From: Antedon mediterranea
Taxonomy: Eukaryota; Echinodermata; Crinoidea; Comatulida; Antedonidae
Assembly (NCBI RefSeq): GCF_964355755.1
Contig: NC_092672.1
Span: 25,786,501-25,850,500, forward strand
Direction: 5' to 3'
Length of the DNA stretch: 64,000 bases
The position numbers and the translations under genes were made by a program. Positions 1 to 64,000 of this stretch are shown piece after piece (within the stretch, counting starts at the first letter, position 1; each line of letters opens with the position of its first letter). Below the pieces are notes generated by a model that saw nothing but the letters and a program-made list of their open reading frames with translations, was not told where the DNA came from and ran no database searches.

Positions 1-404
1 TGCTATAAGTATAATTTGTATTCTATATTAGTAATGTCGTGGTTTGGGAATCCCTCAATATATTGATTTGGTTAATGTGTATCATTAGGGTTTTGTGTAG
101 GTGGGCGTAGCATTTATTCGAAGGAGACATTTATTCAAATTTTTAAAAGAGTCGGTAACTATGTATTAATTGTTATACTGTTTATAATCTGTTTGTTCGC
201 CTGTTAACAATACATTGATCGTAATAACGATATAGTACAGTTTTAATACACAGTTCTTTTTTCTGACATAAATTCATAGGATAAAAACACAATAAAGTAC
301 CGTACCGATACGGCAAACTTACTTCTATTGTGGTCCTAAACAAATAAACAAGAATAAACAAGAAAACCACACTTAATTAACATAATAAACATACATATAG
401 CAAA
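1..404. other. AT-rich DNA, probable LINE 3' flank
   Basis: No coding signal was seen. The stretch lies directly downstream, in minus-strand terms, of a LINE reverse-transcriptase tail and may be its 3' untranslated region. The 3' end of that LINE could not be placed. Confidence 0.35.
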
Positions 405-740
405 TTAAATTTCTCTCAATCTAAGAATTTCACGAAAGTAGCCTTTAAATCTCTGTTTAAATAATTGTATTGAAGAGGAGCTTTGAACAAAATAGGGGAG
501 TGAATTCCATAACTGAATTCTTGTTATTAAGAAGGTTGACCTGTTGTGAGTTCCTATGACTGGAATATGGATCGAAATGCTGTCTCTGGATTGTGATTGT
601 GTCGATGTCTCGTCAGGGTAATTGTATCCAGGTAAGTTCGAGCACTTTTATTCATTATTTTATACATAATAGTTTCCTCTCCTGTACTATTAGGTCAACT
701 GGTAACCAATTTAAGTGGTAATGTAATTGTTCAATTTAAA
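405..740 (-). pseudogene. LINE (CR1/L2-like) ORF2 C-terminal fragment
   Basis: Read on the minus strand, the segment encodes the post-RT tail typical of CR1/L2-type LINEs. First comes an LNWLPV-type motif, then an LYKIMNK-like stretch after a frame change. Next is a block rich in HN and R residues, then the terminal motif QLWNSLP followed by LFKQRFKGYF, and a TAA stop at 405-407. At least one frameshift separates the upstream and downstream parts, so this is a dead, 5'-truncated copy. It lies in what would be the first intron of the disrupted Ly6 paralogue. The clade assignment is by motif only. Confidence 0.7.
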
Positions 741-1156
741 CTTTTCATAAGCCTACACTTTTATATATTAGGTAACCAACTTGTGCCAAGACATTTCTAA
801 AATTGTTTATCCATCTTATAATTTCCTAGTTGGGTGTATGAAATTATAAAAAAAAGTTAATTTTAATTAACTTTTTTAACCAGTCTTAAGAGACTGGTTA
901 GAGATGCAACCATAAAATTATGTTTCTGTTTTTATAAAATTATTGGTATTTGTATAAATACCATTGTTATGATAATTTAGACACGCCTATTATACAATTA
1001 TACTTCTGCTATTCTAATGTTACTGTCAATTAGTTACCAGAGTCCAGTCTAACAAAATATCTTTATGATAACCTTTTTAGCCTAAAAAATGTGCAATGTC
1101 TTAAAAAAATACATCTGCAATTGGCGTTACCATACATATTATTGTCATTAAAACCA

Positions 1157-1190
<34 letters not shown>

Positions 1191-2690
1191 AGGACCCAAA
1201 AAATCACTTTGCATACATTGTAATGCTATTTTGTGTGATAATATTACGTTTTAAGGATATGAAATGAAATCATGAATGCTCCATGTCTTTGAATTTGTGT
1301 TAGTATGTCAATTAGTTAACATACAATTGCCATTGCCAACACAACAATGATTACACATTATTGTTGCTATAGCATTTAATTTGGTCTTGAATATTCCCTA
1401 ATAAATATTGCATAATTATGCCAATGCTATCATTGTGTTTTATATAATATTTTTCACCAATTCTGTCAATATTTCAAATAGTATAATTTTTCTTGTAATT
1501 GTCGAGTAGCTCGCTGTTGGATGCGTATGAAATAAATAAATAGATATTGTTGGTATAGTCTTGACTTTGCTATGGTGATTATGACCATCTGAAAAAGGGT
1601 ATTCTGACATTTAGTTACATAAGGTTTTGACTTTATAGGGCAAAATAATTTACTAAAGTTTATTATACTAATTTTTATTTTATTTATTAAATTAAAAAAT
1701 GATCATATTTGTCTATTCATTTTATTCTTTAATTAATTTTAACGTATATATTTTATATAGGCCTACTTGTTTACTTTCCTTTTGTCTCAATTATTGTGAA
1801 AAAATCAAAAGAAAATTCGGTTATTTTGAAGTTATATGTCTTCATTACAGTTGTTTGTTCTGCGTCTTGTTCTGTTCTTTTTAAAGTTTATGGGCCCCGG
1901 CTGCCTTTCACAAGCTTTGACTTTATTAAAATAAAATTTCCCCTCTTAGTTAGCAAAAGGATTGTTATTATCATGAATTTATAAGATAAATAATTTCTTA
2001 TTTAACAAAAAGGCGGAAAAATTGTTGACGCTTCTGCACATGTGTCTGAAATTAGCATACCTCATGATCAGATGATCATGATCAGATCAGATCACATTAT
2101 ATATATAATGATACTAAATAAATATTTTTCTTTAAATAAAAAAGGGCTATAGTTATAACAATCAACGACAACGAATTTTACTTTATATTATTATTTATTT
2201 TATATTCTTAACCGAAGCATGTTTATTCAGTCTGATATTATGTAGTATTTATATCTTGGAAACATTAATTTATAACACAATTTGTATGTATACTTGTATG
2301 TATGAGTAAAGTACCTGATCGTATAATAGAATTAAGTTCATTAAAAAATGTTATGAGATACGAGAAGAGTTAGTACCTCATATCATTTTCCACAAGAAAT
2401 AAATATAAATGTTAAGCCTTTATGATGAAAATTACTAATATTTTAATAATACAGTAGTAGATAAAAAAATGTGTTTCTCAAACATTTTCGTTTTGAACTT
2501 TGGTAGCATGTTTAGAAGCCATCCATTGATAGGATGGGGAATGAAGATGAACCTTTTTTTAAATCATTGAAGATTGGAAAATGATGTTAGGAAAATGGTT
2601 AGAAAAGTAATTATCTTCTTTGTAACGCAAAGGTATTTTATAAAAGTCGATCTGGTAAAATTTAAATGTTGTCTGATATTTACATTTTAG
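741..2690 (+). other. Presumed intron 1 of the disrupted Ly6 paralogue
   Basis: AT-rich DNA with scattered stops in all frames and no supported gene. It ends in a good acceptor (TACATTTTAG, AG at 2689-2690). The matching signal-peptide exon was searched for and not found, so it is upstream of the window or lost. Confidence 0.45.
1159..1187. repeat. (TA)n microsatellite
   Basis: An uninterrupted run of about 14 TA dinucleotides, visible directly. Confidence 0.95.
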
Positions 2691-2772
2691 CTGGTGCCAT
2701 CCAATGTTACCAATGTGTAGATTGTGATAAACCAAAAGATAGCATCACCTGCCCAGCATCAGCTGACACATG
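2691..2772 (+). pseudogene. Ly6/uPAR-like exon 2, 5' part, cut by a retroelement
   Basis: This is the first 82 bp of a 105-bp coding exon. It follows a polypyrimidine tract and AG. It encodes the start of a three-finger (Ly6/uPAR) domain with the pattern CYQCVDC, then C residues near PKDSITC and ASADTC. It is clearly paralogous to the intact exon at 62223-62327. The reading is cut at the 4-bp target site CATG (2769-2772) by the Gmr1-like element and resumes at 15767. The two pieces together give exactly 105 bp, the length of the intact paralogue's exon. The mature transcript would contain the whole element or skip the exon, so this allele is most likely non-functional. Confidence 0.85.
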
Positions 2773-3685
2773 TGTGATGGGTTTGTCACACGGAAGTGAG
2801 CCCTCTAGAGTAAAAGAGGTGAGATGAATAAAGATGGACGACAACTACAACGTGTTTTGTTAGGGTGTGTAGAAAGCGACGACCTCGAATTGGACGACCC
2901 CAACGACCCGGGCGACCTCGAATTGGACGACCTAGAATTGGACGACCCATAACACGAAACCGACGACCCTAGCCTAGCCTAGCCTAGGCCTAAGTGAAAT
3001 ATCGCCATTTCATACTGAATGTGTCGACACGAACAAACGAACAGATATGGAACATCATCATTAAAACTGCATTCGATCCGATTAGCACACGAAATACCAG
3101 GTCAAAACGGCCCCTTTTTCAGCGGCGGGTGAGAAGGTTTGACCGTATACAATGCATGTGTGAAATGTAAAGCTTTTCTTATGGCCCTCCCCCCATGCAC
3201 ATGTTCGCAACACGCTGCTTGGTAGGCCTATAGTGTTCGTTATAAGAAGACCAGATGTAATTATACGTCCATGGTTTAACCATGTAATGTATAATATTTA
3301 TTTCTTTTTAATTTATTTTTAATATGTCGAATGCAGTTTTAATGATGCACTCTTGGCGTTCCATATCTGTTCGTTTGTTCGTGTCGACACATTCAGTATG
3401 AAATGGCGATTTTCTGTATTTTTTCAATCAATTACTTGCTTGCGAGTATTATATAAGGTATGGTTTAAAGATCTTTGGCTATGTTCGGCTTCGGGATGTT
3501 ATACCACACTTAGGCTAGGCTATAGGGGTCGTCGGTTTCGTGTTATGGGTCGTCCAATTCTAGGTCGTCCAATTCGAGGTCGCCCGGGTCGTTGGGGTCG
3601 TCCAATTCGAGGTCGTCGCTTTCTACACACCCTGTTTTGTTATGTTCTTATTGTTGGTTTCAGCCTAACGAGCGAGCCCGTAACA
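2773..3685 (+). repeat. 5' LTR of the Gmr1-like element, split by a foldback insertion
   Basis: The LTR sequence occupies 2773-2862 and 3643-3685. Between them are the 770-bp foldback element and a second copy of its 10-bp target site. With those removed it is 133 bp, the same length as the 3' LTR. I count one mismatch against the 3' LTR (G versus A at LTR position 8). A possible primer-binding region with TGGGGGTCATCCG follows at 3690. The tRNA primer was not identified. Confidence 0.9.
2863..3632. mobile_element. Foldback DNA element with tandem-repeat arms
   Basis: The 770-bp insertion begins GGGTGTGTAG and ends CTACACACCC. It is flanked by a 10-bp duplication TGTTTTGTTA (2853-2862 and 3633-3642). 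The arms are long inverted repeats: roughly 2863-3076 pairs with 3327-3632. The outer part of each arm contains several copies of a short unit based on CGAATTGGACGACC. No transposase is encoded, so it must be mobilised in trans. A 9-10-bp duplication with long GG-starting inverted repeats is most like Mutator-type (MULE) elements, but the superfamily is not proven. A 128-codon ORF across the right arm is accidental. Confidence 0.85.
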
Positions 3686-4042
3686 AATTGGGGGTCATCC
3701 GTGAACAAAGTACGGAATTGTAGTTGTAGATCGAACTGATGGTAATTTTAGTTACTTATTCTAAGCTGGTTTTAGGTTTAGAGGCGTTTTATAACGAACG
3801 AGATTTGGCGGTCGTCGAGCCAGTAGTAGTACACTGTGTTGTTGTTTTAGGCTTGTGTAGGCTTGCCTGTGATACTAGAAGTCGGTTTGGCTTTGATTTT
3901 AGGGGTCTAGTTATTGAGACCACGGCGCACGGTAGGTTTAATACTGTGTGGGCGTGGCAGGTAATTTATTACTGGTGCCTTAATTATCGTCATATTGGTT
4001 ATTTTAACCTGTGTTTTTGTTTGTTTGTTTCAAATAGAAACT
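3686..4042 (+). other. Gmr1-like 5' leader
   Basis: Non-coding leader between the 5' LTR and gag. It is repeated with small differences at 45945-46299 in the second copy. Short ORFs here are not conserved in frame between the two copies and are not proposed as genes. Confidence 0.7.
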
Positions 4043-5687
4043 ATGTCAGAAAGTGATTTTGACGAGGAATTTTTGGATAGCATGTCCATTGAGGTGGTAG
4101 CTCAGCTATCAGAGAGGAGCGTTTGCGACTCCTAGGTACTAGGGTTGGAGCATCTATAAATGATTCCATGAATAAATATGACTTGATAAATGTGATTGGA
4201 AGTCATGTTGGTTTAATTACTCATGAATCCGTAAATACTGCGGGAAATGAGGTAGAGTTGGCTAGAATCGCATTGGAACGTGAAAAATTAATTTTTGAAA
4301 GAAGAAAAATAGAGATTCTAGAGATGCAAACTCAAAGAGAAATGGAAAAAGAAAACATGAATTTGAGTTAAGGAAATTAGAATTAGCTAACCAAATGGGT
4401 CACACCACACGGGTTTCTACACCTAATGATTCAGAGATTACTCAGAATATTAAATGGGTTCCCAAGTTTAATGAGGACGAGGTAGAGAAATATTTTTTAG
4501 CTTTTGAGAAAATTGCTAATAGATTAAAGTGGCCTGCTAGACACTGGACTGTGTTGTTACAAACTGCTCTTGTGGGTAAAGCCCAAGAGGTGTTTTCTGC
4601 ATTGGCTGATGATCAATGTGAAAGCTATGATGCGGTTAAAACTGCTGTTTTGTCAGCTTATGAGTTAGTTCCAGAGGCGTATCGTCAGAAATTTAGGAAC
4701 TTAGGTTAACCTGATGATCAAACGTTTACAGAATTTGCACGTAAGAAGCAGATTCTTTTTGATAGATGGTTTAGTTCGGAAGGAGTAAAGGGTGAATTTG
4801 GAAAGCTTCGTGAGCTTATGTTAGTTGAGGAGTTTAAATCTTGTTCCCCTACTGAAGTTCGTACACATCTGGAGGAGCAGAAAGTTGATAATTTAGTGAA
4901 AGCGGCTTCTGTTGCCGATAATTATGTGCTCACGCACAAGGTGGTGGATACCAAATCGGTTTCCAAATCTGTTGGTGATTCTAAGGTCCAAAGTCAGAAA
5001 ACTACAGTTAATAGTAGTAGTAAATTTGTCAGAACTTGTTTTTACTGCAAGAAAAAGGGTCAAATAAAGGCAGATTGCTGGCTGTTTCAAAGCAAATCTA
5101 AAGGGGATAATAAGAAACCCCAATCACTTCCAAACACGTTAGTAAATACAGTCCCGTTGAAAGTGACAGCGAGTCATGACGTTGATGAATGTGAGAAGTT
5201 GATCCAATCTTCAGGTCCGGGAAAAGTGCGAAAGCTATTTAAGCCTTTCCTCTCTACTGGTTCTGTAGCATTGATCAACGATGTGAATCTGAGTAAAGTT
5301 CGTGTCTTAAGAGACACAGGGGCGTCACAATCCCTGATAATAGAATCGGCATTGTCATTTTCAAACGAGTCTTCTGCTGGAGCAAGTGTGCTCATTCAAG
5401 GTGTTGAAGGGGGTTATAAGGAAGTCCCACTTCATGTAGTTCGGATTGAAACAGATATTGTTAGCGGAGATTTTGTTGTCGGTGTCGTTCCGAGTCTTCC
5501 AGTATGGGGTGTCACACTCCTTTTGGGGAATGATTTGGCCGGAGACAGAGTGACAGTAGAACCGGTTGTGTGCAAGAGTCCTGTTGAAGACGAAAGCACG
5601 GTGTGTTTAGAGAAAGAATTATCACATGTGTTTCCATCATGTGCGGTGACGCGATTTATGGCAAATAAAACCATAGATGAGGATTAG
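4043..5687 (+). pseudogene. Gmr1-like gag and protease, frameshifted
   Basis: Gag starts at an ATG at 4043 with an acidic MSESDFDEE-type N-terminus. A coiled-coil-prone region rich in E, R and K follows (about 4250-4370). Then comes a capsid-like helical region (4440-4930) of the type known to have given rise to the vertebrate SCAN domain. A CCHC zinc knuckle lies at 5035-5076; in this copy its histidine is replaced by Q, whereas the copy at 45825 retains H there. The aspartic protease motif DTGAS is at about 5315. Against the second copy, this one has a 2-base insertion near 4115, a base loss near 4360 and a lysine-to-stop change near 4707. It is therefore not translatable as one chain. Confidence 0.8.
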
Positions 5688-5801
5688 AGTATTGACTTAT
5701 GTGATAGTTTTTACGGAGACATTACGGATCGCGTTTCCCAAGAGGCTGTCTGCTCAGGTCCCGAGTCACACATTGCCCAGGCTGAACAACAGCACCCAAA
5801 A

Positions 5802-8488
5802 GTGTGTGATTTCGGACCAACAATTCTCAATCGGTCTAGGTTAGTGGAAGAGCAGAGTAAAGATCCTGATTTGGTGTCATTTGGTCAGCAAGCTCTTTCT
5901 GTAGAGGAAATGTCTATTGTTCCTGTTTGTTATTATATAAAGGATGGCATACTTATGCGTAAGTGGAAGCCACCAGATATTCCAAGTAGTGATGTTTGGA
6001 ATGAGATTCACCAGATAGTTATTCCTAGTGGATACCGTCAGGATATTATTGGTATTGCGCATGATGATCCTCTTTCAGGTCATTTAGGTGTCAATAAAAC
6101 GGTAGACAAAATTCTCAGGCATTTCTTTTGGCCAGGTCTTAGAAAAGATGTGTCTAACTATTGTAAATCCTGTCATGCGTGTCAGGTAGTGGGGAAGCCT
6201 AATCAAAAGGTTCCAGTAGCCCCACTTAAGCCTATTCCTGCATTCGGTGAACCATTTTCAAGAGTTATTGTTGATTGTGTGGGACCATTACCACGTACTA
6301 AAAATGGAAATGAGTATCTATTAACAATAATGTGTGCATCAAGTAGGTTTCCAGAAGCGATTCCTCTTAGGCGTATTACAGCTAAGAATGTTGTTAAAGC
6401 ATTGGTAAACTTCTTTACATGGGTAGGATTGCCTAAAGCTGTTCAGTCCGATCAAGGATCAAACTTCATGTCAAAGATATTTAAACAAGTCTTAGAGCAG
6501 TTAGGTGTTGCCCATATAAGTTCAAGTGCTTACCATCCACAGTCTCAAGGGGCACTTGAGAGATTTCATCAAACACTTAAGAATATGCTTAAAACCTATT
6601 GTTTTCAATGTGAAAAGGAATGGGATGAGGGAGTTCCCTTATTGTTATTCGCTGTTCGTGAAACAGTGCAAGAGTCCTTAGGGTTTAGCCCATTTGAGTT
6701 GGTGTATGGTCATTCGGTCCGAGGCCCTCTTAAAATAGTCAAAGAAAGGCTGTTAGGGAATGCAGAAGAGTCTGTATCGATACTAGATTATGTGTCTGAA
6801 TTTCGTGATCGATTAAATCGTGCTCGTGAGATGGCTAGAAAGAATCTTGTGAAGGCTCAGGGTAAAATGAAGAGATTGTTTGATAGGAAATCAGAAAAGA
6901 GAAGCTTTAGTTCAGGTGATGAAGTGTTAGTTATGTTGCCTCTTCCCAGTCAGCCATTATCTGCAAGATTAGCTGGTCCTTACAAAGTACTAACAAGAGT
7001 AGGAGAAGTTGACTATGTGTTAGATACTCCAGATAGGCGTAAGAAGAAGCGACTGTGTCATATAAACATGTTGAAACCATACACAGCGAGAAATAATAGT
7101 GATACCTGTACGTCAACACCAGTTACGTGTGTTGTTGAAGAGAATTCTGAAGAGTTTGGGGATCCTGATACATGTGTTAAGTTCAGTAATTCAGATGTTC
7201 TTGCAAACATTGAAGAGAAAGTTGGTCATTTATCTCGTGATCGTAAGGTTGAAATTGTTAGTTTGATATTTGGAAATCTGCAGTTGTTTTCGGATGTTCC
7301 AGGTCGAACGAACTTAGTGGAGCATGACGTTAAGACAGCTGATTGTTCACCAATAAAACAAAATCCATATAGAGCAAATCCGTTCAAAATGAAGATATTA
7401 CAAAATGAGATTGATTACATGATTAAGAATGATATAATCGAGCCTAGTTGCAGTGCTTGGAGTTCTCCATGTATATTAGTTCCGAAGCCAGATAAATCGT
7501 ATCGTTTTTGTACTGATTATCGGAAGGTTAATGCCAAATCTACTACAGATTCATATCTCATACCGAGGATAGATGACTGTATTGATCGTGTGGGTAGTGC
7601 TAAGTTTGTCAGTAAATTTGATCTTCTAAAGGGTTACTGGCAAATTCCTTTAACCGAGCGTGCGAAAGAAGTGTCAGCTTTTGTAACTCCTATGGGTCTT
7701 TATCAGTATAAGGTCATGCCTTTCGGTTTAAAAAATGCACCAGCCACGTTCCAGAGATTGGTTAAGGGTATAATTTCAGGGTTGGAGGGCTGTGAAGCTT
7801 ATATAGACGATTTGGTTGTGCAGAGAATTAAGGCATTGTTTGATAGGTTGACAGCTGCAAATTTGACAGTAAATTTGGTGAAAAGCGAGTTTTCGTGTGC
7901 AGAAATTGTGTTCTTAGGTCATAAAGTTGGTTGCGGAAAAGTGAAACCATTAAGTGCTAAGATTAAGGCAGTCTGTGATTTCCCAGTTCCAAAGAGTAAG
8001 CAGGAGTTAATGCGGTTCCTGGGAATGGCTGGGTTTTATCGACGTTTTTGCAGAAGTTTCTCAACGCTTGTAGCTCCATTAACGAATCTGCTGAAAAAGA
8101 ATGCGAGCTTTGTGTGGTTGGAGGAATGCAATAATGCGTTCATTAAAGTTAAAGCGATGTTATCAAACGAACCGGTGTTGATGGCTCCACAATTTGATAA
8201 ACAGTTCTCGTTAATGATTGATGCCAGTGATGTTGGTTCTGGTACTGTGTTGGCGCAAAGAGACGAGAATGGTGTTGACAAGCCGGTGTGTTTCTACTCG
8301 AGAAAATTCAACCAGCATGAGAAACGTTATTCTACTGTTGAGAAGGAGACATTAGCTTTGATGTCAGCGTTAAAGCACTTTGAAGTGTATCTTGGATCTA
8401 CTCCGTTTCCAATTGTAGTTTGGACTGACCACAACCCATTAACGTTCTTGGCAAGAATGAAAGACAAGAATCAACGCTTGTTGAGATG
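5802..8488 (+). CDS. Gmr1-like pol: integrase, reverse transcriptase, RNase H (3' end displaced)
   Basis: A long open frame with integrase first. The HHCC zinc domain is at about 6055-6190 (GHLGVNKT, then CKSCHAC). The DDE core has D in VDCVGP (6268), D in QSDQGSNF (6445) and E in GALERFH (6555). A GPY/F-type module lies near 6975. Reverse transcriptase follows, with FCTDYRKVN (7505) and the catalytic YIDD (7800). About ten residues expected just after YIDD seem missing, which would damage RT. RNase H starts near 8215 (MIDASD) and is cut at 8488 by the transposon. The last codons resume at 15279 and end at a TAG at 15364-15366. The frame past 8488 (to 8546) is transposon sequence read by chance. 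The frame may start upstream, since 5690-5801 also looks pol-like. Integrase before RT marks the Gmr1 group. Confidence 0.85.
8485..8488. repeat. Target-site duplication GATG (left)
   Basis: GATG at 8485-8488 is repeated at 15275-15278. Removing the transposon and one GATG restores the RNase H reading frame across the junction. Confidence 0.85.
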
Positions 8489-8501
8489 CACAGCTGTTTC
8501 A
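8489..8501 (+). repeat. Left terminal inverted repeat of the RAG1-like transposon
   Basis: CACAGCTGTTTCA here pairs with the reverse complement of 15262-15274 (CACAGCTGTTCCA), 12 of 13 matches. The first five bases CACAG equal the start of the V(D)J recombination-signal heptamer CACAGTG. Confidence 0.85.
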
Positions 8502-8525
8502 ACTAGTGTTAAGATATCAGAAAAA

Positions 8526-8597
8526 GTAAAGCGCCCTCAGTGTTAGCAGACGACGCTCTCCGATCCGCGCGAACTTATGAATTTTGTACACAAACCA
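8526..8597 (+). promoter_or_regulatory. Left subterminal motifs, possible transposase sites
   Basis: Two motifs recur inverted near the other end. The first is GTAAAGCGCCCTCA at 8526-8539, matching the complement of 15234-15245 (GTAGCGCCCCCA). The second is TTGTACACAAACCA at 8584-8597, matching TTGTATACAAACCA on the minus strand at 15179-15192. Binding function is inferred only from conservation at both ends. Confidence 0.5.
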
Positions 8598-9407
8598 TTA
8601 TTTCGCGAACGCCAAATTAAATTTTGCTACCGTTAGTTTTTATGTAGAAAACACATTTTATATAAAACCAAACGATTAAAAAAGTTTATGTTCAATTAAA
8701 AAATCAATATTTTATTGTTTCTTTAATATAAATTAATAAATAAACGACGATATTGTCCATTTTACTGAAATAATCTCCCACACATAAACCAGGAAGTCGA
8801 TAGAAACTGTGTAATGAAATAGTAAACAATCGTAAGTAGAAAATATCATTGTATTCCTAACTTATTTTTTGGATATAATTCATTTTTTTAGAAAAAGAAC
8901 GAACTAGAATATAGGCCATCATTATTATATAAATAAAATAATACAAGTTATGTTAATATAGCCTGGTTCAGTTTTTAGTAAAACTCGCATATTTTGCAAC
9001 CCTTTTATACATTGTTATTGTTATCGGCGAGAAAACTGTTTGGCGATAGGCTTAGAAAGTGCGTTGAAGCCGGCGATAAACTTGACAGTAATGTGGGCCT
9101 AGGATGAAGCTAGGCCCAAACATAGAAAATTCGTAGTAGTAAAACCTTTAATTATCCTAATCCTAAATTTAATCATTATAACTGTTATCAAATAATTAAT
9201 GGCATGTGTTTATAATAATAATTATTGCTTTTCTGGTGCATTTTTAGGCTAGCTGGTGTGACTGAGTGACAGTCATTACTGTAACTATACTACTATTATA
9301 GGCCTTTATAAAAATTACACATACAATTACAAATATATTTCACAGATAAGCTGCGGAGCTATTTTTATTTAAAATTTTTTATATTATATTTTATTTCATA
9401 TACAGTA
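8598..9407 (+). other. 5' non-coding region of the RAG1-like transposon
   Basis: No ORF of note. It presumably contains the promoter and 5' untranslated region of the transposase gene. No clear TATA box or initiator could be singled out in this AT-rich sequence. Confidence 0.5.
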
Positions 9408-12400
9408 ATGGAGTTTCACGAAAGGGCATTGAGTTCCCTTTGCTACTGTTGCGGAAAAAAATTTAAAATAAAAGATGTAAAGTACACTTATGAATATAAT
9501 TTGGATCCAAATCTTAAGTGGCTATGTGGAAGCTGTCACGTTAGCGCACTTGGTGGACACAACATAACACCATTTAATTTCAAAGACCATGGAGACAAAT
9601 GCTTAGCGTGCTACTTATTCAGTCAACAATCAAGACCTGGTCGAAGGCTGAAGAAATGCAAGTTTCCCGAAAACAGAAGCAATACTACTGGCAGTTTTAT
9701 TCCCACTCATGAGCACTTGCTACTAAATCCTCAATTTAAAATTTTTGAAAATTACGATAATCAAGTGTATGAATGTCAGATATGCAATAATTTGTTGTCA
9801 ATTGACAGCCAGCAGACGCCTTGTCAACATTTTTTTTGTACATTTTGCATAAACAAATTGTTTAAGGCAGTAGGACGAGAATCAATTGATTGTTTTAACT
9901 GCAGCCAAATTGTCAGTAACAAAGATCTCAAACCAGTTCCACTTATTGTAGAACAATCGCTTAAACGAGTCCTTTTGCAATGCAAACAATGTAAAATTCA
10001 ATTAGTTTGGTCAGAAACCCCCAATCATGTTTGCAAAACGTTTAAAGAACAGGCATTCACCAAAATTTTAAGTGCAGTTGAAGAAATTACATGTACTGCC
10101 CAAACAAATGAGGTTTGGCCAAAAGAATTGAAAAGCATGGCACACAACATAGTACGGAAAGACCTTATGAATAATAAGAAAGTGTCACTTATGACTCGAG
10201 GACGGGTGAGTTTTTTAACCCATTACAATTAATTTAAATTTATCATAATGTAGGCCTACACTCTTGATTCACTCATTATACATTATTATTTGATAAATCA
10301 TACAAATATTTTATTTGATCAAATTCAGCCAATCAACATTGTTAAACAATCAGAGTGCACAACAACTGTTAGTGTTACCAGTACTGAAGAGAAAATGGAC
10401 CCCCAAAGATGTTTGGCAATCATGAATGCCTGCCGCATAAATTGGAGCCAGCAACGAGCACTGCGGAGGTAATTTATTTTATTATTGCTTTTCGTGTCGG
10501 GTATGTGGACCTCCGTTGGGCCACACAGCCACTGTTTACTATTATTCAGTCAACAGTTTACTTTTTTTTTAATTGAATTTAGAATACTATAGAAAACTAT
10601 AAAAACTATAATTAATCAGTACTGTATATACATTTTTTTTTTAATATAGATTTTGCCCAGGAGTTTTGGCTTCTGAAAGGCAAATGCGCATTTGCCAAGA
10701 ACAGATTATCGGTGATCACATAGTAGATTCTATGGAATACATGTTTGTCAAACGAGATGGAGCCACATCTATAGGAGGTCTTGTTTTGGAGGAGGTTGCA
10801 GTAGTCCGACTAACCAAAATCAAAGAACTAATCTATGACTACCTAAACAAATATGATATGTATGTAACATTTTTTGTTGTTATTTTTAAACAAACCTATT
10901 TCATACATCAGTACTGTATTATTGGCACAAATTATATATACTATAATAGATCGCATGTGGTATAAATATAAGAATAAAATAATTACAAATCTAGTCAGGG
11001 AAGACTTAAATTATATTTAATTTTGTAACAAGCAATTTTAAATTTTGTAGGTCTGATGAATTGAACTTCTTCAAAGATGGAGACATATTTCTCAAGTTTG
11101 GAGGAGACAAGGGTGGTGATACCACTAAATTTGAAGTTCAAATTTGCAGTTTACCTAAACCCAATGCGCTGCACAATATTATTGTCATTTTGGCATTCCA
11201 AGCACCAGATTTTATAGTTAATGTCGAAAAAGGCTTGAAACTGGTTCTTGATGAAGTCATGGATTTAGATGGAAACCAGTGGACCTCACCAAAGACCAAA
11301 AAGTAATATTAAATACAGTAGTATAATATTGGAATGAGTAACACTGACTTAAGTATATAGCAGAGCTACATAATTATAATATGCAACTTAATTTGAAAAT
11401 GTTACATAATTTGTATATCTTTAATTATGATTAATGTAATTAATTAGAATTCATGGTAATTGAATGAAAATAACTTCTCATTTTACAGAACTCACAATAT
11501 CCGCCTATTCTTTTTTGGGGATTATGATTTTTTGTCAAAGGTATATGGACTTGTTGGCCCAAATGGTAAGTACAATTTCCAGTTTCAATACAATTTTTTT
11601 TTTATATTTTGGCTATTAGCTCTCATTGTTTGGCATTTGTTACACAAAACTGAAGTACTATATATATTATGTAGATTTAAAAATTGATTTTTTTAAAGGA
11701 AAGTACAGTTGCATCTATTGTTTTTGTAATCAAGATGACATTAGAACCAACAATGTTCCTCAAGCCTGTAGATGTCTCAAGACCTACAATCGTGACTACA
11801 AGTCTTTTGTAGACCATGGGAGTGACAAAAAAAAAAGCAAAACAATATCGCACAGCGTTGTTAGGCCATACCTGGTACACATCGAATTAAACAGGGTAGG
11901 TAAATAATCATAACAGCACAGGTCCCCAGTGTTTATGTTAGGTTAAATTCAAAATTAATTAAAATCTCAATTTAGAAAGTTTAATACACACTCCAAACAA
12001 TGAAATGTGTGTTTGTACTTCCATATTAAATAACAATGTTAGTATAAAATAACTGTCAAAACAAACAATTGTTACAGTAATTTATAAATATACCTCTTTA
12101 TTAAATATTTCCTCAACTATTTTTCCAGGTGTCAATACCAGCATTACACATTTCTCTTGGGTTGTTTAAGAAACTCTATGATATGCTGGAAAAAGACGTG
12201 CACAATCTTGATGTTATAATTTTTAACATGCGACAGGATGGTGACATCTTGACTGGTAACTTCAAATGTTGTTTTAACTTTACATTGACATTAAATAAAC
12301 TCAATTGGTGAAGTTGCTTTTAAAATATACATTGTCCCTTTCAGCATAGAATTCAGTAAATTTCGAAATTGTTTATCCTGTTTTTATGCATAATAAACAA

Positions 12401-13846
12401 ACCTTTGGCTGAAACTTATTTTTCTATGAATTATCCATATTATCATTAACATTTTTTAAATATACTCATTTTGATGCTCATTTTTGATGCAGATTGAAAT
12501 TTATTTGATTGACCAATATTGTTTAATCTCAGGTGATCATCTAGCAGACTTTGAGAAAAGCATATCAGAAGCTGCAGCGCATCGAAATGCTACAATGATT
12601 AAAATCCAGTCTTTAGAAGAGAATCTTGAGGATTTAAGAAACGAGCTCTCAGTGTCACTTGTGACAAAACAGCATAACAAGATTGCAGAGATTGCAGAGA
12701 CTGGCCACAGAATAAATCTGAAAGAACAAGAGGTCAAAGACTTGGTCAGTACTACAGTATACACCTTTAAAATTTAAAATTATGTCTAAAATATACAATA
12801 CTATAAAAATTAATGCTATATTTCTTTTATATTTTATATAGCGAAGCACTATGAACCAAGAGATAAAATTTGGAACTGGACCTCTATGTACAAAAATGGA
12901 CGAGGTGTTGAGGAAGAATAAAATTCCTCGACAGCAGTACCACGGAAAGAGTTTTGTGGGAAACCATGTATACAGAGCATGCAAAGTGAGTAACTAAAAT
13001 TTCTAAAATGTGAAGTTCGTTAATTTTTACACAGCAAAATAAGTAATAAAATTAAGAATTATTTGCGATTGACTCTCGCCATACTGTAAACGTTTTATTT
13101 TAAACTATATATTTTATTTTTAGTTCAACATCATAGAAAAGCTCATGGATGGTGTCTCAATGACTTTAAAGCAACAGATACATCACTGTCCTACAAACTG
13201 TAAGCAACTGCTAGAAACAAAATTGCACAAGATACAGGAATCATTTACACCTGTATTCAAAACCTTTACTAATGTCCATGAATGCATAAACCATACGAGG
13301 CGCATCACTGATTCAGAAATAGATCAATATGGTAAGCAAAAACTGATGACCAAATTATGTGAATTTTGTCTGGTTTTATTTATTCTTAATGTGTGATTAA
13401 TTTCTTCAAACATCTGTATAATTTAAATTCTCATTTATAAACTTTCTTGTTACATTAAAATTTAATTCATGATTTTTTGTCATTTCAAAAGACAATACAT
13501 CTTTCAAATAAAATATTAAATTTTTTTTCACAAAACAGAAACCTACATACAACTGTTCTCCAAAGAATACAGACGCATCGCTCCAAATGTGATTCAACCA
13601 AAATTGCACATGTTGGAGCACCACACAATACCGTTCATGAGAGAATGGAGAGTAGGAGTTGGACTCTTAGCTGAGCAAGGCGGCGAATTAATCCACTCAG
13701 AATTTAATCGCCGGAAAAGGGCGGTATATGGATTAAAGAGCAACCTTGACCAGCTTATGTCAATCATGAAGTCACATCTGACTTTTATTTCACCCGAGAT
13801 CCAGCATGAGGTGACTAGGCCCAAGTGCAGAAAAGTTGAGGAATAG
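9408..13846 (+). CDS. RAG1-like (N-RAG-TP) transposase, 11 exons, 890 residues
   Basis: Exons, all GT-AG and in phase: 9408-10205, 10329-10468, 10650-10859, 11051-11302, 11489-11565, 11699-11895, 12129-12255, 12533-12744, 12842-12985, 13124-13331, 13539-13846. The sum is 2673 bp. The N-terminus has paired cysteines (C12/C15, C40/C43, C65/C68) like the RAG1 N-terminal region. A C3HC4 RING follows (C123, C126, C139, H141, C144, C147, C162, C165). A second finger comes next (C192, C195, H207, C209), the same order as RAG1's zinc-dimerisation region. The C-terminal part has candidate catalytic residues D402 (FGGDKGG), D478 or D480 (FFGDYDF) and E838 (EQGGELIH). CxxC 497/500 just after the second D, and H812-x4-H817 about 20 residues before the E, match the zinc ligands of the RAG1 core. 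By inference it cuts and joins the CACAG ends in the nucleus, and the RING may be a ubiquitin ligase. Exon choice rests on splice consensus and motif continuity, with no transcript. The core homology needs a profile search. Confidence 0.85.
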
Positions 13847-13866
13847 TTTGCTATTTCTCACTCACT

Positions 13867-14413
13867 TAATTGTTACAGTATTGTACATATTATGAATGGT
13901 AGTGGTTTTTTTGTTATTGCCAGAACAATGATTTTGGAAATATTAACAAATGGTATATGAATTTTAATTTAATTTTTTGGAAGTTATTTTTATTTTAATT
14001 TGGTTTTAAGAAATTGATTGATAACGGAAATTGATGTTATTTACTGATTCAGATTTTGATTGCATATCAAAATAAGAATAAATAAATATACAATACAAAT
14101 ATGAAAGAAATATACATTTGTTGTAATTAATTGTTACAGTATTGTATATTATGTACAGTATACTGTATGAATGGTAGTGTTTTTTTTTTATTGCTAGAAC
14201 AATGGTTTTGGAAATACATTAACAAATGGTATATGAATTGTAATTGAATTTTTTGAATGTTATTTTATATTAATGTGGTTTTAATATATTAATTGATTGA
14301 TAACGGAAATTGATGTAATTTACTGATTCAGATTTTGATTGCATATCAAAATACTGTATTAATAATAAATATACAATACAAATATGAAAGAAATATACAT
14401 TTGTTATAATTAA
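13867..14413 (+). repeat. Tandem duplication of about 260-287 bp in the transposon's 3' region
   Basis: The segment 13867-14126 recurs at 14127-14413 with scattered substitutions and small indels. Both copies start at TTAATTGTTACAGTATTGTA and end near ATATACATTTGTT. It lies just after the transposase stop, so probably in the 3' untranslated region. Confidence 0.9.
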
Positions 14414-15178
14414 ATATCTAATGTCACAGTACTCTATAGCTTCTTTCTATTAATATATTACACCCCCGAGAACAATTATCTTTGACTAAGAAGGTTTAGG
14501 TAGGCTGCTAGGCCTTTAACCTGCTGATGATGTACAGTAGCCTATATTTTATATATAGTATAGGCATGTAGCCTGACCTACTGTAGTGTAACTCCCCTCC
14601 CAATATGATTTTTTAAATATCTTAGGCCTAGCTAGGTCCTAGGCTAGGCCTCATTATTCATTAGGACCAGGCTAGCCTACTAGAAACAGCTGTAAACTGT
14701 CACTCAGGCCCCAGAATAGACATGTTTACCTGTTAAAAATACACAGCCATTAGTCTTACACAGCTGGTTTTAACCACGCAAGGGGCCTGGGCCTAGCTAG
14801 CATAGGAAAAAATCCAGCCAGGCAATATGGATACGAACCTTGTTAAAACATTCAAGGATAACTAAAGTATCCAACTAAATCAAAGAATTCAACAGAAAAA
14901 ATTATTTTTAAACTGATATGGAAAAAAACATTTATACCTACTTTTTAAATGTATCACTTGAGAAAAAAACTGGCGTTGGGTATACAATGTTGGTTAACTT
15001 TCAGTTAGATTCCCTCTGAAAATCCACGTGATAAAACGACATCAACATCTTTTTCACCTTCATCCAGGGTTGTTCTAATGAATATTCATTATTTTTCTGG
15101 CTTTCGCGGTTTTTATTTGTTTTTATTGGCTATTAAAATACAGTCGTTTTATGCTTGATCGCTTCCGGGTACCTCGTG
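14414..15178. other. Right non-coding arm of the RAG1-like transposon
   Basis: No coding signal. The part 14490-14810 is dense in CCTAG/AGGCCT-type palindromes, a composition also seen near 44700 and 56400. No kelch-repeat (RAG2-like) frame exists on either strand. Confidence 0.6.
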
Positions 15179-15245
15179 TGGTTTGTATACAATATGTTTT
15201 CGGAATCGCTACTCCATAAAACGATATGAACGTTGGGGGCGCTAC
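15179..15245 (-). promoter_or_regulatory. Right subterminal motifs
   Basis: The minus-strand motifs TTGTATACAAACCA (15192-15179) and GTAGCGCCCCCA (15245-15234) lie 83 and 30 bp from the right end. They mirror motifs at 96 and 38 bp from the left end. Confidence 0.5.
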
Positions 15246-15261
15246 ACTTAATTTGTATTTC

Positions 15262-15274
15262 TGGAACAGCTGTG
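15262..15274 (-). repeat. Right terminal inverted repeat of the RAG1-like transposon
   Basis: Reverse complement CACAGCTGTTCCA, followed directly by the GATG duplication at 15275-15278. Confidence 0.85.
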
Positions 15275-15278
15275 GATG

Positions 15279-15366
15279 GAGTTTAGCAGTTCAAGAAATG
15301 AATCTGGAAATTCATCATATCAGAGGAAAAGACAATGTTGTAGCTGACGCTTTGTTAAGAGTTTAG
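15279..15366 (+). CDS. C-terminal end of Gmr1-like RNase H, displaced by the transposon
   Basis: In frame with 8488 once the transposon and one GATG are removed. It encodes the end of RNase H, with the conserved IRGKDNVVADAL motif and a TAG stop at 15364-15366. This junction is the main proof of the transposon's exact ends. Confidence 0.85.
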
Positions 15367-15629
15367 ATAAAACATGCATGAAATGATTTTAAAAGTTTTG
15401 TTGATTTTAAAAGTGTTTATTTAATTATAATATGTTAGTTGTGATAGAGTGATGCATTAATGGCATACACGGATTTAAAGTAATTAGAACTTGTGAAATT
15501 TTAAAGAAACAGTTGAAGTAAATTCATATCAACGACCTGTTAAAATAACTACTGTATAAGAAAAGACTTAAGATGTTATAGTAAACAGTTATAAGTTTAA
15601 TCATATCAAACTTTCTTTAAGTGGGGGTG
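15367..15629. other. Gmr1-like 3' untranslated region with polypurine tract
   Basis: AT-rich and non-coding. It ends in a G-rich run (15621-15628, GTGGGGGTG-like) immediately before the 3' LTR, as expected for a plus-strand primer site. Confidence 0.65.
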
Positions 15630-15762
15630 TGTGATGAGTTTGTCACACGGAAGTGAGCCCTCTAGAGTAAAAGAGGTGAGATGAATAAAGATGGACGACA
15701 ACTACAACGTGTTTTGTTATGTTCTTATTGTTGGTTTCAGCCTAACGAGCGAGCCCGTAACA
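15630..15762 (+). repeat. 3' LTR of the Gmr1-like element
   Basis: 133 bp, TGTGATG to CGTAACA, uninterrupted. It is followed by CATG (15763-15766), the copy of the target site at 2769-2772. It serves as the reference for reconstructing the split 5' LTR. Confidence 0.92.
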
Positions 15763-15766
15763 CATG

Positions 15767-15789
15767 TTACTTGGTAGTTGTGGGTGGAA
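15767..15789 (+). pseudogene. Ly6/uPAR-like exon 2, 3' part
   Basis: The remaining 23 bp of the disrupted exon, ending at a GTGAGT donor (15790). It encodes the same YLVVVGG-type end as the intact paralogue's YLIVVDG. Intron 2 would then run from 15790 to 50012, about 34 kb. Confidence 0.8.
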
Positions 15790-15979
15790 GTGAGTACTAC
15801 AGCTTTATAAATATATAAAATAAATAGGAATTGTGAAGCTCTAACATGTTTTTTGTTGTTGTAAATATAGCTTTTTCAATTAAAGTTAAATGTTTATGTT
15901 TGTAAAACAAAGTGGGAAACACATTTTAACATAGAGACCGATTGGTCACTGAAGTGGAAAATAAAAAGGTAGTTAAGAT

Positions 15980-16609
15980 TTTCACGGACACAAATCAAAC
16001 AGCTTAGAAATGCTCCGTTAAGTATAACCGTTTTATTCAATGATTGAATATGTGTGTTGGTACGTATGGTAACTGAAAATAACAGAAAGTATAATTCCTT
16101 CAAATTGATATTCAAATACAGTAGTACATATAAAATACTTTAAACCTTGCTATCATATAAATATGATTATATATGCTATATTATTGTTAATTAAATTGTT
16201 ACATAGTTTGTTCATCAAAAAGGTACATCCAGTCGCCTTTTCAACACTATCCCTGTTGCCATAGCAACTAAGGAGAAACCATCGCGCAGACCTAGGCTAT
16301 ACAGCATCTCGCGCACATGTGTACATACTGTGTGATAACTAGTTCACCCTTCGAACTATACGCAATCAAAACTATTATATAGATTCTCAAAATGCAATAA
16401 CATTAATATCCATAGTATCCTAAATATATCTAAAACAAGCTGATTCAACAATTAAAGTGATTTATCCATTTTAAACTAATATTTCTTACCTACAAAGGTA
16501 CGACTGAAGTTTATGACTGATTTATCTAACTACAGGCAAAACAGTGCCGCGAAAAGTTAAAATATGAAACGCCTCAAATATTGTATGGAAGGCAACTGCG
16601 GCCAGCATA
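15980..16609 (-). repeat. BEL 3' LTR (630 bp)
   Basis: Matches 22156-23227 after removal of the 442-bp insertion there. On the minus strand it begins TATGCTGGCCGC and ends GTCCGTGAAA. Confidence 0.88.
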
Positions 16610-16713
16610 CTCCCCCCGTGATGACACTTCATCACCACTAACACTCTCTAACATATTATAACTATTCAAAATAACATTAACAATTCAATGGTCATAACAT
16701 ATTTATGCGTTAA

Positions 16714-17184
16714 CTAAACAGATTCGACCAGTAATACCAGTTCATGTATAGGTCTTTGATACTCAGAGTTAGTTGAAGGTAGCCGTAGGTTGACTTTTCG
16801 AACATAGCCGTCATCGCTGGTAAACGTTTGGGTTATTATACCAAGATGCCATTGATTTCTTTTAACATTCTTCTCCCTCAATAATACAATATCTCCTACA
16901 CAAAAGTTTCGCTGCTCTTTCTTCCAAAGCCGTCTTTGTTGGGTTTGTAAGTAATGTATCCTCCACTGTTTCCAAAATTGGTTTGCTAATACCTGCACCA
17001 TTTTCCATTGTGCTTGGAACATGTTGGATACATTGTCATCCACTGCAATTTCTTCAATACAACCATGTTTCTGAGTTAACAATAATGCTGGGCTCAAGTA
17101 AGACACTTCGTCAGGATCTGTAGTTAATGGTACTAAAGGTCGTGAATTGATAATTGCCATTGCCTCTGCCATAAAGGTAACCAA
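16714..17184 (-). pseudogene. BEL pol C-terminal domain
   Basis: 156 codons typical of the region after the BEL/Pao integrase. It has an INSRPLVPL-type start, then YLSPALLLT, and later a WHLGIITQTF block that ends pol. It is separated from the integrase frame by a frameshift near 17200. In an intact element it would be part of the polyprotein. Confidence 0.8.
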
Positions 17185-17215
17185 TACTTCATGGGAAAGA
17201 GATTTTCCTTTGTAG

Positions 17216-18766
17216 TTATAAAGTATACCATCGAGTACCTTTTCTCCTCTCCCATACGCCTCCCATATGGGACGAATGGGGTGGATTTAACTTCCACTCT
17301 GCTTCGTTTTTTAGCAAATATGTTTGGATTTTGTCATCCCCAATCGCACCAATGAAATTGGAACCTTGGTCTGATCTGAAAAGCTTGACTTTTCCTCTGA
17401 TTGCTATCAACCTCCTCATTGCATTTATGAAAGAAGATGAACTCATTGTCTCAACAACTTCAATGTGAACGGCTCTCGACGTTAAACATGTAAACATTAC
17501 CGCCCATCTTTTGTTTTGGGCAACACCTCCTCTCGTTTTCCTGGCTACCACTTCCCATGGCCCAAAGCAATCCACTCCAACATTAGTGAATGGAGGAGTA
17601 CATATAATCCGGTCTTCTGGTAGATCAGCTAAGCGTTGCAAACTTAACTTTCCCCTTAGTTTTCTACAAACAACACAATGGTGGATGACAAAAGATACAA
17701 CTGCTTTCAGACCTGTAACCCAGTAGCCAGCCTCTCTCACAGCCCCCTCTGTGAACTGTCTTCCCTGATGGTGAATACTGTTGTGAAACCTTCGTACAAG
17801 TAGTTTTGCAATGTATGATTTGCCTGGTATGATAACTGGATGCTTTACAACAATAGGAAGATTAGCTTTTCGAAGACGTCCGCCAACACACAACAACTCA
17901 TCTTTATTTAATGTCGGGGCTAATGAGAGAATCTTTGAATCGTTAGGTAGTTGTTCATTTCTATCAAAACATCTCAATTCTTGCTGATAGAACAAATCTT
18001 GAAGTTGTCTGATTACAATAAATTCGGCCTTTTGTTTGATTTCCCAATTATAGAAGTGACAATGATGCCAGCCTACTTTACATTTAGTTTCATTATTCTT
18101 TTTGAATGACTGGGCCACATGAATTAGAAATGCAACAGCCTTAATGAAACGTTCCCAACATGAGAACTTCTTGGCCTTTTCTGGAAGTTGGTTGCTTGGT
18201 AATTCGTTCTTGCGAACCACCACTTGGCTTTCTTGTCTGATTTCCTTATCTTCATCAGGCTCTACTAAGGAAAACTCGTCATCTGTCTTTATGTCAAATA
18301 CAGTACAATCCGGACCAGTTAACCACGGACAACTCTTCATGGTACGGGCAGACACTTGGCGAGTACCATAATCCGCTGGATTCTTGCTTGTCTGGATATA
18401 TCTCCACTGTCGAGGGTCTGGAAACTGCAATATTTTTGTGGTGGGCCTTCCTGTTGGTAGAACTTGTGTGCGTAGACAGTTCGTGCTTTGTCTGTGTAAG
18501 CCACTAAGGCATGCTTTGCCAATCACAACCCAACCTAGGTCTAGTCGTTGCCCCCAAGGGGCGTTGTTAGGTCCGTTTATTACGTCTCTCACTTTGTGTG
18601 CTTGGGGTACATCCCTTCCTAGTAAAACTAGAACTTCTGCACTCTGGTCTACAGTTGGTATTTCACTAGAAATTGATTGCAAATGAGGAAATGCTCTAGC
18701 CACTTCTGGAGTGGGAATTTCTGATCTGTTACTTGGAATTTCGTCACATTCCAACAGGTTAGACAC
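17216..18766 (-). pseudogene. BEL protease end, RNase H remnant and integrase
   Basis: 516 open codons. The N-terminal part ends the protease region (LGWVVIGKACL). It passes directly into an RNase H-end motif (QTSKNPADYGTR), showing that RT and most of RNase H are deleted. Integrase follows with an HHCC finger (FHNSIHHQG, then CVVCRKLRG) and catalytic residues in VGVDCFGP, RSDQGSNF and GGVWER. The rest of the body is long and intact, but without RT the element cannot copy itself. Confidence 0.85.
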
Positions 18767-19651
18767 TTCTTGACATCTGTGCTGAGAGACTCTATTGCAA
18801 GATTTTCCATTTTTCTTCCAGTCACTCTTCTTTCTCCATTACATGTTTTAATTCTGTAGTCTAATTTCTCGCCAGATATTTGCAGCAATTTGAATAATTT
18901 GGTATCTACTAACGATTTGTTGCTCTGTTCATCAATAAGCGCAGAAGCCTTCACTTTATTTTCTGGGTTATCCGGCATGTATAGGTTGACTAAACAAATC
19001 TTTGCGCATGACCTGCTCACACCATCCTTGCAAATCTCTGTGCATTTGGTACCGACTATTGGTACGGGTGCCTGTGTTGGTGCTGTGTTTTCAGTACTTT
19101 GTTGAGGCGTCTCTCCAGAGGGTTGCGGTTGTGCAGTGTCTTTCTGTGGCTGTGCAGTGTTTTGTTGCTGTTGTTGTACAGTGTGCATTGATGATACATG
19201 TTTTGGGCTGTTGCACTCACTGCATTTTACTTCTGCTTTGCAATCTCTGGCGAGGTGGTCAGATGATGCGATGCATCGAAAACACAGTCTGTTGTCTTTT
19301 ATTATCTTTTTCTTTTCGAGATAGGGTTTGTTTATAAAGACTCGACATCTCTCAAGAGGATGTGACGCACCAGAATGAAGTGGGCACATTATAGACTCTT
19401 TGCTGTTCTTGTTTTGGTCTTTTACACTGGTCTTTGTAACGCTCACTGTTTGTTGCTTTGGCTTTTCTTTTGTTTTATTTGCATCACATGTGATACCAAA
19501 GATTGGATCATTTGCCTTCCTTGACTCTTTTTGTGTGAATTTCACAAAATCTTGGAATTTGATTGGTTTTTTGTTTTCTTTTAGATTTACAGCTATGTTG
19601 CGCCACTTATCATGCAAATAGAATGGTAATTTGTCCATTAATTTCTTTAAA
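18767..19651 (-). pseudogene. BEL gag, C-terminal part, and protease start
   Basis: Encodes the gag second half, with a cysteine/histidine-rich region (CPLHSGASHPLERC, then CFRC, C and CSEC) typical of BEL/Pao. A glutamine-rich linker follows, then a protease motif of the ALIDEQSNKSL type. A frameshift near 18760 separates it from the following frame. The first codons (LKKLMDK) continue directly from 21184 once the Helitron is removed. Confidence 0.82.
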
Positions 19652-21183
19652 CTAGATGGTAAGCTCGCTTCGCTCGCGTACCATCTAGGTCGTGCCCACA
19701 GATGGTTCTCAAATACACAGTAATTTCAGCGTAAAAAAATGCTTTTTTTTAATGTACGTACTGCAGGATGATAATAGTTATTATTGTTTAAAGAAACGCA
19801 TAAATAGACACGATGATTTATGTATTAAACTGAAATTAGCACACTGGGAATTACTTCCGAAAGAGAAACTTGTCACAAAATGAGTCCAAATTTGTTATTT
19901 GGACTCATTTAAACAAACCCAATTTGTGTTTTGTGTGTAACATTAGGGTTGAGGGATGGGGAAGAGGATATGGGTACAAAGAAGAACAATGTTTTAATAT
20001 ATTCTTTATCTACTCAGTAACGAAATATGTTTTTCATGTTTGATAGGCCTATAAATAATATACCACTTGATACAGTAACACATTTGCGATTTAATACTTT
20101 GTTAAAACTGTCACTGTTATAGTCCATTGAAATAGCATGTGCATGTAACGATACACGTACCACTACAACGTTTATATTCTTTGTAATTATTAATTAATAC
20201 AAACATTGAGACGCAACTGTCAGTAGTACAGTTTATTTGTATATTGTACGTTTTGTATAACAGTAGGGCCTACTCACAGGCCTATAAATAATATACCACT
20301 TGATACAGTAACACATTTGCGACTTAATATTTTATTGTTAAAACTGTCACTGTCATAGTCGATTGAAATAAAATACGGTAGTACATGTAACGATACACGT
20401 ACCACTACAACGTTTATATTCTTTGTAATTATTAATTAATACAAACGTTGAGAAGCAACTGTCAGTACTACAGTTTATTTGTATATTGTACGTTCTATAT
20501 AACAGTAGGGCCTACACTCACAGTAATACGTTTATTTGTACATGATTGTGTTATACATCTAACAGTACCCACACTCACAGTAAATTCAATGGCGACCACA
20601 AATGTTAATACGTATTTATTGCAATACTATATCTATATATACGTTTTAGGTTAATTCCCCAAGGGCCAATAAATTTACCTACAGCTGGTGGTACTTGTGT
20701 TAAAGCAAAGAGTTATTATTGGAATGTTCCATTCATCGGAAATCAATACATTTGTATAAATGTATATTAAATCTATCAAAATAGTATGTTTTTAAGAAAA
20801 TAGGTCTGTCTTCAACATTATGATGCTGTACTCGAGCTGTTCAACCGGTTTTCATCCATTAAAAACAATTATCGTAGGAGGAGATAGGAAAATGCGAAGC
20901 ATCCTCGTATTATTGTATGTTGGTATTTTTCAAGATAGACAAGCATTGGACAGTGTATACCACGATCGGAAAACACCCCTATTTGGGGCAAATCGTTGAA
21001 CCTAAATTCGTTTTAATCGTCAATAACTAATTATCGAACTCCATTTAATTAGTAAACAGGGTTACATCAGGTGGTTAAAATCAGTATCGAAAGTACGAAC
21101 CCACTTTATATACCATCGAGTAAACATTCTAGAAGTAAGGCGCAATTTACCGAATTTTGCCCTTACGTAAATTTATATATAGA
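19652..21183 (-). mobile_element. Non-autonomous Helitron (copy 1)
   Basis: On the minus strand it starts TCTATATATAAATTTACG and ends in a GC-rich hairpin (arms GATGGTA and TACCATC flanking GCGAGCGAAGCGAGC) followed by CTAG. It is inserted between A and T with no target duplication. These are the defining Helitron end features. Removing it makes the BEL gag frame read through as CCAGAACAT TTAAAG (PEHLK). No Rep/helicase frame is present. Internally, a unit of about 233 bp is tandemly duplicated (20045-20277 and 20278-20510), which accounts for most of the length difference from copy 2. Confidence 0.88.
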
Positions 21184-22133
21184 TGTTCTGGATATTCAAG
21201 GATTCTACTTGCATTCACATGTTCTGCTGTGTGTAAGCACTCTACCAGGAACAACGAAAACTCATCTAAAGCTTTAGGATCTGCTGGCTTTAATCTTGGC
21301 CAATCTAATGCTTTCTATATGTATTCACTGGCAATGAATTCACTGTCACCATATCTGTCTTCTAATTGCGACATAGCCATATGGTAGGCCTTTTCTGACG
21401 GTAAGTGGCTGTAACCTACAACAACTCTATTGGCTTCTCCTATTGTCATTATTTCAAGATATGCCATTTTTTCTTCCTCAGAATTGGTATTGGTAACAAT
21501 GTGAGAATTGAACTGCCTCCTAAATCTTGGGTATTCCATTGGGTTTCCGCTAAATTTCTTTATCGTGTGTATACGCTTTCTTAAGCTTTTCACAATTTCG
21601 GCAACGGCATCATAGGATGGAGCGAATGTCTTGGCTGTTGGGTTGAGTTGTTTTCTATGATTTTTAGGAGTGATTACATTTTCATCACCACAGGCAGAAA
21701 CCCCTGGGGTAATATCCAGTGCTGGCATAGCTGCTGGTTTAACTGGAGAAGTTTCTAGGTATTGATTGAAACCATTGTTTAATGACATGGGTTGAGGAAC
21801 TATAGGTATTTCAATAGGTGAACTTCTATCAGGTATAGACATTATAAATTTTGATACCTGACTACGTTTGTCTTCTTCTGGAACGTTGATTTGTGATTTT
21901 GAATCACTGTATGACCTTAATTCTTGATCTAAGGCCTCTGATCTGGCTTGCGCCGTTGCCAGGGCTTCTTCTTGTTCGAGGTTTTCTATTTCAACTTGAG
22001 CCTTTATAGCCGCTATCTTGGCTTCAGCTTTCTTTTTTGCGAACGTTTTCTGTGCAGTTTTCACAGCTAACTCTGCCCGTGCTTGGGCTGCAGTCAGTTC
22101 CAATTGGCTTCTCGCTGAAGAGATGTTGGACAT
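21184..22133 (-). pseudogene. BEL gag, N-terminal part
   Basis: Starts MSNISSARSQ at 22133. Residues 5-90 form an alanine- and glutamate-rich coiled coil. A capsid-like region with YPRFRRQF and LEDRYGD motifs follows. One in-frame stop (21315-21317) interrupts it before the Helitron junction at 21184. Confidence 0.82.
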
Positions 22134-22155
22134 CCTGATTTATACAGCTTTTTAC

Positions 22156-23227
22156 TTTCACGGACACAAATCAAACAGCTTAGAAATGCTCCGTTAAGTA
22201 TAACCGTTTTATTCAATGATTGAATATGTGTGTTGGTACGTATGGTAACTGAAAATAACAGAAAGTATAATTCCTTCAAATTGATATTCAAATACAGTAG
22301 TACATATAAAATACTTTAAACCTTGCTATCATATAAATATGATTACATATGCTATATTATTGTTAATTAAATTGTTACATAGTTTGTTGTTTACATACAG
22401 TATCTTTTATAGTATGACATAACTTACAAAGCTGTGAGCCTATAGATGCAGCACAATGAAAAACATCTGTGAATTTCTACTGTTAAACTTTAATACCTAT
22501 GAATGAAAAAACTATAACTGACAATCTACGAAATCTATAAAACTATTAAAAAGTACAAAATACAACAAATGTAAAAAATTGAAAAATTGAAAAAAGCTGT
22601 AATACTTTAATTACATGTGTTTTTTCTCGTATTCTAAAAGATTCAAAGTTGCATAGAAAATGGACAGAACTTTTGTATATTTAATCTCATGTATACTTTT
22701 ACGTGTGTTAACTAGTATCAGTATAGCCATAATAATGTGTTGTTTTTGTAAACTTTATGTGTTTCATATGGACAGTTTGTCTGAAATAAAGTTGAATTGA
22801 ATTGAATTAAGGAATCACCCTAAACATAACCATCAAAAAGGTACATCCAGTCGCCTTTTCAACACTATCCCTGTTGCCATAGCAACTAAGGAGAAACCAA
22901 CGCGCAGACCTAGGCTATACAGCATCTCGCGCACATGTGTACATACTGTGTGATAACTAGTTCACCCTTCGAACTATACACAATCAAAACTATTATATAG
23001 ATTTTCAAAATGCAATAACATTAATATCCATAGTATCCTAAATATATCTAAAACAAGCTGATTCAACAATTAAAGTGATTTATCCATTTTAAACTAATAT
23101 TTCTTACCTACAAAGGTACGACTGAAGTTTATGACTGATTTATCTAACTACAGGCAAAACAGTGCCGCGAAAAGTTACAATATGAAACGCCACAAATATT
23201 GTATGGAAGGCAACTGCGGCCAGCATA
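22156..23227 (-). repeat. BEL 5' LTR, split by a LINE-like fragment
   Basis: 630 bp of LTR plus a 442-bp insertion at 22389-22830. The sequences on either side join exactly as in the 3' LTR. Confidence 0.88.
22389..22830 (+). mobile_element. Short insertion with LINE/SINE-type tail
   Basis: 442 bp present in one BEL LTR and absent from the other. It ends near 22800 with TGTCTGAAATAAAGTTGAATTG and repeats of TGAAT, a tail typical of CR1/L2-type LINE 3' ends or SINEs using them. No coding sequence or clear target duplication was seen. Confidence 0.55.
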
Positions 23228-23232
23228 AAGAT

Positions 23233-25140
23233 AATAAACAGTTGTATCACTCACATCAAAAGAAGGCTCTTTAAATGGACAATTATTAACACAGATACTT
23301 GCCTGAAATGTAGTAGAGGATGATGCAATGAAGAAAATGCATTATGAAACTATAGTAACGTTTATACTGTACACAAATTTGGTATCGAAGTAAATTTTCG
23401 ATATATTGTGATCGGTACAGGAAACATGTATGTCGACCGCATTTTCTTGGATGCCTCTGTATTTACAAAGCACACATTAAACAATGTAAAGAAATGGACG
23501 GCTCACTCTCCCATCTTTTTATGACTGAAAAATATAATAGCCTGTTAACATTGTTATATTTATGTAAATCTTATTATGCATATTATGTATTTGTATAAAT
23601 ACAGCGAGGTTACATAGTATTACTACTAGGGCCTACTGTTTAACACAAGAAAGATAACGCAATATAAGGTTAACGCATGAGATGCTAAGCAACTAATATA
23701 ACCATGGGACATAAACTAAACACAGGAGTAAAAAAAGCATTAGTTGTAACATTAAATCTTTCTTTTTCGTTTTGCGTATTTTATGAAATAATGTATCTAT
23801 GCTTTATATATTTATGCTTGTATGTTATGCATTTGTGTGACATACAGTAGGCTACCGTACATCTGTAAAAAAGTATAAAAAAAGTAATTACATTACAGTA
23901 GTAAATGTATTTTCTGCAATTCATTTTATTATTAAAGTTTTGAAAGTGTTAGATGTAGAAGAGTATTCGAAAATGATGAAGGAATGGTGGATAATAAATA
24001 AAAAATATATAAACAATCCGATTTTACGAACGTACTCATTGACTAAATTGTCTTAGTGCTATAAAGAGAAATGAATATATAGAACAACATGGGAATAGGA
24101 AGATGTATGGAAATAATGTAATCCCCTTCTGATCTTTGAAATTAATATGAAACCATTTAATGGTGAACGCCAACAGAAGACAGAAAAATAAGATATATTT
24201 TGTAGTGAAATACATACAAATAATTTTTTTTAAATAACATCAGGACAACCCATTATGTCGGCATAAATGTGAACAGTATTTCCTCTTCTTCTTTTTTTGG
24301 TGAAGGAGAACAATGAAAATTCCACTCGCCCAACTTTTGCTGAATATCACACTTTCCTTGATACGTACACACTTTCTTCGCCAATGGCACGTTATCTCCT
24401 TAAAATTAAGATGATTTATTTGGCTATATGGTATACTTAATATTTGAAGTTTCACGTTTATTTTAATGAATATTCCTATTTATATATTAAATATTTAGTT
24501 TAACATTTTGCATTGTCTTATTTTTGTCTACTTTTAAGATATATTGTCAGATCCCCTGAAAAATTAATTTAATGCAAAAAAATAGTTAAATTGGCTGCCA
24601 GCCATTGGGTTTTGGTTGAACTTCCGTTTATTTTGTCATTTTATAAAACATTAATTTTGTTAAAACTACAAAGTGACCTATTCTAAGACTGATTTATTAA
24701 TCTTCATTTGTCATGTTTTTGGACAATACGTCATTTTTAAATAGAGCAGTTTAAAGTGTATAACGTGTGAATGAGCTAAAAATATCCACTGATTTAAAAT
24801 GATTAATGATTAAAATGATAATCATGCAAACAATAGAGAAAATCAACAAAGTTAAAAACACTGTAAACCAATTTTTCGTTGCCACATTTTAAAATTTGCG
24901 TCGCCATAATTTCACTTAGGCCTATACCAAGTTTGCGTTGCCACATTTTTACTTACTGTAAACTAATTTTGTAGTTTCTAATAAGTTTTCGTCACCATAA
25001 TTTAAACCAAGTTTGTGTTTCCATATTTTTACTTAAACCAACCTTGTTGAGAAATGTTCTACCTTTGTAATCTCTACGTACACCGCAGCCAACATCTTAA
25101 AATGTCATAACTTAAAGATGGAAGCGAACACTTCAGATAT
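23233..25140. other. AT-rich intronic DNA with an imperfect tandem repeat
   Basis: No gene is supported. Within 24865-25040 an imperfect unit recurs about three times: CGTCGCCATAATTT or GTTGCCACATTTTTACTT with AAACCAAGTTTG. Confidence 0.5.
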
Positions 25141-25460
25141 TTCAGATAATATTTATTTAGATAATAATGAATGAATATATACAAAATAGAAAAAAGATAT
25201 TAAAGTGAACATAGATAAAGCAGTAATTGGTAGTCATTATTATCATGGATCCCTTCTAGAAGTTAAAAACTTGTCTCGTAGGGACCCACAAAAAAACACA
25301 TTACTAAAAAAATAAAAATAACCTAGAATATATAATTATATAATTTAGGATAAAAAATTACAGTATAATAACATAACTAATATCTTCTTTATAAAAATTA
25401 TTCAAATTATATTTCTACCGATATTGGTAAATGAAAAAAAAAATATGTATACATAAATTA

Positions 25461-25515
25461 TAATTCCAGTATATATATAGTATATACTATATATACATTA
25501 TATATAGTATAGATT
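25461..25515. repeat. AT-only palindrome
   Basis: TATATATAGTATATACTATATATA and flanks form a nearly perfect palindrome. It is probably a slippage-prone microsatellite. Confidence 0.6.
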
Positions 25516-25601
25516 AAATATTGCAATAATAAACAACAACTAATATTTTGTGTAAGACATAAATAGTATATGAGTATAAATAATGATAATAAGCATATTA
25601 A

Positions 25602-28600
25602 CTAAGCAGTATAATATTTAGATATATAATGATTCTTTAACTTTTTTCGGAAAGTAAATAATGATATTGACGTTTTGATATTTGGTGGGATATGATTCCA
25701 CAAATTAGGACCTGATATAGTTATAAAAAATTTAGTTTTAGTAAGTCTAGCAAAAGGAATGTTTAAATGAGAATTTCTTGAATTGTAATTGTGAAATTTG
25801 GTACGTTTACAGAGCATATCAATCATAGAAATAGGAAGTTGGTTTTTAAAATAATTAAACATAAAACTGGCAACTTGAACATTGTGGATATCCGTTAATT
25901 TTAATATACCAAGACGTTTAAAAAGGGGTTCTGATGAGGTTCTATATGGTGAAAAAGTAATAATTCTAGCTGCACGTTTTTGTAATTTAGTTAATCTAGC
26001 AATATTAGAAGAGTAATCTGCAGCCCAAATAATGTTACAATACTGGAAATAAGGAAGTACAAGTGTGTTATAAAGAGAAATTAAAATATTTAGAGGGAAG
26101 AAGTGCTTAAGTCTGTTAATAATACTAATAGATCTTGATATTTTTTTCGAAACGTAATTTTGATGACTGGTCCATTTGAGGTTTTCATGAATATATACAC
26201 CTAAAAAAAGTGTTTCAGTTTTGCGTTCAATTGGAATTCCGTCAAGAAGTATATTTAGGTCATCAACTTTTAGTTTACGTTGAGAATTGTGAAAAATTAA
26301 ATAATTTGTTTTAAGAGTATTAATAAGTAATTTGTTTGAAATAAACCAGTCACAAAATTTTGTTAATTCATCATTGAATGTAGTAAATAATAAATCAATA
26401 TTGGAATTAGAGTAAAATAAGGTGGTGTCGTCGGCGAAGGATATTACTTGCAATTTGTTACTGACATTAGCCAGATCATTATCATAAATAAGGAAGAGCA
26501 ATGGCCCAAGCACAGATCCCTGTGGCACTCCGCAAGTAATATCCATCGTCGACGATGTACAAGATCCTAATGCAACATATTGTTTTCTATCTTTCAAATA
26601 ACTATTAAACCAATTCAATGAAATACCTCTAATTCCATAGCACTCAAGTTTTTTAATTAAATTATCGTGATTAATAACATCGAAGGCCTTTGAAAGATCA
26701 ATAAATAAACTTAATACATTTTCTTTTGATTCAAATAAATTTGTAATATTATTAATAAGATCTAAAACGGCATGGGATGTAGAGTGATTTTTTCGAAAAC
26801 CATATTGGCGTTTATTAAGTATATCAAATTTTGTGAGATAATCAGAAAGTTTAGAATACATGAGTTTTTCAATAATTTTGGAAAACATTGAAAGTAGTGA
26901 TATTGGCCGGTAATTAGATAATTGACTTCGTTCACCTTTCTTGAAAATGGGCACAACTTTAGCTAGTTTTAAGTGTGTTGGAAAGTGCCAGATAAAAAAG
27001 ATGAATTTATACAATGGGTAAGTTGGTAGATGATTAAGGGAGATACAGATTTTAAGACACGAGCAGTAATACCGTCAGATCCAGACCCTTTATTAGAATT
27101 TAGATTGTATATAGTTAGGTTAACATCATCAATTGAAACTGGGCTAATATAAAATGAGTTGGCAAACGCTGAATGAAGATAAGATAATGGATCAGTTATA
27201 TTAGTTGGCATACTATTAATAAGATTAGGACCAATTGTAGAAAAATAGTTGTTAAATGATTCATATATCTCTTTTTGAGTTTTGTAAATACTATCACCGT
27301 CTTTAATTAGATTCGGGTGCTTGTTATTATTATTACCTTTATTTAATAGAATTTATTACAAGCCATGTGTTCTTCAGATTACCTTTATATCTATCAAACT
27401 GGGAAGTATAATAATTCTTTTTAGCAGTGCGACGACAAAGATTAGTGAAAATATTATTATATTTTGTATAGTTTAATTTGTCATTATTACTACGTGTGTG
27501 CATATATTTGTTATAAAGTTTATGTTTCCGAGAACTACATTTTAAGAGAGCAGATGACATCCATGGTTGTTTAAACGTTTTATTTGATTTTATACTACTT
27601 TTAACCAAGTGTCTGGAGTGGATATTTGTAAATTTTTCAATAAATATATCAAAACTCAATCTTGGGTCACAATCAAATATCATAGACCAGTCTTCACCTT
27701 CTATATCAATCGATAAGGCATTTAGGTCGTTTATACGAAATGAATAGTTGGCGCTATTATCATCAAGGTTTTGATCATTAATTTCTTGATCAATGAACTG
27801 AAATATAGGAAGGTGGTCGGAGATATCATTAAGTAAAACACCAGCAACTATTTTATAGTTAGATTGTTTGGAATAAAAATGATCAATCAAGGTGGCCGAA
27901 GTTGAGGTAATCCTAGTTGGTTTTGAAATAGTTGGAAAAAAAGAATAGGAAATTAAGGTATTTAGGTAGGTGTTTGTTAATGTATGGTTATGGAATTTTA
28001 ATAAATCAATATTGAAGTCTCCCATGAGATGACAATTTTTGTTTTCATTGTTAATTTGGGTTAATACATTATCGACGGATATAGTAAAAGAATCTAGCCC
28101 TCCACAGGGGGCTCTGTAAATAATGCCTATAATATCATTTTTTGTCTTTGAATTTTCAATCTCAACAAAAAGTGATTCGGAAAGGTCGTCTGGTAATTTT
28201 AAGTCATTTCGAATTGTAATGCTAATATCATTACGTATAAAAAATGCAACTCCTCCGCCAATTTGATTATTGCTTCTATTGCTTGCAAAGAAGGAGTAGT
28301 TATTAATGAAAGGAATAGGGGAGTTTTAATTAAGCCATGTTTCACTGATACCGATTATGGAAAATTTGTTATTAATTGAATTAAAAAGGCATTCGAGATC
28401 ATTAACTTTATGCGTAATACTTCTAATATTAAGATGCAGGAGAGATAGTTTAGTATTAAAGGATGTATTAAACTTAGAATTAAATTGTGAATAATCATAA
28501 AAGCTGCAGTCATCTAGGGTAACTGACTGTGAATTGAGATTATTAATTAGTTGATCAAAAGATTCATCATATTTGTCATTTTTATTGTAATTAACTGGAT

Positions 28601-28700
28601 TAAAGGTTATGTTAGAAATATCATTGTTGTTAGTAAGTTCAGAGTTCACATTAAAGTCATAAAAAGGAAGTAAGTGAAGATAATTAACATTCATTAACAA
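25602..28700 (-). pseudogene. LINE ORF2 (CR1/L2-like): endonuclease and reverse transcriptase
   Basis: The endonuclease starts near 28440 (LLHLNIRSI, then GISETWLN) and continues past a TAA at 28326 to MGDFNIDLL (28025) and DISDHLPI. The RT frame 27014-25602 is long and open. It carries KVVPIFKKGE, NYRPISLL, QYGFR, LFIDLSKAFD, the active-site FADDTTLF and GVPQGSVLGPLLF, and a C-terminal LWNHIPP tail. At least one stop and one frameshift (near 27339 and 27000) separate the parts, so ORF2 is inactive. Order and motifs fit CR1/L2-related LINEs. In this minus-strand element ORF1 lies at higher coordinates. Confidence 0.85.
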
Positions 28701-28884
28701 TAGCTGCGTATAGCGTTATCTAAAAAAGAAATACAGCAATAAGCATGCATGAGACTGTATACATTAATACATAATTAATGAGAAGCAAAATAAACAATTC
28801 TTGAAATAAAAATATATTATAGGTAATATTTCGGTTGACGGTAAGTAGAGTCAAAGTAAAGTTAAATTATTGCGACGACTAGAA

Positions 28885-29459
28885 TTACTCAGTAGCTTCG
28901 GGGGCATGTGCTTCCTTGGGGTTCGGGTAGTATTTGGCAAGATGATCCATGTCGATGAATGTGCGAACATAACCATTTGCATCTATGTAACGCAATTTGT
29001 CAAGGTGGAGCCAGGCCTTTACTTTGTTGGAATGCAGGTATTTCATCGATGAGTATAATGCCTTTCTTCTACTTATCACTCTGCTGGTAAAATCATTATT
29101 TACGTAGATGTTATTATCTTTAAATTTAGGTCTCACTTTTGGAGCTGCCTTGCGTACTCTTTCTTTAGCGGAATATCTGAAAAAGTATGCAACAAGTGGT
29201 CTCGGTTTATCCCTGGTGGTATTACGTGGTCCAACTCGATGGGCTCGTTGTATATCATCATTAGCGATTTTGATGCCGGTGGTATTGGAAATAAATGAGG
29301 AAAGGAAATTAACAGTACCTTCACTATCCTCCGCTTGTTCGGGTATGCCAGTAAACCTCAGATTGTTACGGCGTTGACGTCCTTCTAGGTTGTCGATTTT
29401 GTCGCGTATCTCTTCTATGCATTCCGTAGTGGATTGCTGCGTATCCTCGGCAATATCCT
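28885..29459 (-). pseudogene. LINE ORF1 (L1-type, coiled coil plus RNA-binding domain)
   Basis: On the minus strand from 29459, a predicted coiled coil (DKIDNLEGRQRRNNLRF) leads into a GIPE motif, then QRAHRVG and KPRPLVAYF. This is the layout of L1-type ORF1 RRM and C-terminal domains. The 3' part is open from 29136 to 28885. The element is 5'-truncated at about 29459, so the N-terminus is missing. Pairing an L1-like ORF1 with a CR1/L2-like ORF2 is known in several invertebrate LINE lineages. Confidence 0.7.
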
Positions 29460-30490
29460 ACTACAGAGTGTGTTGTGAAACAAATGATACAAAATACACG
29501 TAGGCCTATATAATTGAATGAACATTTTTATTGTTTTCCCCGAGTACCGTAAACAATAATATCACTATAAAAAACAAATTCTGATTAAACACAGAATGGA
29601 CGGATGACTGGCTTCTTATGTTATTTTTAATTATTAAAAGATTTACCGTGTGAAAAGCCACACGGATAAATGTTGTTGGATATCGTCACAAACAGCAATG
29701 ACAGCAACTGTATCATGTAAGTTGCCCGAGACATTAGCCCTAAGTGACCACTCAAAATGATGTTAACAAGTCAAGAGCTACACGGCAAATTCCTTTTACA
29801 TTGACCGCAACTTTATGAACCGTGAAATTTGCAAAAAGTCACATTTTTAAAAATTTGTTATTCAATTTGAAAATGTGAGGATTTTCTTGCGAAAATTGTT
29901 TCAAATTACCCAGAAAATGTCGAACAGCTGATGATACAAGTTGGTGGCATGCTTTTTTCCCATCATGTTAAGGCCAAAAAAAAATATGAATAACGCACGA
30001 GTCTAGTTATGTTATTCTATGATAAATAATTACATACTAGACCGGAGTTATACAACACACTTCTCATATGCGTGTTGAATATGCGTGTAATACAGTAGCG
30101 TGTTGTATAAACGCACTCCATTTTTAATTTTTAGCTTGTGGCCGAGGTCAACCGCCCATAAACTTTGCAGTTATACAGTACATTAAATCGTGATACCATG
30201 TTATATCGTAGTCCATAATCCCAAGTTGTATTTTACTCATGTATACTCATTTTATTAAGGATTTTAACATAGAATGATTCGTTTAAAATTTAATTTCTTC
30301 AGATTGATTTTTTAAATCTGCTTTTGAAATTTGAAGAAAAAAACTTTTTAAAATTAGGATAAAACTATGTTAAATTTTGCCAAATTATGTCAACATTTGA
30401 TTAGGGTTAATGTTAAATCGGTTTAAATATGCAAAACAAGCATAATTATATACTAAATGTGGGCAAAATTGTCACAGCACATACTTTCAC
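29460..30490. other. Intergenic AT-rich DNA
   Basis: No coding or structural signal beyond short AT-rich repeats. Confidence 0.5.
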
Positions 30491-30498
30491 ACATTTTT

Positions 30499-30612
30499 AG
30501 TCGCGTGGACGCGACTCTATAGTTCACTATGTTGGTCGGTCGGTCTGTCTGTCGGTCCGGTATCACTATGCGTTTTAGCACGCGACTTATGGCTGTTGGC
30601 CTTGTTTGTAGG
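30499..30612 (+). repeat. Dispersed repeat with hairpin and GGTC/TGTC tract (copy A)
   Basis: Begins with the small hairpin AGTCGCGTGGACGCGACT. CTATAGTTCACTATG and a GGTC/TGTC microsatellite follow, then GGTCCGGTATCACTATGCG, and it ends GGCTGTTGGCCTTGTT. Related copies lie at 40070-40258, 43045-43165, 43717-43770, 52485-52594 (inverted) and partly at 54221-54310. It is non-coding and the family is not recognised. Confidence 0.8.
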
Positions 30613-30747
30613 CGTGTTGATTATGCGTGTAATAGCGTGTCGTATAAACGCGCCCATCTATGTTTACATTCATAATTTATGTCGTAATTACACTCATTAT
30701 TATTATAATTATTAATCATTTATGCCGTAAGGCCCATTCACACTAGG

Positions 30748-31133
30748 ACGATAACGATCGACGATAAATATATAAGCATGCATTTTTTTAACATAAAACA
30801 AAAGAAATTAGAAAGGGTTTCGTTCTAGGACTATAGGATAATCATTTATGCTGTCTTTGATAAAAATAATATTTTAAAAATTCCAATCAAATGACGTCAT
30901 GATACATAAAAACAATAAAATCGTTGTATTGTCACGATATTATTGCTCTTATAATCATGACGTCATTTGATTGGACGTGTGAAAATATCATTTTCATCAA
31001 AGAAAGCATAGATGGTTATTCTATAGTTCTAGAATGAAAAGGTTTTAATTTCTTTTATTTTATGTATGAAAAATGCAAATTATTGTCTATTATCGTCGAT
31101 CGTTATCGTCCTAGTGTGAATGGGCCTTTAACC
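30748..31133. mobile_element. MITE with long inverted repeats
   Basis: About 386 bp, close to a perfect palindrome. GGCCCATTCACACTAGGACG at the left recurs inverted at the right, and both inner arms contain ATGACGTCAT-type palindromes. No ORF. No target duplication could be assigned with confidence, so the superfamily is open. Confidence 0.75.
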
Positions 31134-31389
31134 TGGTTGAAGTACATTATGCGACCAGGTATGTGTATTCAAGTAGTCGGACCCTTCTGAAAAGTGACGT
31201 CAATTTTGACGTCAAAATGTCCTTGAATTCTGGAGTTGTAATGGTAATTATAAAACTAGTAATAAAATAATAGCATAAAACAAAAACTTATACGGACAAT
31301 TTTAATGTGAAATAATAATAATTTAATAACTGAAAAACCAAAATAAATTGTGGAATCTACGGATTTTTAAAAGTGTTAATAAAGTATTG

Positions 31390-34300
31390 CTAAATAGACC
31401 TATGAGGCTTATGCCTCTTAATTGGATTTCTTTTTGGTGTAGATACTGGTCCAGGTTTATGCAATTTTGATCTTGAATGATATCTGTTATCATATTTTGA
31501 CATATTTAAAATCATTGCTGCGCGTCTAATTGTTCCTGTAAACTGTATATCGCTCAGTAACATATATCTGCAAGTTTGTCCAGATACTGGGTTCACTTTG
31601 TACGTGTATGCTCTGTGATCTACTAGTGGCCTATCGTCTAGCATCGTACAATCACTAAATGTTGAATTCAATTTAACTTCAAATTCCATTAAATCTTTTT
31701 TAAAATCGGGACCGTACTCTGCAACTTTTTGCCAAAATGTTTTGTTGAAAAAATCGTAGAGTATTACGTCTGCGGAATTCCAGTCACGTGATTTTTGTTT
31801 CAGATTATCCGAGAGACCGAAACGCAAGTTTGTAACTCTCACTCCTTTAATAATGTATAAAATATCATCCATGTTCCAACACAAAAGTTTGTTAAGCAAA
31901 AGTAGAGACTCGTTAAAATATTCCTGTAGAAGAACCAGGCTAAATTCCCGTGCTATGGTTTTAATGTGCAATTGAACTTGATCAACATTCGAATATTCAG
32001 AAGGATCGAGACCCAAATCGTACAATAAAGGATTTTTTAAATAGTTTCGCATCGGGAACTTCTGATATTTATCTAAGAAATATTGCGGTTTAGATATAAA
32101 TTGCTCAAATGGGTTTGCCCGTTGTGACAAATTCAAATGTCGAAAAATTTGGAAGTATCCGAAAATGGATTCCGCTTGCGTTGCCGGATCGCGTAAAATG
32201 GTGATGTACTTTGTGTCTGGTTTCATCACGGCATCCATCTCTTTCCGATTGTATCGAACGTGGTTCACCAGTATATCGTACTTCTTACGAACGGCAGGAC
32301 GTTTATATAAGCCTGCACTAATCACATGGCCTCGCCTTGGAAGGACAAAACTTAAATTACGAAGAAATCCAAATCTTTGAAATATAGATGTTATAGTTGA
32401 ACTTCCGGTTTTGTGCGTCTTTAGAAACACAATGCGCGTAGATGGTTTGCATTTGCTGTTATCTGACGTTTCTCGAATACCGTTTGATGCATTTGTTTGT
32501 TTAATACTATTTGTTGAAATGACTTGTTTGTCAATGCGATCTACAACGTTTGGTTTCATCATTGTAGGCATACCTCTCTTCGAGTTTTTGCTAATCGATG
32601 TTACATTGATGAGTTTTGGAGGCGACGGAGTTACTTCTTGGTTTCCTGAAACATGTTTCGTAGCTTTACCTGTACTTCCATTTGTCTTGCCTGTTACAAG
32701 AGGATCTTTTGAAGAATTTTGAAGATTAGCAAGCTTTCGTTCATTCTCACTAACAACAACACCATCTATTTTTACCTTCTCGATTTGAGAACCTATTTTA
32801 TCAGCTGTCAAAACCTTCGTGTCGTTTCCTTTTAAATGACTTGTAGAATTTTCACTTTGATTTCCTGATCGATAGTTTGTTTCTAAACTGTTAACTTGTT
32901 TTGAATCTGGATGAGATTCAGTTATCAATACAGCTGACGTCACAGTTTGATTATCGTTTCTTTTAACATCACTGTCATTGACAACATCATGTGTTTTAAA
33001 ATGATTGTCATGTGATGATGTTTTTGGAAAAGTTGTCGTATTCTTTCCTTTATTGTATTCAGCTAATAATCGGTTGTTATTTTGAAGAAGCGTAGGTCTA
33101 CTGCTATTGTGACTTTTACCAAATTCTTGCTCAATTCTAAATGAAGATAAAAAAAGATAAAAACACGAATCATTAGAAATGTTGGTCTATTGTCGTTTTA
33201 TGTATTGACAACAAGATTTTGACAATAATATGATTGTGTAGGTACAGGTAGGTAGTCACATCTGTCGACAACAGTCAAACACATTACAATGCATGTGCAT
33301 TTTGTATTCAACTTAAGTAACAAGACATTTAATTAATACATTTAATGGAATGTAGGAAGTAAATGGTAAATTAGCTTGCCATGATGGTTGTATTGTCACA
33401 CAAGCTGGTACATTATATTATGGTCATTATATAAAATGCGAAATAAATACGACTTTTTGCATAAAGTTTACATCAACGTTTTAATTATGAGGTTCTTCGC
33501 ATTAATAATCTTTGTTATCAATTTCTGTTTGCCACCGAACCACAATCAATTTTTCTCTTTTCGTAGACACATTTAGTTAGAGACAATGCAAGCGAATTGA
33601 TTGCTATCGAGAGTTTGGATGACCCAGGGCTTATGATTGGTCCTTGCATTGCGTCTCTAGTGTGAATGGTTCACAGTAGGTCGGTTTTATATATGTAAAC
33701 GCAGTCGGTTTTGGTTCGTTGGGCACAAAATCCGACTATGTGTGAACCCATTCGGCCTAATTATAAGATCTGATTTGTCATCTTTAAAATTGCCCAATTT
33801 ATACAGAGCCGTTGGGCTTGTATTCTGATATCTGCTAAAATACTCTTAAATTTATCATTTTCGATTTTTGTGACATTTATAAATCAACATAATTGCAAAG
33901 CTCTTAACAGTAACAAGGTCATTCACATGGATACGATGATTTTAATTGACAACAAAGTAGACAACTTTCAAGAAAAAAAGAAGAAAAGACTAAGATGCTC
34001 GTAGCGTGTGTTTCAAATGGTGTAACATAAGACATTTGTTTTTAAAGATAAATTAATCTCATTTTAAATAGTACAATACAATATGTATGTGTGTGTGAAA
34101 AGGAGTCAAACAAATAGCTTTCGCTAAGCGAGGTTTGACTCCTGTCACAAAAATAAATTAGTCATAATGCATAAATTTTGATCTATCAACAATAATTCAA
34201 TAAGAAAGAAACAGCAACTAATAAAAGAAATAAAGTAAACAAGGGCTAACATTAATATTTTTGTAAAAGTAAACATTTAACTTCATTTATGAATTTAAAT

Positions 34301-35197
34301 CTAGAAGAGGTACATTTTAGAACTAAGGGTAAATTGTTCCAATAGTGATACACAATATACAATTATGATTGAAGTATAAAACGTTTATTTGAGATATATC
34401 AATATAGATTGTTCATTCAGCAGACAACATCTGCAAGCAAACACTCTTTTTGTCCATTTCTAATTGATTGGATTCGATAACTGTCCGATAACACTGTCAT
34501 TTGAACGATAATATAGTTAATGAAGAGGATACTATGCTTTGAATGATCCAACTCCCTTTCAGTACTTTATAGACCGTACACGTTTACACTGTCATTGACA
34601 GACTTAAGCATACGTTCACATTAAGCTGTTAGGGGCCAACAAATTCTAATTCTGTGAAATCCGTGATGTAAACATATTGCTTGGTTGTCCGTCCGGTGAT
34701 CATGGCTTTACTAGTACTGTACATTTTTTTTTGTAATAATCACTCAGGCCTACTTAATTGAAATTTTTTTTCAGTATAAATATGGAATAATTTATTTCTG
34801 CTTTGGGACACACGCTTATTCAGGAGACAATGTTTTAACACTGCGGGAAAACCATCAGGGGAAACCTCTTTTAAGAGGACCTTTTCCCGTAAAACGAACG
34901 GGAATTGTGTTTGAACACTGAATTGATGGTCTACTTTTAATAATAGGGGTTATTATTAATAGTAGTACTAGTATTATTATTCAGGGGATGGACACCTCTT
35001 TAAGGGAGCACTTTCTCGTAACGAATAGGATCGCTTTAATAAGGATTCTGTACTTAAATCTAAGTATGAACTTACTTGTTCTTTCTAAAGTCTAGGTATC
35101 TGTTCTTGAAGTCCAAACGTTGCTGGTAGTAATATAATGACGCTGGAAGCATGACAACAAGCACCACTAATAAATATCGACTATAACGTTTCGACAT
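31390..35197 (-). CDS. Galactose-3-O-sulfotransferase-like (Gal3ST), two exons, 622 residues
   Basis: Exon 1 is 35197-35076 and exon 2 is 33136-31390. The donor (GTAAGT) and acceptor (TTTAG) keep phase across a 1.9-kb intron. The start MSKRYSRY was chosen over an upstream in-frame ATG at 35263 because it gives a short basic tail before the transmembrane segment (residues 8-25), the type II Golgi layout. A stem of roughly 180 residues rich in S, T, N and K follows. The catalytic domain begins with the 5'-PAPS loop FLKTHKTGSST. The 3'-phosphate site RDPATQAESIFGYF and a conserved WNSADVILYDFF-type region follow. The C-terminus is strongly basic. Such enzymes add sulfate from PAPS to galactose on glycolipids or glycoproteins in the Golgi. 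Vertebrate members are shorter, so the long stem is unusual. Apparently intact. Confidence 0.85.
33137..35075 (-). other. Intron of the sulfotransferase gene
   Basis: 1.9 kb with no coding signal. A degenerate repeat pair (34837-34910 and 34981-35030, both with CAGGGGA then CCTCTTT) suggests an old small element. Confidence 0.6.
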
Positions 35198-35279
35198 CTC
35201 GTTTGGTAACAGAAATAAGTACTGTACTAAAAAATATACAGTTACACCACAACCATCAAGCACAATGTCTTAATCCCTA

Positions 35280-36283
35280 TGGAGATAATATCCCAACATT
35301 TTAATGTATTTCAAACGAAACAATGGTTTAAAATAATTGCAGAGAATTGACCAATCAGTGATTCGTATCGTATCAGACACGTCAGAGATCCTCAAATAAT
35401 TAATACAACAGGGTGTACATTATTTGTTTTGATGATCATGACAAATAATTTGTTCATCATAGGCCTACATTAAAAAAAGATCAAACATGAACATATGAGA
35501 GGGTTTTATAGTAGGACTTTGTTGTTTTGTATTTTCAATCTGCTAATGGCGACTGTTCGTTTTCAAGAAGCGACTACGCATCTATTGAGCCTTATGGTCA
35601 TTCTGCGCTTGCTAACATGCTTCTGAGCATGTGCAAATGACTTTACGATGCAGTTTATTGATTATTGTATGTTTTCATCGCAACAGCGAAACCGTCGAGC
35701 CACTTAGCAGTTATCTGAAGGTTACATTTTGACGTAGCTTGTCGCAATGAAATCACAATGAAATCAACAGTCATATATAATTGTTCAGCAGGAACACTAA
35801 TTTCTCTAACCGACTTTCATTTGATTAGAACATAGTGTAGAGCTACATACAAATATCGAACAATGAACATGTCGCAAATTATAACATCAGTACTTAGAAA
35901 CCAAAGATAGCTAAACGTGTACCGAGACGTCTCATCGTATCTATATTTTCAATTCCAATAATATTATAACATTCATTTCCTTACTTTTTGATTAAAACAT
36001 TAATATGAATATATAAATATAGTATAAATAGATAATAAAAGAAGGAAATAAAAGATAATAAAACGAAAGAAAACATGACCCCAGGAAGATAAAGGATTTT
36101 GAATACGGTGGTCTGCCCTGACAACTGTGTACGAAGGGACAGGGATACCGTACAAACGTAAGGACGTTGACCAATGACAAGCAACAGTTTATGTTGGCCC
36201 TTATAATAGCCACGAAGTGTGGTTGCTTACCAACCAGGAAGATGGTTGGTGAATTATTATTTAAAAAAATTACAGAAATAAAG
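35280..36283. other. Intergenic DNA upstream of the sulfotransferase gene
   Basis: No gene supported. The promoter of the minus-strand sulfotransferase gene should lie at the left edge of this stretch, but no distinct core element could be picked out. Confidence 0.45.
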
Positions 36284-37217
36284 TTAATTAAAAATTTGAT
36301 GATTATTTTTATTACTAACCGGGATGTGAGGTTGATGAATATTCACTACCCACCAGGAAATTACACAGGCTAGGGCAATCAGTCTATAATTATCCTTGCT
36401 TGTAATGTCGCCTGACTTAGATTTTACGATAGATACAAGAATGACATCAGTCATACCTCTTATCTTGGGACCGTACCGTATTTTAAACAAAGGTTAAAAC
36501 AAATACTAAGTAGAACTGAGAGTTTCCACTAGCATAGCGCAAGTGCTCACTGGACAGGCCATCACATCCAGCAGACTTACCCAGAGCTAACTTAGATATA
36601 TAATCATTAATACCACGAGGGGAGACAAACAACTCATCACTATGCATAGATGATCTATCTAGTTCATCTAAAACAAATTGCTTGTTACAATCATTTTTAA
36701 CACAGTTAAATAATGTTTCGTAATGTTTAGCCCAAAGCTTACAGATATCATTTTCGCCTTTTACGCAATCAATGTGATCAGGTCGACAGGCAGTTTGGCT
36801 TATATTCATTTTTGCAATATTTCCCCAGAAATTATTATAGTCATTTTCAAATAGAGATTTTGCCAAGGCATCAGCTTTATATATCTCTTCGTTAGTTTTA
36901 CATTGACGAAGAGCTAACTTAAATTTAGACCTACTAATTCTCATAGAATCATAAAGTGGACCAAAACGGGGCTTATTTTCCCTCCATAATAGAAAGGCTT
37001 CTCTAGCAATATCATGTTGTTCACTAACATATTTATTCCAACCGGGGATGACCTCAAAATTCTTGGCACATCTCGGTTTAAAGGCGACATTGGATGCCTC
37101 TTGAAGACATGTAACAATAGTATCATACAATATATTAACATAATCACTGTGATTGTGCTCAGTACAATTGATATTACTACAATTTATAATTTCAGCATCA
37201 ATCTCAATTTTACTTAA

Positions 37218-38504
37218 CTAGATGGCACGCTCGCTTCGCTCGCGTACCATCTAGGTCGTGCCCACAGATGGTTCTCGAATACACAGTATTTCCAGCGAGA
37301 AAAAAATGGAGATTTCAAATGAACTGCAGGACTATAATAAATTTTCGTTTACAGAAACGAATAAATATACACAATGATTTATGTAGTCAACCAAAATTAG
37401 CACCCTGGGAATTACTTCCAAGAGAGAAACAAAATGAGTCAATTTTTTTATTTGGACACATTTAAACAAACCCAATTTGTGTTTTGTATGTAACATTAAG
37501 GGTTGAGGGATGGGGGAAGAAGATAGGTACAAAGAGGAAACATTTTAAAATATATTCTTATCCACTCAGTAACGAAATATTGTTTTTAATGTTTTATAGG
37601 CCTATAAATAATATACCACTAAATACAGTAAAACATTTACGATTTAATACTTTGTTAAAACTCTCACTGTCATAGTCGATTGAATTAGTAAAGTACACGT
37701 AACGATACACCACTACGACGTTTATATATTTTTAAATTATTAATTAATACAAACGTTGAGAAGCAACTGTCAGTAATAACGTTTATTTATTTGTATATTA
37801 TATGTTTATAATCTAACAGTATGGCCTACCCACACTCACAGTAATAAAGTTTATTTGTATATTTGTTTATATTATATCTAACAGTACCAACACTCACAGT
37901 AAGAAATTTTGCGATTCAAATTGCGATCAAAAGTGGTTAATACCTTAACAGTATTGTACAGCATTGCAATACTATTTATGTTTATTCTCAAAGGGGGCCC
38001 ATAAATCTAAATCTATACCTCTATGGTTAAACCAAATAATTTGGAATGTTCCATTCATCACAAATCAATACATTTGTAAAAACGTATATTACATGTATCA
38101 AAATAGTATTTTTTAAATAAAATCGGCCTGTCTTCAACATTATGATGCTGTACTCTAGCTGTTCAACCAGTTTTCAGCTATTAAAAACAATTATCGTAGG
38201 AGGAGATAGGAAAATGCGAAGCCTCCTCGTATTTTTGTGGCGGGTATTTTTCAAGATGGACATCCATTAGACAGTGTATACCACGATCGGAAAACACCCC
38301 TATTTGGGGCAAATCGTTGAACCTAAATTCGTTTTAATCGTCAATAACTAATTACCTAACTCAATTTAATTAGTAAACAGGGTTACATCAGATGGTTAAA
38401 ATCAGTACCGAAAGTGTGTACCAACTTTATATACCATCGAGTAGAAATTCTAGAAATAAACCGAGATTTACCGAATTTTGCCCTTACGTAAATTTATATA
38501 TAGA
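37218..38504 (-). mobile_element. Non-autonomous Helitron (copy 2)
   Basis: On the minus strand it starts TCTATATATAAATTTACG and ends with the same GC-rich hairpin plus CTAG as copy 1. It is inserted between A (38505 side) and T (37217 side). Deleting it lets the LINE frame read GATGTTTTA TTAAGTAAA (DVLLSK). 1287 bp, no ORF of substance, lacking the internal tandem duplication of copy 1. Confidence 0.88.
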
Positions 38505-39455
38505 TAAAACATCCGTGGTAGCACGATAAATGCCAATATCTTCATCAGTTACACTTTTCCAATGAATATATTGATTATTCTTTTCATTAGCTTCATTATT
38601 TTTGCTGCATTCATTATTCACATCGTCAAAATTCAAAATATTGTAATTAAATAATAGTGGATAATGATCAGACCCTACTACATCATAACATATAGAATAA
38701 TCAGATAATAAATGACATGCACTTTGAGTGAAGACAACATGGTCAATCCAGCTATAGTGGACCCATGTGATTCACTTAAAAAAGTAAAATTATTGGAATC
38801 TACACCAAGATATTCAATATCGCATATACTTAGATTATTTTCTATAGTGAACTGTTTAAGCTCTTTACCAAACCGTTTATTAATGTTGGCATTAAAATCA
38901 CCTACAAAAATAACTTTATTACCATCAAATTCATCGACAACATTTTGTATCTTACCCAAGTATTCCATGAATTCGATAAAATTTTCATCGGCATCATAAG
39001 GCATGTAAACACTAACTAACATAGTTTTGTTTACTCCACTACCGATTACTAAACCTACTAGTCTAGTGTTGTCAATATCGGTAACTCTAGTTACATTAAG
39101 CAGAGATTTTTACTCGGGGTACCCGAGTCTAGGACTTACTCATTTTCTCCATCTGGACACTATTGAGTAAAAAGTGCGATTTTCAAAGTACTACTCCTCC
39201 CTTATTAGTTGTAGTATTGAGCTGGGATTTGGCATGAATATACTACAGGGACATGTCCTCAAATCTATAGAGCCGGATTTTTAAATTTCAAACCGGATGC
39301 AGCCATATGACGTCTCGAAGATGGTACCATATAGCCGTATTTGGTAGGTTATTGATGTGTATGTGACGTCACATCCCGTCTTATGACGTCATTACAGCTT
39401 CATTTGCTGTACCCCGAGTATCGCACATTCGTGCTTTTTTGTTAATTAATTTGTT

Positions 39456-39525
39456 TAATTAAGATGTGTGACACACCACACAGCTTAACACGCAGAAGGT
39501 ACCTGGTTCGAGCCCGGGCGAAACC
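39456..39525 (+). pseudogene. tRNA-Val-like pseudogene, 5' part degraded
   Basis: The 3' half is tRNA-like: CTTAACACGCAG (anticodon AAC loop), a T-arm GGTTCGAGCCC, then GGGCGAAACC and a run of T. The 5' half no longer folds. Confidence 0.6.
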
Positions 39526-39741
39526 TTTTTTTTTAAACTTTATGGTGAAAAGTACTGTATACGCAATATGATAATTATACACAGTATATCTTATTTTTAT
39601 TATTTTTTTAAATAACTATTTTGTGTAATCGGTAATTATCACTTTTACACATGTTTATTTTGCTTTGTGCTTATTACCATATTTATTCTGTAATGTAAAT
39701 GGATTAAAAAACTTTGTGTAACCCACATTTTTAGTGCAAGA

Positions 39742-39815
39742 GGTTTCGTAGTGTAGTGGTTGTCAAGTCTGCTTAACAACACGCAGAAGATCCCGGTTCG
39801 AGCCCTGGCGAAACC
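39742..39815 (+). pseudogene. tRNA-Val(AAC)-like sequence
   Basis: A near-complete cloverleaf. The acceptor strands GGTTTCG and CGAAACC pair. An A-box-like TAGTGTAGTGG and a B box GGTTCGAGCCC are present, and the anticodon arm CTGCTTAACAACACGCAG contains AAC plus three extra loop bases. A T run follows at 39817. The enlarged loop and repeat context suggest a SINE head or pseudogene rather than a working tRNA. Confidence 0.6.
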
Positions 39816-40069
39816 TATTTTTCTTTAACTTTATGGTGAAATATACTGTATACGTAATATGATATAGAGTATATCTCGTTTTATTACTCGGGGTACCTGA
39901 GTCTAGGACTCTCTCATCTTTTCCTCTTTTTCTACCATCCAGACACTATTGAGCAAAAAGTGCGATTTATAAAGTACTACTCCTCCCTTATTCGTTGTAG
40001 TATTTAGCTCGGATTTAGCATGAATAAACTACAGGGACATGTCCTCAAAGCTATAGAGCCGGATTTTTA

Positions 40070-40258
40070 GTCTATAGTTCACTATGTCGGTCGGTCGGTC
40101 TGCTGTCGGTCTGTCTGTCGGTCCGGTATCACTATGTGTTTTATCGCTTTTCTGTACTTTTTGAACTGTTTTGATGTACAGAAAAGTTTTAAAGTACATT
40201 ATTTTTTGAAAGTTAATTTTTTTCTGAGAGCACGCGACTTATGGCTGTTGGCCTTGTT
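40070..40258 (+). repeat. Dispersed hairpin/GGTC repeat (copy B)
   Basis: Shares CTATAGTTCACTATGTCGG, the GGTC/TGTC tract and the end GGCTGTTGGCCTTGTT with copy A. It carries an extra internal segment and sits inside the right 310-bp module. Confidence 0.75.
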
Positions 40259-40799
40259 TAATTTCAAACCGGATGCAGCCATATCACGTCTCGAAGATGG
40301 TACCGTATAGCCGTATTTGGTAGCGCGGTTATTGACGTGTATGTGACGTTACATCCGGTCTTATGACGTCATTACAGCTTCTTTCGCTGTACCCCGAATA
40401 TTGCACATTCGTGCTTGTTTGTATAATATAGCAACTCCACCATGGGGTCTACCCACCAAAAGTTATTGAGAACTATCCATAGCAGACACAGCCACACTAT
40501 CAAAATCCCTATGAAAGGATTTTAGCATAAACAGCTCATCCTTACGAAGCCAGTGCTCTTGCAAAAATATTAAATCGTACTTATTACACATACCATAAAC
40601 CTCTTTCTCTCTAGATTTTAGGTTTTTACAGTTAAAAGATACACATTTCAGAGGAATTATTAGCCACAACCAGGAAGGTCGATATGTTTTAACATTATTA
40701 CAGTCTAAACAACTGTATTCGCAACCGCATTTAGGACTATTATTATTTATATACGGCCACATCCTATTCCAGGCTCTAGATTGCATTTCGACAATAGGT

Positions 40800-41800
40800 A
40801 AAAACTAAATATAAACACATCGCGTTTCATATGTAGAATACGTGAGGGCCAGACACTCGTGATGTAAAGTCGAATTTACACAGACGAGAGGTAATGGTAA
40901 GCGAAAAACCACGTAGCTTGTTCCACGTAGAATAATATGTATCTATCCGCAACGGAAACCGCCTATCCGTTCAACGCTTTGGGTAAATGGTCATAGGAGG
41001 AGGGAATAAAATTGATTCTATATTTTTATTACCGTTTACCGCTAGGCTCGTCTGTGTAAATTGGCCTTTATTTGTAACATAAATCATACACATTTATTTC
41101 CCATTTAGGCCTATATTTCTTTAAACATTTTTATAACTTAAAAATACGAATAATAAGACATAGGCCTAATATGAAAATGTGAATTTTAATACAATTTGTA
41201 AATATGGAAAAGCGATAAAATTCATTTTCTACTCATTTATTCATTCAATTATGTAGAAACAGTCCAAAAATATAACAAGCAATTTACATTTAAATAAGTA
41301 ATTATAATATTAACTGTTTCAGTAACAATAAAACAGCTGCTGACATATCATAAAAATATATCACGTTAAACATTAAAATAATAATCACAATTAGGCCTAT
41401 TTAAAAAAATTCAATAAACACACATAATTTTACATTTTAATTAAAAAATTATTATACAATTATATTCCCTCCCAATGATAGGTAATAATCCTCATCTTTC
41501 CAAAAAGTTATAAAAAGAAAACAACTCAACAATTACGTTAGTTACAATGTTTTCTTGGTAAAATCATTCTTTATTATTGGTACATCGATTCTGGAAATGA
41601 CGGGGAACTGAATAATTATATTTAAAGAAACTGCCAGTTTTTATTGGGGGATTCAATTACAAGGTAATCGTCGAACAAAAACCATTTTTGTTTGAAATTT
41701 TGCAGGTATATTTTAAACACTTTATTAGAGCAGTATCTTTCATAACGGTGATAAAAAGGACACGTCAATCTTAAGGTTTTAGGTATAGGCTTCAAGTGCT
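40800..41800. other. AT-rich DNA without recognised features
   Basis: A weak inverted pair (ATTTACACAGACGAG near 40871 and CTCGTCTGTGTAAAT near 41047) hints at a roughly 190-bp MITE. Nothing else was seen. Confidence 0.4.
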
Positions 41801-42232
41801 GACGATTCGGCCCTGAGACGATTCGGCCCGGGACTATTCGGCCCACTTTGTGGGCCGAAACATCTCACTTTAGATCAAATTCATATTCATTTTTGTTGGT
41901 ATTTATCAAGTTTTTAAAGGTGTTTAACAATCCGTATTTTATTGACAATGTTGATATAATATATAAATAAATTACTAAAAAAACTTAATTTTATATTCAA
42001 TTTATTGAGTAGTACTACCTCATAACATGTCTCTCTGAAAATAAAGTTTTGGGAAAAAAGCTTATTTTATGCTTGTAAAATGCATATCAAAGCCGATAAA
42101 TTTGTGTGTGTGCCGAATCGTCTCAGGGCCGAATTTTCCCGGGCCTAATAGTCCCGGGCCGAATCATCCCAGGGCCGAATCGTCCCAGGGCCGAATCGTC
42201 CCGGGCCGAATCGTCTCAGGGCCGAATCGTCC
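41801..42232. mobile_element. Foldback element with GGCCGAATCGTC repeat arms
   Basis: The left end (41801-41850) has three units of GACGATTCGGCCC type. The right end (42112-42232) has about eight units of the complement, alternating CAGGGCCGAATCGTC and CGGGCCGAATCGTC. The centre (41851-42111) is AT-rich. The arms are inverted, so the whole can fold back. No transposase frame; no target duplication established. Confidence 0.75.
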
Positions 42233-43040
42233 CGCTACCCTCTAAGTCCTATATGTAAAATTGGAACATTATGCCTGAGGAAACTTAAAAAAAGGTTAAT
42301 GATTATTTCAGTTCTCTCCAATGAGAGATTATATTCAGTATACAATACAATACAAGGTTGAACTTTAAATAGGTACAATTGACGTGATATTTACGCACAT
42401 ACAAATATGGAGAGTGAATAGTGATACTATTAATGTATTTTTGTCTGTGAATTTAAATAATGACCTTAGGTAGAACATGTTTGAGGGATGGTGTGGAAGG
42501 TATCGATCTCTTTCATTGGTGTTAACTATACGTCATATCAAAATAAAATTATATCTCGACTATTACATAGCATACATGATGTTAATATATTTATTGTTAG
42601 TTTAGGTTTATTTAGTTGGATATATCTACTAACTATTTACATCATACGTAGTTCTTTATTATATCTTTCTAAACTTAAACGTATGAAAATTCCATCTACT
42701 CCTTGTTTAATAATATACAGTACTTTATTTGGCCCTGAGGCCATTCAAGAAATAAAACGAATAAAATGTCCTAGACAATATTGTATCAAGAGGACGAAAT
42801 TAAACGTATGTCGAGAGTGTAATTAAGTTTAATGCTGGCAAATAATTGATGATGAAGGATGATGTGATGATAATCTGAACAATGATGACGGTGATGAACA
42901 ATAGGCCTACCTATTTTTCAGTATTACTTACTGGCTGACTACGGTACTCTATAATATTAGTAGTTGACTGGCTAGGTTGGAAGGCGTGCTTTACTCACGT
43001 TAATATTTTCGGAACGTATACACTCACAGCATGGCATGTT
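42233..43040. other. Unannotated DNA
   Basis: Contains a 112-codon plus-strand ORF (42488-42826) with no recognisable domain, AT-driven composition and no splice or family support. It is not proposed as a gene. Confidence 0.4.
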
Positions 43041-43044
43041 TTTA

Positions 43045-43165
43045 GTCGCATGGAAGCGATTCTATAGTTCACTATGTCGGTCGGTTGGTCGGTCTGTCTG
43101 TCTGTCGGTCTGTCTGTCTGTCTGTCTGTCTGTCGGTCTGTCGGTCCGGTATCACTATGCGTTTT
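43045..43165 (+). repeat. Dispersed hairpin/GGTC repeat (copy C)
   Basis: Hairpin AGTCGCATGGAAGCGATT, then CTATAGTTCACTATGTCGG and the longest GGTC/TGTC tract in the window (43076-43148). A shorter fragment lies at 43717-43770. Confidence 0.75.
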
Positions 43166-44200
43166 ATCGCTTTCTGACCTTATCTTGATATCAGTTTAAT
43201 CTAGCTATGTCAATTTTTCACAGTATATTCCTTATGGCCAGGAATCAATGTGGTTATGTTTTCACGGTGCGCAATAAAAAATGACGTGGTCTACGCACGA
43301 TTTAACGAAATCACGTTTGTAATCATATCTTCACAACCATGAATCACAATTAAATAAATTTTGGTACTCATAAAGTTCAGGGCATAAATCATCATATGGC
43401 AATACAATTACGTGCGTAGCGCATGTAACGCATGCGTACGCGCGCTTAAATTTTTCAAAATTTATTTTCAATGAAATAAGAGTACGTTTCAGGCAATTTT
43501 AAGCGTTTACAAAATTGCCATGAGTGCGCATATTTTTGCGCGCGCACTGCGCGTTAAATGTTATTGCGCACTCTTTTTGCCCGATTTCTGTTTTCTTGAC
43601 TTACTTTTCAACTCGAAATTACGTTATACGAGCACGTCAAAAGTGACAGGCTACGCACGTGTAAATTAAAAAAATATAAATGTTTTTTTAACATGTTCAG
43701 TAATTTCGGTCAGTATAGTTCACTATGTCGGTCGGTCGGTCTGTCTGTCTGTCGGTCTTTCTGTCGGTCTAAGCCTCGACTCCCGGTAGTATTTTCATGA
43801 CAAAAAATGTTATCAACTACATGCCAACATCATGTTAAATGCTGTTTGGATATTTAATTGTTCGTTTCATGCAATTTATTTAGTAAAAACTGCCGAACAA
43901 ACAGTTCGCTTCATCAACCGGGGGCTACCGGGCGTGTTGTTGTTTACGTGTTTTCAGAAAGGATAGTTTAATAATATTTCTATATTTAACTTGTTTCTGG
44001 TAAAAATAAATAAATGTTAATGAAATTTAATATTGTATCCTATAAATAACATGTATTTCATACGAATTTATTTCATAAAATCAATAATTAATTTACCGGG
44101 CGTAGATTAGTATGCGGCAATGGCAAAGAATCAACCAAGCGTTATGTGCTGAATAAAGCCTGTTTTCCTGTCGACGTTAGTCGACGCTATCATCGTTAGA

Positions 44201-44395
44201 ACACATCAGATCATCACGATCCATCGAAACGTAAAGAATCAACAGTACGCGCTGTTATACATAGAAGGATAGGAAACGCGGACGCTTATTCATGGACGCG
44301 TAAGAATCCAGCAGCCGAACGACGGCGGGCTCTAGATATGGTTCCCGTCTAATCCCACGTTTCGTCGATGTATCGTGATGATCTGATGTGTTCTC
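44201..44395. mobile_element. Small MITE-like inverted repeat
   Basis: AGAACACATCAGATCATCAC at 44201 recurs inverted at 44395, with arms of about 23 bp and near-palindromic continuation (CATCGAAACGT versus ACGTTTCGTCGATG). No ORF. Confidence 0.65.
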
Positions 44396-44505
44396 GCGTC
44401 TGTGCTCTACTAATTTTGATATTATTAATATTTTGATAATTATTTTGATAAATAATCATCGTTTGCATTTTTATAGATATTTACAATAAAAGTTTTACCC
44501 TACCC

Positions 44506-44562
44506 ACGCCTGAAGGTGGCGCACCTCTTCTAGAGAAAAAGAAATGCGCCACCTTCAGGCGT
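44506..44562. repeat. Perfect 18-bp hairpin
   Basis: ACGCCTGAAGGTGGCGCA (44506-44523) and its exact complement (44545-44562) are separated by a 21-base loop. Confidence 0.9.
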
Positions 44563-45622
44563 AGGCAAATAGTAACCCGGATGTGGTTTACACCGCCAAC
44601 GGAACTGTTGTATCTTCTCCTTTTATTATCTTTGCTAATACTAATAGTAATAATACTACCAGCTACATTTCCTGCCTATGGGCCTAGGCTAGTGTTAGTT
44701 AATATAGGCATACTGTAGTCTAGGTAGGTCCTGGCCTAGCTAGTAGTAGTGTAGTCTGAGCCTAGGCATAGGCTAGTACACTAGCACTAGTAGTAGGTAG
44801 GCCTAGCCCAGCCTAAGATAGGCTGGCTTGAGGCATACATACAAATAATTGGCTGACCTAGTAATATTCTGGTCGTTTCTTTTTTACTTCAATTACCTGG
44901 AAATTATTTGCATTCTCTCTCATTTTCATAATATATAAACATAGGGCTCGTGGGTGGTGTGATGTCCGGTCCGTGTAGTCTATATATCATGCAGAGGAGG
45001 GAGAGAGAGAGCCTGGAGGCTAGGCTGCAGCAGAGTGCATGCTCGCTAGCTAGGATCAAGAGAATCACGCATACGTGTGTGTGCGCTTTTGTCGCGTATA
45101 CGAAGTCGTCGTGCGCGATGTGTGGCCCTCTGGGGGGAAAAGATAGGGACAATATGAAAAACAAAATTACTATAACAAATCATAATGTTTATTCATTTAT
45201 TGTTTAAAAATATTGATTGATGAGATTTTTATTTAAAAAAGATGAATTGGGGTACAGTACACGTCAGTAGAGATGTTTCGCAACGCTACGAATTAATACG
45301 ACAAAGAAAACGAATACGAACAAGTTGCGAATCAGCGATAGTCCAGTAGAGCAGCATGGAATATTCATTATAGTCCATTATTAGTCCATGAGTAAAGATA
45401 AGTCAAAATTGCAACAGAATTGTTTTTGTTTTGTCTGGTAAATATATATAAAAGTATCTATTCGGAGATCCCGCCTCGTGAATAAAAATACTGAAAGATG
45501 AGGGTGTATCAATTTGATCTCTGGTGCGCGTGCGTACAATTGAGGACTAGTGCTGTTCCGCCGCACCACGCCGAGAATGTTAAAGAGTCGCTATTCAATC
45601 GAGTTTGAACAATACCATGAAA

Positions 45623-45725
45623 GCCCCAGTGGTCTAATGGTTAGGACATGGAGGTATTTATACCTCCATGGTTAGGACAACTGCATATCAAGCAGACGGT
45701 CCGAGTTCGAGTCTCGGTTGGGGCG
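45623..45725 (+). tRNA. tRNA-like gene with a 31-bp palindromic insertion in the D-loop
   Basis: The acceptor arm (GCCCCAG with TTGGGGC), a perfect 5-bp T-stem around TTCGAGT and a T5 terminator just downstream are tRNA-like. Inside the D-loop, TGGTTAGGACA occurs twice (45638-45648 and 45669-45679) around the palindrome TGGAGGTATTTATACCTCCA. Without those 31 bp it would be a 72-nt tRNA. The loop between CTGC and GCAG reads ATATCAA, giving anticodon ATC. That is odd, since Asp tRNAs normally carry GTC, and the anticodon stem is only 4 bp. Probably a pseudogene or SINE progenitor rather than a working tRNA. Confidence 0.5.
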
Positions 45726-45824
45726 ACTTTTTCTCATTCTCACAGATTTCCTCATCTCTATCGTTTCAAATTAATTAATTAAATTTCAGTATATCACCGG
45801 GCGGTTTAGAATTAATGTTCATTG

Positions 45825-47573
45825 TGTGATGGGTTTGTCACACGTAAGTGAGCCCTCTAGAGAAAAAGAGGGAGACGAATAAAGAGGGACGACAACTACA
45901 ACGTGTTTTGTTGGTTTCAGCCTATAACGAGCGAGCCCTTAACAAATTGGGTGGTCATCCGTGAACAAAGTACGGAATTGTAGTTGTAGATCGAACTGAT
46001 GGTAATTTTAGTTACTTATTCTAAGCTGGTTTTAGGTTTAGAGGCGTTTTATAGCGAAGGTGGTTTGGCGGCCGCCGAGCCAGAAAACTGTGTTGTTGTT
46101 TTAGGCTTGTGTAGGCTTGCCTGTGATACTAGAAGTCGGTTTGGCTTTGATTTTAGGGGTCTAGTTATTGAGACCACGGTAGGTTTAATACTGCGTGGGC
46201 TTGGCAGGTAATTTATTACTGGTGCCTTAATTATCGTCATATTGGTTATTATTTTAACCTGTGTTTTTGTTTGTTGTTTCAAATAGAAACTAGGCCTATG
46301 TCAGAAAGTTATTTTGACGAGGAATTTTTGGATAGCATGTCCATTGAGGTGGTAGCTCAGCTATCAGAGGAGCGTTTGCGACTCCTATGTACTAGGGTTG
46401 GAGCATCTATAAATGATTCCATGAATAAATATGATTTGATAAATGTGATTGGAAGTCATGTTGGTTTAATTACTCATTAATCCGTAAAAAACTGCAAGGA
46501 ATGATGTCGAGTTGGCTAGAATCGAGTTGGAACGTAAAAAATTAATGTTTGAAAGAAGAAAAATAGAGATTCTAGAGATGCAAACTCAAAGAGAAATGGA
46601 AAAAGAAAAACATGAATTTGAGTTAAGGAAATTAGAATTAGCTAACCAAAATGGGTCACACCACACGGGTTTCTACACCTAATAATTCAGAGATTACTCA
46701 GAATATTAAATGGGTTCCCAAGTTTAATGAGGACGAGGTAGAGACATATTTTTTAGCTTTTGAGAAAATTGCTAATAGATTAAAGTGGCCTGCTAGACAC
46801 TGGACTGTGTTGTTACAAACTGATCTTGTGGGTAAAGCCCAAGAGGTATTTTCTGCTTTGGCTGATGATCAATGTGAAAGCTATGATGCGGTTAAAACTG
46901 CTGTTTTGTCAGCTTAAGAGTTAGTTCTAGAGGCGTATCGTCAGAAATTTAGGAACTTGGGTAAACCTTATGATCAAATGGTTACAGAATTTGCACGTAA
47001 GAAGCAGATTCTTTTTGATAGATGGTGTAGTTCGGAAGGAGTAAAGGGAGAATTTGGAAAGCTCCGTGAGCTTATGTTAGTTGAGGAGTTTAAATCTTGT
47101 TCCCCTACTGAAGTTCGTACACATCTAGAGGAGCAGAAAGTGGATAATTTAATGAAAGCGGCCTCTGTTGCCGATAATTATGTGCTCACGCACAAGGTGG
47201 TGAGTACCAAATCGGTTTCCAAATCTGTTGATGATTCTAAGGTCCAAAGTCAGAAAACTACAGTTAATAGTAGTAGTAAATTTTGTAGGAACTTGTTTTT
47301 ATTGCAGGAAAAAGGGTCATATAAAGGAAGATTGTTGGCTGTTCCAAAACAAATCTAAAGGGGATAATAAGAAACCCCAATCACTCCAAACACGTTAGTT
47401 AATACTCTACAGTCTTTTTGAAAGTGACAGAGAGTCACGACGTTGATGAAAGTGAGAAGTTGATCCAATCTTCAGATTCGGAAAAAGTGCGAAAGCTATT
47501 TAAGCCTTTCCTCTCTACTGGTTCTGTAGCATTGATCAACGATGTGAATCTGAGTAAAGTTCGTGTCTTAAGA
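45825..47573 (+). mobile_element. Truncated second Gmr1-like copy (5' LTR, leader, gag)
   Basis: The LTR at 45825-45944 is 120 bp because an internal stretch (ATGTTCTTATTGTTG-like) is missing. Leader and gag follow, closely similar to 3686-5312. Gag has the intact EERLRL junction that is frameshifted in copy 1, but carries its own stops (46479, 46915) and a frameshift near the zinc knuckle (47290). The copy ends at 47573, just before the protease DTG, where Helitron sequence begins. There is no pol and no 3' LTR. Confidence 0.88.
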
Positions 47574-48201
47574 CTTCCCTCGCGTACCATCTAGGTCGTG
47601 CCCGCAGATAGTTCATGTTCATGTTAATACACAGTCATTTCAGCGTAATAAAACTGGCGATTTCAAATGTATGTAGCGCAGGTCTATACATGTCGTTTAC
47701 AACGAATAAATAGACACGGTGATATGTAGTCAATTGAATCTATCACCCTGGGAATTATTTCTGAAAAAGAAATTTTTCATAAAATGAGTCCACATTTTTC
47801 ACTTATGGCGGGTGAAGTCCTCGAACCACCATGATCCTCCAAAGTTTCTTGTCTGTCATAGCTGTTTCCATTTCTGCTCCCTCCAAGCCAGTATCCATCC
47901 TTAGAACGTCTGTATACGAAAGAGGTGGTCTGCCTGGTTTCCTTTTCCCATGTCTTGGTTTCCAGACTACTAGTTCTGACACAGGCTCTTGCTTACTTCT
48001 AAAGCAGTGGCCAGCAAATCGGTTCCTTCTCTCTCTGATTTTTTTAGCCAAATTTAAACAAACCCAATTTGTGTTTTGTATGTAACATTAAGGTAGAGGG
48101 ATGGGGAAGAGAATGAGTGCAAGGAGTAACAATTGTTAAATTATATTCTGTATCCACTCAGTAACGAAATATTTGTTTTCATGTTTTATAAATAATATAC
48201 A
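47574..48201 (-). mobile_element. Helitron fragment (copy 3) with nested LINE tail
   Basis: Starts within the terminal hairpin (CTCGCGTACCATCTAGGTCG) and follows the same order as copies 1 and 2. The CTAG end is lost at the junction with Gmr1. A LINE 3' fragment at about 47803-48051 is inserted in it. Confidence 0.75.
47803..48051 (-). pseudogene. LINE ORF2 C-terminal tail
   Basis: 82 open codons with RNRFAGHCFR, then KPRHGKRKPGRPPLSY and KLWRIMVVRGLHPP. This is a tail common at the end of many invertebrate LINE reverse transcriptases. 5'-truncated; the clade is not assigned. Confidence 0.7.
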
Positions 48202-50012
48202 CAAAAAAACCCAATTTTTTTGCAAAGTTTGATTGTATTTCAATCATTCCTTTAGCCAATTTCAAATGTACAGCAGCTTCTATGATTTACTTATTTCTCT
48301 TATTTACTTCAATATAGCCTAGTGTTATTAATATTAGTAGGTACAAACAAAATATTCATATGAAAATAAGCAGTTTCTGAGAAATAAATAAAACATTGTT
48401 CGAAAATATCGAAAAAGTGCTGTTAAATATTTTTTAGAAGTTATCCTCACTCTGAGATCGACAAAAAATGGCCTTAGTTGTAAAAGTCACGTTATCATGT
48501 CTCCTCTCGCTGCTCTGCATGCCTGTAATTGGACCTGGGGAGCCGGGACGCCCTCTATACCAATGAGTATAACCAAGGAACACAAACACTTGAGTACGGG
48601 TACTTCTTTGTCTTTATTCCAAAGCGGTAAAACTGCAAACAAACATAATCGATACATAGTCTAGTCACAAACATCATGAATAAAATGATTAATGGATTTA
48701 TATAGTAAATATGTCAGAATGGTGAAATATTACATTCTCTACAAACAGAGATTATAAACTGTTTGCAAACTTCAATTTCTTACAATAAAGTTTAGCGTTA
48801 CGTATAACACACTTCAGTTACATCAAAACCTACGAACAATCGAATGTAAACATAATAACTGATTATTACAAATAAACTTACAGAGTGTGACTCAACATAA
48901 TACGGATTCAATCTGAGGAAGCTTCGGGAAGCAAATCACTTGGATAACTTTAAAATGTCTAAAAAGAAACATATTATCACTAAATAATAACGTTGGTAAA
49001 CACCGCCCTCAATCTCTAAACTAACTCATAAATATTCATGACTAAGAAAAATCGGCGAGTGGAGGTCCCTTAGCAGTAGCTATAAATGACCAGAAACTAA
49101 GAAAATTATACGATTAAATTATAACCTTCTAGTGCTTAAAATATATATGGATAAACGCTAGTTGTATTTTAGGCTTAACATACGGCATACAGTGCTAACA
49201 CATGGCATACAACGTTAACATAGGTGTACATTCTTCGTTAACGGGAAGCTCGAAACAACGACAAGCCACACCTTGTCATCCTCGTTCGTGGTAACATGTT
49301 GGACCAAAGATCCATAAAATTCTTCTAATAATAATATAATAAGTAACAGCTAACAAAATAACAACTATCAGATTCTAAGGTAAAAACATAACTACTATAT
49401 AGGTTCTGAAACTCACCAGAAAACATTAAAACGGTGATAAACACAGATAACTTTGCATCTTAAAGATACATCTTTCAAAGATGACTAACTTGTTAAAAAG
49501 AAAGTAACCTTGCGGTAGAGCTAACCTTAGTTTACCCCAGAGGGCGCTACGATCAATAAAACTCCTCAAACGGACAGCACAATGCCAATATACGTTTATT
49601 CTCATCTCCTCACCCAGATCGAACGAACCCCATTCCATTTCATAATATTTATTTGATCAGAAATTAAAATGTAAAATATACAGGGATTAATTGATCAGGG
49701 GGACTGCTAAAGTAGGCTAAATAAGATACTCTATACTGAACTACAAGAGTCAGCAGTCCCATGATCTTAATTAAATATATATTCATCATAAACAATTTAT
49801 TTATTAAACGGCAATTCCAAACTCATAACCATGTTCTGGTGTACATCTACGATTAAACATTCCTGTTTTGATCAGTATATTTTCCAATAAATCATGCAAA
49901 ACAATCTTCTTTCTTAAGATCTTTTGCATTTCCACTTTAAACCTATCTGAAGCAAGCAAGTTATACCTTGTATGTGTACTAATTAGATTGATTTATTGAA
50001 TTTGTTTTATAG
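48202..50012. other. Last part of the large Ly6 intron
   Basis: No gene supported. It ends in a T-rich acceptor (TTTGTTTTATAG, AG at 50011-50012). Confidence 0.45.
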
Positions 50013-50242
50013 TAAAGACCCGCTCATGCATGAGTACACAGGCATGTGATGATCTGAAACCAAAATGTGACGATAATACACAGGATAACTGCTATACATG
50101 TTGCGATACAGATAACTGCAACTCAGCTGAATTTGGAGGGAGTTCTGATACAGATAACTGCAACTCAGCTGGAATTGCATGGATCAACTTCCTCACTCTA
50201 GTCAGTGTTGTGTTGATCAGTTTGTTCTTTGCACAACGGTAG
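50013..50242 (+). pseudogene. Ly6/uPAR-like last exon of the disrupted paralogue
   Basis: After an AG it reads IKTRSC, ACDDLKPKCDD, then the Ly6 hallmark CCDTDNCNSA and a hydrophobic GPI-anchor tail (WINFLTLVSVVLISLFF), ending in TAG at 50240-50242. It aligns along its length with the exon at 62538-62725. A 42-bp tandem duplication gives a second DTDNCNSA block, adding 14 residues and an extra cysteine before the anchor. The frame is open. It is called a pseudogene only because the partner exon at 2691 is interrupted 34 kb upstream. If transcripts skip or replace that exon it could still be used. Confidence 0.75.
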
Positions 50243-50257
50243 GCAAGAACAGGCGAT

Positions 50258-50650
50258 CTAATCTATTATATACATTTACGTGGTCAAAGGGCAAAAGTCG
50301 GTAAATCGCGTAACATTATTTAGAATTAATTGTACTCGATGTAAGTTTGTACATACTTTCGGTAAACCTGTTTACTAATTAAGTTTAGTTATAGATAATC
50401 GGTAATTGACGATTAGTACGAATTTAGGTTAAACAATTTTCTTCAAAAAGGGATTATTTTTTTCCGAACTGTGTAAATGGTTGTCGATGCTGAAACATAT
50501 CCGTACATAATAATACAAGGATACGTCACATTTACCTATCTACAAACTTTTTAAATTGAAACCGGTCATATTAATGTTGAAGAAAGACCAAATTTATTTT
50601 TAAAATATTATTTTAATAGATTTAATATACGTTTATACGTATTGCTTGTC
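50258..50650 (+). mobile_element. Helitron 5' fragment (copy 4)
   Basis: Diverged plus-strand match to the 5' portion of copies 1 and 2. It starts TCTATTATATACATTTACG and has GGGCAAAAGTCGGTAAATCG, CCTGTTTACTAATTAA and TTGACGATTAGTACGAATTT in the same order. It lacks the 3' hairpin. Confidence 0.7.
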
Positions 50651-50774
50651 GATAATGGAAAGAGTCAATTCCCTTAGGCGTAATAAGTCAGGGCCCAACA
50701 AAAGCAGTATAAAAAACTGCAGAGGTGGAATAGGTATTTTTTTAAATTACAGAATGAGCTGGCGTTTTCGGTCA

Positions 50775-51600
50775 CCGTCTATACAATCAACTTTACTACT
50801 ACTACTACTACCCTACACTACACATCTTTTAAATACCTTGGTGTTACTTTTAACTAAAAATTGACCTGGGATGACCATGTCCATGTCATTGTTTCCAAAG
50901 CTAAACGTATGTTGGGCTTTGTTTGGAGTGTGGCTGGACATGCTTCGACCAGTGCATTTTTGTCTTTGTACAAAAGTCTTGTTTTGCCTGGTCTGGAGTA
51001 TGCGCAACCTGCTTGGTTTCCATGGACGAAGTCTTTGTCAGATCAGCTTGAGGGGGTCCATAGGAGAGCAACTCGTCTTGCTCTCAAACAGCATCGTGGA
51101 AAGATGTGCTATGAGGAGAGGTTAAATTTGCTTTCAGTTTCATCTTTGTCTGTTAGAAGAGATAAATTTCTTATTATATTTTGTTTTAAGGTTCTGGTGG
51201 GGTTTCTGGACTGCAGCACAGTTCATGACTGTATTTTAATAAATACTCGTCACAATGATCGCTTGTGCTTCAGACATCAAGCATCAAGGACACAGGCTTT
51301 TTTCCATTCTATAGCAATCAGGTTACCCCGTGTCTGGGACCAGCTTCCCAGATCTTTGTCAGATGCTGCAGTCCTAGAAAGCCCATCAGCCTTCATTAGA
51401 AAAGTTCATATTCATTTTTATTCGCTGTAACTGTATTTTGTCTTTATGTCTTTTATGTGTAAACTGACTTTGGGGTTGGGTCAACCGGCTCAGCTACAGT
51501 GATTAAGTTCACTTAGGTTGACCCTGGTCTCCTCAATTTCAGTTTTTTTTTGTTTTGTATATACTTAAATAGACCAAATAAATAATGAAATGAAATGAAA
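50775..51600 (+). mobile_element. 5'-truncated LINE 3' end
   Basis: The frame 50861-51430 encodes a post-RT LINE tail (WDDHVHVIVSKAKRMLG, SLVLPGLEYAQPAW, RRATRLAL, RVWDQLPRSL) with a TAA at 51428. A frameshift or stop near 50858 separates it from FKYLGV just upstream. The element ends in AATGAAATGAAATGAAATGG, a pentanucleotide tail typical of CR1/L2/Jockey-like elements. It differs in sequence from the LINEs at 25602 and 36284. Confidence 0.85.
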
Positions 51601-51609
51601 TGGTCAATC

Positions 51610-52476
51610 TAAACTTCAAATTATCAAAGTTAAAACAATAATAACACTGAAAATGCTAATAAACTTCAGTAGATGAAGTATAGTACGTAGATGTACACAA
51701 AATGACGATGTTGTAAGAAATAAAATCATGTTTGACACGAATTTTATAATTATGAATATACCACTCTATCATCAAATAGCATATTCAACATCATCTATTG
51801 TGTTTGTATTGTGTGGTGTGCCTTGCGACAATTTCTAGTTGTGCACGTCAAAGCTTTATATATTCGAGAACCTACTAGAGATGGTAAGCGAAGGTATAGT
51901 GTAATTTGACAAAGATATTGTTGCTTTTGGATGTTTATATACATAATCATAATCTCTCTCCGTCGTAATGTGTACTTTAGCAATATAATAATGTTTAGGA
52001 ATAATTATAATTAATTTTTTATCTACAGTGTATGTTGTCAATAACGTAGGCTAGTTATCTATCTTCATCCAATGAATGTATTAAACACTGAAAATATACA
52101 TTTAATCTTTCTTTTATGAACCATTTTTGTTGACTTATAAAAGAAGAAAATCGAACTAATAAAAATGTTACTATCAATGTAGGACAATATAAAGCCGGAA
52201 TCATTTCGTACTCAATTACTGTATGTAATAAATTATATTATTGCCTTTATGTAGTGATGGATTTGCATCATTTAAATATAAATAATAATAATCAACATAA
52301 TTTAAATTTAAAGCTAGAAATATAATAAATATTAATACTACTAAATTGGTTGCGTAATGTTACATATCTCCTCCGAAACCGCTGAATGGTACGTGCACAC
52401 ATTTGGCATTTGATGGGCCGCACAGCATAGGCTCACTTTCCAGAATGTTAAGGATAAACACTAAAAACAGTTTATA
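51610..52476. other. AT-rich intergenic DNA
   Basis: No coding or repeat structure recognised. Confidence 0.45.
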
Positions 52477-52484
52477 ACAAGGCC

Positions 52485-52594
52485 AACAGCCATAAGTCGC
52501 GTGCTAAAACGCATAGTGATACCGGACCGACAGACCGACAGACCGACCGACCGACATAGTGAACTATAGAGTCGCGTCCACGCGACTAAAAATG
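52485..52594 (-). repeat. Dispersed hairpin/GGTC repeat (copy D, inverted)
   Basis: The complement of copy A over its length: AAGGCCAACAGCC, GCATAGTGATACCGGACC, the GACC/GACA tract, then CATAGTGAACTATAGAGTCG and the hairpin. Confidence 0.8.
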
Positions 52595-52599
52595 TCTCA

Positions 52600-54220
52600 G
52601 CGGCCATGTTTCGCGAGTTGTTACGTCACGTACATGTACGAATTGTCTTCATTTTTTTTACAGATGTTCTATAAATAACTTTAATAAATTTAATAGTTTT
52701 ATAGTTGTAGAGAATAAAGAAAACAGATTTATTGTAAAAACGGTCAGTTCATATTGATTATTGACGTGGTACGGCGGACAGATTAGTCCTAAATTGATAC
52801 GCCCTCACCTTTCAGTAATAATTCAAGAAGCGGGATAATTTTACATGTATAAATCAACAATATAATATATATAAATCCAAAAGCAAATTACTGAACAACT
52901 GGCTGCTATCATTGGCTGGATATCAATGGAGACAAAAATAAATTAAGCCACGAAAAAAATCAGAAACCGAGGGAAGTACTTGGTAAAATATATCAGGGAA
53001 AACTACATTCGGAGGGTGAGGGCTCTCTACTTGATATTTTGGCCCAGGTTAAAAAATACAGAGGGCGTTTGATTCTTATTTTATTTAATATTTCAACTCA
53101 CATTCAATATACAGGTAACAAGCTTTTATTTTGTGATGGCACCAATATGTTAATTTTTCTGAATATTCTGTTAGTATATACCAATTAACACCTAATCATT
53201 CAGGACGACACCTTAAAAATTGGGGGCGCTATCGTGCGGACAAACAAAGCAAATACTATACTAGGCTAAATCACAGTCAGAATAAAATACAGAGCTTTCG
53301 GCGGGGAACACTAACCCTTCCTCAGTACAAAGACGTGACCGCAAAAATTGACGCTGTCATGAATAAGATTAGAAATAGGAAAGATACAAACGATACCTGT
53401 GTGGATTGGAATAAAAGGAACTAAAACAAAGGAGAAAGGAGGCACATGCTGGTGAATAGCGAGTGGATAAGAAGACAATGAAGATAGCTTGGTAGATATA
53501 AACAATTTTGGAATGGACAGTGAACAAGAACAAAGAACAACTTAACAGTGGTTAATATTGAAATTTAAATTTAGAATGTCAATGGAATAATAACCGATCT
53601 GGGAGTATGTTCCTAATGTTAATTTTGAAAGGTTTTGTGTAGTCATTCCCAGTGGGTTCCTTTGTCTTTTTTTTTCTCTTTTGTGGCGCAAACACCACTT
53701 TTATTCACATTCATATTATCTCATATTACATAAAATCGTATTATTTAACTTGTAAATGTCGTTACAGTTCATAAGTAACATTTTTACATATATGAATTCT
53801 GTATTACTCCTTTTTTCATTAATTTTCTTATATTTTGTTATACACTTGACAGGATCATCATTATCATCTATCCCGTTTTAAAATAGTTCACACATTTTCA
53901 TTTGTTTGTTTTCATTTTACAACCCGGATTATACAATATATTTATATACATGATAAAAAAAAAACCATAACTGCTTTGTCTTTGCGAGTTTGTCGTTCTT
54001 TAAAATGTTCGGCTACAGGTTGACCAAATTGTAATGTTTTGATTTATGATCTATGTTGTGTCGTTATCATATATGATACGAAGAGTGTTTTTCCCGACGT
54101 ACTGCTTGACAAAAATATTACAGTATAATATGAGATCAATTAAATTTGGTTAGACAATTAATTAATTTTCTTATCCAAAATATGTGACCAGTAGGCTAAT
54201 TTGGTTACTCTTACATTTTA
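52600..54220. other. Intergenic DNA
   Basis: No gene supported. Confidence 0.4.
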
Positions 54221-54310
54221 GTCGCGTGTAAACGCGACTCTACAGCTCACTATGATGGTGGTAAACACTAACTACAATTTGTGCACGCGTCTGCAGCCTT
54301 GTTTATGCCC
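54221..54310 (+). repeat. Dispersed hairpin repeat (copy E, partial)
   Basis: Retains AGTCGCGTGTAAACGCGACT and CTCACTATG, then diverges and lacks the GGTC tract. Confidence 0.55.
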
Positions 54311-55145
54311 TTGTTTTTAGTAAAGTCGACCAATGAACACGTTTGCCGCAAAGACGTGACCGCCCAAATTTCTGCTGTAATGAGAGTCAATGTTACTCTT
54401 GAATCTTAGATTTAACTAATACATCACGGATGTTAGGAGCAACTCTACGAAATACAATAATAATGAGTGGTTTCGAAAAATTTGGAAAGCAGTCCTGAGA
54501 GGACTGTAGATTGGGCATATTATAGTAGGCCTGTGTTTCTCAATAATAGCCTATAGATAATATGGTTGCCGTGTGGTTTGTCAGTGTCTTACATCGAAGA
54601 CAATTTTTTTTCCTTTTTTAAATAGCAGTTTCGAGTATTCCTGCTTGTAATATACTTTCCAAAGATGTCCGGTTAGTTCTTCTGTACGATTCTAAACATC
54701 TAAATCTGAAGAATAAATACGTCTAATACGTAATGTCTGCATATACGTTGTGATTTTAGTGTACAGACGGGAATGGCAACCGCTAGGAAGCAGGTGCATT
54801 TACTACTACTACTGAACTACTCAATGCTTTTCAAATTAGTTAAATTCCAAAATGCATGCTATACATTTATGGACTATATACTATAGTAGAAATGACATGG
54901 CAAAATTGGCGAATGAAGAAAACGTCAACATGCGGAGAAAATCAGCCAAGTGTAGATCAATTTTTGAACGCATTTTCAAAGTTCAAATAACCTTTGCAAT
55001 CAACATTTGATATTACAAATTAATTAAAAGCATACACAACAGTATTATTTTGATTAAGTAGAACGATATTGAGTTCAATGCAATGTGTTTGCCCTACTAC
55101 CTCATTTGTACTTATACTAAGTATATTTGAGAATATTCAAATTTT

Positions 55146-55220
55146 TTTTGGGTGGGATTCGAACCCAAGACCTCCAGATTACTAGCCTGGCGTTCATATT
55201 ACTAGACTACCGAGCTTGCG
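55146..55220 (-). pseudogene. tRNA-like sequence (Thr AGT-like)
   Basis: On the minus strand: TCGGTAGTCTAGT (A-box-like), an anticodon arm CCAGG-CTAGTAA-TCTGG (anticodon AGT) and a B box GGGTTCGAATCCC. An AT-rich tail follows instead of a clean 3' acceptor. The 5' acceptor strand pairs poorly. Most likely the head of a tRNA-derived SINE. Confidence 0.55.
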
Positions 55221-56059
55221 CTGATGACCAGGGGTTAGATTTAAGCCAAAGTAAGCAGCGGGCACTGCACCAACTGAGTTGTAATTGTATTAAACTACTA
55301 TGAACACTGTAAAAAGTAGTGTTAATGTTTAAACGCTAAAATTAACACGTTTCGGATAACACTTAATGAACACGTTTAAGTGTTAATGTCAACAATTATT
55401 AACACGTTTAAGTGTTAATGTTTCCATAATTATTAACACGTATAGGTGTTAACGTTCCAAATTATTAACACGTTCAAGCGTTAAAAGAAATAACACATAT
55501 ACACGTTTATGAGTGGATAACACTTTATTAATGCTAAAACATGTTTATATACAGAATGGTGTTAAAGTACTCCTAAATAGTATCTGTAATAAACACAAAA
55601 ATGAAAAAAACAATCATTTTTTGTCACTGTTTCAGATCTTGTAAATGCGATCATTCCTTTGATTTTTTTACTTTGGTAGAGAATGTTTGGAACAGTGTGC
55701 CCTTGAAAGTTTATAAACTGCCCTTCACCAACAATAAATATCTTTGTACTGCCGTCACGTCCATACACACAATGCGTAGGGCAAGAAGACTTTTGTCTTG
55801 AAGCTTTTCACGTCTATTTCCTCTACCTGAAATATAAGGAAATGTAAATTGATTTCATTTTCATTTATTTTATTTGATTGAGAGTCACTTTTAGGCATAT
55901 CTAACTGATGCATGGTCAGGTGGATATTATATTTTAATAATAACAATAATGTCAGTTTTTATATAGCGCGCTACACAATTAAGACTCGGAGCGAAAATCA
56001 AACTATACATAAATCAATGTGTTATTACTAATCACCTACTTCCAACATTGTCATGGACG

Positions 56060-56152
56060 GTCTTGGATCTGGTACCTTTGCCTTTGACAACAGCAACCTT
56101 CTTCTCCAGGATGTCTAGTAGTCTAATCGAATCATCCTCAGCTCCCTCAAAA
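56060..56152 (-). pseudogene. Exon-like fragment inside the CACTA-like element
   Basis: Reads EGAEDDSIRLLDILEKKVAV then VKGKGTRSKT on the minus strand without stops. The acidic-then-basic composition is unlike the AT-rich surroundings. The gene it came from was not recognised. Confidence 0.3.
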
Positions 56153-57179
56153 TAAAATAAATTAATACAAAAATTTAAATTAAAAACATTTTAAAAACAA
56201 TTTTAAAAAATCGTAATTTCGCGGGGGGCCTGATAAACTAATAAAAAAATGTATGGACCTTAGAAGTAGACTGGCCTAGCTAGTAAGGGCTCACATTTGA
56301 ATTGGTCATATGACCCATTTATTTTTAAATAGGCTATAGGTAGCCCGGCAGGCAAGGAGTAGGCAGGCATATTAATAATACTAGGCCTAATAGGCCTAGC
56401 CTAGTGCCTATTCTATAGGTGGCCAAGCCTAGATTTTCTGAACACTAGTATAGCCTAGCTAGTGCCTAGGCCTATATACCCGGCCTAGGCCTAGGCCTAG
56501 TTCTAATGTCTGACTGTTCAAATGCGACCGGACCATAAACTCGGGGAGAGAGGACATGCGCCAAGGCGCGCGCGGCGGTGTGTAAGAAAGTAGTATGATT
56601 AACGCACGGGTCCATCAGGCCTAGCCTAATCTATGTTACAGTTAAATAATAGGAGATCCTAGCTAGGCGCCATAATGACAAATATCCTTCACTTCGAACT
56701 ACGACCAAAACATGATAAAACTATCAGTAGTTCAAAATACAGATAACAATTACCTATACGATGAAAGAAGATTGATGTGATTAGTGATTGTGATCTTCTC
56801 CGATTCTCTCGCTCACCAATGGAAAACAATGGCGCCTGGCCGGCCTCTCGCTCGCACGCGACGTGTGATCATGTGACTTATCTGCAAGCGCTATATGCGT
56901 TAAACAGTGAGAAACTTCAACGAGTACTTTAAACGTCAAGCGTTAATAAAATATTTTCACGGAGTAAATATAACAAAACAGGAAAAAAATCTGAGATATT
57001 CGAAGCTCTGAAATTCATATTCGTAGGTTTACCAATGTTTTTAAATCACTAAAATGAATAAGGCCTATCATAGCATAGGAGGCCTATGTATTATTTCCCA
57101 TGTAAAACTTTATTTTAAAATACAATGATCGTTATAAACACCATGGTGTTAAAATTTAACGGCACTGATAACACACCAA

Positions 57180-58008
57180 AGCCCCTTTCTCACAGAGTTT
57201 TGTGCCAGGAATATTGCGGGAATATACCATTACCATGCCGGTATGGTTTTCTGTGAGAACGGGTCGTCTTGGCATCATGCCGGCACCATGCCGGCATCGA
57301 CATGACCTACTTCAGACCTAGTAATATTCTAGGGATATTCCCCGCAATGCCAGACGGGCATTCTGTGAGAACGTATCGCCGTTATATTCCGGGGTTCCCC
57401 GTCGAGGCTTTGACACCTTGCGCAGTCAAGTGTATCACTTTGGCGCCTATTCAATTCAATTAACAATAATAATGTCGAACTGGAGGGATAATGAGATAAG
57501 AGAGCTGCTTAAAATAAGGGGACAAGAAGAAATTTGTAGCATAATCTATAGGCCGCTAGGCTAGGCCATGGCATTAGCTCTTTGTTTGTTGGTGCCTGAC
57601 CTTTCGTCGCCTTGTAAATTGTAGGCCTACAGCCTTCTAAGGTGTTTTACAGATTGCCGATGACGGCAAATTAATTGCTATACCTGTATAATATATGCAC
57701 AATATACTGTACATAGCATGTATTGCATAAATATGCTATAAAGGAAGATAATAATCTGTAACTTGACATTCGCCGCCATATCATCGCTAGACAAAAATAA
57801 TAACAATAAAGGACGCCCTCAATAATTATTTTGTCAGAGACTTTTTATTGGCCGAATATGCCCGACTCCTTTCTCACAGAAAGCCGGTATATACCGGTTA
57901 TATTTCCGGCACGATAGTCCGATGAGAATGGGTATATGCCGGTAACGATACCGGCACGACGCCAGCACTGTACCGGTATATTGCAGGCACATCTGTGAGA
58001 AAGGGGCT
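57180..58008. mobile_element. MITE with AGCCCCTTTCTCACAGA ends
   Basis: 17-bp exact inverted ends. Inner arms are rich in related CCGGTAT / ATACCGG / GCCGGCA motifs in opposite orientations (57230-57300 and 57880-57975). No ORF of note. It lies inside the CACTA-like element, between its subterminal repeats. Confidence 0.75.
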
Positions 58009-58485
58009 CTAGTGTTAATAATATGCTATTTTAACACCTACCGTTGATAATTAAACATCACAACGTGTTAAAATACAACGCCAGTTTTTACAGTGAAGTA
58101 GCTTTGCGTCAGGGAGTTGACCTAATTGGTCAGATGTTACTCTGACGGAATTTGTACTTTATACTACATTTGACAATACTTGAATATTGAATTTGTATTT
58201 TATTACTTATTATTATAAGTGTACTTAATAATTTAAAGAATTATTTTATTTCAAATTATGCATGTCATACTGTAGCAACTCTCTCAAAATGTTACAGGCC
58301 TCCAAAGTATAATTCTGCAGACAACCTGTAGAATCCCTTTTTTGCCATAACAATTAAAATGTGCAGTGTAACCTTTGACACATTGTTGGTTAATGGCTTC
58401 TGTTAATGATGATGTAGCAGTGCGAAACTTGTTTCATTTAACTTAATAGCACAGACATCGATAATCATTAATTCGAAGAAGAATC

Positions 58486-61400
58486 ATGAAGTATTTGCTA
58501 GCCGTTTTTTTGGTTCCTTTTATTGTAGAAAGAGGTACGTTATCAACTAACTTGTAGAAGGTCTACTGTAGGCATGCTGTAGTTTAAATGTTTTGCTCAT
58601 CTATGTGATTCTGGTTCTTGCATTTTACTATTATTATAATGTAGGAATGACTTCATTTAGGAAAAGGGAACATCTTTCTAATGATCAAAGGATTTGAAAA
58701 GAGTTGAGGGGAGTGGATAGCTTCCATTGGAAATGCAAACTATTGTGATTTTATTGTATACCTACTGTACATTATTAAAGCTCAGGTACAGGCATGAATT
58801 TTAAATATAATATTTGGTTAATTGTACATAAATGAAATATTTGTAACAGAAATCAAGACAAAAATACATGAATTTCCCTTAATATGGTCAAATAAAAAAT
58901 TTGGCAAAATTCTTCCATAAAAACCAGGAAGACCTTTTTTTCAGTAGTTAGGTAGTTAACCTAATGTAATAACATGTCTGGTGACTCCCTAGAAGGTGAA
59001 AAAAGATGGTGGATATACGGTGGATAATTTTTGCTATAGCATGAAAATAAAAATCTGAAGTTGAACAAAAATACCAGAAATGTAATATTTAAGTTATATT
59101 ACCTATATTTATTCATCTGATAACATTTTTTACCACACTGTTTATTTTTCATAGCTTTTTAAAATGCCTCTCTATTTACAAAATTTGTGTACAAAAGAAT
59201 AGAGATTTTACTGTGTAATTTGAACTATCCCCCCACTGATAAGAAAGTGCTTATTTTCAACAAGCTCGTGTAACACAAATAAAATCCCAAAAATTATGAA
59301 ACATAGGGGAAACTAAAGATCGATAATTATTGGAATGTATAATAAATAGAAATTTTTTGCCCGCACCTGGCCTTTAAAGATTACGTTAACAACCGACTTG
59401 TAGAAGTCATAGCCGAGTTTAAGCCAATTCCCAGTACTGTATCTAGATTTCTTCAGTATCAGGATTTTTTTAGTACATTACAACATCACATGTGTTTCAA
59501 ACGTATTTCCTTTTTTTTATCATACCATAACCTAACACTTAAGCTAACCTTATTATGATATGCTGTATTTACCGAATTTAATGATAGGCCTGGGCAGATA
59601 TTGCAGTATTTGGAGATTTAGTACTGCGAATCGGAAATTTCATTACTGTTTTTTACTCACAATTATGCTATTGGTTTTCTGCAAATCTGTTGAATTAGGT
59701 AAGAATTATTTAGTAGGCCTATTTCAGTGAACATCTTTCTGATTATCAGTGAATTGACTTTGATCTAGGTTTGTGTTTGATATAATATCATTGAGTAAGC
59801 AACTCTTATTTTCAATGTAGAAACTTTCAGTTTTGGTTAGTTTTTTTAATGACTCCATTTGATACATTATATATATATATAAATAGTAATTATATACACA
59901 AATAAATAGTAATTAAACTGTCATTAAAATTACAATGCATAAGCAACACTTATTTTCACACTGCAGAAACTTTCAGTTTTGTTTAGTTTGTTTAGGCCTA
60001 ATGACTGTGTAAAGAAGCTTATTTTATTTAAAACTGGGTTTGTTATGCTCATATTTCTTTCTAAATCGGCAAAAAATGTTTGTCTAATTTTTCACTTTTA
60101 AATGATTTATAACTTTTTATATCCCACATTCAATAGCATATTTTAATATAAATATTATTAAAAATATTATGCGACCTACTGTACATTTGTATGTAGTTAT
60201 GCGTTTATTAAATTTGGCGCATTATAATTATTTGTATTAGTATTTTTATCATTATTATTGGTTAAATGTTGTTGAGCTGTAATGTCTAGTGTATAGTAAT
60301 ATTTAGATAGGGAAGGGATTATATTACATATAACAATCAATATACAGTAAATAACCAGTGTTACTTTATTTATTATTTATATTTAAAGCAGCATTCAGTT
60401 TTTATAGCGAAACATTATTTCTAAAGCTCTGTCTACACTATCAAACTTCATGTGACAACACACAAATGTGATGTTCCCATATATGGACATGATGATGTCA
60501 TATCACTACCGTATTTGAGCATATTACTACCATATTTGGGCACATCACACTTGTTTTGTCAAACTAGTTTGATAGTGTAGACAGAGCTTAACACGATGGC
60601 TTGTATGTATGAAGGTAATGACATTCTGTTGACTTTTCCATTTTATAATTAGATACGAGAAGTATACAGTTGTATCTCAGTTAATTTGTAATGTCTTTCA
60701 GAAATATTACCGTACTTTAGTTGAAATAATATTTAATTAGGCCTATTAATATTGCATCCAATTGTTGTATTTAAAATTGTTTATACATTGGGTGCTTAGC
60801 ATATGTATATGCATATTAATCTAACAACAATATGCTGATCTCCATTAGATCAAAAGTTTTATGTATGGTTGCGACACGATCAGTTCCACTTTCCCCTGCG
60901 AATACCGGAGAATCGTGTACTTGTGGTACTGTAACCGCAACTTTTAATTTTTTTTTAATTTATTTTTTTAAAATTTATTCGACTTCTCACTAACTCAGTT
61001 AGTGAAGGATCTGGACCAACAGGTGGTAAACACCTCTAAAACGGTCCAGTCCCAATTTGCACAGTGGCTGTGTGTGACAGTGGCTGTGTTTGTGTGGACT
61101 AGTACACCGGGGTAACCCCCTACTTGTCTCGAAAGATGTACTAGGTTCTTTAAAGTGCGCATGAGCTATGTGTACACTGGACCTACGGTTTATAGTCCTT
61201 ATCCGAGAAGACTCGTTCTACCACCAGAACCATGGAGCGAGTGAGCCTCGAACCCTTGCCGATGTTATGACTACGTAATTACGGTTCCACTGTCTTAACC
61301 GCTCGGCCACTCACTCACTAGAGATTGTCGCAATAAATCTTAAAATCAAAGGACTGTTACATGTTCCTATCTTGGCAACAAGGTGAGCTCAGCATCCTGT

Positions 61401-62725
61401 TGTTAGATTTCCTTGGCATATGATGAGAATAAATACCCTAAGCCCCGAGTCTAAGAAGAACTATTTTACCACTGAATTATCTATTAGGCCTATACTTTGC
61501 ATGACTGAATCTATTAATTTGAGGCTGAAATAGTCGTATCATTTAGGCTTGTAAAAACGTTTCTTCACACTGACTCACTGTAACTGCTCTCTATACTATA
61601 TAGTTATCTCCCATAAAGCGTTTGTTTTCATTACAAAAAATGTTATTATGTAACCAATTATTACGTAAGCTTATGAAATTAGGGCAACTATTTGTGTATT
61701 ATAAAGTTTCTTTTCCACAGCTATTATTTTTATTATGCTTAAAATAACCGATATCGTTCATAGACGACACATACACGTTTTACGTTATTCAAGATTAATA
61801 CCCATATATGCATTAGACATTTGTAGTAAATAAGAGGTTTCGTTTCTCATAACTTTTCACCTTAAATTCTTTAAAGGCAGTTGCTAATTAGCTACAAATG
61901 GTTTGTTTTTGTTTAAAATAATAGTTGTGAATAATACTCAGGTAAATTCTGCTAATAATAATACTTGCTACCGTTATGAGATGATTTCTCGAATGAACGT
62001 AAAATCAAAACTATAACTGGAATTTATTAACTAGCATTCACGTATAGAGACATTAGGATGATGTCAATCTGATGGTGACTATAGAATGAAACTAAACCCT
62101 TTACCTTATAGAAGATTAGAAAATCAAAATGTTTAGACTCAAGTAATATCTTATTTGTAACGTGAAAACAATTTATGAAAATGAATCTGGTAAAACTACA
62201 ATTTCTGGTATTCACATTTTAGCTGGTGCTCTCAGGTGTTATTACTGTGAAGAATGTACTAAACCAAATAATAGCGTCTCCTGCCCAGCATCAGCTGATA
62301 CATGTTACTTAATAGTTGTGGATGGAAGTAAGTATTATTTCAATATTTAAATACAATACAATACAATATGTCCTTTAGCCAATTTTATGTAGGCCTACAA
62401 CTATAGAGTAGCTTCTGTCCGGGAGTATAACGCCGGTTTACTTCCTTTATAACTTAAACCCATTTAAAGCATGTTTAGTTAACTTATTATGTGTACTACT
62501 TACTGTAAATTGATTCATTTTAAAATATGTTTTATAGTGAAGACTCGATCCTGTCTGATTAAAGAGGTATGTGATTATATGGAGCCAAAATGTGACGATG
62601 ATACACATGATAACTGCTTTGCATGTTGCCATACAGATAACTGCAACTCAGCTGGAATTGCAGGGATCAACTTCCTTACTCTAGTCAATTTTTTGTTGAC
62701 CAGTTTGTTCTTTGCACAACAGTAG
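58486..62725 (+). CDS. Ly6/uPAR-like GPI-anchored protein, three exons, 113 residues
   Basis: Exons are 58486-58534, 62223-62327 and 62538-62725, with GT-AG splice sites in phase. Exon 1 encodes a hydrophobic signal peptide (MKYLLAVFLVPFIVER). Exon 2 starts the mature domain (LRCYYCEEC, then C residues in SVSC and SADTC). Exon 3 has SCLIKEVC, PKCDD and the family hallmark CCHTDNCN, then a hydrophobic tail (INFLTLVNFLLTSLFF) typical of GPI attachment. Ten or more cysteines in this spacing define the three-finger Ly6/uPAR fold. Such proteins sit on the outer cell surface; the partner is not predictable. Exon lengths and phases match the disrupted paralogue at 2691/50013, so the two arose by tandem duplication. 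No stop or frameshift was seen. Confidence 0.85.
58535..60421. other. Intron 1 of the intact Ly6 gene (left part)
   Basis: AT-rich with a short TA run near 59868. No other gene supported. Confidence 0.6.
60422..60590. mobile_element. Short MITE in the Ly6 intron
   Basis: AAGCTCTGTCTACACTATCA at the left recurs inverted at the right end (TGATAGTGTAGACAGAGCTT), with ATCAAACT arms and a core of about 120 bp. Non-coding; superfamily not assigned. Confidence 0.85.
60945..61320 (-). mobile_element. tRNA-derived SINE
   Basis: On the minus strand a tRNA Leu/Ser-like head (61318-61238) has an A box TGGCCGAGCGG and a B box GGTTCGAGGC. A unique body of about 230 bp follows, with a GGGGGTTACCCC palindrome, then an A-rich tail (about 60945-60975). 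It lies in intron 1 of the intact Ly6 gene, opposite in orientation. Confidence 0.8.
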
Positions 62726-63009
62726 ACATGGACAGGAAAATAACATGGTATTAAAAACAGAATCAATTATGGCTATAGTAATAATCTTCCACAAATTGTT
62801 GTATGCAGTGTACATCTCGTAATTTAGATTGTAAAATGATGATGATGAACTGTCATGGTATGGATACAGTAATGAAAAACCCAGTTTTCGGTCCGGCACC
62901 CTGAGAAAAATATAGCAACCGTTGAGTGTATTTTTACATCGAGCACGAATTTGGTTTTCCAGTGTCAGGCAAGGTCATGCTCACTGTTAATTGGGCAAAA
63001 AAATAAATA

Positions 63010-63130
63010 GTACGATTTCAGGAAAGAAATGATCCATCACTCGACCTAAATCAGGTACAGATTCAAATCGATGTTGGTGTGAAAACTCTTATGCTTTACC
63101 ACTAAACCAATTTCCACGATGTTTTTCAAC
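63010..63130 (-). pseudogene. Degenerate tRNA-like / SINE head
   Basis: On the minus strand a TTGGTTTAGTGGTAAAGCAT A-box-like motif and a GATTTGAATCT B-box-like motif at tRNA spacing. The acceptor arms are not pairable. Confidence 0.4.
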
Positions 63131-63463
63131 TCTGTTAATACTTTTCTTTCAAACCATGAGGTTTCTTTTTTTAGTATTTTAGTGTCCCAATTGGTTGTAT
63201 AGCATGTCTGATTTCAGAAAAAAAGTAAGAGAATCTATTTGGATAAGAAATACCACAGATACAAAAACAGGGATGACGGTTTATTATAACCTTTCACATA
63301 TATACGATGACATCATTCAGACCCATGAAAATGTTGCAGAAGAAAAACATAGCGCCTTAAAAAACATCGAGAGGACGTATTGACCAGACTGTAACCAAGA
63401 TCTTACAGTCTACATGAGAAAGCAAACTCAACGTCGTTGTATCATTTTAAATAATTTCGACCT

Positions 63464-63735
63464 ATGGATCAACAAAAAGAAATAGATTTTTTCTATGACC
63501 AGATATTGTATCAAGCTGTAGATTACACAAGAAAAGGCTGGCTGGGCAAAATAATTGTAGAGCTGAAAACCTATTTTCGTAAGAAGGACGAGTTAGGTTT
63601 TTTGTTTCATATGGGAAATCGAATGATTATACCACCAAAACTTTGAGAGTGGTATGCCACGAACTCCATCAAGGACATCTTGGTGTCGTAAAAATGAAAT
63701 ATATGTCCAGAAGCTACTGTTTGTGTCTAAGGGTA
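63464..63735 (+). pseudogene. Ty3/Gypsy integrase N-terminal fragment
   Basis: Frame 63464-63646 reads YFRKKDELG and MGNRMIIP, the linker before integrase. After a one-base shift the HHCC start follows (CHELHQGHLGVVKMKYMSRSY) to about 63730. It is cut there by other sequence. This is a dead remnant, unrelated in detail to the Gmr1 copies in the window. Confidence 0.75.
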
Positions 63736-64000
63736 TGTTCAGACTCACGGAGTTACGGTGGAGTTAGCTACGCAAGGCGTACGGTAATCCGTGGCGTTAA
63801 AAGCCAAGGTGTTCAGAAACAACGACCAACATTCCAATGCCTTGCGTTTAAAACACTCTGATCAGGTGGTCAAAGCAGATAGAACTATATGTATGCATTC
63901 ATGACAATTACATTGTTTTTTATTTATATAATGTTTACCTTCAAATATACTGATTTGTTCTTACTACTTGTAGAATTGCATTTTAATTCAAAATAATTTA
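63736..64000. other. Possible start of a further DNA element
   Basis: AAGGGTATGTTCAGACTCAC begins abruptly where the Gypsy remnant stops and looks like a transposon end. The other end lies beyond the window or was not found. Confidence 0.3.

Follow-up and report, generated by a model that had tools for sequence, protein, structure and literature searches.

What kind of mobile element carries a region resembling the N-terminus of RAG1 in a crinoid, and has it moved recently? The question matters since the N-terminal third of RAG1 is debated as either a late addition or an ancestral part. The initial annotation of the window, the whole 64-kb stretch analyzed here, proposed a RAG1-related transposon and likened it to N-RAG-TP, a family described in molluscs and reportedly found in Aplysia by Panchin and Moroz in 2008. 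The host is a crinoid echinoderm rather than a mollusc, matched to Antedon mediterranea through identical fragments of genes. We conclude with high confidence that the element is a cut-and-paste DNA transposon from the Chapaev group, probably its Chapa-RING subgroup, and that it is complete and was active recently.

Ends, empty site and genomic copies

The element lies within an LTR retroelement, the RNase H frame of which is broken by the insertion (Table 1). When the flanks are joined with a single GATG, an unbroken RNase H reading ending in NQRLLRWSLAVQEMNLEIHHIRGKDNVVADALLRV and a stop codon is recovered, and this restoration, already perceived in the sequence, recurs in the genome. With the joined 200-base flank as query, 40 of 55 genome candidates were scored, and all 40 retroelement matches span the restored junction at 93-99% identity (36 cover positions 1-200). 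Because every scored match spans the junction, the empty site of the insertion is real.

The two tips read CACAGCTGTT(T/C)CA from 8489 on the forward strand and from 15274 on the reverse strand, and CACAGCTGTTNCA matches exactly at these tips and nowhere else in the 64 kb, against 0.02 matches expected from shuffling. Flanks, shuffling and copies all bear out the complete 6,786-bp element proposed earlier, which starts with CACAGCTGTT at either tip and is flanked by a GATG duplication of 4 bp, and its exact ends hold, as other genomic copies stop at the same two positions. The same-genome search suggested earlier recovered two further full-length copies on other contigs, with 2 and 17 substitutions relative to the window copy (99.75% and 99.57% identity) and with open genes; the recent mobility that had been surmised is supported by these two near-identical copies. 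Of 21 copies examined besides that of the window, 18 have both ends (L012, L014 and L015 were excluded, their right end not being found). The 4-bp duplications are exact in 17 of these 18, the sole exception being L032, the 3' end of which is damaged. Non-autonomous derivatives are also present in the genome and show mobilization of such ends in trans to be possible.

Table 1. Positions of the element, its ends, its exons and its host retroelement in the window
Feature	Position	Strand	Evidence or remark
Host LTR retroelement, RNase H frame broken by insertion	2771..15762	+	LTR pieces 2771-2862/3623-3685 and 15628-15762
Target-site duplication GATG, left copy	8485..8488	.	Flank comparison; empty site in other retroelement copies
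Whole element, very probably Chapaev	8489..15274	+	6,786 bp; ends and further genome copies
Left terminal inverted repeat, outer motif CACAGCTGTTTCA	8489..8501	+	Shared-end and copy comparison
Left second end motif AAGTAAAGCGCCCTCAGTGTT	8524..8544	+	Position 36-56 of end
Exon 1	9408..10205	+	Chapa-like three CxxC pairs (residues 12-68); RING and next zinc finger (about 120-210)
Exon 2	10329..10468	+	Gene model
Exon 3	10650..10859	+	DUF1280 match starts, residue 351
Exon 4	11051..11302	+	Predicted first catalytic Asp D402 at 11106-11108; relatives aligned
Exon 5	11489..11565	+	Predicted second catalytic Asp D478 at 11520-11522; relatives aligned
Exon 6	11699..11895	+	C497-x2-C500
Exon 7	12129..12255	+	Gene model
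Exon 8	12533..12744	+	Long-helix insert of core, per model of relative P0002
Exon 9	12842..12985	+	Conserved RQxYHGKSFVGNH block; relatives aligned
Exon 10	13124..13331	+	Gene model
Exon 11	13539..13846	+	H812-x3-H816; predicted catalytic Glu E838 at 13685-13687; stop codon
Region 3' of stop codon, with diverged tandem duplication of ~275 bp	13866..14413	+	Repeat families D2, D5-D8, D10, D14
Right second end motif AAGTGTAGCGCCCCCAACGTT	15229..15249	-	Position 26-46 of end; 10 bp nearer tip than left
Right terminal inverted repeat, outer motif CACAGCTGTTCCA	15262..15274	-	Shared-end and copy comparison
Target-site duplication GATG, right copy	15275..15278	.	Flank comparison

A single gene and the class of its product

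The open 890-codon gene of the initial annotation stands: eleven exons joined across GT..AG introns give one terminal stop, and all 10 introns are GT..AG in each of the two other full-length copies. The predicted splicing is supported by this conservation between copies and by protein alignment with relatives. The coding region is flanked inside the element by 919 bp 5' and 1,428 bp 3'. No second gene appeared in a scan for open frames of at least 90 aa, which listed those of the exons, the retroelement frame's tail and one antisense frame.

The domain order is an N-terminal Chapa-like zinc region, a RING module and then the core. The resemblance to the RAG1 N-terminus noted earlier finds partial support in a shortened, putatively Chapa-like region in which three CxxC pairs are kept (13.3 bits with a profile of nine relatives, against at most 5.9 in 500 shuffles). 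PF12560 does not match the window protein even at E 10, nor does it match the relatives P0002, P0003 and P0013, although all three possess the region. The first two CxxC pairs are 14-34 residues closer in the window protein than in the seven relatives having both pairs, and the stretch from the GRP motif to the core is 24 residues, against 70 in P0002 and 29 in P0003; this stretch is long in the Antedon L041 frame. Either shortening could weaken function. The RING module matches PF00097 at 26.2 bits (cut-off 21), and in a search with the exon-1 model the RAG1 RING dimerisation domain (1rmd) comes ninth, with E 1.2e-5, below the RINGs of LNX, TRAF and TRIM21. A tblastn comparison of exon 1 with phage records gave no matches.

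In the proposed mechanism, the single gene would encode an 890-residue transposase with a core of the RAG1/Transib-fold DDE type, in which D402, D478 and E838 would be catalytic. The core model describes a relative, 29% identical across 92% of the query, rather than the window protein itself. The Foldseek and VIA lists offer little on residues 270-412 of P0002. The RING finger module, as in RAG1, may serve dimerisation or ubiquitin transfer. A transposase dimer would bind both CAC-ended termini and cut at the CAC tips, probably via flank hairpins as in RAG1 and Transib, and insertion with a 4-bp stagger would give the 4-bp duplications. Production and activity of the protein, like the chemistry, are inferred. 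An unlikely alternative is that the window copy, intact in sequence, is now immobile, the shortened Chapa region or missing pre-core stretch having inactivated the protein, and that transposases of other families moved it. Both shortenings would suit such a history, as would the non-autonomous derivatives, but the three near-identical full-length copies, all of them recently moved, share this shortened gene, and the termini of the Antedon family L038 differ.

Chapaev target-site duplications are 4 bp long. The predicted protein matches DUF1280 (PF06918) at E 5.1e-14 (52.9 bits, cut-off 25). According to the available text of PMC12730594, CMCT elements combine CA..TG termini and duplications of 2-5 bp with C(2)C and H(3-4)H motifs that lie between the second D and the last E; the window protein has C497-C500 and H812-H816 in this interval, and the CAC..GTG termini of the element conform to CA..TG. 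We consider it very improbable that the element belongs instead to the RAGL/Transib lineage as a ProtoRAG-like element that lost RAG2. The core fold does match RAG1 and HzTransib, the ends are CAC, and of the PDB sequences the family profile places BbRAG1L at the top (E 0.0018 for the whole sequence, with no single stretch significant on its own). However, the duplications are 4 bp in the window and in 17 of the 18 other copies, whereas those of RAGL/Transib are described in the available text of PMC7204232 as almost always 5 bp; moreover, the close kin are DUF1280 proteins, and no RAG2-like second gene was seen among frames of at least 90 aa. Because DUF1280 and the 4-bp duplications place the element in Chapaev, the description of it as RAG1-related is retained for fold and domain order and is withdrawn for membership of the Transib/RAGL lineage. 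Hardly tenable is a domesticated host gene, derived from a Chapaev transposase and merely element-like, for although the gene has an open frame and conserved splice sites, near-identical full-length copies lie on different contigs, each with its own 4-bp duplication, and the window copy sits in a repeated retroelement with at least 40 other matches without the insertion.

Possibly bipartite and asymmetric ends

Each end of this Chapaev element carries a second, inexactly matching motif (Table 1), the score of which was reached by 23 of 3000 shuffles and, in another run, by 5 of 2000. The longest exact word shared past the first 13 bases is 7 bases; taken by itself it lacks significance (272 of 2000 shuffles), unlike the longer inexact match. 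In a second Antedon family (L038/L039), with 4-bp duplications AGTA and ATCT, CGAGACAAAAAGTG begins at 25 on the left and 16 on the right, an offset of 9 bp, and ACAAAAAGT lies 21 and 12 bp after the first seven bases; the left motifs of L038 and L039 are identical except at one base. The 9-10 bp offset between left and right, about one helical turn, is reminiscent of 12/23 spacing in immune recombination signals. It is conceivable, though we would not favor it, that the ends of these Chapaev elements are bipartite and asymmetric like those signals, in which case a 12/23-like pairing rule could have originated twice or could predate both RAG and Transib. If the asymmetry is functional, the origin of the 12/23 rule becomes testable outside the RAG lineage.

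Likeness to the RSS nonamer did not stand out from shuffled sequence in the window family (reached by 54% of shuffles on the left, with the best right-end match lying elsewhere, 46%) or at the L041 left end (12%); it was weak in L038 (7% left and 1.7% right) and absent in L034. Our claim is therefore restricted to the shared motif and its offset. The family L034/L035/L036-L037 has a left end CACG with AGCGCCCTC and a right border AGACAGAG where inverted repeat and duplication are both absent; it was rejected as support for asymmetry, the offset being 7 and the motif score reached in 123 of 2000 shuffles. The L041 left end, present in two copies, has a candidate outer border, and searches for the L040 left end, the L041 right end and the ends of L042 found none.

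Comparison with known systems

A recently mobile element with exact ends, an empty site, a compact single gene and the module order of RAG1 offers a concrete substrate for studying the role of Chapa and RING in transposition. The combination of a RAG1 N-terminal-like (Chapa) domain, a RING and a transposase has already been described for Chapaev elements (Kapitonov and Koonin 2015, PMC4411706). From the available text of that paper, the window element has in common with them DUF1280, a putative Chapa-like region, the RING and CAC ends, and it differs in its shortened Chapa region, its crinoid host and its open gene in three near-identical full-length copies. The canonical Transib transposase is described in the same text as being without Chapa or RING. 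Duplications of 4 bp are a further feature common to the window element and Chapaev, in contrast to the 5 bp of Transib (HzTransib). The same 5-bp length distinguishes RAG1, ProtoRAG and RAGL, to which identity is about 12-16% in structural alignments and whose RAG2-like gene was not seen among the open frames of the window element. N-RAG-TP of Aplysia, compared by description only from the available text of PMC8355894, likewise places a RAG1 N-terminal-like region in a transposon. It is described there as made up wholly of such sequence, whereas the window element adds a RAG1-fold core after the N-terminal-like region.

Position of the insertion and its empty site

The element carries CACAGCTGTT(T/C)CA in inverted orientation at both termini and has GATG on either flank, in agreement with the CACAG-type inverted ends and GATG duplication proposed by the initial annotation. 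It interrupts a retroelement reading frame within the RNase H region (Table), the frame that removal of the element had been said to restore. When both flanks, joined with a single GATG, were used as a 200-base query against the 354-Mb assembly (18 contigs; the window is G000:C3:25786501-25850500), all 40 scored matches (of 55 candidates) were element-free and ran through the junction at 93-99%, 36 of them at full length. The ends of further copies coincide with those of the window copy: 39 of the 40 scored left-end matches (best 40 of 82 candidates) begin at base 1, the remaining one starting a base further in, at base 2, and bases 1-6786 are covered at at least three places (best 36 of 135 candidates).

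Features of the window
Feature	Position	Strand	Remarks
Chapaev-group transposon	8489-15274	+	6,786 bp
Diverged tandem duplication	13866-14413		about 275 bp, downstream of the transposase stop codon
Host retroelement frame	5688-8540		integrase (residues 112-464), reverse transcriptase (598-747), RNase H (810-935)
Host gag-like frame	4710-5684		matches SCAN
Nested element	2862-3633		inverted arms of 108 bases, 100% complementary; interrupts the host 5' LTR
Second, truncated host copy	45823-47573		94%; stops short of the insertion target
Sulfotransferase-like frame	31395-33186		best match in Antedon mediterranea (94%, 587 aligned residues)

The host retroelement has its integrase ahead of the reverse transcriptase, in contrast to the usual order of Ty3/Gypsy elements, an arrangement that fits Gmr1-like elements. 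Because the transposon lies inside a retroelement copy whose LTR pieces are 95-99% alike, its insertion is younger than that copy.

Gene, copies and recent mobility

The predicted transposase gene lies on the + strand; its eleven exons join on the window sequence into 890 open codons, as had been proposed, with GT..AG introns. The joined exons have 39% G+C versus 18-27% in the introns, each of which has at least one stop in every frame. The tandem duplication after the stop codon is also present in the copies L009, L010 and L011.

The suggestion of likely recent mobility is strengthened by near-identical full-length copies on two other contigs, L011 (99.75% identity; 2 substitutions, two gaps) and L009 (99.57%; 17 substitutions, four gaps), with 4-bp duplications of their own, CTGG and TCCT. 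Both retain all splice sites and an open gene. The predicted L011 product, at 887 residues, is shortened by a single in-frame gap of 9 bases; that of L009 has the full 890 residues, three of them changed. Both ends are present in 18 of 21 other copies examined, and 17 of these 18 have exact 4-bp duplications, the sole exception being L032, with a damaged 3' end.

Fourteen of at least 32 left-end matches at 89-91% identity were fetched (L020-L033). None reaches the length of the window copy (3.3-3.8 kb in 12 cases, 5.5 kb in L028 and 1,040 bp in L033), and none has a match to element bases 830-3080, a stretch that includes exon 1 and the D402 exon. These are non-autonomous derivatives, 13 with both ends intact; internal gene pieces are retained in all except the 1,040-bp copy.

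Domains and place in the family

The RAG1-like N-terminal region joined to a transposase, as first described, is upheld in part: Pfam finds DUF1280 (5e-14) and RING (7e-6) in the predicted 890-residue product and no match to the RAG1 importin-binding family PF12560. The top PDB match is the RAG1 RING (E 4e-4), with TRAF6 and BRCA1 close behind, and therefore the RING alone is no proof of RAG1 kinship. Family searches yielded 12, then 55 related proteins, mostly echinoderm, alongside hemichordate, amphioxus, Hydra, Hydractinia, coral and sponge sequences. PF12560 was above cut-off, together with DUF1280, in 5 of 15 relatives scanned by Pfam; of the other ten, several have no N-terminus, but P0002, P0003 and P0013 have one and still give no match. 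A diverged DUF1280 protein of Amphiura, P0011, has a weak PHD-finger match C-terminal to DUF1280 (E 0.0086, below cut-off), a domain otherwise familiar from RAG2.

The window protein retains three CxxC pairs (12/15, 40/43 and 65/68), and a nine-relative profile gives its N-terminal region 13.3 bits versus at most 5.9 in 500 shuffles. The RAG1 central non-core domain is described as binding two zinc ions, with candidate ligands C110/113, C175/178 and C210/213 (PMC3124419), to which, in our reading, the three pairs correspond.

In a 31-row tree, which retains three long-branch rows, two of them meeting, the window protein groups with Antedon P0050 (100/94) and P0001 (100/100), and this group adjoins a sea-star group (joint branch 100/99). 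With no RAG1 or Transib rows among its sequences, the tree gives no date for the separation from RAG1. Exon stretches of P0001 and P0050, both proteins of Antedon mediterranea, are 100% identical to loci of this genome (57 + 78 and 68 + 56 residues); other stretches of these loci are at 66-97%, partly because the alignments extend into introns. Together with the sulfotransferase-like frame (Table), these matches point to A. mediterranea or a very close relative as the host, hence to a crinoid rather than a mollusc. DUF1280 is described as equivalent to Chapaev transposases, in one clade with RAG1 (PMC3985635). Chapaev transposases that carry a Chapa domain are known from Kapitonov and Koonin, who report a RING finger after it in two subgroups, the same order as in RAG1, and argue for an origin of this architecture before Transib and RAG (PMC4411706). 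The window element belongs to this described kind and is notable as an intact and recently mobile copy.

Asymmetry of the ends

Beyond the first 13 bases, the two ends share a second motif, AAGTAAAGCGCCCTCAGTGTT on the left (from 36) and AAGTGTAGCGCCCCCAACGTT on the right (from 26), with 16 of 21 bases in common, a score reached by 23/3000 and 5/2000 dinucleotide shuffles. The exact 7-base word common to both element ends is not significant alone (272/2000 shuffles), nor is any resemblance of the window-family ends to the RSS nonamer. A nonamer-binding-like domain in the window protein is doubtful, because only 24 residues separate GRP from the core (70 in P0002; 29 in P0003). A third family (L034) did not show the asymmetric second-motif pattern; this, the nonamer result and the short segment before the core count against an RSS-like asymmetry. 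GCGCCCTCA, an end motif, recurs after ATAAATA upstream of transposase genes at two other loci (L042:1726 and L038:2947), where it may act as a promoter or be bound by the transposase.

A second Antedon family, L038/L039, has the 4-bp duplications AGTA and ATCT. Both ends of L038 contain CGAGACAAAAAGTG without any difference, at left position 25 and right position 16, a score reached by 0/2000 shuffles; in L039 the left-hand motif deviates by a single base. Bipartite, asymmetric ends, as suggested by these two families, the two with both ends confirmed, are described for ProtoRAG and the RSS as well, whereas Transib ends are mostly symmetric (PMC8289069).
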